In this document: piece after piece, positions 1-64,000 of the stretch
How the letters are laid out: each line of letters starts with the position of its first letter
Position numbering within the stretch: position 1 is the stretch's first letter
Assembly: GCA_947501005.1 (NCBI GenBank)
Contig: CANMTU010000001.1
Location: 1,202,501-1,266,500 of the forward strand
Direction of reading: 5' to 3'
Length of the DNA stretch: 64,000 nucleotides
Origin: an uncultured Erythrobacter sp.
GTDB lineage: Bacteria; Pseudomonadota; Alphaproteobacteria; Sphingomonadales; Sphingomonadaceae
The notes under the pieces: model-generated
Seen by the model: only the letters and a program-made list of their open reading frames with translations
The model's database searches: none
What the model was told of the DNA's origin: nothing
Translations under genes and position numbers: made by a program

Positions 1-1
1 C

Positions 2-1387
2 GACAGCGATTCCAATTTCTGGTCCTACCTCGCCGCGCCGCGCGGTTTCGCCAGCGTCGCGGAATACGAGAACTATATCGGCCGGATGCGCGACATTCCG
101 CGCTATTTTTCGGAGCAGACCGCCAATGCCCGCGCCGGCCTCGCGCGCGGCTTCAGCAACCCGCGCGTTACGCTGGAAGGGCGCGACATGTCGATCAGCG
201 CCTATTTGGTCGATGATCCGCGAAGCAGCGTGTTCTACAAGGCGTTCGAGGACATGCCGGCCAGCATTCCCGCGGCCGAGCAGGAGCGGTTGCGGACCGC
301 GGCGCGGCAGGTGATCGCCGAGGATGTCGTCCCCGCCTATCGCGACTGGCTGGCCTTCTTCCGCGAGGAATACCTTCCCAACACCCGCACCAGCCTGGCC
401 GCGCGCGCCATGCCGGACGGCGAGGCCTATTACGCCCAGCAGATCCGGCAATACACCACGCTCGACCTGACGGCGGAACAGATCCATGTCATCGGGCTGG
501 AGGAAGTCGCCCGCATCACGGCCGAGATGGAGAAGGTCAAGGCGCAGGCGGGCTTCGACGGCACCCTGGCCGAATTCGTTACGTTCCTGCGGACCGATCC
601 GCAATTCGTGGCGCAGGACGGGGACGCGCTGATGGGCGTCTCGTCCTATGTCGCCAAGCGGGTGGACGGCAGGCTGGCGGACTATTTCGGGTTCCTGCCG
701 CGCCACCGTTACACCATTCGCCCGGTCGATCCCTCGATCGCGCCGTTCTATACCGCCGGGCGCGGCGGGCTCGATGCGTGCCAGATGAACACCTATGATC
801 TGCCGTCGCGCCCGCTCTACAATATCCCCGCCCTGACCCTGCACGAATGTGCGCCGGGGCACAGTTTCCAGATGGCCGTCGCGCTCGAACAGGAAGAGGC
901 GCCGCGGTTTCGCCGGCAGACCTATTTTTCCGGCTTCGGGGAAGGGTGGGGCCTCTATACCGAGTATCTCGGCGAGGAAATGGGCATCTACCGCACGCCT
1001 TACGAGCGGTTCGGCCGCCTCTCCTACGAGATGTGGCGTGCCGCCCGGCTGGTGATCGACACGGGCATCCACCATTACGGCTGGAGCCGCGAACAGGCGG
1101 TGGACTACCTTGCCGCGCACACCGCCCTGTCATCCCGCGAGGTCGAAACCGAGGTCGATCGCTATATCAGCTGGCCGGGGCAGGCGCTCGCCTACAAGCT
1201 CGGCGAAATGACCATCCGGCGGCTGCGCGGCGAGGCGGAGCAGGCGCTCGGCCCGCGGTTCGACATTCGCAAGTTTCACGACGTCATCCTGTCGCTCGGC
1301 TCGGTTCCGCTGCCCGCTTTGGAAGACCGGATCGCTACCTTCATCGCCGATGGCGGGCAGGGTTTGCCGGGGGTGACGTACGAGTAA
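2..1387 (+). CDS. DUF885-family metallopeptidase-like protein, 5' end missing
   Basis: The frame is open to the left edge, so the true start lies outside the window; the first internal ATG (86) is not the start. The visible 461 codons are the C-terminal part of a DUF885 protein. The family usually runs to about 550-600 residues and is exported in many sphingomonads. The signature is an HECAPGH motif at about 841-861, a variant of the family's HExxxGH putative zinc motif, followed by a GEGWGLYTEYL segment that supplies a glutamate often taken as the third ligand. The activity is not biochemically fixed; a zinc carboxypeptidase-like role is an inference from family motifs. Family assignment is confident, substrate is unknown. 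Confidence 0.85.
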   Translation, partial: DSDSNFWSYLAAPRGFASVAEYENYIGRMRDIPRYFSEQTANARAGLARGFSNPRVTLEGRDMSISAYLVDDPRSSVFYKAFEDMPASIPAAEQERLRTAARQVIAEDVVPAYRDWLAFFREEYLPNTRTSLAARAMPDGEAYYAQQIRQYTTLDLTAEQIHVIGLEEVARITAEMEKVKAQAGFDGTLAEFVTFLRTDPQFVAQDGDALMGVSSYVAKRVDGRLADYFGFLPRHRYTIRPVDPSIAPFYTAGRGGLDACQMNTYDLPSRPLYNIPALTLHECAPGHSFQMAVALEQEEAPRFRRQTYFSGFGEGWGLYTEYLGEEMGIYRTPYERFGRLSYEMWRAARLVIDTGIHHYGWSREQAVDYLAAHTALSSREVETEVDRYISWPGQALAYKLGEMTIRRLRGEAEQALGPRFDIRKFHDVILSLGSVPLPALEDRIATFIADGGQGLPGVTYE

Positions 1388-1451
1388 GGAACCGTCCTGC
1401 CACCTCGCGGGTATTGAGGGTTCTACAGGGACAATGATGGAGAATCCCACC

Positions 1452-1742
1452 ATGAACAAGAAACTGATGTTCGCCCCCGCGCTCGCGCTGTCCACGATGA
1501 GCCTTGGCGCATGCGCCGAAAACTACGCTGTCGAAGGCGGCGGTCTCGGTGCAGCGGCAGGTGCTGGCCTTGCCGCCATTACCGGTGAAGACATCGCCAC
1601 CTACGCGCTGGCCGGTGCCGCGATCGGCGGCGTGGTCGGGTATTTCAAGGACAAGAACGAGGGTTGCGACGGCTATTACGACAATGGCCGCTATGTCGAC
1701 GACGACTGCCGTTACGACGATCGTTACGCCCGCTATTTCTGA
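1452..1742 (+). CDS. small glycine-zipper lipoprotein
   Basis: A 96-residue protein. I chose ATG 1452 rather than the upstream ATG 1434 because GGAGA at 1439-1443 sits 8 bases before it and the N-terminus then reads as a clean lipoprotein signal with a Leu-Gly-Ala-Cys lipobox near residues 24-27. After the cysteine comes a Gly/Ala-rich hydrophobic stretch (GGGLGAAAGAGLAA and AGAAIGGVVGYF), the pattern of a glycine zipper, then an acidic Tyr/Asp-rich tail with two cysteines. It is probably anchored in a membrane; function unknown. A strong terminator follows directly, so it is likely a monocistronic gene or the end of a transcript. Confidence 0.75.
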   Translation: MNKKLMFAPALALSTMSLGACAENYAVEGGGLGAAAGAGLAAITGEDIATYALAGAAIGGVVGYFKDKNEGCDGYYDNGRYVDDDCRYDDRYARYF

Positions 1743-1766
1743 TAGCAGGCAACGATAATTCCAGAG

Positions 1767-1799
1767 AGGGCCGCCCGGTGGGAGCGGCCCTTTTCGTTT
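1767..1799 (+). terminator. Rho-independent terminator
   Basis: A perfect 8-bp stem (AGGGCCGC at 1767-1774 with GCGGCCCT at 1784-1791), a 9-base loop and a T-rich tail (TTTTCGTTT). It lies 25 bases after the lipoprotein stop and just before the stop of the converging gene on the other strand. Confidence 0.8.
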
Positions 1800-1802
1800 G
1801 CG

Positions 1803-2264
1803 CTATCCGCGCCGGGCGCCGGGAAAATTCACCAGCATCGCATAGGCGCCGACATCGGGCGCGCCCGCGATCCTCACTCCGTTGCGCAGCCAGAAGGCGT
1901 GCTTCACGATTTCGGCCTGCTGTTCGATCCCGTATCGGTCGAGCGACCAGCCCGGCTTGAGACTGTAGTCATAGCGCGACCACGGCATGCGGTGCGTGAC
2001 GAGATACCATTCGCCCAGCGTCTGCGTCTGCCACACATGGGCGAGTTCGTGGATCAGCAGGCCCTGGCGAAGGATGCTCTCGCGCGAGAAATCGTCGCAG
2101 TAATGCTCGCTGAGCGGGTGGAAATGAAGGTGGCCGCGCGGCGCCATCGTGACCCGCCTGGGCTGAAACGGAAACCATTTGCGGCGCCGTATGGTGACCT
2201 TGCCGTAATCGATCGCATGGCCGAAGATCGTGCGCGCCAGCGCGATTTCGCCGGGGGTCAGCAC
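1803..2264 (-). CDS. HExxH-containing protein, Vgr-related type (putative zinc metalloprotein)
   Basis: About 153 residues if translation begins at GTG 2264, the first standard start ahead of the conserved-looking LTPGEIALARTIFG segment; a purine-rich GGGGAG lies just upstream but close. The frame stays open further 5' into the preceding gene's stop, so a non-standard start nearer 2340 cannot be excluded. The core carries HELAHVWQ (HExxH), typical of zinc peptidase-like domains, and a basic segment (IRRRKWFPFQPRR). Related sphingomonad proteins are often labelled vgr-related; I know no assigned function. It lies downstream of the copper-chaperone gene on the same strand and may be co-transcribed with it. 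Confidence 0.65.
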   Translation of the reverse strand: MLTPGEIALARTIFGHAIDYGKVTIRRRKWFPFQPRRVTMAPRGHLHFHPLSEHYCDDFSRESILRQGLLIHELAHVWQTQTLGEWYLVTHRMPWSRYDYSLKPGWSLDRYGIEQQAEIVKHAFWLRNGVRIAGAPDVGAYAMLVNFPGARRG

Positions 2265-2341
2265 CCGCTCCCCACCGGCGGCACAGCCGGGCGCGACCGG
2301 CTCGCCATGGGTTTCCAGATCGAGGCGGCCGCGCGGATCGT

Positions 2342-2830
2342 TCAGCGATCGTCCCCGGCGGACCGGATCGGCACCGGGAAGCTGAACTTGTCGCCGCCGT
2401 TCACGGTCAACGTTACCTCGGTCTCGCCGCCCGCCTGCAATTCGGGCGAGAGGTCGAACGCCATCAGGTGGTAGCCGCCCGGTTCGAACGTAAACGTATC
2501 GCCCGCCATCACCGTCGGCTGCCCGGTTTCGGACATGGCCATCGCGCCGCCCGCCATGGCCATCGACCCGTGGATCTCGGTGCGGCCCGCACCTTCGATA
2601 TCGGCCCGGCGCATGGCATAGTTGGTTTCGGAATTGTTGACGATATCGAGATAGACGACCCCGGGATTGCCGGCGACCGCGGGCAGGATCAGGCGCGCAT
2701 TCTCGACCGAGAGGCCCAGCGTCGCGTCGGGTGGCTGCTGTTCGACCGGCTCTTGCGGATTGCTTCCGCAAGAGCCCAGGATAGCGGCGCACCCCACCAG
2801 CAAAGCCGCAGCGAATGGACGCGTTTTCAT
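2342..2830 (-). CDS. PCu(A)C copper chaperone, lipoprotein
   Basis: A 162-residue periplasmic copper(I) chaperone of the PCu(A)C (DUF461) family, which helps load copper into cytochrome c oxidase. ATG 2830 gives a signal peptide ending in a Leu-Gly-Ser-Cys lipobox near residue 21, so the protein should be lipid-anchored. The family copper motif is visible: a His followed by a Met-rich loop (HGSMAMAGGAMAM) and, about 20 residues later, GGYHLMAF with the second His-x-Met pair. It is divergently arranged with dnaK, with about 180 bases between the starts. Confidence 0.88.
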   Translation of the reverse strand: MKTRPFAAALLVGCAAILGSCGSNPQEPVEQQPPDATLGLSVENARLILPAVAGNPGVVYLDIVNNSETNYAMRRADIEGAGRTEIHGSMAMAGGAMAMSETGQPTVMAGDTFTFEPGGYHLMAFDLSPELQAGGETEVTLTVNGGDKFSFPVPIRSAGDDR

Positions 2831-2878
2831 GACCGTTTTCTTCCTTGTTCCGTTGCGGATCGCTAGCGAAGCGTGTCC

Positions 2879-2906
2879 CTTGTGCCAAGAAAAAGCGCTC
2901 CTATAT
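2879..2906 (+). promoter_or_regulatory. possible heat-shock (RpoH-type) promoter for dnaK
   Basis: CTTGTG (2879-2884), a 16-base spacer, then CTATAT (2901-2906), about 100 bases before the dnaK start. The CTTG core of the -35 element resembles alphaproteobacterial RpoH promoters, which commonly drive dnaK. This is pattern matching only; the -10 element is a loose match. Confidence 0.35.
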
Positions 2907-3009
2907 CGCGCCGCGTAACACAACACTTTCAACCGAGCCGCCAAGTGGTCTTGCCTTTGCGGGAGACCGAATGCGCGGCGTCCAATCAATGCAAGCAGAT
3001 GGGGAAACC

Positions 3010-4944
3010 ATGAGCAAAGTTATCGGCATCGACCTCGGCACTACCAATAGCTGCGTGGCCGTGATGGATGGGGGCAAGCCCAAGGTCGTCGAGAATTCCG
3101 AAGGCGCGCGCACGACGCCCTCGATCGTCGCCTTCACCAAGGACAACGAACGCCTTATCGGCCAGCCGGCCAAGCGCCAGGCGGTCACCAATCCCGACAA
3201 CACCCTGTTCGCGATCAAGCGCCTGATCGGGCGCCGGTTCGACGATCCGATGACCAAGAAGGACATGGATCTCGTTCCGTACGACATCGTGAAGGGCAAG
3301 AACGGCGACGCATGGGTCGAAGCCGGCGGCGAGGATTATTCGCCCAGCCAGGTGTCCGCGTTCATCCTGCAGAAGATGAAGGAAACCGCCGAAAGCTATC
3401 TCGGCGAAACCGTGACGCAGGCGGTCATCACCGTTCCTGCATACTTCAACGACGCGCAGCGCCAGGCGACCAAGGACGCCGGCCAGATCGCCGGCCTCGA
3501 AGTGCTGCGCATCATTAACGAGCCGACCGCGGCCGCACTCGCCTACGGGATGGACAAGGAAGACGGCAAGACCATCGCCGTCTACGATCTCGGCGGCGGC
3601 ACGTTCGACGTCTCGGTCCTCGAAATCGGCGACGGCGTGTTCGAGGTGAAGTCGACCAATGGCGACACCTTCCTCGGCGGCGAGGATTTCGACAGCGCGA
3701 TTGTCGAATGGCTGGCCGCGCAGTTCAAGAAGAAGGAAAACATGGACCTCAAGAGCGACAAGCTCGCTCTGCAGCGTCTGAAGGAGGCGGCCGAGAAGGC
3801 GAAGATCGAGCTGAGCTCGGCGCAGACGACCGAGGTCAACCTGCCCTTCATCACCGCGCGCATGGAAGGCGGCTCGTCCACCCCGCTCCACCTTGTCGAA
3901 ACGATCAGCCGGTCGGACCTTGAAAAGATGGTCGGCGATCTTATCCAGCGCACGCTCGAGCCGTGCAAGAAGGCGCTGGCCGATGCCGGTGTCTCCAAGG
4001 ACCAGATCGACGAAGTCATCCTCGTCGGCGGCATGACCCGCATGCCCAAGGTGCGCGAAGTGGTGGAGAACTTCTTCGGTTCCAAGCCGCATACCGGCGT
4101 AAATCCCGATGAAGTCGTCGCGATGGGTGCGGCTATCCAGGCCGGCGTGCTGCAGGGCGACGTCAAGGACGTGCTGCTGCTCGACGTGACGCCGCTTTCG
4201 CTCGGTATCGAGACGCTGGGCGGCGTGTTCACCCGCATGATCGATCGCAACACCACGATCCCGACCAAGAAGACGCAGACCTACTCCACTGCCGAGGACA
4301 ATCAGCAGGCGGTGACGATCCGCGTCCTCCAAGGCGAGCGCGAGATGGCGGCGGACAACAAGCTGCTCGGCAATTTCGATCTCGTCGGCATTCCCTCCGC
4401 CCCGCGCGGTGTGCCGCAGATCGAGGTCACGTTCGACATCGACGCCAACGGCATCGTGAACGTCAGCGCCAAGGACAAGGGCACCGGCAAGGAACAGCAG
4501 ATCCGCATCCAGGCCTCCGGCGGCCTCAGCGATAGCGACATCGAGCAGATGGTGCAGGACGCCGAAAAGTTTGCTGAAGAGGACAAGAAGCGCCGCGAAG
4601 GTGCCGAAGCCCGCAACCAGGCGGACAGCCTCGTCCATGCGACCGAAAAGCAGCTCGATGAGCATGGTGACAAGCTCGACGCTTCGCTGAAGAGCGAAGT
4701 CGAGGAGAAGGTCGCCGCGCTGAAGACCGCGCTCGAAGGCGACGACAACGAGACCATCAACGCCAAGGCGCAGGACCTGTCGCAGTCGGCAATGAAGATG
4801 GGCCAGTCGATCTACGAGGCGGAGCAGGCCAATGCGGGCGGCGATGCCCCGACCGACGGTGCCGCTGCCGGCAGCGAAGGCGGCGCGCAGGACGATGTGG
4901 TCGACGCCGAGTTCTCCGAAGTCGACGAAGACGCGAAGAACTGA
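3010..4944 (+). CDS. dnaK: Hsp70 molecular chaperone DnaK
   Basis: A 644-residue cytosolic ATP-dependent chaperone that refolds and holds unfolded proteins with DnaJ and GrpE. ATG 3010 is preceded by GGGGAA at 3001-3006 and gives the canonical start [18 protein letters not shown]. The ATPase domain shows the Hsp70 signatures [24 protein letters not shown] and [13 protein letters not shown]; the linker [19 protein letters not shown] leads into the substrate domain, and the tail ends in an acidic EEVD-like segment ([14 protein letters not shown]). The length matches the family. It is followed by dnaJ on the same strand after a 78-base gap that holds a strong hairpin. Confidence 0.98.
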
Positions 4945-4965
4945 TCGTTTCGATGAAGACGAAAG

Positions 4966-4996
4966 CCGCCACCGGTGCCCAGCGCTCCGGTGGCGG
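4966..4996 (+). terminator. hairpin between dnaK and dnaJ (attenuator or terminator)
   Basis: A perfect 10-bp inverted repeat (CCGCCACCGG at 4966-4975, CCGGTGGCGG at 4987-4996) with an 11-base loop, then TACACTTTT. The T-run is interrupted, so partial termination lowering dnaJ relative to dnaK, or an mRNA-stabilising stem, is more likely than a full stop. Confidence 0.6.
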
Positions 4997-5022
4997 TACA
5001 CTTTTCACCGGACGGGATCATC

Positions 5023-6144
5023 ATGTCAGCCACTGAAATCGATTTCTACGAACTGCTCGGCGTCAGCCGCGACGCCGACGGTTCGACCATCAAGAGCGCT
5101 TATCGCAAGCTCGCGATGAAGCACCATCCGGACCGCAATCCGGGCTGCAGCGAAAGCGAGGCGAAGTTCAAGGCGATCAGCTCCGCTTATGATTGCCTCA
5201 AGGATCCGCAGAAACGCGCCGCCTACGACCGGTTCGGCCACGCCGCGTTCCAGCAGGGGATGAGCGGGGGCGGCGGTGGCCGCGGGCCACAGGATTTCGG
5301 CGATATCGGCGACATCTTCGAGACGATCTTCGGCAGCAGTTTTGCCGGCGGGCGCCAGCAGGCCCGACGCGGCGCCGATTTGCGCTACGACCTGCAGATC
5401 GACCTCGAGGACGCCTTTCACGGCAAGTCCGAAGAGATCGAGATCGAGGTCAGCAAGACCTGCAGCACCTGCCAGGGATCGGGCGCGACGCCGGGCACCC
5501 ATGCCCGCACCTGCAATCTGTGCGCCGGCCAGGGAAAGGTCCGCGCCAAGCAGGGCTTCTTCGTGGTCGAGCGGCCATGCCCCAATTGCCACGGCCGCGG
5601 CGAGGTCATCACCTCGCCCTGCCGCGACTGCCGGGGCGAGGGGCGGGTCGACGTGCCGCAGATGATCGATTTCGAGGTTCCCCCCGGTGTCGACACCGGC
5701 ACGCGCATCCGCCTGAACGGCAAGGGCGAGGCCGGGCCGCACGGCGCGCCTCCCGGCGATCTCTATGTCTTCGTGCATGTGAAGCCGCATGCGATCTTCC
5801 AGCGCGAGGGCACCACTCTGGCGACGCGGGTGCCGATCAGCTTCACCACGGCGGCGCTGGGCGGTTCGATCGAAATCCCGGGCCTCGACGGCGAGACGCT
5901 CAATCTGGAAATTCCCGCCGGGATCCAGTCAGGCAAGCAACTGCGCCAGCGCGGCGCGGGCATGCCGGTGCTGCAGGGACGCGGGCGGGGTGACATGATC
6001 GTCGAGATCGCAGTCGAGACGCCGACTCGCCTGACCCGCGAACAGCGCGCCCTGCTCGAGGAATTCCGTGAGCTGGAAACCGGCGAGGAATGCCCCGAAA
6101 GCCGCGGCTTCTTCGACAAGATCAAGACGGCGTTCGGCGCCTAG
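5023..6144 (+). CDS. dnaJ: co-chaperone DnaJ (Hsp40)
   Basis: A 373-residue J-protein that delivers clients to DnaK and stimulates its ATPase. ATG 5023 was chosen over an in-frame ATG at 4975, which lies inside the intergenic hairpin. Domains in order: J-domain with the HPD motif (KHHPDRN, about residues 30-36), a Gly-rich linker, four CxxCxGxG zinc repeats (CSTCQGSG, CNLCAGQG, CPNCHGRG, CRDCRGEG), and the C-terminal substrate-binding domains. The length is normal for a type I DnaJ. Its stop is one base from the stop of the converging patatin gene, with no terminator between. Confidence 0.97.
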   Translation: MSATEIDFYELLGVSRDADGSTIKSAYRKLAMKHHPDRNPGCSESEAKFKAISSAYDCLKDPQKRAAYDRFGHAAFQQGMSGGGGGRGPQDFGDIGDIFETIFGSSFAGGRQQARRGADLRYDLQIDLEDAFHGKSEEIEIEVSKTCSTCQGSGATPGTHARTCNLCAGQGKVRAKQGFFVVERPCPNCHGRGEVITSPCRDCRGEGRVDVPQMIDFEVPPGVDTGTRIRLNGKGEAGPHGAPPGDLYVFVHVKPHAIFQREGTTLATRVPISFTTAALGGSIEIPGLDGETLNLEIPAGIQSGKQLRQRGAGMPVLQGRGRGDMIVEIAVETPTRLTREQRALLEEFRELETGEECPESRGFFDKIKTAFGA

Positions 6145-6145
6145 C

Positions 6146-8461
6146 TCAGCGCAATCGTTCGAGGACTTCGCTGCGAATGCCGGCAACAAGGCCGGCATCG
6201 CAGCGCTCCGCCGCCGCCTCCTCGTCCAGCACGGCAAGAAAAGCGCGCCGCTTGAACTCCCGCTCCGCCTCGTGGCCGAGGGGATCTGGCGCGGTGGAGA
6301 GGACCAGATCGATCATCCGCTCCGCCCCGTGCAGGCGGCCCCACAGATAATCGTTCTCGCGATAGGCGCGGCTGAAGAAGGCGCCGAAATTGTAGAACTC
6401 GATCCCGCGCAGCGTCGCGCGGGTCCCGCCCTCGCGAATGGATCGGGCATCGTCTGGGCTGATCCGGTCGACCTTGATCGGATCGAATTCGGTGAGGCCC
6501 TCGTTCCGCAGCAGCGGCAGGGTCGCAACGTCGTAGAACGGAAAGCCCAGATAGGCGAACAGCATGCGGCGCTTGAGATTGCTGGGCATGGATTCGAACG
6601 CCTCGGCCAGCATTTCTTCCGCCGTATCGTCGACCGAGGGCAGCAGGCGGCGTTCCTGCAGGATGTCGAGCACCCGGCCCGGATCGCTCAGCGCATTGCG
6701 CGCCGCATCGACGAAATCCTCCCCGAACTCCTGCGGATCCTCGCGCTCGAAATAGAGGGCGAGGATCGCGTAGATCGCCTCGCGCGCGACTTCCAGCGCC
6801 TCCTCGGGAATGTCGGGATCGGCCTCCCAGTCCCGCCCGAGCCGCCGGGCGAGCAATCGCAGGCGGCGGATCCGGAAGGCGATATCGTGTTCGCGAAAGA
6901 AGCTGATCGCCTCCGCCGTCGCGCCGCCCGATGGCGCGGCGAGCTGGCCGAGACCGCGCCGGTCGAGCTCCGCACGCAGCACCGCTTCGACCACCAGGCC
7001 ATCGCCTTGTCCGAGTTCGGGCGCGGCGCGCCGGGTTGCTTCGGACAACCGGCTGACGATGCCGGAGAACTTGGCCTGGGCATAGGAATGGAAGGCATAG
7101 CCCGCCTGTTCGGAGGCGGCCTGCTGCGCTTTCTGGCGCCACGATTTCAGCCGGCGCGCGGTCGGCCGGTCGAGGAACAGCGTATAGCCGAACAGGCGAT
7201 CGACGGTGCGTTCGACTTCGGGGCGCAGGGCGGTAAGAATGCGCCTCAACCGCTCCGCCTCGCGGCTCTGTTCCTCCAGCTGTTCCAGATTGTCGCGGAT
7301 CGGCTGTTCGCGCGGCAGGGTGGAAAGCGAGCCGAAGATGGCCGAGAAGAACCCGACCTCGCTCCGGCTGTCGTCGGGCCTGGTGGTGAAGCGGTCGGGC
7401 CGCGGATCGACATAGACGAACCGGCGATCGACCTCGCGCTGCGCCGGGCGTCCGCGCAGCGCCGCCATCGCCCCGCCGAAGGGCTTGTTGACCAGCACCG
7501 AACCGTCGATCAGCGAGACGTCCTCGGCATGACCGCGCATTACGTGGGCGGGCATGATCCGCTCGACGAATTCGGCGCGGCCGGGCCAGTCGAGGTCGCG
7601 CTCCTCGCCTAGCGTATCGATCTCGCGAAGTTGAAGCGGGGGGAAGGCCCCGGGAAAGCTGGCCGTCGCCCGTGCGGCGAGCACCAGTTCCAGCCGGTTG
7701 GCGAGATCGCTGCCCCCCTCGCGCGGGGTGCGCTGGCGCATGGTGATCGGGGTGCGATGCTCGGTATCCTCGACCATCGGCGGACTGTGCAGCCGCAGCA
7801 GTTCAAGATGTCCGTGAAAATCGGTCGCGGTGACGAACAGGTCGAGCGGATGGCCGGGCGGCAGCAGCGGCCGTTCCGTCTCGGTTTGCGCCATGGCGGC
7901 GAAGGCCTGTTCGAGCAGCTTGGAAAAGCCGATGCCGGAAAAGGGCGGCTCGAACCACCGACCGCGGATCAGGTGCGAGACCTTGCGGCGCACTTCCTCG
8001 CGCGTTTCCGGCGCGACGGTTTCCGAGATCGCGTTGCCGGGGCGGGTCAGCACCCATTCGGCGAAGGGCTGGGCCCACAATTTCGCGAACCGCCAGCGCA
8101 ATTTGGCCTCGGGCGCTACCAGCTTTTCGGTATCGGCATTCTCCAGCCACAGGTCGGTGAGCGGTTCCAGGCTCTGGCCCGAATGGATCGCCTGCGCGAG
8201 GAACACGGCATTTATCCCCCCGGCGCTCGCCCCGCTGACGATGTCGGGCAGCACGCGCAGGCGCAGGCCCTGCTCCTCCTCGATCCGGGCAAGGAGATCG
8301 CAATAGACCGCATGCACCCCGCCGCGCGGCGGCACCCCGCCGTGATGATCACGGCTCGCCCGGGCAAGCTGCCACAATTCGCGCGTGACCCCGTGCATAT
8401 ATACGGCAAGACTGACGCCGCCGTAACAGATCAGGGCTATCCGCAGTTCTTTCTGCCGCAT
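6146..8461 (-). CDS. patatin-like phospholipase with DUF3376-type C-terminal region
   Basis: A 771-residue protein. The N-terminus carries patatin signatures: a Gly-Gly oxyanion segment (CYGGVSLAV, about residues 12-20), the nucleophile elbow GASAGG with Ser about residue 79, and a distal Asp-Gly (SLIDGSVLVN) completing the Ser-Asp dyad. Patatins are acyl hydrolases acting on membrane lipids. The remaining 400 or so residues are largely charged and helical and match the DUF3376 extension I associate with this bacterial subfamily. No signal peptide is seen, so it is probably cytosolic or membrane-associated. It stands alone, divergent from the GFA-radA genes. Substrate and role are unknown. 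Confidence 0.85.
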   Translation of the reverse strand: MRQKELRIALICYGGVSLAVYMHGVTRELWQLARASRDHHGGVPPRGGVHAVYCDLLARIEEEQGLRLRVLPDIVSGASAGGINAVFLAQAIHSGQSLEPLTDLWLENADTEKLVAPEAKLRWRFAKLWAQPFAEWVLTRPGNAISETVAPETREEVRRKVSHLIRGRWFEPPFSGIGFSKLLEQAFAAMAQTETERPLLPPGHPLDLFVTATDFHGHLELLRLHSPPMVEDTEHRTPITMRQRTPREGGSDLANRLELVLAARATASFPGAFPPLQLREIDTLGEERDLDWPGRAEFVERIMPAHVMRGHAEDVSLIDGSVLVNKPFGGAMAALRGRPAQREVDRRFVYVDPRPDRFTTRPDDSRSEVGFFSAIFGSLSTLPREQPIRDNLEQLEEQSREAERLRRILTALRPEVERTVDRLFGYTLFLDRPTARRLKSWRQKAQQAASEQAGYAFHSYAQAKFSGIVSRLSEATRRAAPELGQGDGLVVEAVLRAELDRRGLGQLAAPSGGATAEAISFFREHDIAFRIRRLRLLARRLGRDWEADPDIPEEALEVAREAIYAILALYFEREDPQEFGEDFVDAARNALSDPGRVLDILQERRLLPSVDDTAEEMLAEAFESMPSNLKRRMLFAYLGFPFYDVATLPLLRNEGLTEFDPIKVDRISPDDARSIREGGTRATLRGIEFYNFGAFFSRAYRENDYLWGRLHGAERMIDLVLSTAPDPLGHEAEREFKRRAFLAVLDEEAAAERCDAGLVAGIRSEVLERLR

Positions 8462-8567
8462 TGGGATCGTTCTGGCAGGTTGGAAAAGCCTTGGAAAGGC
8501 TTGATCGCGCCTCTTGCGCTGGCCGCTCGTTCTTCTAATGTTCTATGCATGCGGTTGGAGACGATTC

Positions 8568-8966
8568 TTGCTGAGGGATAGCTGTTGCTGCGGCACGATC
8601 CGGTTCGCAGTGTCCGAACCGCCGTCGATGATGGCGACCTGCCATTGCATACGCTGCCGCAAGGTCGGCGCCGCGACCTTCGTGTTTGTCAAACGCGATG
8701 CCGTCACGCTGCTCGAGGGGGAGCAGGCCATCTCGCATTTCGAGCCGGAAGCTGATTACAGGTACCGGCGCAGTTTCTGTTCGATCTGCGGCACCGCGCT
8801 GGGGGAGCTTGGTGGCGGGGGCGAAAGCTTCCCCATGCCCGCCAATTGTTTTGACGATCCTCTGGACCTGACCGTGCGGTTCCACGAATTCGTGGCCGAA
8901 AAGCCGGACTGGTTGACCATCTGCGATGGCGCCAGGCAGTTCGAACGCCATCCGGTCTCGGGCTGA
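8568..8966 (+). CDS. GFA-family (glutathione-dependent formaldehyde-activating-like) zinc protein
   Basis: About 132 residues. I prefer TTG 8568: GGAG at 8557-8560 is correctly spaced, and the protein then begins MLRDSCCCGTIRF, like other family members. ATG 8538 is an alternative that adds 10 residues. The zinc cysteines are in the expected order: CxC (CCCG), CxCxxC (CHCIRC) and CxxC (FCSICG). Only the Gfa prototype has a claimed glutathione/formaldehyde role; most relatives are uncharacterised, so no substrate is assigned. It ends 3 bases before radA and is probably co-transcribed with it. Confidence 0.8.
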   Translation: MLRDSCCCGTIRFAVSEPPSMMATCHCIRCRKVGAATFVFVKRDAVTLLEGEQAISHFEPEADYRYRRSFCSICGTALGELGGGGESFPMPANCFDDPLDLTVRFHEFVAEKPDWLTICDGARQFERHPVSG

Positions 8967-8969
8967 GCG

Positions 8970-10331
8970 ATGGCGAAACCCAAGAAACGCTATGTCTGCC
9001 AGGCATGTGGCGGCGTGTCGCACCGCTGGCAGGGCCAGTGCGGCGACTGCGCGGAATGGAACACACTGGCCGAAGACGTGCCGGCGACGGTCTTCTCGCA
9101 AAAGCACGATCTGTCGAGTGGGGGGCGGGCGGTCGAGTTCGTCGATCTCGACAAGCCGGGCGAAATTCCGGTGCGCCAGAAGACGGGTCTGGCCGAATTC
9201 GACCGCGCGCTGGGCGGTGGGCTGGTGCCGGGCAGCGCGATCCTGATGGGCGGCGATCCCGGGATCGGCAAGTCGACCCTGCTGCTTCAGGCCGCGGCCC
9301 GGGTGGCACGCGAGGGGCGCGGCGTCGTCTATGTCAGCGGCGAGGAGGCGGCGGGGCAGGTACGCATGCGCGCCGCCCGGCTCGGCCTGTCGGATGCGCC
9401 GGTGAAGCTGGCCGCGGCCACCGGCGTGCGCGATATTCTCACCACGCTGCACACCATGCCGCAGCCCAGCCTGCTGATCATCGATTCCATCCAGACGATG
9501 CATTCCGACAAGATCGAGGGCGCGCCGGGCACGGTCAGCCAGGTGCGCGGCTGTGCGTTCGAACTGATCCGCTATGCCAAGGAGAACGGCGTCGCGCTGG
9601 TGCTGGTCGGCCATGTCACGAAGGACGGCACGATTGCCGGGCCGCGCGTGCTCGAACACATGGTCGACGTGGTGATGAGCTTCGAGGGCGAGCGCAGCCA
9701 TCAGTACCGCATCCTGCGCGCGCTCAAGAACCGCTTCGGCGCGGTGGATGAGATCGGCGTGTTCGCCATGGCGGGCGAGGGGCTGGAGGAGGTCGAGAAT
9801 CCCTCGATGCTGTTCCTCTCGGGCCGCGAACAGCCGCTGGCGGGAAGCGCGGTGTTCCCCGCGATCGAGGGCACGCGCCCGGTGCTGGTAGAAATTCAGG
9901 CGCTGATCGTGCGCCTGCAGTCGGGGGCGACGCCGCGCCGCGCCGTGGTGGGGTGGGACAGTGGCCGGCTTGCCATGCTGCTCGCGGTGCTCGAATCGCG
10001 CTGCGGGCTGAACTTTTCCTCCGCCGAGGTCTATCTCAACATCGCCGGCGGCTATCGCCTGTCCGACCCCGCCGCCGACCTGGCCGTCGCGGCCGCGCTG
10101 GTCAGTGCGCTTGCCGACAAACCCCTGCCCGAACGCAGCGTGTGGCTGGGCGAGGTGTCGCTGGCGGGCGAGATAAGGCCCGTCGCCCATGCCGGACTGC
10201 GACTGCGCGAAGCGGCCAAGCTCGGCTTCGGCAAGGGTTTCGGACCGCGGGACGAGGGCAAGCACAGCGGTTCGATCGACTATGCCGGACTGGCGCAGCT
10301 GATGAACCTCGTTGACCGGGTAGTTTCTTAA
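8970..10331 (+). CDS. radA: DNA repair protein RadA (Sms)
   Basis: A 453-residue RecA-like helicase that drives branch migration in recombination. An N-terminal C4 zinc finger (CQACG and CGDC, about residues 10-30), a Walker A GGDPGIGKSTLLLQ (about residues 94-107), Walker B (LLIIDSIQTM), the RadA-specific KNRFG motif, and a C-terminal Lon-like domain. All family hallmarks are intact and the length is normal. It is first in a same-strand run with cvpA and an Fe-S scaffold gene. Confidence 0.97.
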   Translation: MAKPKKRYVCQACGGVSHRWQGQCGDCAEWNTLAEDVPATVFSQKHDLSSGGRAVEFVDLDKPGEIPVRQKTGLAEFDRALGGGLVPGSAILMGGDPGIGKSTLLLQAAARVAREGRGVVYVSGEEAAGQVRMRAARLGLSDAPVKLAAATGVRDILTTLHTMPQPSLLIIDSIQTMHSDKIEGAPGTVSQVRGCAFELIRYAKENGVALVLVGHVTKDGTIAGPRVLEHMVDVVMSFEGERSHQYRILRALKNRFGAVDEIGVFAMAGEGLEEVENPSMLFLSGREQPLAGSAVFPAIEGTRPVLVEIQALIVRLQSGATPRRAVVGWDSGRLAMLLAVLESRCGLNFSSAEVYLNIAGGYRLSDPAADLAVAAALVSALADKPLPERSVWLGEVSLAGEIRPVAHAGLRLREAAKLGFGKGFGPRDEGKHSGSIDYAGLAQLMNLVDRVVS

Positions 10332-10335
10332 CCAT
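10328..10335 (+). promoter_or_regulatory. TTAACCAT element, possible CtrA half-site
   Basis: TTAACCAT overlaps the radA stop codon and sits 20 bases before cvpA. This octamer resembles CtrA binding motifs in alphaproteobacteria. A single 8-base match overlapping a coding end is weak evidence. Confidence 0.2.
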
Positions 10336-10355
10336 ACAGCCCTATCTGACGGGTT

Positions 10356-10886
10356 ATGACGGGCTTCGATCTCATCGTATTGCTGATTGCCGGCATCGCG
10401 GCCGTGGGCGGTTTCCTGCGCGGATTCATGCAGGAGATCCTGTCGCTGGCGGCATGGGTGCTGGCGGCGCTGGCGATCCGCTATCTCCACACCGACCTGA
10501 CGTTGGCGATGCAGCCCTATCTGGGCGACGGGGTGGCGACGTCGGTGCTCGCTTTCGCGCTGCTGCTGCTGATCCCCTACGCCGCGATGAAGGTCATCGC
10601 GAACAATGTCGGCACGCTGTCGCGCAAATCGGTGCTGGGCCCGGTCGACCGGGTGCTCGGATTCGGTTTCGGCGCGGTCAAGGGCATGTTGATCGTCGTC
10701 GTCGCCTTCTCGCTGCTGGTGCTGGGTTACGATGCGGTATGGGATTACCGCGGCCGGCCGACCTGGATGACGACGGCGCGCAGCTACGAATTCGTGGATG
10801 GCGCGTCGCGGTCCCTGTCGGAGGTGCTGGCGGAACGGCGGGCACGCCTGCGCGAACAGGACGACGCGGCAGACACGGCGGCGTGA
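10356..10886 (+). CDS. cvpA: CvpA family inner-membrane protein
   Basis: A 176-residue protein of the CvpA family (colicin V production/purine-region membrane protein). Four hydrophobic segments cover about residues 5-25, 28-45, 62-82 and 100-125, with the family's GFxRGFxxE-like turn (GGFLRGFMQEILSLAAW) after the first. The charged C-terminal tail is cytosolic. Biochemical function is not settled; related genes affect envelope stress resistance. Its TGA overlaps the next start (GTGA). Confidence 0.9.
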   Translation: MTGFDLIVLLIAGIAAVGGFLRGFMQEILSLAAWVLAALAIRYLHTDLTLAMQPYLGDGVATSVLAFALLLLIPYAAMKVIANNVGTLSRKSVLGPVDRVLGFGFGAVKGMLIVVVAFSLLVLGYDAVWDYRGRPTWMTTARSYEFVDGASRSLSEVLAERRARLREQDDAADTAA

Positions 10887-11323
10887 CCGGCGGCTCGCAA
10901 CGGGCGCTGTACTCGCGCGAGATGCTCGCGCTCGCGGTCGAACTTGCGGGGCGGCCGCTCGACCCCGAGGCGCCGCTTCAGGGCGAGGCCCGTTCGCGCA
11001 CCTGCGGCAGTATCGTCTCGGTTTCGGCCTCGCCAAGCGACGACGGCACGCTTGGCGATATCGGTATTCGCGCCTCGTCCTGCGCCGTGGGGCAGGCGGC
11101 GGCGGCGCTGTTCCTGCGCGCGGCGAACGGGACGGACGAGGCGGCCCTGCGCGACACCCACCAGCAAATCGAACAGTGGCTGGCAGAGGGGGGTGACATG
11201 CCCGCCTGGCCGGACCTTGCGATCATCGAACCGGCCTGCGCCTATCCCGCCCGCCACGCCGCCATCCTCCTGCCCTGGCAGGCCGCGCTCGACGCGCTTT
11301 CCTCGTCTGCCCGATCCCGCTAA
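10883..11323 (+). CDS. iron-sulfur cluster assembly scaffold, NifU N-terminal/IscU-like
   Basis: 146 residues from GTG 10883, which overlaps the cvpA stop by 4 bases. Three cysteines lie in IscU-like positions: SRTCGSIV, ASSCAVGQAA and EPACAYPARH. The body has the alternating pattern of the NifU_N fold. Many sphingomonads carry this diverged scaffold outside any suf/isc operon. The usual Asp next to the first Cys is not obvious here, so it may be a degenerate scaffold. Function in Fe-S assembly is inferred from family only. Confidence 0.8.
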   Translation: MTGGSQRALYSREMLALAVELAGRPLDPEAPLQGEARSRTCGSIVSVSASPSDDGTLGDIGIRASSCAVGQAAAALFLRAANGTDEAALRDTHQQIEQWLAEGGDMPAWPDLAIIEPACAYPARHAAILLPWQAALDALSSSARSR

Positions 11324-11353
11324 GGCGGGGCGGGAATTACAGGGAGGAGAGGC

Positions 11354-12991
11354 TTGGCAATGGGCGCGCCGGTCGCAGATACGCAACGTCAGCCGAGCGA
11401 CAAGGAGATCCGCCTCGTTATCGCGGCGAGCAGTGCGGGCACCATCTTCGAATGGTACGATTTCTTTATCTACGGCACGCTCGCCGCGCTGATCGGGGCG
11501 GCCTTCTTTCCCAGCGGCAACGAGACCCTGCAGATCCTGCTGGTCTGGGCGGGCTTCGCCGTGGGGTTCGGGTTTCGCCCGCTCGGCGCGATCCTGTTCG
11601 GCTATCTTGGCGACCGACTGGGGCGCAAATACACCTTTCTGGTCACCGTCACGCTGATGGGCATCGCGACGGCGGGCGTCGGCCTCATCCCGAACGCGAC
11701 CACGATCGGGCTGGCCGCGCCCGCCATCGTCATCGTCCTCAGGATCCTGCAGGGCCTTGCGCTGGGCGGCGAATATGGCGGCGCGGCGATCTACGTCGCG
11801 GAACACGCCCCGCCGGAAAAGCGCGGCTTCTATACCAGCTTCATTCAGGCGAGCGTGGTCGGCGGGTTCGTCCTCTCGATCATCGTCGTCATCGTCTGCC
11901 GCGCGGTCATCCCGGCGGACGATTTCGCGGCTTGGGGCTGGCGCGTGCCGTTCCTGCTGTCGCTCGTGCTGCTCGGCATCTCCTTGTGGATGCGATTGAA
12001 ACTGTCGGAAAGCCCGGTGTTCCAGGCAATGAAGGCGGCGGGGGAGACCGCGTCCAACCCGTTCAAGGAAAGCCTGACCTATCCCGGCAACCCCAAGCGC
12101 ATCTTCGTCGCCCTGTTCGGCATCACGGGCGTGCTGACCACGATCTGGTACACCGCGTTCTTCTCCGGCCTCAGCTTCCTGCGCGGGCCGATGCGGATGG
12201 AAGAAGGACTGGTGGAATGGATCCTGCTGGTCGCGGGCCTGATCTCGATGGGGTTCTACATTCTCGTGGGCCGATGGAGCGACCGGGTCGGGCGGCGCCG
12301 GCCGATCATCATCGGCGCGCTGGCCAGCCTGGTGCTGCTGTTTCCCGTGTTCTGGGGCATGGGCGCACTCGCCAATCCCGGACTGGCGGAGGCGGCGCAG
12401 GGGAATCCGGTCGTGGTGGCGGGGCGGCAATGCTCGACCGATCCGTTCGCGGAACTGTTCGGGCGCGAACAGTCGGACTGCGGCAAGATTCTGGAAACGC
12501 TTACCGCGAGCGGAGTCGCCTATGATGTGAAGGATGCGGACGAGCTTTCGGTCGCGGTCGGCGACAGGACGGTTGCCTTGCAGCCCGATTGGTTCGCCGA
12601 TGGCGACGCGCGGCGCGATGGCTTGCAGGCGGCGCTGAAGGCCGCCGGATTCAACTTCGCCGCGCAGACCCCGCCATGGCTCAACATTCTCGGGATCGTC
12701 GGGCTGTTATGCGTGCTCGGCGCGCTGTCGGCGCTGACCTATGGTTCGGTCGCCGCGCTGCTTTCGGAAATGTTTCCCGCTCGCATCCGTTACAGCTCGA
12801 TGTCGATCCCCTATCATATCGGCGCGGGCTATCTCGGCGGGTTCCTGCCGCTGATCTCGGGCATCATCGTCGCCCGGTCGGGCGATGTCTATGCCGGCCT
12901 GTGGTACACCTGGGCGGTGGTGGCGTTCGGCGTGGTCGTGGCGTGGTGGGGCCTGCCCTCCGGCCCCCCGCAGGATTTTGCGGAGACGTGA
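11354..12991 (+). CDS. MFS transporter, metabolite:H+ symporter (MHS) type, with a ~95-residue insertion
   Basis: About 545 residues; relatives are about 430-450. TTG 11354 has a well-placed GGAGGAGA upstream; ATG 11360 is two codons later and nearly equivalent. The MHS-type N-terminus TIFEWYDFFIYGTLA and both MFS loop motifs (GYLGDRLGRKYTF and GRWSDRVGRRRP) are present, so it should be a 12-helix proton-coupled carrier, perhaps for a dicarboxylate, proline or shikimate-like solute. Residues about 345-438 form a hydrophilic insertion with two cysteines (RQCSTDPF and SDCGK) between helices of the C-terminal half. Its TGA overlaps the alr start. Confidence 0.88.
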   Translation: MAMGAPVADTQRQPSDKEIRLVIAASSAGTIFEWYDFFIYGTLAALIGAAFFPSGNETLQILLVWAGFAVGFGFRPLGAILFGYLGDRLGRKYTFLVTVTLMGIATAGVGLIPNATTIGLAAPAIVIVLRILQGLALGGEYGGAAIYVAEHAPPEKRGFYTSFIQASVVGGFVLSIIVVIVCRAVIPADDFAAWGWRVPFLLSLVLLGISLWMRLKLSESPVFQAMKAAGETASNPFKESLTYPGNPKRIFVALFGITGVLTTIWYTAFFSGLSFLRGPMRMEEGLVEWILLVAGLISMGFYILVGRWSDRVGRRRPIIIGALASLVLLFPVFWGMGALANPGLAEAAQGNPVVVAGRQCSTDPFAELFGREQSDCGKILETLTASGVAYDVKDADELSVAVGDRTVALQPDWFADGDARRDGLQAALKAAGFNFAAQTPPWLNILGIVGLLCVLGALSALTYGSVAALLSEMFPARIRYSSMSIPYHIGAGYLGGFLPLISGIIVARSGDVYAGLWYTWAVVAFGVVVAWWGLPSGPPQDFAET

Positions 12992-14028
12992 GCGCCGCGC
13001 CCCCACCAACGCTGAGACTGCGGCTCGACCACGAGGCGCTCGCGGATAACTGGCGCACGCTCGACCGGATGAGCGGCGATGCCCGCGCGGGTGCGGCGGT
13101 GAAGGCGAATTGCTACGGCCTCGGCGCCGAACATTGCGTCCCGGTGCTGCGCGATGCCGGGTGCCGGGATTTCTTCGTCGCGCATTGGGGCGAGGTGGCA
13201 AGCGTCGCGGCGCATGTGCCGCCCGAACAGATCGCTGTGCTGCACGGTCCGGGCAGCGCGCAGGATTGCGCCTACGCCAAGGCGATCGGCGCGGTGCCGG
13301 TCATCAATTCCATCCGCCAGGCCGAGCTGTGGCACGAAAACGGCGGCGGGCCGTGTCACCTTATGGTCGATACCGGGATCAACCGCCTCGGCATAAGCCC
13401 GCAAGAGGCCGGACATCCCGCGATCCAGCGGCTCGACGTCGCTGTCCTGATGAGCCACCTCGCGGACGCCGACAGGGACAGCGTGATGAATGCGCGCCAG
13501 CGCGCTTCGTTCGCTGCGGTCCGCGACTTGATCCCCCACCGTGAGGCGAGCCTTGCGAACAGCGCCGGGATCGGCCTCGGACACGATTACGCCTACGACC
13601 TCACGCGCCCGGGGCTGGCCCTGTATGGCGGGGTGCCTCGGCCGCAGTTCGCCGGCATCGTCCGGCAGGTCGCCTATCCGCAGGCGGCGATCATCCAGAC
13701 GCGGCAGATCGCGGCGGGCGAGACCGTGGGTTACAACGCGACCTTCACCGCGCCCCGGGCAATGCGTATCGGGGTCGTCTCGCTCGGCTATGCGGACGGT
13801 ATCCTGCGCGCCTGGGGCGGGGCCGCGCTGCGCCATGGCGAGCGGCGCCTGCCGATCCTCGGCAAGGTCTCGATGGACATGATCGTGCTCGATCTGTCAG
13901 CCGCCCCCGATCTCGGCGAGGGGGAGTGGGTCGACCTGCCATACGACCTGCCCGATGCTGCGCAGCAAACCGGCCTGTCGCAATACGAGTTGCTGACCAC
14001 GTTCGGCCACCGTTTCTTGCGGGAATAG
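12988..14028 (+). CDS. alr: alanine racemase
   Basis: 346 residues from GTG 12988 (GTGA overlap with the transporter). A cytosolic PLP enzyme interconverting L- and D-alanine for peptidoglycan. The PLP lysine motif AAVKANCYGLG lies about residues 35-45. Other family landmarks are NSAGIGLG, YDLTRPGLALYGG, the catalytic-tyrosine region GETVGYNATF, LGYADG and SMDM. A slightly shortened N-terminus is usual for alphaproteobacteria. Overlap with the transporter suggests coupled translation but not necessarily linked function. Confidence 0.95.
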   Translation: MSAAPPPTLRLRLDHEALADNWRTLDRMSGDARAGAAVKANCYGLGAEHCVPVLRDAGCRDFFVAHWGEVASVAAHVPPEQIAVLHGPGSAQDCAYAKAIGAVPVINSIRQAELWHENGGGPCHLMVDTGINRLGISPQEAGHPAIQRLDVAVLMSHLADADRDSVMNARQRASFAAVRDLIPHREASLANSAGIGLGHDYAYDLTRPGLALYGGVPRPQFAGIVRQVAYPQAAIIQTRQIAAGETVGYNATFTAPRAMRIGVVSLGYADGILRAWGGAALRHGERRLPILGKVSMDMIVLDLSAAPDLGEGEWVDLPYDLPDAAQQTGLSQYELLTTFGHRFLRE

Positions 14029-14043
14029 CGCCATTGCGCGCCG

Positions 14044-14079
14044 TTGTGCAGGTGCTAAGAGGGGCATGACGCTGCACAA
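14044..14079. promoter_or_regulatory. inverted repeat before phaR, candidate PhaR operator
   Basis: A perfect 8-bp inverted repeat, TTGTGCAG (14044-14051) and CTGCACAA (14072-14079), with a 20-base gap, ending 17 bases before the phaR start. PhaR repressors studied in other alphaproteobacteria bind TGC-rich sites containing CTGC and GCAG arms and repress their own gene. The match and position suggest an autoregulatory operator; this is inference. Confidence 0.45.
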
Positions 14080-14096
14080 TTGGAAGGCATCCGCGC

Positions 14097-14675
14097 ATGG
14101 CCAGGAAGACTGCCGAAGGCGAACCGATCACCATCAAGAAATACGCCAACCGGCGCCTCTACAACACGGATACCAGCAGCTACATCACGCTCGACGATCT
14201 GGCCGCCATGGTCCGCGAGAACGTCGATTTCAAAGTGCTCGACGCCAAGACGGGCGACGATATCACGCACACCATCCTCACGCAGATCATCGTCGAGGAA
14301 GAGGCAAGCGGCGGGTCGCAGATGCTGCCCGTCAGCTTTTTGCGCGATCTGATCGGGATGTACGGCAATTCGATGTCATCGATGATGCCGACCTATCTCG
14401 AGGCGAGCATGACCGCTTTCCGCAAGAACCGCGAACAATTGCAGGACGTCTTCCAGACCGGAATGGGCACAAATCCCTTCACCGCCATGGCGGAAACGAA
14501 CCTGCGGATGATGCGCAATGCCGCGCAGGCCTTCATGCCGGGCACCGCGCCCCGATCGGCCGGTGGTGATCAGGCGGGGGAGCCCCAGCCCGCGCAAGCG
14601 AAGGGCGACGAGCTGGCCGAAATGCGCGCGCAACTTGCCGCCATGCAGAAGAAGCTCGACGAACTCGGCAAGTAA
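14097..14675 (+). CDS. phaR: polyhydroxyalkanoate synthesis repressor PhaR
   Basis: A 192-residue DNA- and PHA-binding regulator. The N-terminal PHB/PHA accumulation regulator domain is unmistakable (ITIKKYANRRLYNTDTSSYI, then LDDLAAMVREN and DAKTGDDITHTILTQII). The middle carries the amphipathic PHB_acc region (LRDLIGMYG, YLEASMTAF), and the C-terminus is a short coiled coil (ELAEMRAQLAAMQKKLDEL). In the known model PhaR binds polymer granules when PHA accumulates, releasing phasin and phaR promoters. No PHA synthase or phasin gene is in this window. Confidence 0.95.
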   Translation: MARKTAEGEPITIKKYANRRLYNTDTSSYITLDDLAAMVRENVDFKVLDAKTGDDITHTILTQIIVEEEASGGSQMLPVSFLRDLIGMYGNSMSSMMPTYLEASMTAFRKNREQLQDVFQTGMGTNPFTAMAETNLRMMRNAAQAFMPGTAPRSAGGDQAGEPQPAQAKGDELAEMRAQLAAMQKKLDELGK

Positions 14676-14728
14676 TCGAGGCGGCGTCGCCTTTCTGACT
14701 TTAAAGAACATCTGAGGGGAATTTATAC

Positions 14729-16270
14729 GTGGCTCAGATCCGCCATGCGCTGAACACCAAGCGTGCCGACGACTTCGCAGCCTGGTATCAGGAGGTTATC
14801 GCCGTCGCCGAAATGGCCGAGGAATCGGGCGTTCGCGGCTGCATGGTCATCCGCCCATGGGGCTATGGCATATGGGAGCGGATGCAGCGCCTGCTCGACG
14901 ACCGGATCAAGGCGACGGGGCATGAGAACGCCTATTTCCCGCTGTTCATCCCGCTCTCCAATTTCGAGCGTGAGGCCGAGCATGTCGAAGGCTTCGCCAA
15001 GGAAATGGCGGTCGTTACCCATCACCGCCTGATCGCGGGCAAGGATGGCGGGCTGGTGCCCGATCCCGAGGCGAAGCTGGAAGAACCGCTGGTCGTCCGC
15101 CCGACGTCGGAAACCATCATCGGCGATGCAATGGCGCGCTGGGTGCAGAGCTGGCGCGACCTGCCCTTGAAGCTTAACCAATGGGCCAATGTGGTGCGCT
15201 GGGAAATGCGCACCCGGATGTTTCTGCGCACCAGCGAGTTTCTCTGGCAGGAAGGTCATACCGCCCATGCCGACGAGGCCGAGGCGCGCGAACACACGCT
15301 GCGTATGCTCGAAGTCTACCGCGCCTTCGCCGACGAAGATCTGGCGCTCGCGGTCGTGGCAGGCGAGAAGCCCGAGAACGAGCGTTTCCCCGGCGCCGTG
15401 GAAACCTGGTCGATCGAGGCGATGATGCAGGACGGCAAGGCCCTGCAGGCCGGCACGAGCCACTACCTCGGCACCAATTTCGCGCATGCCAGCGGCATCA
15501 AGTACCAGAACCGCGATGGCGGCGAGAGCCTGTGCCACACCACAAGCTGGGGCGTTTCCACCCGCATGGTCGGCGGCGTCATCATGACGCATGGCGACGA
15601 TGACGGGCTGCGCCTGCCGCCCGCAATAGCGCCGCAGCAGGTCGTGATCCTGCCCATGCGGCGCGATAAGCCAGAGGATGAGGCCCTTATCGCCTATTGC
15701 GAAGGGCTACGCGCGACGCTGGCCGGCCAGATGGCGCTCGGCGAAAAGCTGCGCGTCCTGCTCGACACGCGGCCGGGCAAGGCGGCGGCCAAAAGGTGGG
15801 ACTGGGTGCGCAAGGGCGCGCCGGTCATCATCGAGGTCGGTGGGCGCGACATGGAGAACGGCGTCGTCAGCCTGCTGCGCCGCGACCGGCTGTGGGACGA
15901 GGCGACCGGCAAGCCCGCCTTCCAGACCCCGACGAAGGAAATCGCCGGCCAGACCGTAGCCGACATTCTCGCAGATATGCAGGCCGCGCTGCTCACCCAG
16001 GCGGCGGAGCGGCGCGAGGCGAACGTCACGCGCGGCGTCACCTCGTTCGAAGCGGTGGAAGCGCACTTTACGGGCTCGCGCTACCCAGGCTGGGTCGAGG
16101 TGCAATGGGCGAAGCCCACCGGCGACGCGCTGGAAAAAGTGGTCGAACGGTTGAAGGCGCACAAGCTTACCATCCGCAACGTGCCGATGGATGCGGCGCC
16201 GGTCGACGCCAGTTGCGTGTTCACAGGCGAGCCGGCGGTGGAGCGGATCCTGATCGGCAAGGCCTACTAG
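14729..16270 (+). CDS. proS: prolyl-tRNA synthetase, archaeal/eukaryotic-like type
   Basis: 513 residues from GTG 14729 with GAGGGGA at 14713-14719. A class II aminoacyl-tRNA synthetase charging tRNA-Pro. The active-site block reads FLRTSEFLWQEGHTAHA, and motif 3 is MTHGDDDGLRLPPAIAP, as in archaeal and eukaryotic cytosolic ProRS. There is no bacterial INS editing domain, and the protein ends in Tyr, typical of this type. The anticodon-binding domain lies about residues 300-400. The C-terminal zinc ligands of some relatives are mostly absent (one Cys). Identity is sure; the type is judged from motifs. Confidence 0.95.
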   Translation: MAQIRHALNTKRADDFAAWYQEVIAVAEMAEESGVRGCMVIRPWGYGIWERMQRLLDDRIKATGHENAYFPLFIPLSNFEREAEHVEGFAKEMAVVTHHRLIAGKDGGLVPDPEAKLEEPLVVRPTSETIIGDAMARWVQSWRDLPLKLNQWANVVRWEMRTRMFLRTSEFLWQEGHTAHADEAEAREHTLRMLEVYRAFADEDLALAVVAGEKPENERFPGAVETWSIEAMMQDGKALQAGTSHYLGTNFAHASGIKYQNRDGGESLCHTTSWGVSTRMVGGVIMTHGDDDGLRLPPAIAPQQVVILPMRRDKPEDEALIAYCEGLRATLAGQMALGEKLRVLLDTRPGKAAAKRWDWVRKGAPVIIEVGGRDMENGVVSLLRRDRLWDEATGKPAFQTPTKEIAGQTVADILADMQAALLTQAAERREANVTRGVTSFEAVEAHFTGSRYPGWVEVQWAKPTGDALEKVVERLKAHKLTIRNVPMDAAPVDASCVFTGEPAVERILIGKAY

Positions 16271-16306
16271 CTTGATCTTCGGTTAGAGTTCGCCGAGACA
16301 GGGGGC

Positions 16307-17668
16307 ATGAGAACACTTCCCCTGCTCGCCGCGGTTCTGATGGCCGCGCCCGTCGCCGCCCAGACCGCCGCTCCGGTTGCCGACCCCGCCGCCAGTGTCT
16401 CGCAGGAGCGCCTGCGGGCCGATGTCGAGAAACTCGTGAGCTTCGGCACGCGCCATACGATGTCCGCGCAGGACGATCCGCAGCGCGGCATCGGCGCGGC
16501 GGTCGATTGGGGGCTGGCCGAATTCCGGCGCATCTCCGCCGCGTGCGGCGACTGCCTCGAAGTGATCGCGCCCGAGACGATGGTCGAGGGTCGCCGCATT
16601 CCCAGCCCCATACGCCTGCGCAATGCCGTCGCCATCCAGCGGGGCACCGAGCGGCCGAACGAGGTCGTGATCGTGCAGGGCCATATCGACAGCCGGGTGA
16701 CCGATGTGATGGATTTCACCAGCGACGCGCCCGGCGCGAACGACAATGCATCGGGCACCGCGCTGGCGATCGAGGCGGCGCGCGTGCTCAGCAAGAACCG
16801 CTATCCTGTGACAATCGTCTACGGCCTGCTCTCGGGCGAGGAACAGGGATTGTATGGCGGGCAGTTGCTGGCCGACTATGCGGAAGCGCAGGGCTGGCAG
16901 GTCAAGGCCGTGCTCAACAACGACATCGTCGGCGGCAGCTGCGGCAGCGACGGGCTGTGCGACGACGACCACGTCCGCGTCTTCTCCGAAGGACCGCGCG
17001 CCGATCTCGATGATACGCTGCGGGCCGCCCAGCGACGCGAAGGGGGCGAGAACGACACGCCGGGCCGCAATCTCTCGCGCTATATCGACAGCCTCGCCGA
17101 ACGTTCGCAAGGCGGGCTCGACGTGCGGCAGGTCTGGCGCGCGGACCGGATGGGGCGGGGCGGCGATCAGATCCCCTTCCTCGAAAAGGGCTATCCCGCC
17201 GTGCGCATCTCGGTCGCGATCGAGGATTACGAGCATCAGCACCAGGACCTGCGCACCGAAGACGGCGTGACCTATGGCGATACGGTAAACGAGATGGACT
17301 TTCCCTATCTCGCCAAGGTGACGCAGCTTAATGTTCGCGCGCTCGATGCGCTGGCCCGCTCGCCCGCGCCGCCGGCCTCCAGCGCGGAAGCCGCCGTCCA
17401 GACCTTCACCGATGTCAGCTGGACGTCGGTGCCGGGCGCGATCGGCTACACGGTGTGGCAGCGTCGGACCGACGAACCTTACTGGCGCGAGGATCCGGTG
17501 ATCGAGAACGTGGTCGCCACCAGCGCCCGGCTCGAAGGGGTGCGCGGCGACGACTGGATCTTCGGCGTCAGCGCCACCGGGGCGGACGGCACGCGCAGCC
17601 CGGTTTCCAGCGCGGTCCCGGCAGGCCAATTCGCGCCGGTGCCCGCGGCGGAGGATGACAGCGAGTAG
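16307..17668 (+). CDS. exported M28-family zinc aminopeptidase
   Basis: A 453-residue protein with an N-terminal signal peptide (cut near APVAAQTA, about residue 19). The M28 metal ligands are visible: GHIDS, the bridging Asp in APGANDNASG, the Glu pair in LLSGEEQGLYG, and later NNDIVGG and an EHQHQ histidine. M28 enzymes are co-catalytic di-zinc aminopeptidases. Residues after about 360 (TFTDVSWTSVPGAIGYTVW...) look like a fibronectin type III-like module, as in several exported sphingomonad homologues. Periplasmic or secreted; the substrate is unknown. Confidence 0.9.
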   Translation: MRTLPLLAAVLMAAPVAAQTAAPVADPAASVSQERLRADVEKLVSFGTRHTMSAQDDPQRGIGAAVDWGLAEFRRISAACGDCLEVIAPETMVEGRRIPSPIRLRNAVAIQRGTERPNEVVIVQGHIDSRVTDVMDFTSDAPGANDNASGTALAIEAARVLSKNRYPVTIVYGLLSGEEQGLYGGQLLADYAEAQGWQVKAVLNNDIVGGSCGSDGLCDDDHVRVFSEGPRADLDDTLRAAQRREGGENDTPGRNLSRYIDSLAERSQGGLDVRQVWRADRMGRGGDQIPFLEKGYPAVRISVAIEDYEHQHQDLRTEDGVTYGDTVNEMDFPYLAKVTQLNVRALDALARSPAPPASSAEAAVQTFTDVSWTSVPGAIGYTVWQRRTDEPYWREDPVIENVVATSARLEGVRGDDWIFGVSATGADGTRSPVSSAVPAGQFAPVPAAEDDSE

Positions 17669-17689
17669 GCCCGTCCCCATATGGGCGGC

Positions 17690-19981
17690 ATGACAGAACA
17701 GAACACCAGGCGGGGGAAGCAGGGGCTTCCCTCGACAACAGAAATACTCGAATTCATCCAGACCGCCGACGGACCCGCGGGCAAGCGCGAGATCGCCAAG
17801 GCGTTCGGCATCAAGGGGCAGGACAAGATCGCGCTGAAGAAGCGCCTCAAGGACATGGCCGAAGAGGGCCTGATCGACGGTCGCAAGACTGCCTATCACC
17901 GCATGGGCGGCGTGCCGAAGGTGACCGTCCTCAAGGTCGTCGAGATCGAGGACGGCGAACCGATTGCCGAACCTGAAACCTGGCCCGAGGATGCGCCCGG
18001 TAAGCCCCCGCGTCTGACGGTGAAGGAAGGCAAGAAAGTTACGGCGCTGAAACGCGGCGATCGCTTCCTCGCTCGCACCGAGGAGAAGGGCAAGGGCTGG
18101 GTCGCCCATCCGATGAAGAAGCTGCCCGCGCGAACCGAGGGCCTGATGGGCGTCGTCGAGTTCGACGGCAGCGGCGAGCCCTGGCTCGCACCGGTAGACA
18201 AGCGGGTGCGCAATTCCGCGCCCATCTCCGATCTCGGCGGGGCCGAGGAGGGCGAACTGGTACTTTGCGAGCGGACGGGCAAGTCCGCGCGGTCTTCAAT
18301 CAAGGTGGTCGAGGTGATCGGCGATCCGCTGGCGCCGGGCAGTTTCAGCCTGATCGCCATCGCCAAGCACGGCATCCCGCATATCTTCCCGCAGGAAGCG
18401 CTGGACGAGGCGCAGGCGGTCACCGACCTGCCGCTTAGCGAAGACAAGCGCGAGGATTTGCGCGACGTGCCCATCGTCGCCATCGATCCGGCCGATGCGC
18501 GCGACCACGACGATGCGATCTGGGCCGAACCGGATGGCGAAGGCGGCTACCGTGCGATCGTCGCCATCGCCGATGTGAGCTATTACGTCCGCCCCGGCGG
18601 CGCGCTCGACCGCGAGGCGCGGAAGCGCGGCAATTCGGTCTATTTTCCCGACCGTGTCGTGCCGATGTTGCCCGAGATCCTCAGCGCCGACATCTGCTCG
18701 CTGGTCGAGGACGAGGACCGTGCGGCGATGGCCTGCCACCTGCATATCGCGGCAGACGGCACGATCGCCAAATGGCGCTTCACCCGCGCCATCGTGCGCC
18801 TTGCGGCGAACATCGCCTATGAGGATGCCCAGAAGGCCATCGACGACGACAGCGCGCCCGAGAATCTGAAAAATCTGTGGGGCGCGTGGGACTTGCTGTT
18901 CAAGGCGCGCAACGCCCGCGATCCGCTCGATCTCGACATGCCCGAACGGCAGGTGAAGCTGAACGACAAGGGCCGCATCGCCGAGATCGCCTTGCGCGAG
19001 AGGCTCGACGCGCACCGCGTGGTCGAGGATTTCATGATCGCCGCCAATGTCGCGGCGGCCAAGGCGCTCGAGGCGAAGAAGGCCCCGGTCGTCTACCGTG
19101 TGCATGAGGTGCCGAGCCGCGAGAAGCTGATCGCGTTCCGCGATTACATCCAGACCCAGGGGCGCAAGTTCGCCATGGGTCAGGTCATTACCCCGGGCCT
19201 GTTCAACCGGATGATCAAGGACATCGCCGATCCGGCCGAGAAGGCGCTGATCATGGAAGCGGTGCTGCGCAGCCAGACGCAGGCCTATTACGGGCCGACC
19301 AATGCGGGGCATTTCGGCTTGGCGCTCGGCAGCTATGCCCATTTCACTTCGCCCATTCGCCGCTATGCCGACCTGCTGGTCCACCGCGCGCTGGTCGATG
19401 CTTACGGTTTGGAACAGCCGAAGGCGAAGGGCGACGTCCCGGACGGCACGGGCCTTTCCGAGCGCGACAGGACAGCGCTTGGCCAGATCACCGATGCCAT
19501 CAGCCAGACCGAACGCCGCGCCATGGAGGCCGAGCGTGACACGATCGACCGCTATGTCGCGGCCTATCTGGCCGAGCGGGTCGGGGAGACTTTCAAGACC
19601 CGCATTACCGGGGTGCAGGGCTTCGGCTTCTTCGCCACCATCGAGGGGCTGGGCGGCGACGGGCTGGTGCCGGTTTCGACGCTGGGCCGTGAATATTTCC
19701 GTTACGAGGAAGCGGCGCGCACGCTGGTTGGCGAGAGCAGCGGCACGCAATATGCCGTGGGCGACCGGCTCGAACTCAAGCTGGCGGAAGCCAATGCGCT
19801 GACCGGCGCGCTAAAGTTCGAAGTGCCGGATAGCGAAGGCAAGCCGGTCGAAAAGCGCGGCCATCGTCCGCCGCCCAAGAAGAAGCCCGAAAAGGGGCAG
19901 AGCGGCCCGCGCCAGAGCCATGCGCCGAACAAGCGCGGCCGGCCCGGCAATATTCGCCACCAGGGCCGCAAGCGCAAATAG
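17690..19981 (+). CDS. rnr: ribonuclease R
   Basis: About 763 residues from ATG 17690 (ATG 17681 would add 3). A 3'-5' processive exoribonuclease that degrades structured RNA. An N-terminal winged-helix region (STTEILEFIQ, AGKREIAKAFGI) is followed by cold-shock-like domains, the RNB catalytic centre with the four-Asp signature AIDPADARDHDDAIWAE (about residues 265-281), an S1 domain (about 645-720) and a Lys/Arg-rich tail with KKKP and RKRK runs. It may be transcribed with the M28 gene, which ends 21 bases upstream. Confidence 0.96.
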   Translation: MTEQNTRRGKQGLPSTTEILEFIQTADGPAGKREIAKAFGIKGQDKIALKKRLKDMAEEGLIDGRKTAYHRMGGVPKVTVLKVVEIEDGEPIAEPETWPEDAPGKPPRLTVKEGKKVTALKRGDRFLARTEEKGKGWVAHPMKKLPARTEGLMGVVEFDGSGEPWLAPVDKRVRNSAPISDLGGAEEGELVLCERTGKSARSSIKVVEVIGDPLAPGSFSLIAIAKHGIPHIFPQEALDEAQAVTDLPLSEDKREDLRDVPIVAIDPADARDHDDAIWAEPDGEGGYRAIVAIADVSYYVRPGGALDREARKRGNSVYFPDRVVPMLPEILSADICSLVEDEDRAAMACHLHIAADGTIAKWRFTRAIVRLAANIAYEDAQKAIDDDSAPENLKNLWGAWDLLFKARNARDPLDLDMPERQVKLNDKGRIAEIALRERLDAHRVVEDFMIAANVAAAKALEAKKAPVVYRVHEVPSREKLIAFRDYIQTQGRKFAMGQVITPGLFNRMIKDIADPAEKALIMEAVLRSQTQAYYGPTNAGHFGLALGSYAHFTSPIRRYADLLVHRALVDAYGLEQPKAKGDVPDGTGLSERDRTALGQITDAISQTERRAMEAERDTIDRYVAAYLAERVGETFKTRITGVQGFGFFATIEGLGGDGLVPVSTLGREYFRYEEAARTLVGESSGTQYAVGDRLELKLAEANALTGALKFEVPDSEGKPVEKRGHRPPPKKKPEKGQSGPRQSHAPNKRGRPGNIRHQGRKRK

Positions 19982-20028
19982 CGGAACGCACCGGGTCGCC
20001 GGGCGCTTGATGGGCAAAGGAGACTTCC

Positions 20029-20544
20029 ATGCTCAAGCCCGGCGACACCGCCCCCGACCTCGACCTGCCGCTCACCATCGATGCGCGCTTCAAACTGTCC
20101 GACCAGAGCCCCGACCAGTTCACCATGCTGGTGTTCTATCGCGGCAAGCACTGCCCGATCTGCAAGAAATACCTCACCGAAATCGGCAGCCGCCTGCGCG
20201 AGATCACCGATCGCGGGGTGAACGTGTTCGCCGTCTCGATGGATAACGAGGAGCGTGCGATGGTGGTCGACCGCGAATGGGACACGGGCGATCTCCCGCT
20301 GGTCTACGACATGAGCGAGGACATGGCCCGCGAGTGGGGCCTGTTCATTTCGAGCAAGCGCGAAGGCAGCGACGAGCCCGAGAGGTTCTCCGAACCCGGC
20401 CTGTTCCTAATTCGGCCCGATGGCAGCGTGTATTTCGTGCAAACGCAGAGCGCGCCGTTCACGCGCCCCGACCTCGATCAGTTGATGGACGGCATCGATA
20501 TCATCAAGAAGAACGATTACCCGCCGCGCGGCATGGCGACCTGA
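20029..20544 (+). CDS. peroxiredoxin-like (AhpC/TSA, thioredoxin-fold) protein
   Basis: 171 residues with a strong AAAGGAG before ATG 20029. The thioredoxin-fold opening LKPGDTAPDLDLPL is followed by a CxxC active site (FYRGKHCPICKKYL, about residues 41-54), where classical peroxiredoxins have only the first Cys with a PxxxTxxC context. The family (peroxiredoxin-like, AhpC/TSA) is presumed to reduce peroxides or disulfides; no resolving partner is evident. It converges with the Usp gene 12 bases away. Confidence 0.85.
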   Translation: MLKPGDTAPDLDLPLTIDARFKLSDQSPDQFTMLVFYRGKHCPICKKYLTEIGSRLREITDRGVNVFAVSMDNEERAMVVDREWDTGDLPLVYDMSEDMAREWGLFISSKREGSDEPERFSEPGLFLIRPDGSVYFVQTQSAPFTRPDLDQLMDGIDIIKKNDYPPRGMAT

Positions 20545-20556
20545 ACCACGGGCGGC

Positions 20557-21009
20557 TCAGGCCAGTTCGTCGATCTGTTCGCGCGAAAGGCTGCCGGGGA
20601 TGAGATAAAGCGGGCAGGGCAGCTCGGTTGCATGGGCGGCGAAATAGCTCACCAGCGGCCCCGGCCCGCCATCCAGCCCCACGCCCAGCACCAGTGCGGC
20701 GACTTCCTCGTTTTCCTCGAGATAGCGGCGCACCACGTCCACCGCCGCGCCGGGACGGACCGCGATGATCGGCATCTTGCCCATCTCGCCGAAGATGTTG
20801 CCGGCGGCGTTGTTGGCCATCACCTCGGCCCGGTCGCGCGCTTCCTGCTCTATCGTCGCCTGCACGCTGCCGAAGGCGTTGAACGTCTGCTGCGGCACGA
20901 GGGCGAGGATATGCACCGATCCGCCGGTCTTCACCGCGCGCAGCGAGGCGAAGCGCAGCGCGCTCTTGGCTTCCTCGGTCTCGTCCATCACCACGAGATA
21001 GATACGCAT
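20557..21009 (-). CDS. universal stress protein (UspA family)
   Basis: 150 residues from ATG 21009, preceded on its strand by AGGAGAGG. The N-terminus [20 protein letters not shown] matches the first beta-strand and helix of Usp proteins, and [21 protein letters not shown] lies where the ATP-binding G-2x-G-9x-G(S/T) loop occurs. The loop is not perfectly canonical, so nucleotide binding is uncertain. A single Usp domain. Its 5' end faces the E2 gene, with a 127-base divergent promoter region between. Confidence 0.82.
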
Positions 21010-21136
21010 GGGGCGGGTTCCTCTCCTGCAACCGGCGTACCCGGTCGCGCCTATTGTGCGCAAGCACCTTGCGAAGGCACATCAGATTGGCCAGAGGCAC
21101 AGGACACTCTTCCGCAGCCAGGACGTAACGTCGCCC

Positions 21137-22510
21137 ATGCCCACGCCGATCAAGATGCCCGCCCTTTCGCCCACCATGGAGGAAGGCACGCTCGCCAAAT
21201 GGCTGGTCAAGCCCGGCGACACGATCTCCGCCGGCGACATCATGGCCGAGATCGAGACCGACAAGGCGACGATGGAGTTCGAGGCGGTCGATGAGGGCAC
21301 GCTCGCCTCCATCGCGGTCGAGGCGGGGACGGACGGTGTGAAGGTCGGCACCGTCATCGCCATGCTCGCCCTGGAAGGCGAGGACGTGGATGAAGCGGCG
21401 AAGGCTGCGCCGTCTAACGACGCGGCGAACGAGGCGGCCGCGAAGGAAGAGCGCGAGGAGAAGGTCGCGGGAGAGGAACGGCGGAACGAACCCGATCCCG
21501 CTCAGGCTGAGCCTGAAAAAGGCCGTGCGCCGACGGGCAATGCGAAGTCCGGTGACGGCCCTTCGACCGATTCAGGGAGAGCGGACGGGGGGGACAGGAT
21601 CATTGCCTCGCCCCTCGCCAAGCGGATCGCCGAGCAGAAGGGCATCGATCTTTCGCAAATCACCGGCTCCGGCCCGCGCGGGCGGATCGTCAAGGCCGAT
21701 GTCGAGAACGCCGAACCGGGCAAGGCGCCTGCCGAACCTGCCGCCGGCAAGACCGATGGCTTGGGCGAGATGGACGCGCCGCGCACGCCCAGCAGAACGC
21801 CGGCCGAAAGCGAATTTGGCGCGCCCTACGAAGCGCAGAAGCTCAACAATGTCCGCAAGGTGATCGCCCGCCGCCTGACCGAGGCGAAGCAGACGATCCC
21901 GCACATTTACCTCACGGTGGACGTGCGCCTCGATGCCCTGCTCAAGCTGCGCGGAGAGCTCAATGCCAGTCTCGAGGCGGATGGGGTGAAGCTGTCGGTC
22001 AACGACCTGCTGATCAAGGCGCTGGCTCGGGCGTTGCAGCGCGTGCCGAAATGCAATGTCAGCTTTCAGGGCGACGAACTGCACCAGTACAGCCGCGAGG
22101 ATATCTCGGTCGCCGTTGCCGCACCTTCGGGCCTTATCACGCCGATCATCGTCGATGCCGGGCGCAAGGGCCTCGCGCAAATATCGTCCGAGATGAAGGA
22201 ACTTGCCGGTAAGGCGCGCGACGGCAAGTTGCAGCCGCACGAATATGAGGGCGGCACCGCCAGCCTCTCCAACCTAGGCATGTTCGGCACCAAGCAGTTC
22301 GACGCGGTGATCAACCCGCCGCAGGCGATGATCCTCGCCGTCGGCGCGGGCGAACAGCGCCCCCACGTGATCGACGGCGCGCTCGGCATCGCCACCGTGA
22401 TGAGCGCCACCGGCAGCTTCGACCACCGCGCCATCGACGGCGCCGACGGCGCGACGTTGATGCAGGCGTTCCAGCAGCTATGCGAAAACCCGATGGGGTT
22501 GGTGGTTTGA
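21137..22510 (+). CDS. pdhC: pyruvate dehydrogenase E2 (dihydrolipoyl acetyltransferase)
   Basis: 457 residues from ATG 21137. The E2 core of the pyruvate dehydrogenase complex transfers acetyl groups to CoA. A lipoyl domain with lysine in [11 protein letters not shown] (about residue 44) is followed by a charged Ala/Glu/Pro linker (about 85-150), the E3/E1-binding domain ([19 protein letters not shown], about 157-190), a second linker, and the catalytic domain ending in the [13 protein letters not shown] active-site motif. The sequence resembles PdhC more than 2-oxoglutarate E2. E1 genes are not here; lpd lies 0.8 kb downstream. Confidence 0.93.
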
Positions 22511-22789
22511 TTAGGGCCGAGACACTATGATCTGTGATCCTTGGTAGGCATAATTAAGGCCCAGTGAGCGTGCATGCCTTATAATTAGAGTTACGCTGAT
22601 ATGGGCCGGAAGAGAAGCAATTGTCCTCCGTACTTGTCCTCCGGAAAGGCGTAATACTTTTGCACTAAACATTTTATTGAAATAAGACATTCTTAATCCT
22701 TAGTTTTCATTTTCGTCTCCTTAGGTGTTGACGATGTATTCGTTATACCAGTTAAGCAGATTCGCTCGCAATATAAAAGTAACTGCACC
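22511..22789. other. AT-rich intergenic region with possible small RNA or leader
   Basis: 279 bases with visibly lower GC than anything around it. It contains a perfect TATAAT at 22580-22585 and two copies of TTGTCCTCCG (22621-22630 and 22634-22643, 3 bases apart). Each copy carries TCCTCC, the complement of a strong Shine-Dalgarno sequence. CCGGA at 22606-22610 can pair with TCCGG at 22640-22644, closing a hairpin whose loop exposes the first copy. No convincing open reading frame was found. A small RNA or a leader of the thioesterase gene is possible but unproven. Confidence 0.4.
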
Positions 22790-23197
22790 ATGAATAACCA
22801 TGAACCCCAAATCCGCGTCACCGCCATGCCGACCGACATGAACCCCTATGGCGGGGTGTTCGGCGGGTGGTTGATGAGCCAGATGGCTTTGGGCGTAGGC
22901 TCGCTTGCCAGCCGGGTGGGCGAGGGACGGGCGAATGTCGTCGCGGCCAGTGATTTCGGCTTTCCCGCCGCGATGAAGCTGGGTGACGAGCTCAACATCT
23001 ATTGCGAGATCGTGCGCGAGGGGAACACCTCGATCACCATCGCGGCTGAAGGCATTGCCCGCGCTCGCCACGGTGAAGAGACGACGCTGGTGTGTAAGGG
23101 CACCTTCGTGTTCGTGCTGGCCGACGATGAAGGCAATCCGCGCCCGGTGCGGGCCGCGGGGCAGGCGGCGGCGAACGATCAAGCCGGTTCTGTCTAG
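22790..23197 (+). CDS. acyl-CoA thioesterase, YciA-type hot-dog fold
   Basis: 135 residues. The signature MNPYGGVFGGWLMSQMA (about residues 17-33) matches the YciA/acyl-CoA thioester hydrolase hot-dog family, which cleaves acyl-CoA to free acid and CoA in the cytosol. The helix begins after the Gly-rich turn, where the catalytic Asp/Asn of the family lies. A single hot-dog domain, usual length. Its position between E2 and E3 genes may reflect acyl-CoA balance, but the AT-rich leader and the downstream repeat suggest the locus has been rearranged. Confidence 0.88.
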   Translation: MNNHEPQIRVTAMPTDMNPYGGVFGGWLMSQMALGVGSLASRVGEGRANVVAASDFGFPAAMKLGDELNIYCEIVREGNTSITIAAEGIARARHGEETTLVCKGTFVFVLADDEGNPRPVRAAGQAAANDQAGSV

Positions 23198-23211
23198 AAC
23201 CTAGATATGAA

Positions 23212-23309
23212 TTCCGTTCGGGCTGAGCTTGTCGAAGCCCTGCTCTCGTAACTGGGGCGCGGTGGAAGAAGTCAAAGACAGCCCTTCGACAAGCTCAGGG
23301 CGAACGGAA
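23212..23309. repeat. inverted pair of ~33-bp palindromic intergenic repeats
   Basis: Left unit 23212-23244 and right unit 23277-23309 are inverted copies sharing TTCCGTTCG and CTGAGCTTGTCGAAG, separated by 32 bases. Each unit can also fold on itself: GGGCT with AGCCC on the left, GCCCT with AGGGC on the right. The bases that differ between the units occur in compensating pairs, so both hairpins are kept. This resembles REP/ERIC-like repeats that I associate with sphingomonad intergenic regions. The right unit ends 16 bases before the lpd start. Confidence 0.75.
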
Positions 23310-23325
23310 CTGAATGGAGTCTTAC

Positions 23326-24738
23326 GTGGCTGACAATTACGACGTCATCGTTCTCGGCAGCGGCCCCGGCGGGTATGTCGCGGCAATCCGCTGCGCGCAG
23401 CTCGGGCTGAAGACGGCGATCGTGGAGCGCGAACTGCTCGGCGGAATTTGCCTCAACTGGGGGTGCATTCCCACCAAGGCGCTGCTCCGCTCGGCCGAGA
23501 TCAAGCATTACATGGATCATGCAAGCGATTACGGCCTGAAGGTCGCCGGCGCGATCGAGGCGGATCTGGAGGCGGTGGTGAAGCGCAGCCGCGGCGTCGC
23601 CAAGCAGCTCAATCAGGGCGTCACCCACCTGATGAAGAAGAACGGCATTACCGTTCACATGGGCGAGGGCACGCTGACCGGCCCGACCAGCCTGACCGTG
23701 AAGGGGGAGAAGGGCGAGGAGAAGCTCACCGCCAAGCACGTCATCGTGGCCACCGGCGCCCGCGCCCGCGACCTGCCCTTCGCCCCGGCCGACGGCAAGC
23801 GGGTGTGGACCTATCGCACCGCCATGACGCCGCCGGAAATGCCAGAGAAGCTGCTGGTAATCGGCAGCGGTGCGATCGGGATCGAGTTCGCCAGCTTCTA
23901 CAACGACATGGGCGCCGAGGTGACGGTGGTCGAAATGCTCGACCGGGTCGTGCCGGTCGAGGACAAGGACGTCTCCGCCTTTCTCGAAAAGAGCCTGACC
24001 AAGCAGGGCATGACGATCATGACCGGCGCCGGGGTCGATAACATCACGGTCTCCGATGGCGGCGTGAAGGCGAAGATCAAGGATGCCAAGGGCAAGGTCT
24101 CCGAGCAGGAGTTCACCCATTGCATCGTCGCCATCGGCATCGTGGCGAATACCGAGAATATCGGCTTGGAAAAGCTGGTCGAGATGGAAAAGGGCTTCAT
24201 CCAGATCGACGAATTCGGTCGCACGAAGTCCAAAGGGCTGTGGGCGATCGGCGATTGCACGCCCGGCCCGTGGCTGGCGCACAAGGCGAGCCACGAAGGC
24301 GTCACCTGCGCCGAGGCGATCGCGCAGGAACTCGGCAACAAGGACGTCCATCCCCACCCGCTCGACCGGGCGAGCATTCCGGGCTGCACCTACTGCCATC
24401 CCCAGATCGCCAGCGTCGGCCTGACCGAGGCGAATGCGAAGGACGCAGGGCATGCGGTGAAGGTCGGCACCTTCCCCTTCATCGGCAACGGCAAGGCCAT
24501 CGCGCTGGGCGAGGCGGAAGGCTTCATCAAGACCGTGTTCGACGCAAAGACCGGCGAATTGCTGGGCGCCCACATGATCGGCGCCGAAGTCACCGAACTG
24601 ATCCAGGGCTATACGCTGGGCAAAACGCTCGAGACGACCGAGGCGGAGCTGATGAACACCGTCTTCCCGCACCCGACCCTGTCGGAAATGATGCACGAAA
24701 GCGTCCTCGCGGCGTATGGCAAGGCCCTGCATATCTAG
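23326..24738 (+). CDS. lpdA: dihydrolipoamide dehydrogenase (E3)
   Basis: 470 residues from GTG 23326, chosen because GGAG at 23316-23319 is ideally spaced and the protein then begins MADNYDVIVLGSGPGGYVAA; ATG 23314 would add four residues. A flavoprotein that reoxidises dihydrolipoyl groups of E2 with NAD+. It has an FAD-binding GSGPGGYVAA, the redox disulfide GGICLNWGCIPTKAL, an NAD-binding IGSGAIGIEFASF, and the interface His-Glu dyad (FPHPTLSEMMHESV). All active-site parts are intact. Confidence 0.96.
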   Translation: MADNYDVIVLGSGPGGYVAAIRCAQLGLKTAIVERELLGGICLNWGCIPTKALLRSAEIKHYMDHASDYGLKVAGAIEADLEAVVKRSRGVAKQLNQGVTHLMKKNGITVHMGEGTLTGPTSLTVKGEKGEEKLTAKHVIVATGARARDLPFAPADGKRVWTYRTAMTPPEMPEKLLVIGSGAIGIEFASFYNDMGAEVTVVEMLDRVVPVEDKDVSAFLEKSLTKQGMTIMTGAGVDNITVSDGGVKAKIKDAKGKVSEQEFTHCIVAIGIVANTENIGLEKLVEMEKGFIQIDEFGRTKSKGLWAIGDCTPGPWLAHKASHEGVTCAEAIAQELGNKDVHPHPLDRASIPGCTYCHPQIASVGLTEANAKDAGHAVKVGTFPFIGNGKAIALGEAEGFIKTVFDAKTGELLGAHMIGAEVTELIQGYTLGKTLETTEAELMNTVFPHPTLSEMMHESVLAAYGKALHI

Positions 24739-24856
24739 CGCGTAGTCTTCGGAAATACATCGTACCGCCGAATTGCGGCTCTGGTGCAGGGCGCTTCGTC
24801 GCCTTGCGCGGAAACGCTTTGGTTACTCCGCCGTTAACGATTGGAGGAGACCAGCG

Positions 24857-25036
24857 ATGGAATACGAAATTCACGACGATCCGCAGGGCGAGGACGATCT
24901 TCCCGAAGGCGACCGCGATGGTGGTATCACCGAAGATCATATCGCGCTCAAGAACCAGTCGAGCGTCGACGCCGAGGACTATCCGATCGAGGACCGCAAG
25001 GCCCAGTCGCTCGTGACCCCCAAACAGCAACGCTGA
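24857..25036 (+). CDS. small acidic hypothetical protein (59 aa)
   Basis: ATG 24857 has an excellent GGAGGAG at 24843-24849, and the short product is very acidic in its first half (EIHDDPQGEDDLPEGDRD) and basic and polar at the end. There is no membrane segment or known motif. A terminator follows 24 bases after the stop, so this is a small self-contained transcription unit, which supports it being real. Function unknown. Confidence 0.65.
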   Translation: MEYEIHDDPQGEDDLPEGDRDGGITEDHIALKNQSSVDAEDYPIEDRKAQSLVTPKQQR

Positions 25037-25060
25037 CCGGCAATGATCTGCTTGATCGTG

Positions 25061-25087
25061 AAGGGCGGCACGTCGCGGCCGCCCTTT
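25061..25087 (+). terminator. Rho-independent terminator
   Basis: A perfect 9-bp stem, AAGGGCGGC (25061-25069) and GCCGCCCTT (25078-25086), with an 8-base loop and a short T-containing tail. It separates the small acidic gene from the oxidoreductase operon. Confidence 0.75.
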
Positions 25088-25139
25088 GCATTTCAAGCGC
25101 TGCCAATTGTCCCGACACCTACCCCTGCAGGAGCCGCCT

Positions 25140-25639
<500 letters not shown>

Positions 25640-25643
<4 letters not shown>

Positions 25644-26626
25644 GGCCATTCGACTATCAACGCGCCGAACGCCTCGAACACGCTTCGCAGCTGACGAGGC
25701 CCGAGGGTGGGCGGTCCATCGCCGGCGGCACCAATCTGCTCGACCTGATGAAACTGCAGGTGGAAACGCCCGATACGCTGGTCGACATAAGCCGGCTGCC
25801 GATGGCCGGGATCGAGGATACCGACGATGGCGGTCTGCGCATCGGCGCACTTGCCTCGAACACGGCGACTGCAGTGCATCCGCGCGTAAAGGCGGACTAT
25901 CCGGTGCTGGCGCGCGCGATCCTGGCGGGGGCGACGCAGCAATTGCGCAACAAGGCGACCACCGGAGGCAATCTGTGCCAGCGGACCCGGTGCTATTACT
26001 TCACCCAGATCAACCAGCCCTGCAACAAGCGTGAGCCGGGCTCGGGCTGCGGCGCGATCGACGGCATTGCCCGCATTCACGCGATCCTCGGCACCAGCGA
26101 CCAGTGCATCGCCACCTATCCGGGCGACATGGCAGTGGCGCTGGCCGCGCTCGATGCGACAGTCGAAATTGCGGGCGAGGGCGAACGCACCCGCAGGGTT
26201 CCGGTGCGCGATTTCCATTGCCTGCCCGGTGATACGCCGTGGCGCGACAACGTGCTGGAAGACGGCGAGATCATCACCGGGGTAACGCTGCCCGCACCGG
26301 TTGGCGGAACGCAGATCTATCGCAAGGTGCGCGAACGATCCTCTTATGCCTTCGCGCTCGTTTCGGTGGCGGCGATCGTCGAGATGGACGGCGACCTGAT
26401 CTCGCGCGCGGACCTCGCTTTCGGGGGCGTCGCGCACAAGCCATGGCACGATCCGCGCCTGTCCGACCATCTGGTCGGCAGCGTGCCGTCCGCCGAACTG
26501 TTCGACAAGGCCGCCGACATCCTGCTCGATACCGCGCAGGGATATGGCGAGAACGACTTCAAGATACCGCTGGCGCGCCGGACCCTGTCCGCAGTGCTCG
26601 CCCACGCGACGGGAACCAAGATATGA
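25640..26626 (+). CDS. aldehyde oxidoreductase, FAD subunit with extra [4Fe-4S] cysteines (PaoB-like)
   Basis: 328 residues from ATG 25640 (ATGA overlap). The FAD-binding AGGTNLLDLMK (about residues 32-42) and the TTGGNLCQRTRC segment are followed by four cysteines in the arrangement C-x5-C, then NQPCNKREPGSGCGAI. This cysteine-rich insertion holds a [4Fe-4S] cluster in E. coli PaoB (YagS) and is absent from ordinary xanthine dehydrogenases, so the operon is of the PaoABC type. The C-terminal CO-dehydrogenase flavoprotein domain is complete. Confidence 0.9.
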
Positions 26627-28812
26627 CAGCCAAACTCAAGCAGGACGAGCCTGATACCCGCAACATCCTCGACACGATGAAGCAGGGCGTGATCGGCAAG
26701 CCAATCCCGCGCGTCGAGGGGCTGGCCAAGGTTACGGGTACCGCGACCTATGCCGCGGAATACAAGATCGACGGATGCCTCGAAGGGGTGATGATCCAGG
26801 CGCCCTTCGCCAAGGGAACCGTGACCGCGATCGACACCGACGCCTTGCTGGCCATGCCCGGCGTCGTCGCCGTGATCGAAGACCCGCGCCAGACGGCCCG
26901 TGCCGCGCAGGGCACCGCGAACGAGGCACCGGTGCAGGAACCGATGACGGTGACCTATTACGGCCAGCCGGTCGCGCTGGTCGTCGCCGAGACGTTCGAG
27001 GATGCGCGCAACGCCGCCGCGCAGGCGAAGCTGACCTACGACATCGAACAGGTGGGCAGCTTCGATCCCCAGGACGTGGAAGCGGAGGTGCAGGAAGACA
27101 GCGCGACCCGTCAGGGTGATCTGGCGCATGCCGTCAAGACGGCGGCGCATGCCATCGATACGACCATCCACACCGAGGGCCATGCATCGGCCGCGATGGA
27201 GCCGCATGGCAGCATCGCCGAATGGGACGGACGGAATCTCACCGTCTACGCGTCCCTCCAGATGCTCAACTACAACATCACCGAACTGGCGGATTCCCTG
27301 GATCTGGAAGAGGATCGGGTCCGTCTCGTCTCGCGCTATGTCGGGGGCGGGTTCGGGTCGAAACTGGGAGTCAGTGAAGACGTCGTTGCGGCCTCGCTCG
27401 CGGCGATGCAGTTGAACCGGCCGGTCCGGGTCGTCATGACGCGCCAGCAGGTGTTTCAGACCGTCATGCGCCGTTCGGAATCCGCCCAGCGCTTCCGGTT
27501 TGCGGCCGATAGCGAGGGGACCCTGTCCGGCTTCGGGCACGAGGCGCGCGTCTCCAACCTGCCGCAGGAAAGTTTCGCCGAACCCGTACTGCAATCGAGC
27601 GACTTCCTCTACAAAGGCGAAAACCGGCTGCTCGAACTTGAGGTCGCGCGCATCCACCGCATGACCGCCGGCTCGGTCCGCGCGCCGGGCGAGGCGATCG
27701 GCATGCCCGCGCTCGAGATCGCGATGGACATGTTGGCGGAAAAGGCCGGGGTCGACCCGGTCGAGCTGCGCATCAGGAACATTCCTGACAAACACCCGGC
27801 GAACGGCAAGCCGTTCTCGTCGCACAAGCTGGAAGAGGCGCTGCGGCAGGGTGCCGAGGCGTTCGGCTGGGACGGTGCGAACCGCGCGCCCCGGCAGACG
27901 CGCGACGGCGAATGGTGGATCGGAACCGGCATGGCGAGTGCTGCGCGCGTGCACAACGTGTCGAAGGCGCAGGTCCGCGTCGTCCTCGCGGCGGACGGTA
28001 CCGCGCGCGTGGAAACCGATATGACCGATATCGGCACCGGCACCTACACGATTCTGGCACAGGTCGTGGGCGAGATGCTTGGCCTCGAAACGGACAAGGT
28101 GCTGGTCAGCCTGGGCGATACCGCGTTTCCACGCGGATCGGGCTCGGGCGGAAGCTGGGGCGCCGCCTCGGTCGGCTCGGCCGCCTTCGTCGCCTGCAAT
28201 GCCGTGCGCGATGCCCTGTGCGAGAAAGCCGGCATCAACACCGACGACGCCGAGTTCAAGGATGGCCGGCTGAACGGCGGAAAGACGTTTTCCGACATCC
28301 TTGACGGGACGGAAATCGATCGGACCGGCGAATATGAGCCGGGTGACATCTCTGAGGACTACGTCGCGTCGGGCTTCGGCGCTTTCTTTGCCGAGGTGCG
28401 GGTGAACCGCTTCACCGGCGAAACGCGGGTGACCCGGATGCTCGGCGCGTTCGGCTTCGGCCGGGTGCTGAACGAGAAGACCGCCCGTTCGCAATGCCTC
28501 GGCGGCATCACCTGGAGCATCGGTGCGGCCCTGACCGAGGCCTTGCTGTTCGACCCGAAGGATGGCCATGTCGTCAACCAGGACCTCGCCGAATATCACG
28601 TGCCGGTCTGCCGCGACGTGCCGGACTGCGAGGTCATCATGGTGGACGAGCGCGATCCCGCCGCCAGCCCCATCCAGGCAAAGGGAATCGGCGAACTGGG
28701 TATGTGCGGCGGCGCAGGGGCCATCGCCAACGCGATCTACAACGCCTGCGGTGCGCGCGTCCTCACTCTGCCGATGACGCCCGATCGCGTGATCGCAGCC
28801 ATGCCGGATTGA
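26623..28812 (+). CDS. aldehyde oxidoreductase, molybdenum-cofactor subunit (PaoC-like)
   Basis: 729 residues from ATG 26623 (ATGA overlap with the FAD subunit). The xanthine-oxidase-family Mo subunit hydroxylates aldehydes or N-heterocycles. Cofactor-binding segments include VGGGFGSKLG, RAPGEAIGMPALE and the Gly/Ser-rich GSGSGGSWGAASVG; the catalytic Glu is in KGIGELGMCGGAGAI near the C-terminus. The length is close to E. coli PaoC. The PaoD/XdhC-type maturation chaperone that usually inserts sulfurated cofactor is not encoded in the next genes. Substrate unknown, aromatic or aliphatic aldehydes most likely. Confidence 0.92.
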   Translation: MTAKLKQDEPDTRNILDTMKQGVIGKPIPRVEGLAKVTGTATYAAEYKIDGCLEGVMIQAPFAKGTVTAIDTDALLAMPGVVAVIEDPRQTARAAQGTANEAPVQEPMTVTYYGQPVALVVAETFEDARNAAAQAKLTYDIEQVGSFDPQDVEAEVQEDSATRQGDLAHAVKTAAHAIDTTIHTEGHASAAMEPHGSIAEWDGRNLTVYASLQMLNYNITELADSLDLEEDRVRLVSRYVGGGFGSKLGVSEDVVAASLAAMQLNRPVRVVMTRQQVFQTVMRRSESAQRFRFAADSEGTLSGFGHEARVSNLPQESFAEPVLQSSDFLYKGENRLLELEVARIHRMTAGSVRAPGEAIGMPALEIAMDMLAEKAGVDPVELRIRNIPDKHPANGKPFSSHKLEEALRQGAEAFGWDGANRAPRQTRDGEWWIGTGMASAARVHNVSKAQVRVVLAADGTARVETDMTDIGTGTYTILAQVVGEMLGLETDKVLVSLGDTAFPRGSGSGGSWGAASVGSAAFVACNAVRDALCEKAGINTDDAEFKDGRLNGGKTFSDILDGTEIDRTGEYEPGDISEDYVASGFGAFFAEVRVNRFTGETRVTRMLGAFGFGRVLNEKTARSQCLGGITWSIGAALTEALLFDPKDGHVVNQDLAEYHVPVCRDVPDCEVIMVDERDPAASPIQAKGIGELGMCGGAGAIANAIYNACGARVLTLPMTPDRVIAAMPD

Positions 28813-29183
28813 TGGGTGACGGCGGTGTAGCGGCCGCCCGGCTTGCGTTTCGTTATTTGGCTCGATCCGCCGGTATATCGGGCAGGCGCGCGATTAGGGC
28901 GGGGGTGGTTCTGGCAACCGTCCCATCGCGGCGTACGCGGGCCAATTCGAGAAGCGGGCGAAGCCGCGATTGTCGATCATGATGGGTTCGACTTGTTCTG
29001 CGATCGTCGCCACTTCCTCTGGCGGCGGGACATTATAGGCGCGAACCCAAACCAGCGCCCAGTTCACGATTTCGGGGAACACGGCGGTGCTATCCGTAGC
29101 TTCGCGTTGTGCCAAGGAAACCGCCGGTCAGTGTTTAGCTCAGTTCCATTAAAGCCTATGCTGTGACAATCCCCCAAGGCGCG
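28813..29183. other. degraded segment, no intact gene recognised
   Basis: No gene with normal length or motifs. On the minus strand a frame is open from after a TGA at 29128 down to 28894. From a TTG at 29115 it would give about 73 residues ending in a Pro run (RLPEPPPP). It reads protein-like (WALVWVRAYN, MIDNRGFARFSNWPAYAAM) but has no Shine-Dalgarno sequence and I do not recognise it. It could be another gene remnant beside the SDR pseudogene. Confidence 0.4.
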
Positions 29184-29668
29184 TTACGCAGCGAAAGCCG
29201 CATCATTCGTATGCATTGCTCGGGTCACGACGCCCGCCTTTGTCCCGGCTAGCTTTGCCGCCAATCCGGCGACCTCCTCGGACCATCCGTAGCGTTTGGT
29301 CGCCATGCTGTGCATCGTATCCTTCATCGGTAAGTGGGGGGGGTGTCATCCGCATGGATTAGTCCGGGTTGCACGATGTTGTTCGTAATCCCCCGTACCC
29401 TGAAATCGGGCGCCAGTTCGCGTGCCATGCCCTGCAGGGCCGACTTGTAGAGCGTGTAGGACGCATTGCCGAGAACCGGCGTGCGGTCGCCGTTCACCGA
29501 ACCGATCGTGATGATCGGCCCGCCCTTGGGTATGGATCGCACCGCCACCCACGCCAGATAGGACGCGTGGACGTTGACTCGAAGCAACCGATCGATCGAT
29601 CCTCGTCGGTGATAGTCGATAGGCACCTCATCCTACCGCGGCAGCATCCACAAGCAGCCGTCCCACTA
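29184..29668 (-). pseudogene. short-chain dehydrogenase/reductase relic with frameshifts
   Basis: Read on the minus strand, three pieces of one SDR follow each other in different frames. About 29668-29630 gives RLLVDAAAV (the LDVLVNNAG strand). 29626-29324 gives the NVHASYLAW helix, the catalytic-Ser strand ITIGSV, the active-site YTLYKSALQGMAREL (Tyr-x3-Lys) and ITNNIVQPG. 29340-29184 gives the C-terminus (KRYGWSEEVAGLAAKL to AFAA). The second break is at a run of eight C (plus-strand G8, 29336-29343), the first near 29632-29637. The N-terminal NAD-binding TGxxxGIG part, about 80 residues, is missing altogether. The gene cannot make a working enzyme. Confidence 0.8.
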
Positions 29669-29759
29669 TAAATATCACCCAAGTCTGACACCGAACCGTC
29701 ATAGCGGCTTCGGAATGTAACTTCGGATTGCCAGAAGCGTCGCGAATGGGAGACCTTCG

Positions 29760-30611
29760 ATGACGCAACTGGATTACGCCGGGCAGGCAAAGGCCCGCTC
29801 GAAGACGAACAAGCAGGTCGGCCCCTCGGGCGCGCCGCGGCGGCGCTATCGGGCGATATGGATTTCGGATGTGCACCTTGGCACGCGCGGCTGCGCCGAC
29901 GAGATGCTGATCGATTTCCTCGACCATTGCGACAGCGACACGCTCTATCTCGTCGGCGATATCATCGACGGGTGGCGGATGAAGCGCCGCTTCTATTGGC
30001 CCGAACGCCACAACGCGATCGTGCGGCGGGTCATGAAACGGGCCAAGCGCGGCACGCGGGTCGTCTATATCCCTGGCAATCATGACGAGATGTTCCGCCA
30101 GTTCTCCGGAATGGATTTCGGCGGCGTCGAGATCCGCCGGTCGGCGCGTCATGTTACCGCCGACGGGCGCCGCCTTCTGGTCCTCCACGGTGACGAGTTC
30201 GACGCGGTGGTGATGGGGCATCGCTGGCTCGCCTTCCTCGGCGACGCGGCGTATAATTTCCTGCTGACGCTGAACGTGATCATCCATGCCGGGCGACGCA
30301 GGCTGAACCTCCCGTTCTGGTCGCTTTCCAAGCATGCCAAGCACAAGGTGAAGGACGCGGTCGCCCTCATCGGCCGGTTCGAGGAAACCGTCGCGACCGC
30401 TGCGCGCAAGCACGGCGTCGACGGCGTCGTCTGCGGCCATATCCACACCGCCGAGACCCGCGATTTCGACGGCATCGCCTATTACAACGATGGCGACTGG
30501 GTGGAAAGCTGCACCGCCTTGGTCGAGCATGCGGACGGCCGCATGGAAATCCTGCACTGGGCCGACGAGATCGCGGCCCGCAGCGTCACCCCCTTCAGAA
30601 AGGCCGCATGA
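29760..30611 (+). CDS. calcineurin-like metallophosphoesterase, UDP-2,3-diacylglucosamine hydrolase-like
   Basis: 283 residues. All metallophosphatase blocks are present: ISDVHLGTRG (Asp-x-His), GDIIDGW, GNHDEMF, HGDEFD and GHIHT. The family includes LpxH-type UDP-diacylglucosamine pyrophosphohydrolases, but this longer form with a basic central region (HAGRRRLNLPFWSLSKHAKHK) is better known as a partner of an adjacent glycosyltransferase. It overlaps that gene by ATGA, implying coupled translation and probably a shared role in envelope lipid or glycan metabolism. No signal peptide. Confidence 0.88.
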   Translation: MTQLDYAGQAKARSKTNKQVGPSGAPRRRYRAIWISDVHLGTRGCADEMLIDFLDHCDSDTLYLVGDIIDGWRMKRRFYWPERHNAIVRRVMKRAKRGTRVVYIPGNHDEMFRQFSGMDFGGVEIRRSARHVTADGRRLLVLHGDEFDAVVMGHRWLAFLGDAAYNFLLTLNVIIHAGRRRLNLPFWSLSKHAKHKVKDAVALIGRFEETVATAARKHGVDGVVCGHIHTAETRDFDGIAYYNDGDWVESCTALVEHADGRMEILHWADEIAARSVTPFRKAA

Positions 30612-31657
30612 TGCGTATCGCAATCGTTTCCGATGCCTGGACCCCGCAGGTCAACGGCGTGGTCCGAACCCTTGAGGCGACGCGTGCCGCGCTTGAAACG
30701 CGCGGTCACGTGGTCCGGATCATCGGGCCGGATCGCTTTCCTTCGCTGCCATGCCCGACCTATCCCGAAATCCGCCTCGCCCTCGCGGGCAAGGTCAGGA
30801 TCGCACAGCATATCGAGGGGTTCGCGCCGGATGCGCTGCATATCGCGACCGAAGGCCCGCTCGGCTGGGCGGCGCGGCGCTGGGCGAAGAAGCGAAGGCT
30901 TCCCTTCACCACCGCCTTCCACACGCACTTTCCCGAATATGTCCGCCGCCGGACCGGTTTGAGCCCCGCCTTCATCTGGAAGCTGATGCGCCGGTTCCAC
31001 GGCCCCTCGAGCGCGGTGCTGTGCGCGACCCCCACTTTGGCGAGCGAGCTTGCCTCGCGCGGGATCGGGCACTCTCACCGCTGGGGCCGCGGCGTCGACC
31101 TGACGGCCTTCTCGCCCCACGGCCCGCTCGACGATGGCATGGTCGCCGCGGCGGGGCTGCAACGGCGGCTGCTTTATGTCGGGCGGCTCGCGCCGGAAAA
31201 GAATCTCGATGCGTTCCTTTCACTGCCCACCGCCGCGGCCAAGTTCGTGATCGGGGATGGGCCGCAGCGCGCCGAACTCGAGCGCCGCTACCCCACCGCG
31301 CATTTCCTCGGCTGCCGGACGGGCGAGGCATTGGCCGCCGCCTATCGGACGGCGGACGTCTTCGTGTTTCCCAGCCTTACGGACACGTTCGGCCTGGTGA
31401 TGATCGAGGCTCTGGCCAGCGGCACCCCGGTGGCCGCGTTCGATGCGATGGGACCCCGCGACGTGCTCGACCGCAGCGTGGGCGCGACCGGCCCCGATCT
31501 TGCGGCCAATATCGAACGCGCCGCCACCCGCGACCGCGCCGCCTGCGCCCGCTACGCGCAGAGCTTCACCTGGGATGCGGCGACCGACCAGTTCGAACGC
31601 GCGCTGCGCATCTTCGCGGAAGAGCGCGCAGGCTCGCCAGCCTTGCGATCCGCGTGA
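30608..31657 (+). CDS. GT4-family glycosyltransferase
   Basis: 349 residues with a GT-B fold. The N-terminus RIAIVSDAWTPQVNGVVRTLE is the Gly-rich acceptor-side loop. The C-terminal nucleotide-sugar half shows LLYVGRLAPEKNL and the EX7E-type block VMIEALASGTPVAAFDA. It resembles GDP-mannose-dependent or MgtA/SqdX-like mannosyl- and glucosyltransferases that decorate lipids. Paired with the metallophosphoesterase upstream. Donor and acceptor are not identifiable from sequence. Confidence 0.88.
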   Translation: MMRIAIVSDAWTPQVNGVVRTLEATRAALETRGHVVRIIGPDRFPSLPCPTYPEIRLALAGKVRIAQHIEGFAPDALHIATEGPLGWAARRWAKKRRLPFTTAFHTHFPEYVRRRTGLSPAFIWKLMRRFHGPSSAVLCATPTLASELASRGIGHSHRWGRGVDLTAFSPHGPLDDGMVAAAGLQRRLLYVGRLAPEKNLDAFLSLPTAAAKFVIGDGPQRAELERRYPTAHFLGCRTGEALAAAYRTADVFVFPSLTDTFGLVMIEALASGTPVAAFDAMGPRDVLDRSVGATGPDLAANIERAATRDRAACARYAQSFTWDAATDQFERALRIFAEERAGSPALRSA

Positions 31658-31688
31658 GGAGGAGGGGCCTTCCTGCCGAAGATGGGAC

Positions 31689-31707
31689 GGCTATGTTATC
31701 CATAGCC
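31689..31707 (+). terminator. small hairpin after the glycosyltransferase
   Basis: A perfect 7-bp stem, GGCTATG (31689-31695) with CATAGCC (31701-31707), and a 5-base loop, followed by AATTTG. A weak terminator candidate; the T-run is short. Confidence 0.3.
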
Positions 31708-31813
31708 AATTTGCGTTGCAGTCACGCGAATGTCTCAAAAATCTCTTAAGGGCTTTTTCGAACCGGGGGCGGGGGTCCTGTTGCCGGGCTGAATTTACCT
31801 AGGGGTCTGACAG

Positions 31814-34800
31814 ATGGTTGCGAACACTTCCGCGCGCGTTTTCTTCAACGAAATCCATTATGACAATGCCGGAACCGACACTGGCGAGTTCATCGAGATC
31901 GCCAATCCCGGCGGGCAGGACCTGACCGGCTGGAGCGTGGTGGTTTACAACGGTTCGAACGGCACGCCTTACGATACCACCGCGCTTTCGGGCAGCGACC
32001 CGTTCGTGGCGGTGACCTTTCCCGGCAACGGCCTCCAGAACGGGGCGCCCGACGGTTTCGCGCTGATCGATCCGGCCGGCGCGGTCGTAATGTTCCTGTC
32101 CTACGAAGGGACGTTCACTGCAGTCGGCGGCGCGGCCGACGGCTTGCAGAGCACGGACATCGGCATCGCCGAAACCGGAGAGACGCCGATCGGCCATTCC
32201 CTGCAGCTGACCGGCAGCGGCAGCACCTATGGCGACTTCGTCTGGGCGGGCGCCTCGGCCAACACGGCGGACGGGGCCAATACCGGCCAGACCTTCGGCG
32301 ATACCCCGCCGCCGCCGCCCCCTCCGCCGCCGGCCGCAAGCGAAGCGGCGAACATCTTCTTCAACGAATTCCATTACGACAATGCCGGAAGCGATGTCTG
32401 TGAAGCAATCGAGCTTGCCGGCAGGGCGGGAACCGACCTGACCGGCTGGTCCATCGCGCTGTACAACGGCAATGGCGGCGGGGTTTACGGCACGATCGCG
32501 TTGTCGGGCATCATTCCCGATCAGGACGACGGGTTCGGCACGCTCAGCTTTGCTGCCGGCGGCCTGCAGAACGGCGCGCCCGACGGCTTCGCTCTCGTCG
32601 CGCCCGATGGTACCGTGGTACAATTCCTGTCCTACGAAGGGACGCTGACGGCGACCGACGGGCCGGCGGCAGGTCTCACCAGCACCGATGTCGGCGTCGA
32701 GGAGCCGGGCAGCCCGGAAGGCTTCTCGCTCCAGCTCACCGGCACCGGCTCGACCTATGAAGATTTCAGCTGGGCCGGCCCGGTCGGCGACAGCTTCGGC
32801 GCGGTGAATGGCGGGCAGGACTTCGTCGCGCCCAATCCCAATGGCAGCTTCTATGTCGACGATGCGGCAGTCGCGGAAGGCGATAGCGGGACGAGCGATC
32901 TCGTCTTCACCGTGCGTCGGACCGGCGGCAGCGAAGGCGAAGTCAGCGTTTCGTACGACGTGGTCTTCGGCGGGGGCGCGCAATCGGCCAATGCGGCCGA
33001 TCTTGTTGGCCCCCTGTCGGGCACCGTCACCTTCGCCGCCGGCCAGACGAGCGCGACGATCACGCTCGCGATCGCGGGCGATACGCTGCCCGAGCCGACC
33101 GAAGTCCTCACTCTCGAACTGCGTGATCCGACCGGCGGCGCTGACATTCGCGATGGTACTGCCCAAGGCACGATCCTCAATGACGAGGTGCTCGACCTCG
33201 AGATCGGCGAGATCCAGGGCGCGGGCCATCGCTCGATCTACGAAGGCAATCTGGTGACGACCACCGGCATCGTCACGGCGGTCGCATCGAACGGCTTCTA
33301 CCTGCAGGATGTCGATGGCGACGGCAATGCGGCGACCTCGGATGCGCTGTTCGTCTTCACCCGCACCACGCCGGGCATCGTCGCCGGCGACGGTGTCACC
33401 GTGAGCGGAACGGTGAACGAATTCCTGCCCGGCGGCGACGAGACCAATCTCACCACCACCCAGATCGTCGACCCGGCGGTGACGGTCGAAAGCACCGGCA
33501 ACGCGGTGCCGCAAGCCGTCCTGATCGGACCCGACGGCATCCTGCCGCCGACCGAGATCATCGACGATGACGGCCTGACCAGCTACGATCCCGCAACCGA
33601 CGGAATCGACTTCTACGAGAGCCTCGAAGGCATGCGCGTCACCGTGCAGAACCCGGTCGCGGTCGATAGCACGAACAATTTCGGCGAAATCTGGACTGTG
33701 GCGAGCGACGGCGACGGCACGCTTGCCGCCAGCAACGTCTCGGATAGCGGGCTCGTCGTCATCGAAGGCGGCGACGGCGGGCTTGGCGTGTTCGACAGCG
33801 GTGCGGGGTCGGACTTCAATCCCGAACGCATCCAGATCGACGGCGGGTACACGCTGAACGGCGTGCGATACGAAACCCCGCAGGTCGATCCCGGCGCGCG
33901 GCTGAACGACGTTACCGGCGTCATCGACTACAGCTTCGGCAATTTCGAACTGCGGCCGACCGAAAACGTCACGGTCGCGGCGCCGAGTGCGAACACGGCA
34001 GAATTTTCGAACCTGATCGGCGCGGCGAACCAGCTGACGGTCGCGAACTACAACATCCTCAACTTCGACATCAACGAGGCGGATGGGGATACCGACATCG
34101 CCGATGGCCGCCTCGACGCGCTCGCCTTCGATATCGGCGTCGCGCTGAATGCGCCCGATATTGTGGTGCTTGAAGAAGTGCAGGACGACAGCGGTTCGAT
34201 CAACGATGGCACGGTCAGCGCAGAGATGACGCTGCAGGCCTTGGCCGATGCGATCTACGACGAGACCGGCATCCGCTACTCCGTGCTCGACAATCCCTTC
34301 GTGGTCGACGGCGAGACAGGCGGCCAGCCGGGCGGCAACATCCGCGTCGCCTTCCTCTACCGCGACGATCGCGTCGATCTCGATCCGGCCTCGGTCTTCA
34401 CGATCACCGACGATGCCTTCTCGCGCACGCCGCTCGTGGCGACCTTCGGCTTCAATGGCGAAGACGTGACGGTCATCGGCAACCACTTCACCTCGCTGAT
34501 CGGATCGGACACGACCTTCGCCGCCAATCAGCCGCCCGAAATGGGCGGGGCGCTGCAACGGGCGGAACAGGCTGCGGCGCTCAATGCCTACGTCGAAGGT
34601 CTGCTGGCCGCCGATCCCGATGCGAACATTGTGGTCGCGGGCGACTTCAACGATTTCCAGTTCGAGGAGACGATGCAGATCGTCACCGGCCAGCTCGACT
34701 ATGCCGACGGCATGGTGACGAGCGGAACCGATGTCGAACTCGCCAACCTCACTTACCTGCTGGAAGCAAGCGAACGGTACTCGATCCTGTTCGAGGGCAA

Positions 34801-35518
34801 CGCCCAGCAGGTCGATCACATCCTGGCGAGCCGCAGCCTGCTTGACGGGGCGGCGTTCGATATCGTCCATCGCAACGTGCCGACCGCATCGGGCGTGTCC
34901 GACCATGATGCGGTGCTTGCCCGCTTCAATATCGGCGTGCAGGTGGCCGAGGGCGGCAACGGCGCCGACCTTATCGCGGGGAACAACGGCAACGATATCC
35001 TCTTCGGCGGCAATGGCGGCGACACGTTGACCGGGCTTGGCGGAAACGACGAACTGTTCGGCGGCAACGGCTCCGACGATCTGTTCGGCGGCGCGGGCAA
35101 CGACCTGCTTGACGGCGGCAACGGCACCGACCTGCTCGACGGCGGGGCGGGCATGGATGTCCTTATCGGCGGCCGCGGCCGGGATACCTTCGTGTTGCAT
35201 GCCGATGGCACCGCCAGGGACGCCGATGTGATCGGCGATTTCGGCAATGGGCCGGACGTAATCGTGATCGAGAATGGCGGCGCTATGGAGTTCGGCTTCA
35301 TACAGAACGGTGCCGATACCGAAATCTATGCGGACGGGGTCCTGATCGCGACCGTGCTCGAAGCTGAGGCGAACGAAATCGAGGCCGCGACCGTTTACAA
35401 TAGCGGGTCCGCTCTTGCCGCCGCCTTCGCGCCGGCGGACGATATCGGTTTCGTGTCGGCGGTGCGTTGGCAGGTAAGCCATCTTGTCCCGCTGGACGCG
35501 CTTCCGGAAGTCTATTGA
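31814..35518 (+). CDS. RTX-type secreted extracellular nuclease (ExeM/NucH-like), multidomain
   Basis: 1234 residues. Order: two lamin-tail (LTD) domains (about 8-155 and 179-340) joined by a run of nine prolines (165-173); a Calx-beta domain (about 345-450); an OB-fold region (about 460-720); an endonuclease/exonuclease/phosphatase domain (about 735-1040) with ANYNILNFD, VVLEEVQDD, IGNHFTS, AGDFNDF and SDHDAVL; then RTX nonapeptide repeats (GGNGADLIAG to GGAGMDVLIGG, about 1045-1125) and a C-terminal secretion region. There is no Sec signal at the start, as expected for type I secretion; no T1SS genes are nearby. It probably degrades extracellular DNA for phosphate or carbon, or remodels biofilm. 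Confidence 0.92.
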   Translation: MVANTSARVFFNEIHYDNAGTDTGEFIEIANPGGQDLTGWSVVVYNGSNGTPYDTTALSGSDPFVAVTFPGNGLQNGAPDGFALIDPAGAVVMFLSYEGTFTAVGGAADGLQSTDIGIAETGETPIGHSLQLTGSGSTYGDFVWAGASANTADGANTGQTFGDTPPPPPPPPPAASEAANIFFNEFHYDNAGSDVCEAIELAGRAGTDLTGWSIALYNGNGGGVYGTIALSGIIPDQDDGFGTLSFAAGGLQNGAPDGFALVAPDGTVVQFLSYEGTLTATDGPAAGLTSTDVGVEEPGSPEGFSLQLTGTGSTYEDFSWAGPVGDSFGAVNGGQDFVAPNPNGSFYVDDAAVAEGDSGTSDLVFTVRRTGGSEGEVSVSYDVVFGGGAQSANAADLVGPLSGTVTFAAGQTSATITLAIAGDTLPEPTEVLTLELRDPTGGADIRDGTAQGTILNDEVLDLEIGEIQGAGHRSIYEGNLVTTTGIVTAVASNGFYLQDVDGDGNAATSDALFVFTRTTPGIVAGDGVTVSGTVNEFLPGGDETNLTTTQIVDPAVTVESTGNAVPQAVLIGPDGILPPTEIIDDDGLTSYDPATDGIDFYESLEGMRVTVQNPVAVDSTNNFGEIWTVASDGDGTLAASNVSDSGLVVIEGGDGGLGVFDSGAGSDFNPERIQIDGGYTLNGVRYETPQVDPGARLNDVTGVIDYSFGNFELRPTENVTVAAPSANTAEFSNLIGAANQLTVANYNILNFDINEADGDTDIADGRLDALAFDIGVALNAPDIVVLEEVQDDSGSINDGTVSAEMTLQALADAIYDETGIRYSVLDNPFVVDGETGGQPGGNIRVAFLYRDDRVDLDPASVFTITDDAFSRTPLVATFGFNGEDVTVIGNHFTSLIGSDTTFAANQPPEMGGALQRAEQAAALNAYVEGLLAADPDANIVVAGDFNDFQFEETMQIVTGQLDYADGMVTSGTDVELANLTYLLEASERYSILFEGNAQQVDHILASRSLLDGAAFDIVHRNVPTASGVSDHDAVLARFNIGVQVAEGGNGADLIAGNNGNDILFGGNGGDTLTGLGGNDELFGGNGSDDLFGGAGNDLLDGGNGTDLLDGGAGMDVLIGGRGRDTFVLHADGTARDADVIGDFGNGPDVIVIENGGAMEFGFIQNGADTEIYADGVLIATVLEAEANEIEAATVYNSGSALAAAFAPADDIGFVSAVRWQVSHLVPLDALPEVY

Positions 35519-35522
35519 GCTA

Positions 35523-35557
35523 GCGAAGGCGAGTTCTGATGTGGAGCTCGCCTTCGC
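35523..35557 (+). terminator. long-stem hairpin terminator after the nuclease
   Basis: A perfect 11-bp stem, GCGAAGGCGAG (35523-35533) with CTCGCCTTCGC (35547-35557), and a 13-base loop, 5 bases after the stop. The tail is only weakly T-rich. Confidence 0.6.
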
Positions 35558-36234
35558 CTTGAGTGATTACAGACGCACCGATTGAGTGGTCCGGATCTGA
35601 GTGAGTCCTGCCAAAGACATTAGGGATAGGGATGCGTCGGGTTCGTTTACGGACCTCGCAGTTTTTGCAGGCACAATATTTCAAAACAGACATTCAAGCG
35701 CGCCGCCGGAATCGGCCTATGCCGCATGAAAGCCATTAAGCTTACATCTTCGTACGATCGAAGCGCCGGCCTCCAGCTCTACTAAGAGGCACAGGTGCAG
35801 ACCTATGCTTTGGGAGAACTAAGCGAGCATTTTCTCCGACGTCGGTCGAGTTCTGACGGTTAGTAGCGGCCGCTGGTGCTCCGTTCATTCTCATAGGAGA
35901 AGGCGAACCAGGGTTCAGTCATCGAGCGCCGGCGATTACAAAGCTTTATTGGCGAAGACGCTGGCTAAATCACCATGCCCGAAATGATTTCGCTCGGATT
36001 GTGAAGTTCCTGAACGGACGGAAGCGCGTTTGCTCAACCTGAGTTTGCCACTGCCCCATGCCAATGGGCCGCGTCGAAATGGTAAGGTGCTTCCTTGAGC
36101 GAGCCCCTATTCGTCCTGATAAACCGAGCAAGTCGCAAGCGCACCCGGCGAAGTTTCACAGTATCCAACTGTCTCTGACAGCAAGGGGAAGTAACACGCG
36201 AAAATGGACCATTCGTTTTCGACTAAGGCTGCCT
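35558..36234. other. non-coding stretch, lower GC, no gene found
   Basis: 677 bases with several stops in every frame and base composition less GC-rich than neighbours. No intact gene, tRNA or recognisable mobile-element end was seen. A 20-codon minus-strand micro-frame starting at about 35921 looks protein-like but has no support. Likely eroded sequence plus the 3' flank of the TonB receptor gene. Confidence 0.5.
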
Positions 36235-38832
36235 TCAGAAATCCACCCCCACCCGAGCATAGAGAAAGCGTCCGTTGAACCCCGATGGGGAAAACGAACT
36301 ATAGGGCAGGAAATAGCCAGTCAGGCCATAATTCGGTGTGTTTGGACCGCCAGGCTGGCCGAAGAACACCCGGTCGGGATAGCTATCGAAGACGTTGTTC
36401 GCTCCGATCGCGAGTTCGAGTTGCTGGATCGGTCGGGCGCGCAGTTCGACATCCGCCACCCATTGACTGGACAGGGTCTGATCGTTCGCCTCGACCGAAC
36501 CGGGGATCAGCACCTCGCCGAAGCGGTTGGCCCGCGCTGTGAGACCCAGAATACCGTAGTCCCAGTCGAGCCCGAGGTTCAGTTTCGTACGCGGCTGTCC
36601 GCGGGTAAGGCGCAGCGATTCCTGCCGTCCGAACAAGCTCAGGCCCGGAAGGCTCGGAAGCACTGCGGCGTCGCGGATTTCGGTCTCGTTGTCGCTGTAA
36701 CCGGCGGTGAGCGAAAAGTCGCCGACACCCAAATCGGGCATGCGATAAGTGCCGACGATCTCGAAACCCTTCGTCCGGGTGTCAATCCCGTTAATAAAGA
36801 AACGTGCCGAGGTGACATTGTTGAAACCCGCCCCCCTCAGCAATGAAACCACATCTGCGCCTTGCAGGTTTTCGGTGATGACGATCCGATCGTCGATATC
36901 AATGCGGTAGTAGTCGGCGGTGATATTGAGGCCGGGAACCATCGAGAAGGTGACACCAGCCGAAAGATTGGTCGATTCCTCGGGTTCGAGCGGCCGCGAT
37001 CCCAAGGCGACCGCAACCGGACTCGAGACCGGGAAGGTACCGATCTCCACCAAGGTACCGTTGACGTTATTGGTGCTGGTGGTGGCGTAGAACTGCTGGT
37101 GCAGGGATGGAGCCTTGAAGCCGGTGGAAGCACTGCCGCGCAGCGCGATACCGTCCACGGGTTCGATTCGGGCGGCCACCTTGCCATTGAGCGTATCGCC
37201 GAAATCGGAAAAGTTCTCGTATCGACCGGCCAACTGCACGGTCAGCATGTCGAAGAAGGTGCTTTCCAGTTCGGCATAAATGGCTTTGGCATCGCGGCTC
37301 GCATCGACCTCGTTTGCCGGGCGGAAACCGGGGAAGACTTGTGCCCCGGAAGGCGCGTTCAGGGGGGCGGCCGCGAAGGGCCCCGACAGGTAACTCTGCG
37401 GTTCGCCGGCTTCGATCTGGAAGCCCTCATCGCGATATTCCGCACCAAGAGCGACCGACAAGCCATCTCCGAGGCCGAGATCGAAGGTGCGTTGGAGATC
37501 GAGATTGAAGGTCGTCTGCTCGAAAATCAGTTCGCCTGCGTCGAAGCGCCTGAGGCTCGCATCGCCGAACGACGTGTTGAAACTGTTCTCGACGAAGAAA
37601 TGAAACGCGTTCTGGCCATGAACGCCGGAAAGGTCGTAATTAAACCCTCCCAACTCGCCCCGCACGCCGCCCGCAAAGGCGTAGTCGGTAATTTCCGAAA
37701 CGATCAGCGGCAGGAACCCTTCAGAATAGAACGGCACGAACTGCGTGGTCGAGGCAGAGAAATCGCGGTTTCGCGAATCGTTAGCGCGGCGGTAGAATCC
37801 GGCGCTTTCCGCATCTCGCTGGTTGAAGCTTGCGAAGGTATACAGTTCCGCCGCGGCGGACAGGTCGTATCCTGCATTGAGGAATAGGGCATAATCTTCG
37901 ATCGCCGCATCACCGTAACGGTGGTTGTAGCGATCGAAAGTCAATTCGCGGGGATCGACGTTTCCGGCAATGGTGGAAAACTGCTGCCGTGGATCGGCGG
38001 CCGACCGATCGGTCGGGTTGCGATCCTGGAACTGACCGGTCAGGTTAAGATAGCCGTCCGGTCCAACGGGCAGGCCGATATTGGCCGCCAGCGTCAGCGT
38101 GCCGCCGTCGCGGCGCGAGCGTTCTTCCCCGGTATCGGTCAACTGGTAGACGTTGTTGGCGCCGGCAAACGGATCGGGCACCGGTTGGCCGTTCGTATTC
38201 AGGACCGGCCCGCCCTGTTGCAGGACACTATCCATTTCGGTGCGATATTGACCATAGGTAACTTGTGCGCGCCCGCCTTCGGCGCGGCGCAGTTGAACGT
38301 TGATGACGCCCGCGATCGCGTCCGACCCGTATTGCGAGGACGCGCCGTCGCGGAGCACTTCGATCCGCTCGATCGCGAGGGGCGGAATGGTGTTGAGATC
38401 GACCGCTGCGCTGCCCCGTCCGACCGATCCGTTCAAATTGAGCAGGGCGGAGGTATGCCGACGCTTGCCGTTGACCAGCACCAGAGTCTGGTCGGGTGCC
38501 AGACCGCGCAGTGTCGCCGGGCGCAGGGCATCGGTGCCATCCGTGATGGAGGGCTGGGGGAAGTTGAAGCTGGGTACCAGTTGGTTGAGGACCTTGTTGA
38601 CTTCGGTATACCCCGAATTGGTTAGAGCCTCGCCACCGATGACGTCGATCGGCACCGGACTGTCTTCAATCGAGCGATCCGTCCTGCGCGTTCCGATCAC
38701 GACAATCTGTTCTTGCGGGATCGCAATATCTTCGGCCGACCCGTCGGGTTCGTCCAACGCTTGTTGTGCGACTGCTGGATAGGAGAGAAGTGCAAAGGCG
38801 GCAGACGAAGCGAGCAGTGCGATACGATACAT
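36235..38832 (-). CDS. TonB-dependent outer-membrane receptor
   Basis: 865 residues from ATG 38832 with GGAGGG upstream on its strand. The signal peptide (MYRIALLASSAAFALLSYPAVAQQA) is followed by a TonB-box-like IVVIGTRR segment. The plug domain spans about residues 55-165 (SPVPIDVIGGEAL to SDAIAGVINVQL), then a 22-strand barrel ending in a terminal Phe (VGVDF), the normal outer-membrane assembly signal. It imports a siderophore, vitamin, sugar or other large solute; the ligand is not predictable, and no neighbouring transporter or regulator points to one. It stands alone with tRNA-Ser upstream. Confidence 0.93.
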   Translation of the reverse strand: MYRIALLASSAAFALLSYPAVAQQALDEPDGSAEDIAIPQEQIVVIGTRRTDRSIEDSPVPIDVIGGEALTNSGYTEVNKVLNQLVPSFNFPQPSITDGTDALRPATLRGLAPDQTLVLVNGKRRHTSALLNLNGSVGRGSAAVDLNTIPPLAIERIEVLRDGASSQYGSDAIAGVINVQLRRAEGGRAQVTYGQYRTEMDSVLQQGGPVLNTNGQPVPDPFAGANNVYQLTDTGEERSRRDGGTLTLAANIGLPVGPDGYLNLTGQFQDRNPTDRSAADPRQQFSTIAGNVDPRELTFDRYNHRYGDAAIEDYALFLNAGYDLSAAAELYTFASFNQRDAESAGFYRRANDSRNRDFSASTTQFVPFYSEGFLPLIVSEITDYAFAGGVRGELGGFNYDLSGVHGQNAFHFFVENSFNTSFGDASLRRFDAGELIFEQTTFNLDLQRTFDLGLGDGLSVALGAEYRDEGFQIEAGEPQSYLSGPFAAAPLNAPSGAQVFPGFRPANEVDASRDAKAIYAELESTFFDMLTVQLAGRYENFSDFGDTLNGKVAARIEPVDGIALRGSASTGFKAPSLHQQFYATTSTNNVNGTLVEIGTFPVSSPVAVALGSRPLEPEESTNLSAGVTFSMVPGLNITADYYRIDIDDRIVITENLQGADVVSLLRGAGFNNVTSARFFINGIDTRTKGFEIVGTYRMPDLGVGDFSLTAGYSDNETEIRDAAVLPSLPGLSLFGRQESLRLTRGQPRTKLNLGLDWDYGILGLTARANRFGEVLIPGSVEANDQTLSSQWVADVELRARPIQQLELAIGANNVFDSYPDRVFFGQPGGPNTPNYGLTGYFLPYSSFSPSGFNGRFLYARVGVDF

Positions 38833-39009
38833 TGCAGACCCTCCTTGGGACAGTCCATGACTACCCATCACGCAACAATGAAACAAGAACACAATTCTAA
38901 GCTTGCCAGAAATTCTGCGTCCGTCGCAAAAAGGACACAAAGCCTGTTTTCTGGCAGTTTGAGTCGTTGTTTGATCGTTCGTATCAGAGGTTGGATGAGC
39001 AATGAGGTT

Positions 39010-39099
39010 TGGCGGACAGGGTGGGATTCGAACCCACGGTGGGCGTGAACCCACGGCGGTTTTCAAGACCGCTGCATTCGACCGCTCTGCCACCTGTCC
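39010..39099 (-). tRNA. tRNA-Ser (anticodon UGA)
   Basis: Acceptor stem GGACAGG/CCTGTCC, discriminator G and an encoded CCA (complement of TGG at 39010-39012). The anticodon stem GCGGT/ACCGC encloses the loop CTTGAAA, so the anticodon is TGA. A long variable arm and the T-loop GGTTCGAATCC complete a class II tRNA of 90 bases. Confidence 0.96.
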
Positions 39100-39223
39100 G
39101 CGATCGTGATCCGCGTAACGAAACCGCCTCGGCTTGTCACTGGCAATCCGAAGCTGGACGAAAAGACCGCAATGCGCGATCAATGGCATTGGCGGTTCAG
39201 CCAGGGTGTGCGAAGACCGGATC

Positions 39224-40243
39224 ATGAAATGGACCGGACCTTTCCTCGCGATCGCAGCTGCCCTGACCATTCCGTCTTCCGCGCCGGCAGCGGCTCAGGC
39301 CATGACGTTCGATCAGTATCTGCAAGTTCTCGTGGCGCGGTCGCGGGCGGAAGGCGTCAGCGATGCGACGATCTCGCGCATGACGAACGGTCTCAATCCG
39401 AGCAGCCGGGTGATCGAGCTCGACCGGTCGCAACCCGGTTCCTCGTCCGGCAACAGTTTCCCGCCGCTTTCCTCCTATATCGCGCGCCATGTCGACGGGG
39501 CACGGATCGGTGGGGGGCAGCGGGAATATCGCAATGCGCGATCGATCCTTGCCTCAATCGAACGCGAATATGGCGTGCCGGGCGAAATCCTGGTGGCGAT
39601 CTGGGGGCACGAGACGGCGTATGGCCGGGTAACCGGCGGATTCGATCTGGCGCAGGCGCTGGGAACGCTCGCATGGGAAGGCCGCAGGCGCGATCTGTTC
39701 GAGAACGAGTTCGTCGCCTTGATGAAGGTTGCCGACAAGGGCTATTCCCGCGCGCAATTACAAGGCAGTTGGGCCGGTGCGTTCGGCAACCCCCAATTCC
39801 TCCCAAGCGTCTATCTGCGCCTTGCCGCCGACGGCGATGGAGACGGCCGGGCCGATATTATGAACAACCGCGCCGATACGCTGGCGTCGATCGCCAATTA
39901 TTTTCGCGATGCCGGCTGGCGCACCGGGCAACCGTGGGGCGTGCCCGCCTATGTGCCGAGCGGGTTTGCGCCGGCGCGCTATGCAACGAAGATCGATGCG
40001 CCGGTTTGCGAACGGGTGCATAGCCGGCACAGCCAGTTCAAGCGGATCGAGGAATGGCAGGCGCTCGGCATTCGGGAACAACGGCCCTTGCCCCCCGGCA
40101 CGCTGGTTTCGCTGTTCCAGCCTGACGGGCCGGGAAGCCCGGCCTGGCTGCTCACCTCGAACTACCGCGTCATCCTAGAGTATAATTGTTCCAACTACTA
40201 TGCGATGAGCGTGGGACTTCTGGCCGACGAGATCGCCTCCTGA
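39224..40243 (+). CDS. lytic murein transglycosylase, MltB (GH103) type
   Basis: 339 residues from ATG 39224 with a signal peptide ending near APAAAQA. It cleaves the glycan strands of peptidoglycan, forming 1,6-anhydro-muramic ends. The catalytic Glu is in VAIWGHETAYGRVTGG (about residue 122), followed by family blocks AFGNPQFLPSVYL (as MltB AMGxxQFMPSSY) and DGDGRADI, a calcium-loop-like segment. No lipobox, so it is a soluble periplasmic form rather than outer-membrane MltB. It lies upstream of a D,D-carboxypeptidase gene, consistent with a wall-remodelling pair. Confidence 0.92.
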   Translation: MKWTGPFLAIAAALTIPSSAPAAAQAMTFDQYLQVLVARSRAEGVSDATISRMTNGLNPSSRVIELDRSQPGSSSGNSFPPLSSYIARHVDGARIGGGQREYRNARSILASIEREYGVPGEILVAIWGHETAYGRVTGGFDLAQALGTLAWEGRRRDLFENEFVALMKVADKGYSRAQLQGSWAGAFGNPQFLPSVYLRLAADGDGDGRADIMNNRADTLASIANYFRDAGWRTGQPWGVPAYVPSGFAPARYATKIDAPVCERVHSRHSQFKRIEEWQALGIREQRPLPPGTLVSLFQPDGPGSPAWLLTSNYRVILEYNCSNYYAMSVGLLADEIAS

Positions 40244-40316
40244 GGACACCGGAACGGTGGACCGAATGGCGATCGGCGGTCGACCTGCGCGTACCTTGCG
40301 AATAACGGACCCGACC

Positions 40317-41513
40317 ATGCGTGCCCCGAACCTGCCGCGAGCCGCGCTGACGCTCGCGATCCTTGCCCAGATTAGCCTGCCGGTCCCCGCCATCGCACAA
40401 CCGCAAAACGTGCAGCCGCGCAACGCACAGCCCATCGCACCGCCATCGGCGGAGGACGCGCCGATGGCCTATCTCGTCGATGCCGCCAACGGCCAGGTGC
40501 TGTTCGCGCGGGAGGCCGACCGCCGTTTCATGCCCGCCTCACTGACCAAGGCGATGACCACCTTTCTCGCCTTCGAACTGATGGAGGAAGGCCGCTTGCG
40601 GCAGGGCGCCGTCCACACGGTGAAGCCCGAGACCTTTCGCAAATGGCGCGGCGTCGGATCGACCATGTTCCTCGGCGCGAACGACCGGGTGACGGCGGAC
40701 GATCTGCTGCACGGCGTCACGACGGTTTCGGCGAATGACGGCGCGGTCGTCCTCGCGGAAAGCGTCGCGGGCTCGGTTGCGGCGTGGACCCGGGCAATGA
40801 ACCGGAAGGCGCGCGAAATCGGCATGGCCGACAGCCATTTCGAAACCCCCAATGGCTGGATGGACGAGGGCGGGACCTTCGTGACCGCACGCGACTTGGC
40901 GACGCTTGGCCGTGCAATGGTGGAACGGCATCCAGCGAAATACGCACATTACGTCGGCAAGCGGGAATTTCGCTACAACGACATCACGCAGCCGAACCAC
41001 GACCCGTTGAGCGGTGTCGTCCCCGGTGTCGACGGGGTCAAGACCGGCTTCACCAATCAGGCCGGATACGGCTATCTCGCTTCGGCGAAGCGCGGGCGGC
41101 AACGGCTCGTCATGGTCATCGCCGGCAGTCCGCGAAGCGGAGCGCGCAACCGGGCCGCCCGGCAATTGCTCGAATGGGGTTTCGCCTCGTTCCGGCAACG
41201 CGAGCTTGCGGCAGGGGGGCGCGAGATCGCTAGGGCCGCGGTTCAGGGCGGCGATGCGCTGCGCGTTCCGCTTGCCGCCCGCACTCCGCTGGTGGTCGAC
41301 CTGCCTTATCGCAACGCACCGGAGGTCACGACGCGCCTGACATATGAGGGGCCGCTGATCGCCCCCATTGCGAAGGGGGAAACGGTGGCGCAGCTCGAAG
41401 TGACGCTCGGTTCGTCGGAAACCCATACCGTCCCGCTGGCCGCGATGGAGGAGGTGGCGGAAGCCTCGTTCCTGCGCCGGATCTGGAACGGCATCGTCGG
41501 GTGGTTCGCCTGA
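40317..41513 (+). CDS. D-alanyl-D-alanine carboxypeptidase (PBP5/6, DacC-like)
   Basis: 398 residues from ATG 40317, which gives a proper signal peptide (cut near VPAIAQ); the GTG at 40257 would bury it. A periplasmic serine enzyme trimming pentapeptide stems. The three penicillin-binding motifs are present: SxxK in MPASLTKAMTT, SxN in TVSANDGAVV, and KTG in DGVKTGFTNQ. The C-terminal PBP5-type domain and an amphipathic end (FLRRIWNGIVGWFA), likely a membrane anchor, complete it. Its TGA overlaps the tmk start by one base (TGATG). Confidence 0.93.
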   Translation: MRAPNLPRAALTLAILAQISLPVPAIAQPQNVQPRNAQPIAPPSAEDAPMAYLVDAANGQVLFAREADRRFMPASLTKAMTTFLAFELMEEGRLRQGAVHTVKPETFRKWRGVGSTMFLGANDRVTADDLLHGVTTVSANDGAVVLAESVAGSVAAWTRAMNRKAREIGMADSHFETPNGWMDEGGTFVTARDLATLGRAMVERHPAKYAHYVGKREFRYNDITQPNHDPLSGVVPGVDGVKTGFTNQAGYGYLASAKRGRQRLVMVIAGSPRSGARNRAARQLLEWGFASFRQRELAAGGREIARAAVQGGDALRVPLAARTPLVVDLPYRNAPEVTTRLTYEGPLIAPIAKGETVAQLEVTLGSSETHTVPLAAMEEVAEASFLRRIWNGIVGWFA

Positions 41514-42151
41514 TGCGCGGCAGGTTCGTCGCGTTCGAAGGAGGCGAGGGGTGCGGCAAATCGACTCAGGCGCGCAAGCTCGTCGAGGCGCTGCAAGGGG
41601 CGGGGCTGACGGCGTTGCATACGCGCGAACCGGGCGGCACGCCGGGTGCCGAGGCGATCCGCACCCTGTTGCTCGAACCGCCGGGCGCGGGATGGGGCAT
41701 GGAAGCCGAAGCCCTGCTGTTCGCCGCCGCCCGCGCCGATCATGTCGCCTGCCATATTCGCCCCGCGCTTGAGCGTGGGGATTGGGTGGTGAGCGACCGG
41801 TTTCTCGATAGCAGCCGCGCCTATCAGGGCGCCGCGGGAAGGATGGGCGATGCGGCCATCCGCACCCTGCACACCATCGGTAGCCGCGATCTGCTGCCCG
41901 ATCTGACGCTGGTGCTGGACGTGGACGATGCGACCGTCAGCCGGCGGCTCGGCCTGCGCGATGGCGGAGCGAGCGATGCGATCGGTGGGCGGAATGCGGC
42001 GTATCACCAGGCGGTCAATGCGGCGTTCCGCGAGTTTGCGGGCGCCGAAGGCGAGCGGTTCGCGGTAATATCCGGCACCGGATCGATCGACGCGGTGCAC
42101 GACCGCGTATGGCAGGCGGTCAGCCCGCTCCTCGACCGGCATCGCGCATGA
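41513..42151 (+). CDS. tmk: thymidylate kinase
   Basis: 212 residues. Phosphorylates dTMP to dTDP in the cytosol. P-loop FEGGEGCGKSTQ (about residues 8-19), the DR-x motif VVSDRFLDSSRAYQG, and a LID region with arginines (RRLGLRDGG). Translationally coupled to the upstream dac gene and, by an ATGA overlap, to holB: the common tmk-holB pair. Confidence 0.95.
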   Translation: MRGRFVAFEGGEGCGKSTQARKLVEALQGAGLTALHTREPGGTPGAEAIRTLLLEPPGAGWGMEAEALLFAAARADHVACHIRPALERGDWVVSDRFLDSSRAYQGAAGRMGDAAIRTLHTIGSRDLLPDLTLVLDVDDATVSRRLGLRDGGASDAIGGRNAAYHQAVNAAFREFAGAEGERFAVISGTGSIDAVHDRVWQAVSPLLDRHRA

Positions 42152-43095
42152 AGATGGTGGGCCACGACGCTGCATGGGAGGCATGGCGCCGCGCCCGATC
42201 GGCCGAGCGGTTGCATCATGCCTGGCTTCTCACCGGCAAGGAGGGACTGGGCAAGGCCAGTTTCGCCCGCGCGGCTGCGGCGGAGCTGCTCGATGCGAAC
42301 GGCGGCGGCGCCCATCCCGACATCCTCGAACTGACCTACGCGGCGAAGGACGACAAGGAAGAGCGCAAGCGCGCCGACGGCAAGCCGTTCGAAAAGGCGC
42401 GTAGCATTCGCATCGCGCAGATACGGGCGATGCAGCGGCGGCTGACGACCCGCCCCACGCTGGGCGACAAACGCGTCGTCATCATCGATCCCGCCGACGA
42501 TCTGGAGCGTAACGCCGCCAACGCTTTGCTGAAGAGCCTCGAGGAACCGCCCGAAGGCACCTACTTCCTGCTGGTGGCGCATCGTCCGGCCCGGCTGCTG
42601 CCCACCATCCGTTCCCGCTGCCGGACGGTCCGGTTCGGGTCCTTGGGAGATGGCGCGATGAACGAACTGATCGACCGTCTGGCACCCGAGGCGAACGCGG
42701 AAGCGCGCAGCGCCGCCATTCGCGCGGCGGCAGGGTCACCGGGGGCGGCGCTCGGCTTTCTGCGTCTCGATCTGGGTAAGGCCAACAGCCTGATGCAGTC
42801 GATCCTCGAACAAGGCGATCGCGGCTTCGCCTTGCGCGGCGCACTGGCCGAGGTGATCGGAGCACGGCCGGATCGCGAGCGGTTGCAGGCCATACTCGAC
42901 CTTGCCCGGGCAACCCTGGCCGAACGCATCACGGAAGACGTGCCGGATCCCACCGCCCTGATCGAGGCGCATGGCGAACTCGTCCAGCTGACGGCGGAGC
43001 AGCCGACCTACAATTACGATGCCGGATTGCTGGCGATGCAGATCGGCACCTTGCTCGCCCGGGCGGGGGCGGCTAGCGCTGATCGCCATGGCTGA
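42148..43095 (+). CDS. holB: DNA polymerase III subunit delta'
   Basis: 315 residues from ATG 42148 (ATGA overlap with tmk). Part of the clamp-loader complex. The Walker-A-like segment is LLTGKEGLGKASFA, and the SRC motif (TIRSRCRTVRF) and NALLKSLEEPPEGTYF block are typical. The zinc-cysteine cluster of gamma/tau and E. coli delta' is absent, as in other alphaproteobacterial delta' proteins. Its last 8 bases overlap metG. Confidence 0.93.
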   Translation: MKMVGHDAAWEAWRRARSAERLHHAWLLTGKEGLGKASFARAAAAELLDANGGGAHPDILELTYAAKDDKEERKRADGKPFEKARSIRIAQIRAMQRRLTTRPTLGDKRVVIIDPADDLERNAANALLKSLEEPPEGTYFLLVAHRPARLLPTIRSRCRTVRFGSLGDGAMNELIDRLAPEANAEARSAAIRAAAGSPGAALGFLRLDLGKANSLMQSILEQGDRGFALRGALAEVIGARPDRERLQAILDLARATLAERITEDVPDPTALIEAHGELVQLTAEQPTYNYDAGLLAMQIGTLLARAGAASADRHG

Positions 43096-44647
43096 ACCCT
43101 ATTACATCACGACAGCGATCCATTATCCCAACGGCAAGCCGCATATCGGCCACGCCTATGAGACGGTTGCCGCCGACGTCATGGCCCGTTTCCAGCGGCT
43201 GCGCGGCCGCGATGTGCGCTTCCAGACGGGCACCGACGAACACGGCCTCAAAATGGCCCAGAAGGCGCGGGAGCTGGGCCGGACACCGCGCGCGTTGGCG
43301 GATGAAATGGCTGGCTATTTCAAGAGCTTGTTCGACCAGCTTGATATCTCCTACGACCGTTTCATCCGCACGACCGACGTGGATCACCATCACGCCAGTC
43401 AGGCGATCTGGCAGGCGATGGAAGCCAATGGCGATATCTATCTCGACCGTTACGAAGGCTGGTATTCGGTTCGGGACGAGGCGTTCTACGACGAGAAGGA
43501 ACTGATCGAGGGGGAGGGGGGTGCTCGCCTGTCTCCGCAAGGGACGCCGGTGGAATGGACGGAGGAGGAGACCTGTTTCTTCCGCCTCTCGCGCTATCAG
43601 GACCAATTGCTCGCACTGCTCAACACGCCGGGCTTCCTCGAACCGGCGAGCCGCCGCAACGAGATGGTGGCGTTCGTCGAAGGCGGGTTGAACGATCTGT
43701 CGATCAGCCGCACCAGCTTCGATTGGGGCGTTCGCGTGCCGGGGCATCCAGACCATGTGATGTATGTGTGGGTCGACGCGCTGACCAATTACCTCACCGG
43801 GGCGGGCTACCCTGACGATGCGGCGACGTTCGAGAAATTCTGGCCGGCCGATCTCCACCTGATCGGCAAGGATATCGTGCGCTTTCACACGGTCTATTGG
43901 CCGGCATTCCTGATGAGCGCGAACCTCCCCGTGCCGAAGAAAGTGTTCGGGCATGGTTTCCTCCTCAACCGGGGGCAGAAGGAATCGAAGTCGCTCGGCA
44001 ACGTAACCGATCCCGGCGCCTTGATTGCGCAGTTTGGGGTGGATCCGCTCCGTTATTTTCTCCTGGCCGAGGTGACGTTCGGGCAGGACGGCAGCTATTC
44101 AGCGCAAGCTCTTGTAAACAGGGCAAATGCCGAACTGGCCAACAGTTTCGGCAACCTCGTGCAGCGCACGCTGTCGATGGTCCACAAGAACATGGACGGC
44201 AAGCTGTCGCAGTTCGCGCCTGCGGGGGCCGACAAGGCTCTCCTGACGGTCGTGCAGGATGCCTGCCTCGATAGCTTGCCCAGTGCCTTCAAGAATCTGG
44301 CGTTCAGCGTGGGGATCGAGGCATGGCTGCGCGCGGTATTCGCGTGCAACCAGTATGTCGACGAGCAGGCGCCGTGGGCCTTGCGCAAGACCGATCCCGA
44401 ACGAATGGCGGCGGTGCTGCAGACGCTGGTTCTGGCGATCCGCGATCTTGCCGTCGCGATCCAGCCCGTCATTCCCGGCAAGGCGGCGGCGGTACTCGAC
44501 CAGCTTGGCGTGCCCGAGAATGCGCGAAGCTATGCCGATCTCGCGGATCAGAGCTGGTACGATGCCCGGGTTGCGAGCGGCAAGCCGATTGACAAGCCGG
44601 TGCCGATCTTCCCGCGTTTGGAACTGGCCGAAGAGGACATCGCCTGA
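43088..44647 (+). CDS. metG: methionyl-tRNA synthetase
   Basis: 519 residues from ATG 43088. A class I synthetase charging tRNA-Met. HIGH motif variant HIGHAYET (about residues 18-25) and a KMSKS motif reading KESKSLGN (about 296-303), so Met of KMSKS is Glu. The zinc-knuckle cysteines of the E. coli type are lacking in the connective-peptide region, so it is the short zinc-free type. No C-terminal tRNA-binding dimer domain. Overlaps tatD by TGATG. Confidence 0.95.
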   Translation: MAEPYYITTAIHYPNGKPHIGHAYETVAADVMARFQRLRGRDVRFQTGTDEHGLKMAQKARELGRTPRALADEMAGYFKSLFDQLDISYDRFIRTTDVDHHHASQAIWQAMEANGDIYLDRYEGWYSVRDEAFYDEKELIEGEGGARLSPQGTPVEWTEEETCFFRLSRYQDQLLALLNTPGFLEPASRRNEMVAFVEGGLNDLSISRTSFDWGVRVPGHPDHVMYVWVDALTNYLTGAGYPDDAATFEKFWPADLHLIGKDIVRFHTVYWPAFLMSANLPVPKKVFGHGFLLNRGQKESKSLGNVTDPGALIAQFGVDPLRYFLLAEVTFGQDGSYSAQALVNRANAELANSFGNLVQRTLSMVHKNMDGKLSQFAPAGADKALLTVVQDACLDSLPSAFKNLAFSVGIEAWLRAVFACNQYVDEQAPWALRKTDPERMAAVLQTLVLAIRDLAVAIQPVIPGKAAAVLDQLGVPENARSYADLADQSWYDARVASGKPIDKPVPIFPRLELAEEDIA

Positions 44648-45426
44648 TGCTGGTCGATAGCCACTGCCATCTCGAATACGAAGGACTGGTCGAAGATCAG
44701 GACGCGGTGCTGGCGCGCGCGCGCGCGCGCGGGGTCGGGGCCTTCCTCAACATCTCGACCAAGCGTTCCGAATGGGCGAATGTCGTCGCGACGGCCAATG
44801 CGCGGGATGACGTCTGGGCGAGCGTGGGGATCCATCCGCATCATGCCGACGATCATCAGGACCTGAGCGAAGACGCGCTGTTGGCGGCGACCGAGGACGA
44901 ACGCGTCGTCGGGATCGGGGAAACCGGTCTCGATTACTTCTACGAACATTCCGATCGCGCCGCGCAGCAAGTGCTGTTCCGCCGCCATATCGCCGTGTCC
45001 CGCCGGACCGGCTTGCCGCTGATCATACATACCCGCGATGCGGAGAGCGACACGCTCGATATTCTTGCCGAGGAGATGGAGCAGGGGGCTTTTACGGCTC
45101 TCATCCATTGCTTCACCGCCTCGGCCGAGTTCGGCGCACGGGTGCTGGAACTGGGCCTGACGATTTCGCTTTCGGGTATCGTCACATTCAAGAACGCCAA
45201 GGACTTGCAGGCTTTTGCTGCGACGGTCCCGCAGGATCGGCTGCTGGTCGAAACCGATAGCCCATTCCTAGCGCCAGTTCCGCATCGCGGCAAGACATGC
45301 GAGCCGGCCTATGTCGGAGACACCGCCGCCTACATCGCGGGTCTGCGCGACGAAGAGCCGGCGGAACTGGCGCGGTACACCACCGAAAACTTCTACCGCC
45401 TGTTCGGCAAGGCGCGGGCTTCGTGA
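44647..45426 (+). CDS. tatD: TatD-family metal-dependent hydrolase/deoxyribonuclease
   Basis: 259 residues with a TIM-barrel amidohydrolase fold. Metal ligands: LVDSHCHLEY (His-x-His), VGIGETGLDY (Glu), IIHTRDA (His), LIHCFTAS (His) and VETDSPFLAP (Asp). TatD enzymes are 3'-5' exonucleases acting in DNA quality control. It contains a (GC)9 tract coding for alternating Ala-Arg (residues about 23-28). Overlaps the downstream MBL gene by GTGA. Confidence 0.94.
   Translation: MLVDSHCHLEYEGLVEDQDAVLARARARGVGAFLNISTKRSEWANVVATANARDDVWASVGIHPHHADDHQDLSEDALLAATEDERVVGIGETGLDYFYEHSDRAAQQVLFRRHIAVSRRTGLPLIIHTRDAESDTLDILAEEMEQGAFTALIHCFTASAEFGARVLELGLTISLSGIVTFKNAKDLQAFAATVPQDRLLVETDSPFLAPVPHRGKTCEPAYVGDTAAYIAGLRDEEPAELARYTTENFYRLFGKARAS
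44713..44730 (+). repeat. (GC)9 dinucleotide tract inside tatD
   Basis: Nine GC units in the 5' part of tatD, encoding ARARAR. A slippage-prone tract whose change in unit number would shift the frame near the start of the gene. Confidence 0.85.
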
Positions 45427-46190
45427 AACTCGTCATGCTCGGGTCCGGCACCTCGACCGGGGTGCCGCGGGTGGGCGAGGACTGGGGGGTGTGCGATCCG
45501 GCGGAACCGCGCAATCGCCGCACCCGCGTCTCAATCGTGATCGAAAGCCATGCCGGGCAACGCATCCTCGTCGATACGTCACCCGATCTGCGCCAGCAAT
45601 TGCTCGCCAACCGGATCGACAAGGTCGATGCCGTTTTCTGGACGCACGACCACGCCGATCACTGCCACGGGATCGATGATCTGCGCGTCATGCGCTACGA
45701 TCGCAGCAATCCGTTGCCCGGCTATGCCACCAAAGTGACGGGCGAACGCTTGCGGCGGCGGTTCGACTACATTTTCGCCGGGCAGTTCGGCTATCCCACC
45801 CTCGTCGAATTACGCGACGTGGCAAGTGCGCGAATGGTTGCGGGCTATGGCTTCGACTGGGTGGAAATGCCCCACGGCCCGATCAAAAGCACCGGGTTTC
45901 GCTTCGAAGCCGATGGCAAATCTATCGTCTATGCGACTGATTTCAGTGCAATAACCGCCGAAATGGTGCGGTGTTTCGAAGGTGCGGACCTGCTGGTGAG
46001 CGATTGCCTAAAAAGGCAGGCCCATCCAAGCCACGCGCATCTCGCCATGGCCCTGGACCTCGCGCGGCGGACCAAAGCCAGGCGCACGGTTTTGACGCAT
46101 CTCGACAAGACGATGGATTACGCGACGCTTAAGGCCGAGTTGCCGCAGAACGTGATCGTCGGCTACGATGGTTTGGAACTGGCGGTATGA
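45423..46190 (+). CDS. metallo-beta-lactamase-fold hydrolase, PhnP-like
   Basis: 255 residues from GTG 45423 (GTGA overlap with tatD). The metal motif FWTHDHADHCHGIDD (HxHxDH) and a later His in VLTHLDK mark the MBL fold. The opening MLGSGTSTGVPRVG and a cysteine after it (GVCDPAEP) match the PhnP/phosphoribosyl cyclic-phosphate phosphodiesterase-like group. The tatD-MBL pair is common and suggests a nucleic-acid or nucleotide phosphodiesterase. No phn genes are nearby, so a C-P lyase role is unlikely. Confidence 0.88.
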   Translation: MKLVMLGSGTSTGVPRVGEDWGVCDPAEPRNRRTRVSIVIESHAGQRILVDTSPDLRQQLLANRIDKVDAVFWTHDHADHCHGIDDLRVMRYDRSNPLPGYATKVTGERLRRRFDYIFAGQFGYPTLVELRDVASARMVAGYGFDWVEMPHGPIKSTGFRFEADGKSIVYATDFSAITAEMVRCFEGADLLVSDCLKRQAHPSHAHLAMALDLARRTKARRTVLTHLDKTMDYATLKAELPQNVIVGYDGLELAV

Positions 46191-46363
46191 GCGGCGGCGG
46201 CATCGCCTGGGCCGCGCTGATGGCAGCCTTGGTTCTCGTCTATGTTCGCAGCGTGAACAGTTCGGGATTGTCTACAAAGCGCATGGCGTTGATCGCCTTG
46301 GTCTGGGTGGCGATCATCGGCGTGGGTTATCTTCTTGTAACTGCGCTAACCGGCCTGCGATGA
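46187..46363 (+). CDS. small two-helix membrane protein (58 aa)
   Basis: ATG 46187 overlaps the MBL-protein stop (ATGA), which argues for a real, translationally coupled gene although short. Two hydrophobic segments, about residues 6-20 (IAWAALMAALVLVYV) and 34-53 (ALIALVWVAIIGVGYLLV), are joined by a polar loop with SSGLSTKR. Unknown function; its placement inside the tatD-mazG operon is notable. Confidence 0.7.
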   Translation: MSGGGIAWAALMAALVLVYVRSVNSSGLSTKRMALIALVWVAIIGVGYLLVTALTGLR

Positions 46364-46439
46364 TTGGCAGTTTTAACATAATATCGATTATCGTCGCAGC
46401 GTTTTGAGCAGTCGGATATTTGTCTTGCAAGGACCTGAA

Positions 46440-47207
46440 TTGTCGAGCCTATCCCGCCTCTTGTCGATCATGGCAACCTTGCGCGACCCCGAGGATGGTT
46501 GCAGCTGGGACAAAGCGCAAACCTTTGAAACCATCGCGCCTTATACGATCGAAGAAGCCTACGAAGTCAGCGATGCAATCGCGCGCAAAGACCTTGCCGA
46601 TCTGCGCGACGAGCTTGGCGACCTGTTGCTTCAAGTCGTCTTCCACGCCCGGATTGCCGAGGAAGCCGGCGCGTTCGCGTTCGATGACGTGGCCGCGGCT
46701 ATCAGCGACAAGATGGAACGACGTCACCCGCATATCTTCGGCACGGCGGAAATGGCTGGTGGCATGACCGAAGCGAATTGGGAGGCCCTGAAGGCGGCGG
46801 AGCGTGACACGAAGGGCGCAACCAGTGCCTTGGACGGCGTCGCACTTGCCCTTCCGGCCCTGATGCGGGCTGAAAAACTCCAGAAACGTGCGGCGCGTGC
46901 CGGGTTCGACTGGCCCGATCCGGACGGCCCCGCCGCCAAGGTTGCCGAGGAAATGGAAGAACTGGCAAGTGCCGACGCAGCCATGATCGCCGAGGAAGCG
47001 GGCGACTTCCTCTTCTCCGCCGTCAATCTGGTCCGCGCCTACGGGATCGATGCCGAACAGGGCTTGCGGGCCGCGAACGCGAAGTTCGAACGCCGCTATC
47101 GAGCTATGGAGGCAATGGCGGACGGTGCGTTCGAAACCCTGTCGCTGGAAGCGCAGGAAGCGTTGTGGCAGAAGGTCAAAGCCGCAGAAAAGGCCAGTCT
47201 TTCCTAG
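46440..47207 (+). CDS. mazG: nucleoside triphosphate pyrophosphohydrolase MazG
   Basis: 255 residues from TTG 46440, chosen because AAGGA at 46429-46433 is 6 bases upstream and the protein then begins MSSLSRLLSIMATLRDPEDG, like E. coli MazG; an upstream TTG at 46404 is less likely. It hydrolyses NTPs and dNTPs to monophosphates, removing damaged nucleotides. Two MazG domains: EEAYEVSDAI and DELGDLLLQVVF in the first, EEMEELASAD and EEAGDFLFSAVN in the second, supplying the Mg-binding EExxE/ExxD residues. Confidence 0.94.
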   Translation: MSSLSRLLSIMATLRDPEDGCSWDKAQTFETIAPYTIEEAYEVSDAIARKDLADLRDELGDLLLQVVFHARIAEEAGAFAFDDVAAAISDKMERRHPHIFGTAEMAGGMTEANWEALKAAERDTKGATSALDGVALALPALMRAEKLQKRAARAGFDWPDPDGPAAKVAEEMEELASADAAMIAEEAGDFLFSAVNLVRAYGIDAEQGLRAANAKFERRYRAMEAMADGAFETLSLEAQEALWQKVKAAEKASLS

Positions 47208-47250
47208 CCTGACTAGCCGTTCCGATACCACCGTTCGCAATCTCACCGCG

Positions 47251-48549
47251 TCAGCTGTCGAGCGCGAAGAACCTGCCATAGTCGCGCGGGGTCATGCGGA
47301 CTTCCAGCAGGATTGACGGCTTGCCCGCCCCTGTCTGTTCGTGCCGCTCATCCAGCACTTCGCCATGCGCATGCAGCCAGGCGATCCGCTGCCCGTCGCC
47401 CGCCGACAGGCGGATCTGGTGAATTTCCGCCTCCTGCGTCAGTTCGGCGCCGAGCCGTTCGATCAGGCGATCGACCCCCTCCCCCGTCTGCGCGGAAACG
47501 AGGACGACGTCCTCCGTCGCCAGATTGCGAAGCTCGGTAAGGTCGTCCTCGTCCAAGAGGTCGATCTTGTTCCACACTTCGAGAATGGGGATCTTCTCGC
47601 CCCCTTCGCTTTCGGCGATACCGAGATCGGAAAGGACTTGCAGGACCTCGTTCTTCTGCGGGCCGGCCGCGGGGCTGGCCATGTCGCGCACATGGACGAT
47701 CACGTCGGCCGCCGTGACCTCTTCCAGGGTCGCACGGAATGCCGCGATCAGCTGCGTCGGAAGGTCGGAGATGAAGCCGACCGTGTCGGACAGGATCGCC
47801 TTTTCGACGCCCGGCAGGCGCACCGCACGCATGGTCGGATCGAGCGTGGCGAACAGCAGGTCCTCGGCCATGACGTCTTCACCGGTGATGCGGTTGAACA
47901 GCGTCGACTTGCCCGCATTGGTATAGCCGACCAGCGCGATCACCGGCCAGGGCGCCCTGCCCCGCCGTTCGCGATGCAGCCCGCGCGTCTTGCGAACCTG
48001 TTCGAGTTCGCGGCGCAGGCGGCCCATCCGCTGCCGGATCATCCGCCGGTCGGCCTCGATCTGGGTCTCGCCCGGCCCGCCCAGGAAGCCGAACCCGCCA
48101 CGCTGGCGTTCGAGGTGGGTCCAGCTGCGCACGAGCCGGCTCTGCTGGTAATCGAGATGCGCCAGTTCGACCTGCAGGCGCCCTTCCGCGGTGGCCGCGC
48201 GTTCCCCGAAGATCTCGAGGATCAGGCCGGTGCGGTCGATCACCTTGCGTTGCAATTTGTCTTCGAGATTGCGTTGCTGGATCGGGCTCAGCGAACCATC
48301 GACTACGACCAGTTCGGCGCCCTCCTGTTCGCAGGTGATGCGGATATTATCGACCTGGCCGGGGCCGAACAGCAGGTTGGGACGCACCTGACGCACTGGC
48401 AGGACCGTTCCTGCCGCGATGTCGATGCCGATCGCGAGCGCGAGGCCACGCGCCTCGTCCAACCGGCTTTCGGCGTCGAGTTCGTAGCTCTGTCCGCGAA
48501 TATCGGGACATATCACGACGGCCCGCGCCCCGCGCGTAACCTCGCCCAT
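47251..48549 (-). CDS. hflX: GTPase HflX
   Basis: 432 residues. A ribosome-associated GTPase that splits stalled ribosomes in stress. The N-terminal HflX domain (VRPNLLFGPGQVDNI, GLILEIFGERAATAEGRLQVELA) is followed by a Gly-rich linker (RGGFGFLGGPGETQIE), G1 GYTNAGKSTLFN, G3 DTVGFISDLP and G4 NKID. ATG 48549 has no clear Shine-Dalgarno sequence; the frame is open a few codons upstream to near the hfq stop, so translation may be coupled to hfq. The hfq-hflX order is conserved in many proteobacteria. Confidence 0.95.
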   Translation of the reverse strand: MGEVTRGARAVVICPDIRGQSYELDAESRLDEARGLALAIGIDIAAGTVLPVRQVRPNLLFGPGQVDNIRITCEQEGAELVVVDGSLSPIQQRNLEDKLQRKVIDRTGLILEIFGERAATAEGRLQVELAHLDYQQSRLVRSWTHLERQRGGFGFLGGPGETQIEADRRMIRQRMGRLRRELEQVRKTRGLHRERRGRAPWPVIALVGYTNAGKSTLFNRITGEDVMAEDLLFATLDPTMRAVRLPGVEKAILSDTVGFISDLPTQLIAAFRATLEEVTAADVIVHVRDMASPAAGPQKNEVLQVLSDLGIAESEGGEKIPILEVWNKIDLLDEDDLTELRNLATEDVVLVSAQTGEGVDRLIERLGAELTQEAEIHQIRLSAGDGQRIAWLHAHGEVLDERHEQTGAGKPSILLEVRMTPRDYGRFFALDS

Positions 48550-48566
48550 CAGGTCATCGTCGAAGC

Positions 48567-49121
48567 TCAGCGGTCGTCCTCGTCATCCATGTCTTCGGTA
48601 AGATCCACCGCTTCGGCGGGCTGGATCGTCGAGACTGCGTGCTTGTAGGCCAGTTGCACATAACCATCGCGTTCGAGCAGCATGCAGAACAGGTCGTAAG
48701 CCGCGATCTGACCCTGCAGCATCACGCCGTTGACGAGGAACATCGTTACCTGCGTCTCGCTTTCGCTGACCCGGCTGAGGAACACGTCCTGCAGCAGGCG
48801 CTGTTTCGCGCCCGAACCCTGGCTGCCGAACTGGCCCGCGTCGATCGGTTGGCCCGGCATGATCGTGCTGACGGCATGCTTATAAACGAGTTGCGATTGG
48901 CCGTCGCGCCGCAGCAGGATCGAGAAATTGTCGAACCACGTGACGATGCCCTGCAGCTTGACGCCTTTGACCAAAAACACGGTCACCGGCGTCTTGCTTT
49001 TGCGCAGCAGGTTGAGGAAGGCATCCTGCAGGCCGGGGGGCTTGCCTTTCGACTTCGTCGGCTTCTCGGGAACCGGCGGCGCCGGGCGGGGCCTCGCGGT
49101 CAATGTCTTTTCACCAGGCAT
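48567..49121 (-). CDS. hfq: tandem RNA chaperone Hfq: two Sm domains in one chain
   Basis: 184 residues from ATG 49121 with GGAGA upstream. Standard Hfq is 75-100 residues with one Sm fold; this has two. Domain 1 (about 30-91): [34 protein letters not shown]. Domain 2 (about 109-168): [30 protein letters not shown]. Both keep the Lys-His of the proximal U-binding pore. Domain 2 has Met where E. coli has Lys31 and has lost the basic rim (SESET instead of RRER). A basic, Pro-rich N-terminus and an acidic tail ([12 protein letters not shown]) flank them. Three chains could form a pseudo-hexamer. Confidence 0.93.
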
Positions 49122-49139
49122 GCGCCGTCTCCGTTCTTG

Positions 49140-49155
49140 GCGGCCGTTCGGCCGC
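49140..49155 (-). promoter_or_regulatory. perfect hairpin in the hfq leader
   Basis: GCGGCC-GTTC-GGCCGC forms a 6-bp all-GC stem with a tetraloop, 18 bases before the hfq start on its strand and just upstream of the Shine-Dalgarno sequence. Hfq represses its own mRNA through leader sites in E. coli, so a role in autoregulation is conceivable. Confidence 0.4.
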
Positions 49156-49272
49156 GATCTGGGCGCAACCACCGCGCCCGGGTTTGCAAATTCGTCCCCG
49201 TCTGAACAAACTCGCAAACGTCAATAAGTTTCGCGCCAGGCGCGGGATTCGCAACCGAAATGGCGGCGCGCG

Positions 49273-50643
49273 TTACTTGTCCTTCCGGTCGGCCATGCCC
49301 AGGAGCTTGAGCTTGCGATGGAGCGCGGAGCGTTCCATGCCGATAAAACTGGCGGTTTTCGAAATGTTTCCGGAGAATCGCCGGATCTGGATCGAGAGAT
49401 ATTCACGTTCGAAGCTTTCTCGCGCCTCGCGCAAGGGGGCGCCCATCAGGGCGGTGATGCCGGCCGCTTCGCCCGAACCGCCGGAGATTTCCTGCGGCAG
49501 CATGTCCGCCTCGATCCGCTCCATCCGTTCGCGTGGGGTCAGGATGACCGTGCGTTCGACCACGTTGCGCAGCTGGCGTACATTGCCGGGCCAGTCGTAG
49601 GCCTGCAAAGCGGCCATCGCCTCCTCGCTGATGTCCGGCGCGGTGACGCCCTGTTCCGAGGCATAGCGGGCGAAAAAATGCCGTGCGAGGGCGGGAATAT
49701 CGTCGCGCCGCTCGGTCAGAGAGGGCACTTCCACCGGGACGACGTTCAGGCGGTAGAACAGGTCCTCGCGGAAACGCTTCTCCGCCATCTCGTTGTCGAG
49801 ATCGCGCGCCGTGCTCGACACGACGCGCACGTCGACCGCGATCTGGCGCGACCCGCCGACCCGCACGAAGCTCTGCTCGGTCAGCACCCGCAGGATGCGG
49901 GCCTGGGTGGAGAGCGGCATATCGGCGATCTCGTCGAGGAACAGGGTGCCCCCATCCCCCGTCTCGAGCAATCCGCGGCGCACGAGCTTGCCGTTGTGCT
50001 CCTCCCCGAACAATTCTTCCTCGAACCGTTCCGGCGTGATCCGCGCCGAATTCACGACGACGAAGGGTTTGTCGGCCCGGGGCGACCAGCTGTGCAGCAG
50101 CCGCGCGGCGATTTCCTTGCCCGCCCCCGCCGGCCCGCTGATAAGTACGCGGCTGCCGGTCCCGGCGACGCGTTTCAAGGTGGCCCGCACCGCGTTGATC
50201 GCCGCCGAGTTACCAGTGAATTCGCCCGCCTCGCCGAACCCTTCGCGCAACCGCGTGTTCTCGCGGCGGAGGCGTTCCGTCTCGGTCGCTCGCTCGACGA
50301 GATGCAGCAGCCGTTCGGTCTCGAATGGCTTTTCGATAAAATCTACCGCCCCCCGGCTGACCGCGGAAACGGCGGTGTCGATATTGCCGTGGCCGGAAAA
50401 GATGATCACCGGCAGATCGGGCTCGCGCGCCTTGATCGCATCGAGCACTTCCAGCCCGTCCATCTGGCTGCCATGCAGCCATACGTCGAGCAGGACCAGG
50501 CTGGGCCGCTTTTCATCAACCGCAGCCAGCGCCGAAGTGCTGTCGCCCGCGCTGCGGCAGACATAGCCTTCGTCGCTCAAAACACCTGAAACCAGATCAC
50601 GGATGTCGCGTTCGTCGTCGACTACGAGGATATCGAGAGCCAT
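49273..50643 (-). CDS. ntrX: nitrogen/redox response regulator NtrX
   Basis: 456 residues. Receiver domain with phospho-Asp in VLLDVWL (about residue 53) and Lys in FIEKPFE; AAA+ domain with Walker A SGPAGAGKE and Walker B GGTLFLDEIADMP; C-terminal HTH (NISKTASFIGMERSALHRKLK). The sigma-54 contact loop GAFTGA is absent (FGEEHNGKLVRRGLLE in its place), as in many alphaproteobacterial NtrX proteins, so it may act with sigma-70 rather than sigma-54. It begins 3 bases after its kinase gene ntrY ends. Confidence 0.94.
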   Translation of the reverse strand: MALDILVVDDERDIRDLVSGVLSDEGYVCRSAGDSTSALAAVDEKRPSLVLLDVWLHGSQMDGLEVLDAIKAREPDLPVIIFSGHGNIDTAVSAVSRGAVDFIEKPFETERLLHLVERATETERLRRENTRLREGFGEAGEFTGNSAAINAVRATLKRVAGTGSRVLISGPAGAGKEIAARLLHSWSPRADKPFVVVNSARITPERFEEELFGEEHNGKLVRRGLLETGDGGTLFLDEIADMPLSTQARILRVLTEQSFVRVGGSRQIAVDVRVVSSTARDLDNEMAEKRFREDLFYRLNVVPVEVPSLTERRDDIPALARHFFARYASEQGVTAPDISEEAMAALQAYDWPGNVRQLRNVVERTVILTPRERMERIEADMLPQEISGGSGEAAGITALMGAPLREARESFEREYLSIQIRRFSGNISKTASFIGMERSALHRKLKLLGMADRKDK

Positions 50644-50646
50644 GCT

Positions 50647-52896
50647 TTACGTTTCCTGTGCGTGTTCGTCGGATGGGTCGTGAGCCGTGCGGGTGCCGGA
50701 ATCGTGATCGACGGGATCGCGGGCGAAGCGCAGGGTTACCCGCGTGCCGCCGGTCCCGACGCTGGCGAAGTTCATCTCGCCCCCATGCTCTTCCACGATC
50801 TTGTTCACGATAGCGAGGCCAAGGCCGGTCCCCTTCTCGCGCGTGGTGACATACGGTTCAAGCAGGCGTTCGCGGTCCTGCGGCAAGCCGATGCCGTTAT
50901 CTTCCACGATGACGTGTATCTCCCGGCCCCTGACCGCGACCAGGATCGATATCGCGCCCCGATAATCGGGATCCCCGCGCCCCGTCCGCGTCTCGATCGC
51001 TTCGGCGGCATTCTTGAGGACGTTGGTGAGCGCCTGGCCGATCTGATGCCGGTCGGCTTCCATCATCAGCGGGGGATCGACCTCGCTGTGGAAGCTATAC
51101 TTGATTTCCGGATTGGCGACCTCCTGCAGGAACAGGGCCTGACGTACCAGGTCGAGGGCATCTTCGGGTCGGAACACAGGCTTGGGCAAGCGGGCGAAGC
51201 TTGAAAATTCGTCCACCATCTTACGCAGATCCCCGACCTGGCGGATGATCGTGTTGGTCAGGTCATCGAACAATTCGCCGTCGACCGCGATCTGCTTGCG
51301 GTAGCGGCGCTTGAGCCGTTCGGTCGCGAGCTGGATCGGCGTGAGCGGGTTCTTGATTTCGTGCGCGATCCGGCGTGCCACGTCCGACCAGGCCGCCTGC
51401 CGCTGGTCGAGCAATTGGCGGGTGATGTCCTCGAAGGTGATGACATAGCCTTCGATATCGGCCCCGATCCGCACCGCCAGGGTCAACAGATCGCCGCCGC
51501 GCGAATGGCTCACGACCCCGCGATCCAGCCCCGACTGGACCAGCGCGGAAATCTGCGGCGCCATCGCGTCGAGTGTGGCGGGCCGGCTCTCGGCGGAAGA
51601 CCCGTCGGTCAGCAAGGCCTGCGCGGAACCGTTCATCAGCAGCACGCGCCGGGTCCGGTCGATCGAGATCACTCCGGCGCTGACCGATTCCAGCACCGCC
51701 TCGATGAAGCCGCGGCGCTCTTCCAGCTCGGTATTGGCGGATAGCAACGCGTCGGTCTGCTTTTCGAGCTGGGCGGTCATCCGATTGAAGGCGCGGTTGA
51801 GCATGCCGATCTCGTCGGCTCCTGTGCGCCCTTCGATCCGCATGGCGAAATTGCCCTGCCCCACCTTGCGCGCGGCCAGCACGAGATCCGTCAGGGGTTC
51901 GACCTGCCGGTCCGCGAAACGCAGCGCGAACCAGACCGCCAGCCCGACCAGCGCGAGGCTCACGAAGAACAAGGCGAGGTTGAACCGCAATTGCAGCGCC
52001 CGTGCCCGCCTGGTCAGATCGTCATAAGCGGTGGAGATGTTGCGCGCGCTCTGCCAGCTGCGGAAGCCCCGCGCCTCGGCATTGCGGGCCGTGTAGAGGT
52101 AGATTCCTGCCGTGCGGTCGATCGGGGCGACCGCTTCGATGCGTTCGGCGCTGCCCCGGACCATGACCGGTTCGCCAGAGCGCAGGCTGTTGAGCGATTC
52201 CTCGGCGAAGGCGACGGGGTTGCTGTCCTGCTCGATGCCGTAGACGACCGCGGTGCGCACGCTTCCATCGGGCAGTGCCTGCAGGATCGCGCTTTCGATC
52301 ACGTCCCGCGGTTCGGCCTGATACTCGTAGACGAGCATGAAGTTCGGATCGGCGATCGAGACCTGCTGCAGGATCGCCCGCATATCCATCGCCATCGAGA
52401 TGGTCTCGTTCGCAAGATCGGCCTGATTGTCCTGGTAGTAGTTTTCGGCGAGCTCGTTCGCATTCTCCATCAGCCCGCGCGAATTGTCGGAGAACCAGAA
52501 ATCTACGCCCGACTGGAACAGCCACGCCGCGAAAGCCGACACGAGGAGCGTCGGAAGGGCGGCGATGATCGAGAAGAAGAACACGAGGCGCACATGCAGG
52601 CGCGCCGTGCTGCCTGCGGCCCGCCGCAGGGCGAGGCGCCTCCCGGCGAGGATCAGCAGGGCCATGGCCGGGATCAGCGTGCCGATCAGCAATCCGGCGA
52701 CCTGCTGGTTGGGCAGCAACCGGCCGTCCGACGGCGCAGTCTCGAACGCGGCCCAAGTGCTGGCGACCATGGTCAGGAACGCCGCGACCGCCGCGACTTC
52801 GATGAAGGTGAACAGATTGGCCCGCCGCGCCGCCACGACGGTCTTGCGCCACCAGTTCGGCGTCCGGCGAACCGGTTGGTGGGCGTAGCTGGCCAT
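50647..52896 (-). CDS. ntrY: sensor histidine kinase NtrY
   Basis: 749 residues. Four predicted membrane segments (about residues 27-49, 65-85, 103-125 and 306-328) enclose a periplasmic sensor region; then HAMP (RFADRQVEPLTDLVLAARKV), PAS (about 400-490), and the kinase with H-box [22 protein letters not shown]-box NVLKNAAEAIE and G-boxes VEDNGIGLP and GTGLGLAIV. It phosphorylates NtrX in response to nitrogen or oxygen/redox status. It lies 61 bases after ntrC on the same strand. Confidence 0.95.
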   Translation of the reverse strand: MASYAHQPVRRTPNWWRKTVVAARRANLFTFIEVAAVAAFLTMVASTWAAFETAPSDGRLLPNQQVAGLLIGTLIPAMALLILAGRRLALRRAAGSTARLHVRLVFFFSIIAALPTLLVSAFAAWLFQSGVDFWFSDNSRGLMENANELAENYYQDNQADLANETISMAMDMRAILQQVSIADPNFMLVYEYQAEPRDVIESAILQALPDGSVRTAVVYGIEQDSNPVAFAEESLNSLRSGEPVMVRGSAERIEAVAPIDRTAGIYLYTARNAEARGFRSWQSARNISTAYDDLTRRARALQLRFNLALFFVSLALVGLAVWFALRFADRQVEPLTDLVLAARKVGQGNFAMRIEGRTGADEIGMLNRAFNRMTAQLEKQTDALLSANTELEERRGFIEAVLESVSAGVISIDRTRRVLLMNGSAQALLTDGSSAESRPATLDAMAPQISALVQSGLDRGVVSHSRGGDLLTLAVRIGADIEGYVITFEDITRQLLDQRQAAWSDVARRIAHEIKNPLTPIQLATERLKRRYRKQIAVDGELFDDLTNTIIRQVGDLRKMVDEFSSFARLPKPVFRPEDALDLVRQALFLQEVANPEIKYSFHSEVDPPLMMEADRHQIGQALTNVLKNAAEAIETRTGRGDPDYRGAISILVAVRGREIHVIVEDNGIGLPQDRERLLEPYVTTREKGTGLGLAIVNKIVEEHGGEMNFASVGTGGTRVTLRFARDPVDHDSGTRTAHDPSDEHAQET

Positions 52897-52957
52897 CGTG
52901 GCGGACTTACAACGTTAGTGTGACATTCGTGCAAGGGAAAAAGCGATCAATCGCGCT

Positions 52958-54372
<1,415 letters not shown>

Positions 54373-54376
<4 letters not shown>

Positions 54377-55455
54377 GCATCGCCTCCGGCAATCGATATC
54401 GGCAGGTTCAGGCGGAACTGGGTCGTGCCGGTGGCATCGTCGCGATGGTGGCCGATCCGGCCGCCCATGTCGCGAACCAGTTTCTGCACGAGCGCGAGGC
54501 CCAACCCCTGCCCGTTCTTCCTGCCGGTGACGAAGGGTTCGAAGATATGCTCGCGCAATTCGGAGGGCACGCCCGGCCCCCGGTCGATCACCGACAATTC
54601 GATCGGCAGGCGAACGGTCCGCCCCAGCCGCATGGCGGAGAAGACCAGCCCGCCGACATAGCGAGTGCGAATGATTATCTCGGCCTCAACCAGCGAATCC
54701 GACGCGTCGCAGGCATTGCTGAGCAAATTGATCAATATCTGTTCGAGCGAGACCCGGTCGACATCGACCGCGGGAAGCGACGGATCGAACTCTTCGACGA
54801 AGCGCACGCCGCCGCCCTGGGCTGCGGCAACGACGCCCAGCGCATTGCGGACGACTTCGTGCAGATTGCAGCTTTCGATCACCGGCGCGGACCGGCTGCC
54901 GAGCTGCTGCATCCGGTCGATCAGAGCGGCGATCCGGTCCACCTCCTGCGAGATCATCCGGGCGAGCGGGCGGCTGCGTTCATCGCTCCGCCGTTCGAGC
55001 AGCTGGCTCGCGCCGCGAATGGCGCAGAGCGGGTTCTTGATCTCATGCGCCAGGACCGAGGGCGCGCTGATCGGCACGGGCGCCTCGGCGATGTCCAACG
55101 CGGCCTGGCCGACATCCGACAGCGTCACCACCCGCCAGCCCGGGAATGCCGGCATGGGGGAGGAGGTCAGGTTGACCGCGCGCTCTCCTGCGGCGGTTTC
55201 GATGGCGATGCCGCGCGCGATCAGTCGCGTATCCTGATCCGCGAAGCTTTCCCCGACCCGGCGATCCGGGATGCGGACCGCCTGGCCGAAGGGGCAACCG
55301 ATCAGGCGGGCGGCGCTGCTGCCGAGCATGTCCTCGCTGGCCGGATTAGCCTGCCTAATGACATCGCCGCGATCGAGCAGCAGGACGGCGAACACCATGG
55401 CGCCAAGCTGCGCCTCGGGCGGAGGCGCCGCCGCCGCCGTATCCGCCGCGCTCAC
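54373..55455 (-). CDS. ntrB: nitrogen regulation sensor kinase NtrB
   Basis: 360 residues from GTG 55455, which overlaps the dusB stop (GTGA). A cytosolic kinase without membrane segments. N-terminal PAS ([25 protein letters not shown]), H-box [22 protein letters not shown]-box [13 protein letters not shown], and G-boxes VIDRGPGVP and NGQGLGLAL. It is normally controlled by PII protein. The dusB-ntrB-ntrC order is the usual alphaproteobacterial nifR3-ntrBC operon. Confidence 0.95.
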
Positions 55456-56474
55456 GCAGCCTGCAATGCCAGGAACGGCTCGTAGAACCGGTCGAGCTCG
55501 TCCAGCACGGTTCGCACGTCGTCGATGAAGTTCACGCGGTTCCTGAACTCGGCGGAGCCCGGCAAGCCCTTGGTGTACCAGCCGAGATGCTTGCGCGCGA
55601 TCTTTATCCCGACGTCTTCGCCATACAGTTCGAGCATGTCGCGATAATGGTCTGTAATGACGGAAAATTGCTGGTCGATGCTCGGCGCGGCGAGGGCTTG
55701 CCCGGTGCGCCACCAATGCATCACCTGCGCCAGCACCCAAGGCTTGCCATAGGCACCGCGACCGATCATCAAACCATCCGCACCCGACTGGTCGAGCGCC
55801 TTGGCCGCGTCTTCGAGCGTGCAGATATCGCCATTGACGATGACCGGGATCGATACCGCGTCCTTCACCCGGCGCACGAACGCCCAATCGGCGCTGCCCT
55901 TGTACATCTGGTTGCGGGTGCGGCCGTGGACCGTGATCATCTTCACGCCGAGATCCTCGGCTATGCGGGCCAATTCGGGCGCGTTGAGATCGGCATGATC
56001 CCAGCCCATCCGCATCTTGACCGTGACCGGCACGTCCACCGCTTTAACCGTGGCTTCCATCAACCGGGTGGCCAGCGGCACCTCGCGCATCAGGGCTGAT
56101 CCGGCGAGACCGTTCACCACCTTGCGCACCGGGCAGCCGAAATTGATGTCGATGATGTCCGCCCCGCGATCGGCATTGAGCCGGGCCGCATCGGCCATGC
56201 TTTCCGGATCGCAGCCGACGAGCTGCATCGAGATCGGCTCCTCTATGGGGTCCCACGCGGCCTTCTGCACCGACTGACGGGTTTCCCTTATCGCGGCTTG
56301 GCTGGCGATCATCTCGGTCACGTTGAGGCCCGAACCGAAGCGGCGCACCATCTTGCGGAACGGCAGGTCGGTCACCCCCGTCATCGGCGCGAGGACGACC
56401 GGTGTGTCGATCGTCACCCCGCCGATTGCGATCGGTGCAGGGGCGTAGGGAATGGCGGGGATCGTTGCGGTCAT
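55452..56474 (-). CDS. dusB: tRNA-dihydrouridine synthase DusB (NifR3)
   Basis: About 340 residues from ATG 56474; ATG 56480 is equally possible, and none has a clear Shine-Dalgarno sequence. An FMN enzyme reducing specific uridines of tRNA to dihydrouridine. [21 protein letters not shown] opens the TIM barrel; [20 protein letters not shown] contains the catalytic Cys; VKMRMGWD and [14 protein letters not shown] bind FMN and substrate. First gene of the ntr operon, divergent from ispDF. Confidence 0.94.
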
Positions 56475-56546
56475 AAACATGCTCAAAATTTAGGCAGGCA
56501 CATAGGGCGTTGATGGAACGGGGGCAAGTCGCTAGCGCGCGCTTCC

Positions 56547-57692
56547 ATGTCCGATAGACCTGCCCTGCCCTCCTTCATCGCGGTCGTCGTTGCCGCCGGC
56601 AGGGGCGAGCGGGCGCTGCAGGAACTGCCCAAGCAATTCGCGCGCCATCGGGGCAAGCCGGTTGTGCGCCACTCGGTCGAGGCGCTGCTTGCCGCCGGGG
56701 CGGGCGAGGTCATCGTGACCATTCCGGAAGGAATGGAGGGCGTCGCCACCAAGGCGCTCGCCGGTCTCGAACCCGTCCGTCTGGTGGTCGGTGCCGAGAC
56801 GCGGCAGGGATCGGTCGCCCTCGCCCTTGGCGCAATCACGAATACACCGGATGCAGTGCTGATCCACGATGCGGCGCGGCCTGACCTGCCGCATGACGTG
56901 ATTCACCGGCTCCTGGATGCCTTGGCTCATTACGACGGCGCCATCCCCGTCCTCCCGGTGGTCGACAGTCTCGCGCTGACCGACGGCACGACGATGACCG
57001 GAACGGCGGAGCGCGAAAGCCTGCGCCGCGTGCAGACCCCGCAGGCCTTCCGCACTGGCGCGATCCAGCGCGCGCATGCCGCATGGCAGGGGAGCTTGAC
57101 GGCAGGGGACGATGCGCAGGTTCTCGCCGCCGCGGGCGGCACAGTGGCGACCGTGGAAGGGGACGAGGCGTTGCACAAGCTGACATTCGAAAGCGATTTT
57201 GCCGGCGAAATACCGCCGATCCGGGTCGGCACCGGGTTCGACGTGCACCGGCTGGCGCAAGGCGAGGAACTGTGGCTCGGCGGCGTGCAAATCCCCCACG
57301 ATCGCGGCCTTGCCGGGCACAGTGACGCAGACGTGGCGCTGCACGCGATAACCGACGCGGTCCTCGGCGCGATCGGCGCGGGCGATATCGGTTCGCATTT
57401 CCCCCCTTCCGATTCCCGCTGGCGCGGTGCGAGCAGCGACCGCTTCCTGAGCCACGCCATCGACCTCGCCGCGCAGCAGGCCTATCGGATCGGCAATATC
57501 GACCTCACGATCATCTGCGAAGCCCCGAAGATCGGACCGCACCGTGATGCCATGCGCCGCCGCATCGCCGAGCTTGCGGCGGTTGACATGGGCGCGATCT
57601 CGGTAAAGGCAACGACGACCGAAAGGCTCGGCTTTACCGGCCGGGGCGAAGGGATCGCCGCGCAGGCCGTTGCCACGCTCGTGCGACTGTGA
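56547..57692 (+). CDS. ispDF: bifunctional IspD/IspF of the MEP isoprenoid pathway
   Basis: 381 residues. The N-terminal IspD half is the 2-C-methyl-D-erythritol 4-phosphate cytidylyltransferase ([35 protein letters not shown]). The C-terminal IspF half, from about residue 225 ([43 protein letters not shown]), is the MECDP synthase with Asp and His metal ligands. The fusion joins the third and fifth steps of the pathway and is typical of alphaproteobacteria. Its stop overlaps pncC (GTGA). Confidence 0.96.
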
Positions 57693-58207
57693 AGGAGGAC
57701 CCCATCACGACCGATTCCATCCTGCCGCCGGACATTACCGCCCTTGCCGCAAGAGTGGTGGAGGAGAATGCGCGCGCAGGGCGCAAGGTCGCGCTCGCGG
57801 AAAGTTGCACGGGCGGGCTGGTATCCGCCGCCCTTACCGAAATCGCCGGCTCCTCGCAGGTCTTCGAACGGGGGTTCGTAACCTATTCGAACGAAGCGAA
57901 GATGGAGGCGCTCGGCGTCTCGCCGGACCTGATCGAGACATTCGGCGCCGTCTCCGTCGCCTGTGCCTGGGCGATGGCCAAGGGCGCGCTGGAACGATCT
58001 CATGCCGATATCGCCGTCGCGATCAGCGGGATCGCGGGGCCGGGCGGCGGCACGCCTCTCAAGCCTGTGGGTACCGTTGTCTTCGCGCGGATCGTCAAGG
58101 GCGAGAACCTGCCCCCCGACGGGGAGCTGCGCCATTTCGATTCCGACAACCGCGGCGAAATCCGCCGTCAGGCGACGCTTTGCGCCCTGGAATTGCTGCT
58201 GCCGTAA
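57689..58207 (+). CDS. pncC: nicotinamide-nucleotide amidohydrolase PncC (CinA C-terminal domain)
   Basis: About 172 residues if GTG 57689 is used. Deamidates nicotinamide mononucleotide in pyridine-nucleotide recycling. Family blocks: [23 protein letters not shown] (catalytic Ser/Thr region), [30 protein letters not shown] perfect AAGGAGG (57692-57698) lies inside the first codons, 5 bases before an in-frame ATC at 57704. Translation may therefore really begin at ATC (a rare start), 5 codons later. Its 3' end overlaps the converging COQ10-like gene by 40 bases. Confidence 0.93.
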
Positions 58208-58629
58208 AGCTCCGCCGCCCGCGTTTCGAACGCGCCGACCATCTTGCGGAAGGCCCGGTCGAAATACTGGCCGGCCAGAGCCTCGAACACGGCGTTGCGG
58301 AAGGTGAAATCGACGCTGAAATCGATCTCGCACCCGCCATCGTCGCGCTGCACGAAGATCCAGCTGTTGCGCAGATCGCGCAAGGGGCCGTCGACATAGG
58401 CGACCTCAAGGCTGTCGGGCCGGTTCTTGGTCACCTTCGAGGTGAACTTCTCGCGGATGGCCTTGAAGCCGACCAGCATGTCGGCGACGAGCACGTCCTC
58501 GTTATCGCTGCGAACCCGGGTCGCGACGACCCACGGCAGAAACTCGGGATATTTGTCGACATCGGCGACGAGGTCGAACATCTGTTCGGCGCTGTAGGGC
58601 AGGATGCGCTTTTCGCGGATGCCGGGCAT
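58168..58629 (-). CDS. COQ10/RatA-family START-like ubiquinone-binding protein
   Basis: 153 residues from ATG 58629, overlapping the lipA stop by one base. A polyketide-cyclase/START fold: [23 protein letters not shown] is the signature N-terminus, followed by the [16 protein letters not shown] and [18 protein letters not shown] helices. Members are COQ10-type ubiquinone chaperones or RatA-type ribosome association toxins; next to lipA the COQ10-like role is the usual reading. Function by family only. Confidence 0.9.
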
Positions 58630-59582
58630 CAGATGCGGGCCCTCGCCTGCTCCTTCGCAAGCCGTTCTTCGCGCGCCGCCTTCATTTGCGCGAAGTCGTC
58701 GCCCGCATGATAGCTCGACCGGGTCAACGGGCTCGCCGCGACCTGCAGGAAGCCCTTGGCGCGCGCGATCGAACCGTAGGCGGCGAACGCCTTGGGGGTC
58801 ACGAAATCCTCCACCGCGGCGTGCCGCGGCGTCGGCTGGAGATACTGGCCCATGGTGATGAAATCGACATCGGCGCTGCGCATGTCGTCCATCACCTGAT
58901 GGACCTCCAACCGCTGCTCGCCCAGCCCCAGCATGATGCCGGACTTGGTGAAGATCATCGGATCGTGCGACTTCACTTCCTCCAGCAGGCGCAGCGAGGC
59001 GTAATAGCGCGCGCCGGGCCGGATGGTGGGATAGAGCCGCGGGACGGTTTCGAGATTGTGATTGTAGACGTCCGGCCCCGCCTCGCAAATCGCCTCGACC
59101 GCGGGGCGCATCTTGTTGCGGAAATCGGGGGTGAGGATTTCGATGGTCGTATCCGGCGTCTCGCGCCGCAGGGCCTTGATCACCTTGACAAACTGGCTGG
59201 CCCCGCCATCGGGCAGATCGTCCCGGTCGACGCTGGTGATGACGATGTGCTTCAGCCCCATCTGCCCGGCGGCAACCGCGACGTTTTCCGGCTCCATCGG
59301 ATCGACGATGCGCGGCATCCCGGTCTTGACGTTGCAGAAGGCGCAGGCGCGGGTGCACACATCGCCCAGGATCATGACGGTGGCGTGCTTCTTGTCCCAG
59401 CATTCGCCGATGTTCGGGCAGGCGGCTTCCTCGCACACGGTGTTCAGGCTGAGGTCGCGCATCAGTTTGCGCGTCTCGTGGTAACCCTTGCTAACCGGCG
59501 CCTTTACGCGGATCCAGTCGGGCTTGCGGCGCGATTGCGGGCGATCGCCCTCGGATGTCGGAATGGAGGAAAGGTCGTTCAT
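58629..59582 (-). CDS. lipA: lipoyl synthase
   Basis: 317 residues from ATG 59582 (ATG 59594 adds four). A radical-SAM enzyme inserting two sulfurs into octanoyl groups on E2 and GcvH proteins. Two [4Fe-4S] sites are visible: the auxiliary [12 protein letters not shown] (C-x4-C-x5-C) and the radical-SAM CTRACAFC (C-x3-C-x2-C), with the C-terminal Ser of the RSSY motif ([12 protein letters not shown]) as auxiliary-cluster ligand. All conserved parts are intact. It serves the pyruvate dehydrogenase E2 encoded at 21-22.5 kb. Confidence 0.96.
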
Positions 59583-59692
59583 TACCGGCCCCATTTAGGA
59601 GTGCGATCCCCTGCCCGCAAGCGGCCATCTCCGCCCCTCCCCTTCTGCACGGCCCTCTTGCATGGCGCGTGTTTTCGGGGCAGCGGGCGGCC

Positions 59693-60331
59693 ATGAAAAG
59701 TTTCGAACAGCTCGTCGAAGGCTATGGCCGGTTCCGCGAAGGCGATTGGCGCAAGCAATACGCTCGGTGGGAACAGCTGAAGGAAGGCCAGTCGCCCCGC
59801 GTCATGGTCATCGCCTGCAGCGACAGCCGGGTCGATCCCGCGCAGATCTTCGACGTTGATCCGGGCGAGATCTTCGTCGTCCGCAACGTCGCCGCCCTGG
59901 TGCCGCCTTACGAGACGACGCCCGGCCGCCACGGCGTATCGGCCGCGCTGGAATTCGCAGTGCAGTTCCTCAAGGTCGAGGAAGTGGTCGTGATGGGACA
60001 CGGCATGTGCGGCGGGTGCCAAGCCGCGCTGTCGCGCGATCTTGCCGGCACCGATCCAGGCGAAGGGGGCTTCGTCGCCAATTGGGTCGACATGCTGGAC
60101 GATGTGCGCGAACCGATCGCCGAGCGCCTGGGGATCAGCGGGCGCGAGGCGGAACGCGCGATGGAACTTGCCGCGGTCAAGGTCAGCCTCGCGAACCTGC
60201 GCACCTTTCCTTATGTGGCGCGCAAGATCGATGCCGGGCAATTGACCCTGCGCGGGGCCTATTTCGCGATTTCGGACGGCATCCTTTATTTGCTTGACGA
60301 GAGCAGCGGCGAATTCACCCCCGCAAGCTGA
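59693..60331 (+). CDS. beta-class carbonic anhydrase
   Basis: 212 residues from ATG 59693. Interconverts CO2 and bicarbonate in the cytosol. Zinc ligands are in MVIACSDSRVDP (Cys, with the Asp-Arg dyad) and VVMGHGMCGGCQAAL (His and Cys). NVAALVPPYE and GVSAALEFAV blocks are typical of the plant-type beta-CA. No signal peptide. Confidence 0.94.
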   Translation: MKSFEQLVEGYGRFREGDWRKQYARWEQLKEGQSPRVMVIACSDSRVDPAQIFDVDPGEIFVVRNVAALVPPYETTPGRHGVSAALEFAVQFLKVEEVVVMGHGMCGGCQAALSRDLAGTDPGEGGFVANWVDMLDDVREPIAERLGISGREAERAMELAAVKVSLANLRTFPYVARKIDAGQLTLRGAYFAISDGILYLLDESSGEFTPAS

Positions 60332-60383
60332 TCGGGCAAACCTGCCCTTGCGTAGCGGCGCGCGGGCGGTCATGGGCGGACGC

Positions 60384-61112
60384 ATGACCGACAAGGCTCT
60401 TGAAAATATCGCGCTGCTGATCGATGCGGACAACACGTCGTACAAGGGGATCGACCCTGTCCTGACCGTGATGGCCAAGCTCGGCCAGGTGAACATAAAG
60501 CGCGCCTACGGCAATTTCGCGAAGAACAATCTCGCCAATTGGGACAAGATCACCCACCGTTACGGCATCCGGCCGCAGCAGCAATTCGACCTCACCGCGG
60601 GCAAGAACGCCACCGATATGGCGATGACGATCGATGCGATCGACCTGCTTTACCAGGGCAAGGTCGACGGGTTCGGGATCATGAGTTCGGACAGCGATTT
60701 CACCCCGCTCGTCACCCGGCTGCGGCAGGATGGGCTCGTCGTCTACGGATTCGGCAGCGTCAGCAAGACGCCGGCCGCATTCAAGAGCGCCTGCACCCGC
60801 TTCATCGATATCGACGCGCTGATCAAGGGCGCGTCGGACGAGCCGGAAAAGGCTAAGGCCAGCCCCGCGCCCGACAAGAACACGATCGACGACGATCTGA
60901 TCGAACTGCTCGGCACGGCCTGGAAAGCGGCCAAGCGCGACGAGAAGGGCTACGCCCCCCTGGACGAGGTCGGCAAGATCGCCGGCAACCGCTCCAGCTT
61001 CGATGTCCGCAATTACGGGTTCAAACGCCTGTCGGATTTGTTCGAGGCCATCGGCCAGTTCCAGATCGAGCGGCGCGAGAATAACGGGCTCTACGTCAAA
61101 CGCCTTCGTTGA
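60384..61112 (+). CDS. NYN-domain RNase-like protein with C-terminal LOTUS/OST-HTH domain
   Basis: 242 residues from ATG 60384. N-terminal NYN (LabA/DUF88, PIN-like) domain: IALLIDADNTSYKG (first metal Asp), AGKNATDMAMTIDAIDLLY and MSSDSDFTPLVTRLRQ supply the acidic residues of a PIN-type nuclease. After a charged linker the C-terminal about 75 residues (DDDLIELLGTAWKAAKRDEKG, VRNYGFKRLSDLFEAI, LYVKRLR) match the OST-HTH/LOTUS fold, which binds RNA in eukaryotes, especially G-quadruplex RNA. An RNA-processing role is inferred. Confidence 0.9.
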   Translation: MTDKALENIALLIDADNTSYKGIDPVLTVMAKLGQVNIKRAYGNFAKNNLANWDKITHRYGIRPQQQFDLTAGKNATDMAMTIDAIDLLYQGKVDGFGIMSSDSDFTPLVTRLRQDGLVVYGFGSVSKTPAAFKSACTRFIDIDALIKGASDEPEKAKASPAPDKNTIDDDLIELLGTAWKAAKRDEKGYAPLDEVGKIAGNRSSFDVRNYGFKRLSDLFEAIGQFQIERRENNGLYVKRLR

Positions 61113-61118
61113 ACGACA

Positions 61119-61153
61119 AAGCGGCGCGGCATCCGGGGATGCCGCACCGCCTT
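61119..61153. terminator. bidirectional hairpin terminator
   Basis: GCGGCATC (61126-61133), CGGG loop, GATGCCGC (61138-61145), extended outward by GCGG (61121-61124) with CCGC (61147-61150). It lies between the converging NYN-LOTUS and TPR genes, with A- and T-rich flanks suited to both directions. Confidence 0.7.
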
Positions 61154-61173
61154 TCATTCGCCGGTTTGCAGAA

Positions 61174-62460
61174 TCAGCCGCCCTGCTGTTCCGCGTGGAT
61201 CGACCAGAGCTGCGCGATAGGGGCGCGGGTTCCGGTGACGCTTCCGAAACTCGCCTTCGCTTGCGCCGTCTTGCCCTGTTCGAGCTGCGCGATACCAAGC
61301 CGCGTCTGCACGAGGCCCTTGTCGACGCCGGGCATGTTCATCGCCTTGGTGTAAAGCAATTCGGCGGCCGGATAATCGCCGTAGCTCAGGGCGAGATCGG
61401 CGCCGTTGACGATGGTCTTCGCATCGCTCGATCCCTGCGCGCTTTTCAGGATGTTCGGAAGGTCCTTCTTGTCGCTCACAGCGCGGCCGACCGCCTGGCT
61501 CCGGATGTCGTTCAGGAAAGCCGCCGATTTGCCGAGCTTTCCGGCTGCCTTGGCTTCATCGATGATCGCCACGACCTCGCCGGGGTTCTTCCGGTAGTCC
61601 GCTGCCTCAGCATAGTCGGCGTAGAAGCCTTCGTCCCGCATGGCATCGGTCGCGCGGGCCAGCCGCATCAGATCGAGAACTTCGGGGTTCGGGTAGTTCG
61701 CACCGCCCATCACGATCGCGACGGCGTCGGCCCAGTTGGCAGCGGTCGGGCTGTTGGCCACGAGCATCCGGTTGTACTGGCTCGTCTGATCGGCCAGCTT
61801 GTTCGTATAGGCGACGGACAAGCCGCGCTTGATCCACTTCTCGTCCACCGGCTGGCCAGCCGCCTTCCGCGCCTCGATCGCCTGGGCGAGATAGGTCAGA
61901 CCCTCGGCTTGCTGCCCATTCTGGAAATAGGTCTCGGCGATCATGGCCTGCGGATTGCCTTCCGCATAGCCGTTCGCCAGGGCCGTTTCGAAATAGGTAC
62001 GCGCCGCAGGATAGTCCTTGGCATTATAGGCCAGCTGCCCTGCGATCATGTTGTACTGGCCGAGATTGGCAGCCGGCACCTTGCCGCTCTGCAGCATCGT
62101 CTCGAGCCCTTGACGCTGCAGCGCCTCGTCCTTCGTCTTCTGCGCGATCTGCAGGATCATGTTGCCCGCGACGAAGCGGTCGTCGGCGGTGGTCGCCGCG
62201 GCGGTGAGAGCCGGTATCTGGCCGCGGAAGGTCGCCACGTCGGCCCCCGCCTCGACCTGCTGGGCAAGCGGCTGATAGACGGCGACGAATTCCTTGGAAT
62301 AATTCGCCTTCTCGGCGCCCTTCTGATCATCCTTCTTCTTTTTCTGGGCATGGGCGGGCGTTTCGGCGGCGGTTACCGCGAACAGGCCGGTCGTCGCGAG
62401 CACCGCCGCAAGGGCGAAGCTGGACGAAGAGGCCGGACGCAGGAGACGGGAGAAAATCAT
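61174..62460 (-). CDS. exported TPR-like repeat protein
   Basis: 428 residues with a signal peptide (cut near PAHAQ, about residue 39) and a Lys-rich start of the mature part. The body is a helical solenoid; TPR-like units are visible at DYPAARTYFETALANGY, NGQQAEGLTYLAQAI and DYPAAELLYTKAM. No enzyme motif. Such proteins are widespread in sphingomonads and presumably serve as periplasmic scaffolds. It has a 267-base 5' region shared with the gyrA promoter side. Function unknown. Confidence 0.82.
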   Translation of the reverse strand: MIFSRLLRPASSSSFALAAVLATTGLFAVTAAETPAHAQKKKKDDQKGAEKANYSKEFVAVYQPLAQQVEAGADVATFRGQIPALTAAATTADDRFVAGNMILQIAQKTKDEALQRQGLETMLQSGKVPAANLGQYNMIAGQLAYNAKDYPAARTYFETALANGYAEGNPQAMIAETYFQNGQQAEGLTYLAQAIEARKAAGQPVDEKWIKRGLSVAYTNKLADQTSQYNRMLVANSPTAANWADAVAIVMGGANYPNPEVLDLMRLARATDAMRDEGFYADYAEAADYRKNPGEVVAIIDEAKAAGKLGKSAAFLNDIRSQAVGRAVSDKKDLPNILKSAQGSSDAKTIVNGADLALSYGDYPAAELLYTKAMNMPGVDKGLVQTRLGIAQLEQGKTAQAKASFGSVTGTRAPIAQLWSIHAEQQGG

Positions 62461-62727
62461 CGAAGATCCTTTCGAAAATGAACGACGGCAAACCGGGAAT
62501 ACGAACGGGTCGGAAACCCCGGCTTGAAAACATGTGTTGCGATCAATCTAGTCTAGCGGTCTGAATAGCGATTGAATATTGCACGAAGGCTGGGATCGCC
62601 GGCCGGTTGCGCTTATATGTGGAAAAAGCGCTTGGCCCCCGTGGCCGGTTCCCGCCCTTGGTGGCTTCGATTGCGCAAATGTTCTAGACCCCGCCCTCCC
62701 TCCAGATATTGACGGATCTCAAGCGTT

Positions 62728-64000
<1,273 letters not shown>

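What the first reader, a model, noticed from the sequence alone, without database searches (positions are those of the whole stretch)
48567..49121. Hfq made of two fused, unequal Sm domains
The protein holds two complete Hfq folds. Domain 1 keeps the lateral basic rim (LLRKSK) and Lys at the Lys31 position; domain 2 has an acidic/neutral rim (SESET) and Met there, while both keep the YKHAVST pore motif. A trimer of such chains would be a pseudo-hexamer with alternating rim patches, so sRNA annealing would differ from classical Hfq. The acidic tail resembles the E. coli C-terminal tip that sweeps RNA off the ring. I recall tandem Hfq being noted in a few sphingomonads, but the asymmetry is rarely discussed.
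Basis: partly seen in the sequence, partly recalled or inferred. Interest (0 to 1): 0.75.

Follow-up and report, generated by a model that had tools for sequence, protein, structure and literature searches.

The report
Double-headed Hfq with unequal halves
This bacterium's only Hfq, a ring-shaped RNA-matchmaker protein, is made of two fused copies whose RNA-facing surfaces differ; the fusion is a known trait of sphingomonad bacteria, but a fixed division between the two halves seems not to have been described.

Summary
Confirmed: window 48567-49121 (minus) encodes a 184-aa protein with two complete Hfq domains and an acidic tail, the only Hfq found in its genome. It is no artefact: 225 of 236 sampled genomes of its family have two Hfq matches, and a tree places the fused form as one gain without reversion. 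The fusion is already known: NCBIfam has a model, and a 2010 Zymomonas paper asked whether three chains make the ring.

What looks new is the pattern over 216 fused loci. The invariant asymmetry is distal: N28/K31 in 44/44 single-domain Hfqs, K28/K31 in domain 1 and N28/M31 in domain 2 of 207/207 typical fusions, so charge is moved, not lost. Residues that receive the acidic tail in Caulobacter Hfq stay in domain 1 and are largely lost in domain 2, the only domain with a tail.

Best model: three chains form an alternating ring, domain 2 donating tails to domain 1 rims. Stoichiometry and function are inferred.

The parts
48567..49121 (-). hfq, tandem (two-domain) form, 184 aa; the only Hfq match of the genome
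49032..49121 (-). N-terminal extension, residues 1-30 (pLDDT under 50 for residues 1-27, probably disordered)
48843..49031 (-). Hfq/Sm domain 1 (residues 31-93)
48993..49004 (-). domain 1 basic rim R40 K41 S42 K43 (E. coli 16-19)
48957..48968 (-). domain 1 distal turn K52 G53 V54 K55 (E. coli 28-31: K28, K31)
48795..48842 (-). linker between the two Pfam domains, 16 residues (24 residues if counted from T61 to Q8, as in 138 of 216 tandem loci)
48606..48794 (-). Hfq/Sm domain 2 (residues 110-172)
48756..48767 (-). domain 2 neutral/acidic rim S119 E120 S121 E122 (E. coli 16-19)
48720..48731 (-). domain 2 distal turn N131 G132 V133 M134 (E. coli 28-31: N28, M31)
48570..48605 (-). acidic C-terminal tail (residues 173-184, [12 protein letters not shown])
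47251..48549 (-). hflX, immediately downstream (GTPase HflX, TIGR03156)
49273..50643 (-). ntrX, upstream (NtrX response regulator, NF051870)

Best explanation
This is the tandem Hfq of the sphingomonads (sole Hfq, RNA chaperone). Most likely three chains form one Hfq-type ring in which domains 1 and 2 alternate. Six proximal pockets (U-rich RNA 3' ends) and six distal base pockets remain. Charge is redistributed: three domain-1 rims are basic and can anneal RNA, and three domain-1 distal turns carry two lysines each, while the domain-2 turns carry none. The single acidic tail, attached to domain 2, docks on the neighbouring domain 1, whose tail-receiving residues are kept. Domain 2, with no free tail from domain 1 to receive, has largely lost its own receiver. 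Shown: sequences, conservation, single gain on the tree, fold of each domain. Inferred: ring stoichiometry, alternation, tail docking, RNA effects.
For: Both domains are modelled as Hfq folds: 123 of 184 residues have pLDDT of at least 90, pTM 0.74; the 50 Foldseek matches shown (of 1111) are Hfq entries, best C. crescentus 6gwk, target TM up to 0.99. It is the only Hfq match in a genome rated 100% complete in 6 contigs, so it must supply the ring. 207 tandem loci against 44 single-domain loci: residues of singles kept at the distal pocket 1242/1242 in domain 1 and 1241/1242 in domain 2; proximal pore 1242/1242 and 1077/1242; interface 1369/1449 and 1122/1449, so both domains still look like ring members. 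Tail-receiver residues (E. coli 16, 17, 19, 37, 38, 47) kept strictly 1195/1242 in domain 1 (1242/1242 if K17 and R17 count alike) but 177/1242 in domain 2. Five of the six are, by the numbers in PMC6561178 (passages), Caulobacter R18, K19, K21, S39 and R49: the tip lies on R18/K19, K21 bonds to R49, and tail residue E75 meets R49 and S39 of the neighbouring protomer. I added position 38. Distal turn: N28/K31 in 44/44 singles, K28/K31 in 207/207 domain 1, N28/M31 in 207/207 domain 2. In a nested clade of 9 loci the tail is 5-8 residues long and the domain-1 receiver is eroded too (23/54 kept, against pore 42/54 and distal pocket 49/54). One gain, no reversion on the HflX tree.
Against: No coordinates or aligned errors were returned, so the placement of the two domains is not shown; pTM only hints that it is defined. 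No hexamer was modelled. Receiver residues overlap with the RNA-binding rim, so their loss in domain 2 may simply mean that three rims suffice. R16 is still Arg in 118 of 207 domain 2, which is 118 of the 177 kept cells: the receiver is gone mainly at 17, 19, 37, 38 and 47. Twelve of 216 keep a fully basic domain-2 rim. Tail and receiver loss co-occur in one clade, i.e. one event, and that clade diverged everywhere. An extra prediction, that basic domain-2 rims go with acidic linkers, looked good raw (Spearman 0.41, 207 loci) but not on 39 representatives (0.20, p 0.22) and leaned the other way on the tree (same 0.5, opposite 2.9, no difference 3.6 of 7 independent pairs, median p 0.5): not supported. 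Domain 2 evolves faster (mean pairwise identity 0.664 against 0.808), as relaxed constraint would also give.
Confidence: 0.55

Rival explanations
1. Relaxed half: the ring alternates, but domain 2 is only a structural filler whose RNA-binding extras drift away, with no division of labour; three rims and three charged knobs are simply enough.
For: Domain 2 is less conserved overall (mean pairwise identity 0.664 against 0.808; mean site entropy 0.91 against 0.46; 39 representatives), and rim positions 16, 17 and 19 are among its most variable sites. Rim basicity (two or more basic residues) needs at least 12 changes on an HflX tree of 153 tandem loci.
Against: N28, M31 and Q63 in domain 2 have zero entropy in the 39 representatives: M31 is fixed as Met, not merely lost. 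K28 of domain 1 is a fixed new residue, which drift in domain 2 does not explain. Among 30 close relatives the dN/dS-like ratio of domain 2 is not higher than that of domain 1 (0.036 against 0.058), though dS is near saturation.
Confidence: 0.27
2. Separate rings: six chains make a homo-ring of domain 1 joined by linkers to a homo-ring of domain 2 (a double ring), giving two different Hfq rings stacked or tethered.
For: The linker, 19-29 residues from T61 to Q8, is long enough not to forbid it (inference). The domains differ enough to have homotypic preferences (inference).
Against: It would leave the domain-2 ring without any K31 and mostly without a basic rim, and the domain-1 ring without tails of its own. 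pTM 0.74, with 30 of 184 residues under pLDDT 50, suggests a defined contact between the two domains of one chain (inference).
Confidence: 0.12
3. Artefact: frameshift, misassembly or a chance fusion of two neighbouring genes in this genome.
For: None found.
Against: The same two-domain ORF is present in 216 loci from two genome collections, the window's own included, and NCBIfam has a model for it.
Confidence: 0.01
4. Alternation without tail logic: distal and rim asymmetry evolved for a particular RNA or protein partner (for example an asymmetric sRNA path or a degradosome contact), not for tail docking.
For: The strictest asymmetry (28, 31 and 63) is not in the rim/tail-receiver set. PMC6422490 (passages) describes RNA weaving between six positively charged protuberances of the distal face; that K31 is one of them is my inference.
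Against: It does not by itself explain why residues 37, 38 and 47 go together with 17 and 19 in domain 2 and stay in domain 1.
Confidence: 0.25

Closest known systems
NCBIfam NF010691 / PRK14091 'RNA chaperone Hfq' (176 positions)
   Same: A model that spans both domains; P0001 scores 293.4 bits over the 270 cut-off, one stretch, residues 22-183.
   Different: The model's entry as shown says nothing about domain asymmetry.
Zymomonas mobilis Hfq (ZMO0347; PMC2877685, passages read)
   Same: Two Sm-like domains; the authors noted six other species within Sphingomonadales and asked whether three chains form the hexamer ring; the hfq mutant has stress phenotypes.
   Different: The passages read do not compare the RNA-binding residues of the two domains. 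Its sequence was not fetched by name here.
Caulobacter crescentus Hfq (6gwk; PMC6561178, passages read)
   Same: Closest solved relative by sequence and fold; acidic tip docks on the rim.
   Different: Single domain, six identical rims and tails.
E. coli Hfq
   Same: Same fold, pore and distal pockets; acidic C-terminal tip (PMC5606850 passages).
   Different: Single domain with a longer tail; homohexamer.
Eukaryotic Sm/Lsm hetero-rings (recalled)
   Same: Rings built of non-identical Sm folds.
   Different: Separate chains, heptamers; here two Sm folds in one chain.

Membership tests
Hfq (PF17209) | Hfq profile over the curated cut-off | tested here: met
   Both domains: 107 and 82.4 bits against 27; whole protein 185.2
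Hfq (PF17209) | Sm fold (N-terminal helix and five strands) | tested here: met
   AlphaFold2 model, helix plus five strands in each domain; Foldseek to Hfq chains
Hfq (PF17209) | Proximal pore residues Q8, F42, Y55, K56, H57 | tested here: met
   All present in both window domains
Hfq (PF17209) | Basic rim and K31 in each subunit | tested here: not met
   Met in domain 1 only; domain 2 has S16 E17 E19 and M31. Not a strict criterion: PMC6561178 (passage) speaks of Hfq proteins lacking the rim arginines.
Hfq (PF17209) | Six-domain ring, RNA chaperone activity | not testable with these tools
   No oligomer prediction or experiment available
Tandem Hfq (NF010691/PRK14091) | Two-domain profile over the cut-off of 270 bits | tested here: met
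   293.4 bits, profile positions 14-176
Tandem Hfq (NF010691/PRK14091) | Confined to one family of Sphingomonadales, in the samples searched | tested here: met
   5 of 289 class genomes over the cut-off, all in the window's family; of 61 sampled order genomes outside the family 59 have one PF17209 match, one none, one two on different contigs. Nothing outside the class was searched, apart from the 14 control genomes.
Tail-autoinhibited Hfq (C. crescentus type) | Acidic C-terminal tip | tested here: met
   Window tail ends DMDDEDDR; at least 4 acidic of the last 8 residues in 183 of 216 tandem loci
Tail-autoinhibited Hfq (C. crescentus type) | Tip docks on a basic rim and inhibits annealing | not testable with these tools
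   Receiver residues complete in domain 1 only; docking not measured

The most novel reading that the evidence does not exclude
A natural, obligately three-fold Hfq. One duplication early in the sphingomonad family turned a six-fold ring into a ring of three donor-acceptor pairs: domain 1 is the RNA-annealing and tail-accepting half with a doubled distal charge (K28+K31), domain 2 the tail-donating half with none (N28+M31). Total distal charge at these positions (six lysines a ring) is conserved but gathered into three knobs, so that A-rich RNAs would be read with alternating strong and weak steps. Among the loci placed on the tree the fusion was not reversed.
Probability: 0.35. Interest if true: 0.68.

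Novelty: new member of a known kind. Interest (0 to 1): 0.48.

Why it matters
Hfq is normally six identical subunits, so a mutation hits all six sites at once, and how many rims, tails or distal charges a ring needs is hard to ask. Here evolution has separated them in one chain. The conserved K28/K31 against N28/M31 split, and the loss of the tail receiver mainly in the tail-bearing domain, give concrete predictions that can be tested by mutating one domain at a time in a sphingomonad laboratory strain such as Zymomonas mobilis or Novosphingobium aromaticivorans. It also makes the ring-stoichiometry question of PMC2877685 (2010), to which I found no answer in the searches run here, directly testable.

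Tried and rejected
Linker compensation: I expected domain-2 rims that stay basic to be matched by acidic linkers standing in for a tail. Raw Spearman 0.41 (207 loci), 0.20 with p 0.22 on 39 representatives; on a tree of 153 tandem loci the independent pairs leaned the opposite way, not significantly, under each of four cut-offs tried. Dropped. Two tests against tail acidity gave nothing either.

Tandem Hfq outside the family: three non-family genomes with two matches (G001; G493 and G689) were searched again. G001 and G493 have their two matches on different contigs (G001's second is a fragment), and G689 gave one PF17209 match. G299, in the family, has two single-domain matches far apart on one contig. 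None is a fusion.

Orientation of the two domains: not obtainable, because the model's coordinates and aligned errors are not returned; the VIA-align library was not available. The second structure job was not used.

Literature: the 2002 survey that I recall as first noting Novosphingobium's Hfq (Sun, Zhulin and Wartell) is not held. A passage of PMC3474761 lists N. aromaticivorans among species with two hfq-like copies, citing its reference 43, which I did not identify. Searches for prior notes on the fusion or its asymmetry: (listings). Of the 11 papers opened, passages only, PMC2877685 alone discussed the two domains. Most subscription papers are not held, so this is not proof of absence.

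Promoter and terminator scan of 48400-49350: 0 of either kind found.

Full report
WHAT IS THERE. Window 49121..48567 (minus) encodes a 184-residue protein. Pfam Hfq (PF17209) matches twice. In the whole genome (rated 100% complete, 6 contigs) these two are the only Hfq matches, so this protein is very probably the cell's whole Hfq supply. The upstream gene is ntrX, the downstream one hflX (NCBIfam names). Relatives of both genes lie on the same strand in 153 of 156 tandem loci long enough to look (hflX alone in the other 3). Among 44 single-domain loci hflX is there in all and ntrX in 14 (their flanks are only about 1.5 kb, so neighbours can be missed). I infer that the fusion arose inside the ordinary hfq locus.

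IT IS REAL AND KNOWN. In a sample of 297 order genomes, 225 of 236 in the window's family have two PF17209 matches and 11 have one. Outside the family 59 of 61 have one, one has none and one (G001) has two (counted by eye from the table); G001's two are on different contigs. In 289 genomes of the class, 5 exceed the cut-off of the tandem model NF010691, all five in the window's family. NCBIfam already has that model and P0001 exceeds it. PMC2877685 (passages) reports two Sm-like domains in Zymomonas Hfq, excepts six other Sphingomonadales species from the one-domain rule, and asks whether three chains form the ring. On a tree of the neighbouring HflX protein (116 loci chosen from 198, rooted on a single-domain locus from outside the family), the single-domain loci form one side of one branch (SH-aLRT 96), so the tandem state needs a single change and none of 72 tandem loci reverts (the tool warned that two long single-domain rows near the root, L004 and L005, may be misplaced). 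A domain tree of 39 tandem representatives and 25 singles, without the nine diverged loci, puts all domain 1 on one side of a branch (76) and all domain 2 on one side of another (86), with domain 1 nearer the singles; supports are modest, as only 63 columns exist.

THE DATA SET. 263 loci were scanned; 218 have a two-domain ORF, 44 a one-domain ORF and 1 (L203, a trial fetch) none. L001 and L002, copies of the window gene, were dropped; the window gene stays in as L113, leaving 216 tandem loci. Named and unnamed loci may include the same species (L060 and L114 have identical HflX), so I also used 48 representatives at 85% identity over both domains. A nested clade of nine loci (support 100) is so diverged that I treat it apart, leaving 207 loci and 39 representatives.

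THE ASYMMETRY. E. coli numbering throughout; it is recalled, and agrees with the residue names in the papers quoted. Rim (16, 17, 19): all three basic in 44/44 singles and 210/216 domain 1; in domain 2, 0, 1, 2 or 3 basic in 71, 108, 25 and 12 of 216. Those positions rank 55, 54 and 57 of 58 in conservation in domain 2 (39 representatives). The rim loss is thus a strong trend with drift, not a fixed state. Distal turn (28-31): N28 and K31 in 44/44 singles; K28 and K31 in 207/207 domain 1; N28 and M31 in 207/207 domain 2. Of the 60 columns compared only 28, 31 and 63 are fixed differently (at least 95% in each domain). Counted per pair of domains, lysines at 28 and 31 number two in both forms (1+1 in singles, 2+0 in tandems), so charge is redistributed rather than lost. 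In the nine-locus clade domain 1 keeps K28 with R31 in 9/9, but domain 2 has M31 in only 2/9.

WHAT IS KEPT IN BOTH. Share of residues seen in singles, 207 loci: distal base pockets (25, 29, 30, 32, 33, 52) 1242/1242 in domain 1 and 1241/1242 in domain 2; proximal pore (8, 39, 42, 55, 56, 57) 1242/1242 and 1077/1242; interface (11, 12, 24, 26, 54, 59, 62) 1369/1449 and 1122/1449. The interface list and most distal and proximal residues come from passages of PMC11770335 and PMC6422490; F42 is recalled. Both domains therefore look like working ring members.

THE TAIL. 183 of 216 tandem loci have at least four acidic residues in the last eight; singles 36 of 44 (one single, L166, is cut by its contig end). 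In C. crescentus Hfq the tip lies on R18 and K19, K21 bonds to R49, and tail residue E75 contacts R49 and S39 of the neighbouring protomer (PMC6561178 passages). These are E. coli positions 16, 17, 19, 47 and 37 (offset of two, from the alignment). With position 38 (my addition), domain 1 keeps these in 1195/1242 strictly, 1242/1242 if K17 and R17 count alike; domain 2 in 177/1242, of which 118 are R16 alone. Only domain 2 has a free tail. In an alternating ring every neighbour of domain 2 is a domain 1, so tails would meet intact receivers, and the receiver on domain 2 would be idle. In the nine-locus clade the tail is 5-8 residues long and the domain-1 receiver falls to 23/54 (G38 in 9/9), against 42/54 for its pore, 50/63 for its interface and 49/54 for its distal pocket: one concordant event in a clade that diverged everywhere.

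RESULTS AGAINST. The linker-rim compensation that the tail idea suggested failed on the tree. Receiver and RNA rim overlap, so three rims may simply suffice, and R16 persists in more than half of the domain-2 rims. Domain 2 evolves faster overall. Synonymous divergence is near saturation, so the ratios 0.058 (domain 1, 339 of 435 pairs) and 0.036 (domain 2, 250 of 435 pairs) among 30 close relatives are rough; pairs with saturated or very low synonymous divergence were left out. The structure model (mean pLDDT 82.8, pTM 0.74, 54 sequences) confirms two Sm folds but does not reveal their arrangement. None of the 50 PDB matches shown (of 1111) aligns over more than 78 columns, so none covers both domains.

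MECHANISM AND VERDICT. Best reading: trimeric alternating ring, domain 1 as annealing and tail-accepting half, domain 2 as tail donor with a charge-free distal turn. Shown: sequences, fixed differences, single gain, fold of each domain. Inferred: ring, docking, RNA consequences. The object is a member of a known kind; the fixed distal asymmetry and the donor-acceptor pattern were not described in any text I saw (searches; open-access library, listings and passages only).

Noticed in passing
L149, L151, L152, L153, L156, L157, L169, L170, L172 (genus code g12): A clade of nine tandem Hfqs with a 5-8 residue C-terminus, R31 and G38 in domain 1 (Q57 in four), F55 in seven domain 2 and a non-Met residue 31 in seven: possibly an Hfq with changed or reduced function, in genomes of 2.1-2.6 Mb.
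   Followed up: partly
L014, L150, L154, L155, L158 to L168: Fifteen single-domain Hfq loci from the window's own family, all outside the tandem clade on the HflX tree: natural before/after pairs for the duplication.
   Followed up: partly
L272 and L274 (G299): A family member of 86% completeness and 7% contamination with two single-domain Hfq matches of equal score far apart on one contig; could be a duplication or an assembly artefact.
   Followed up: no
window 48621-48623 (residue 167, E. coli position 63 of domain 2): Met63 (43 of 44 single-domain Hfqs, the other a gap; 202 of 207 domain 1) is Gln in 207 of 207 domain 2; no role known to me.
   Followed up: no
window 49122-49272: 151-base gap between ntrX and hfq; no sigma-70-like promoter or terminator found by consensus scan. 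In Zymomonas the hfq 5'UTR is regulatory (PMC5770649 passages).
   Followed up: no
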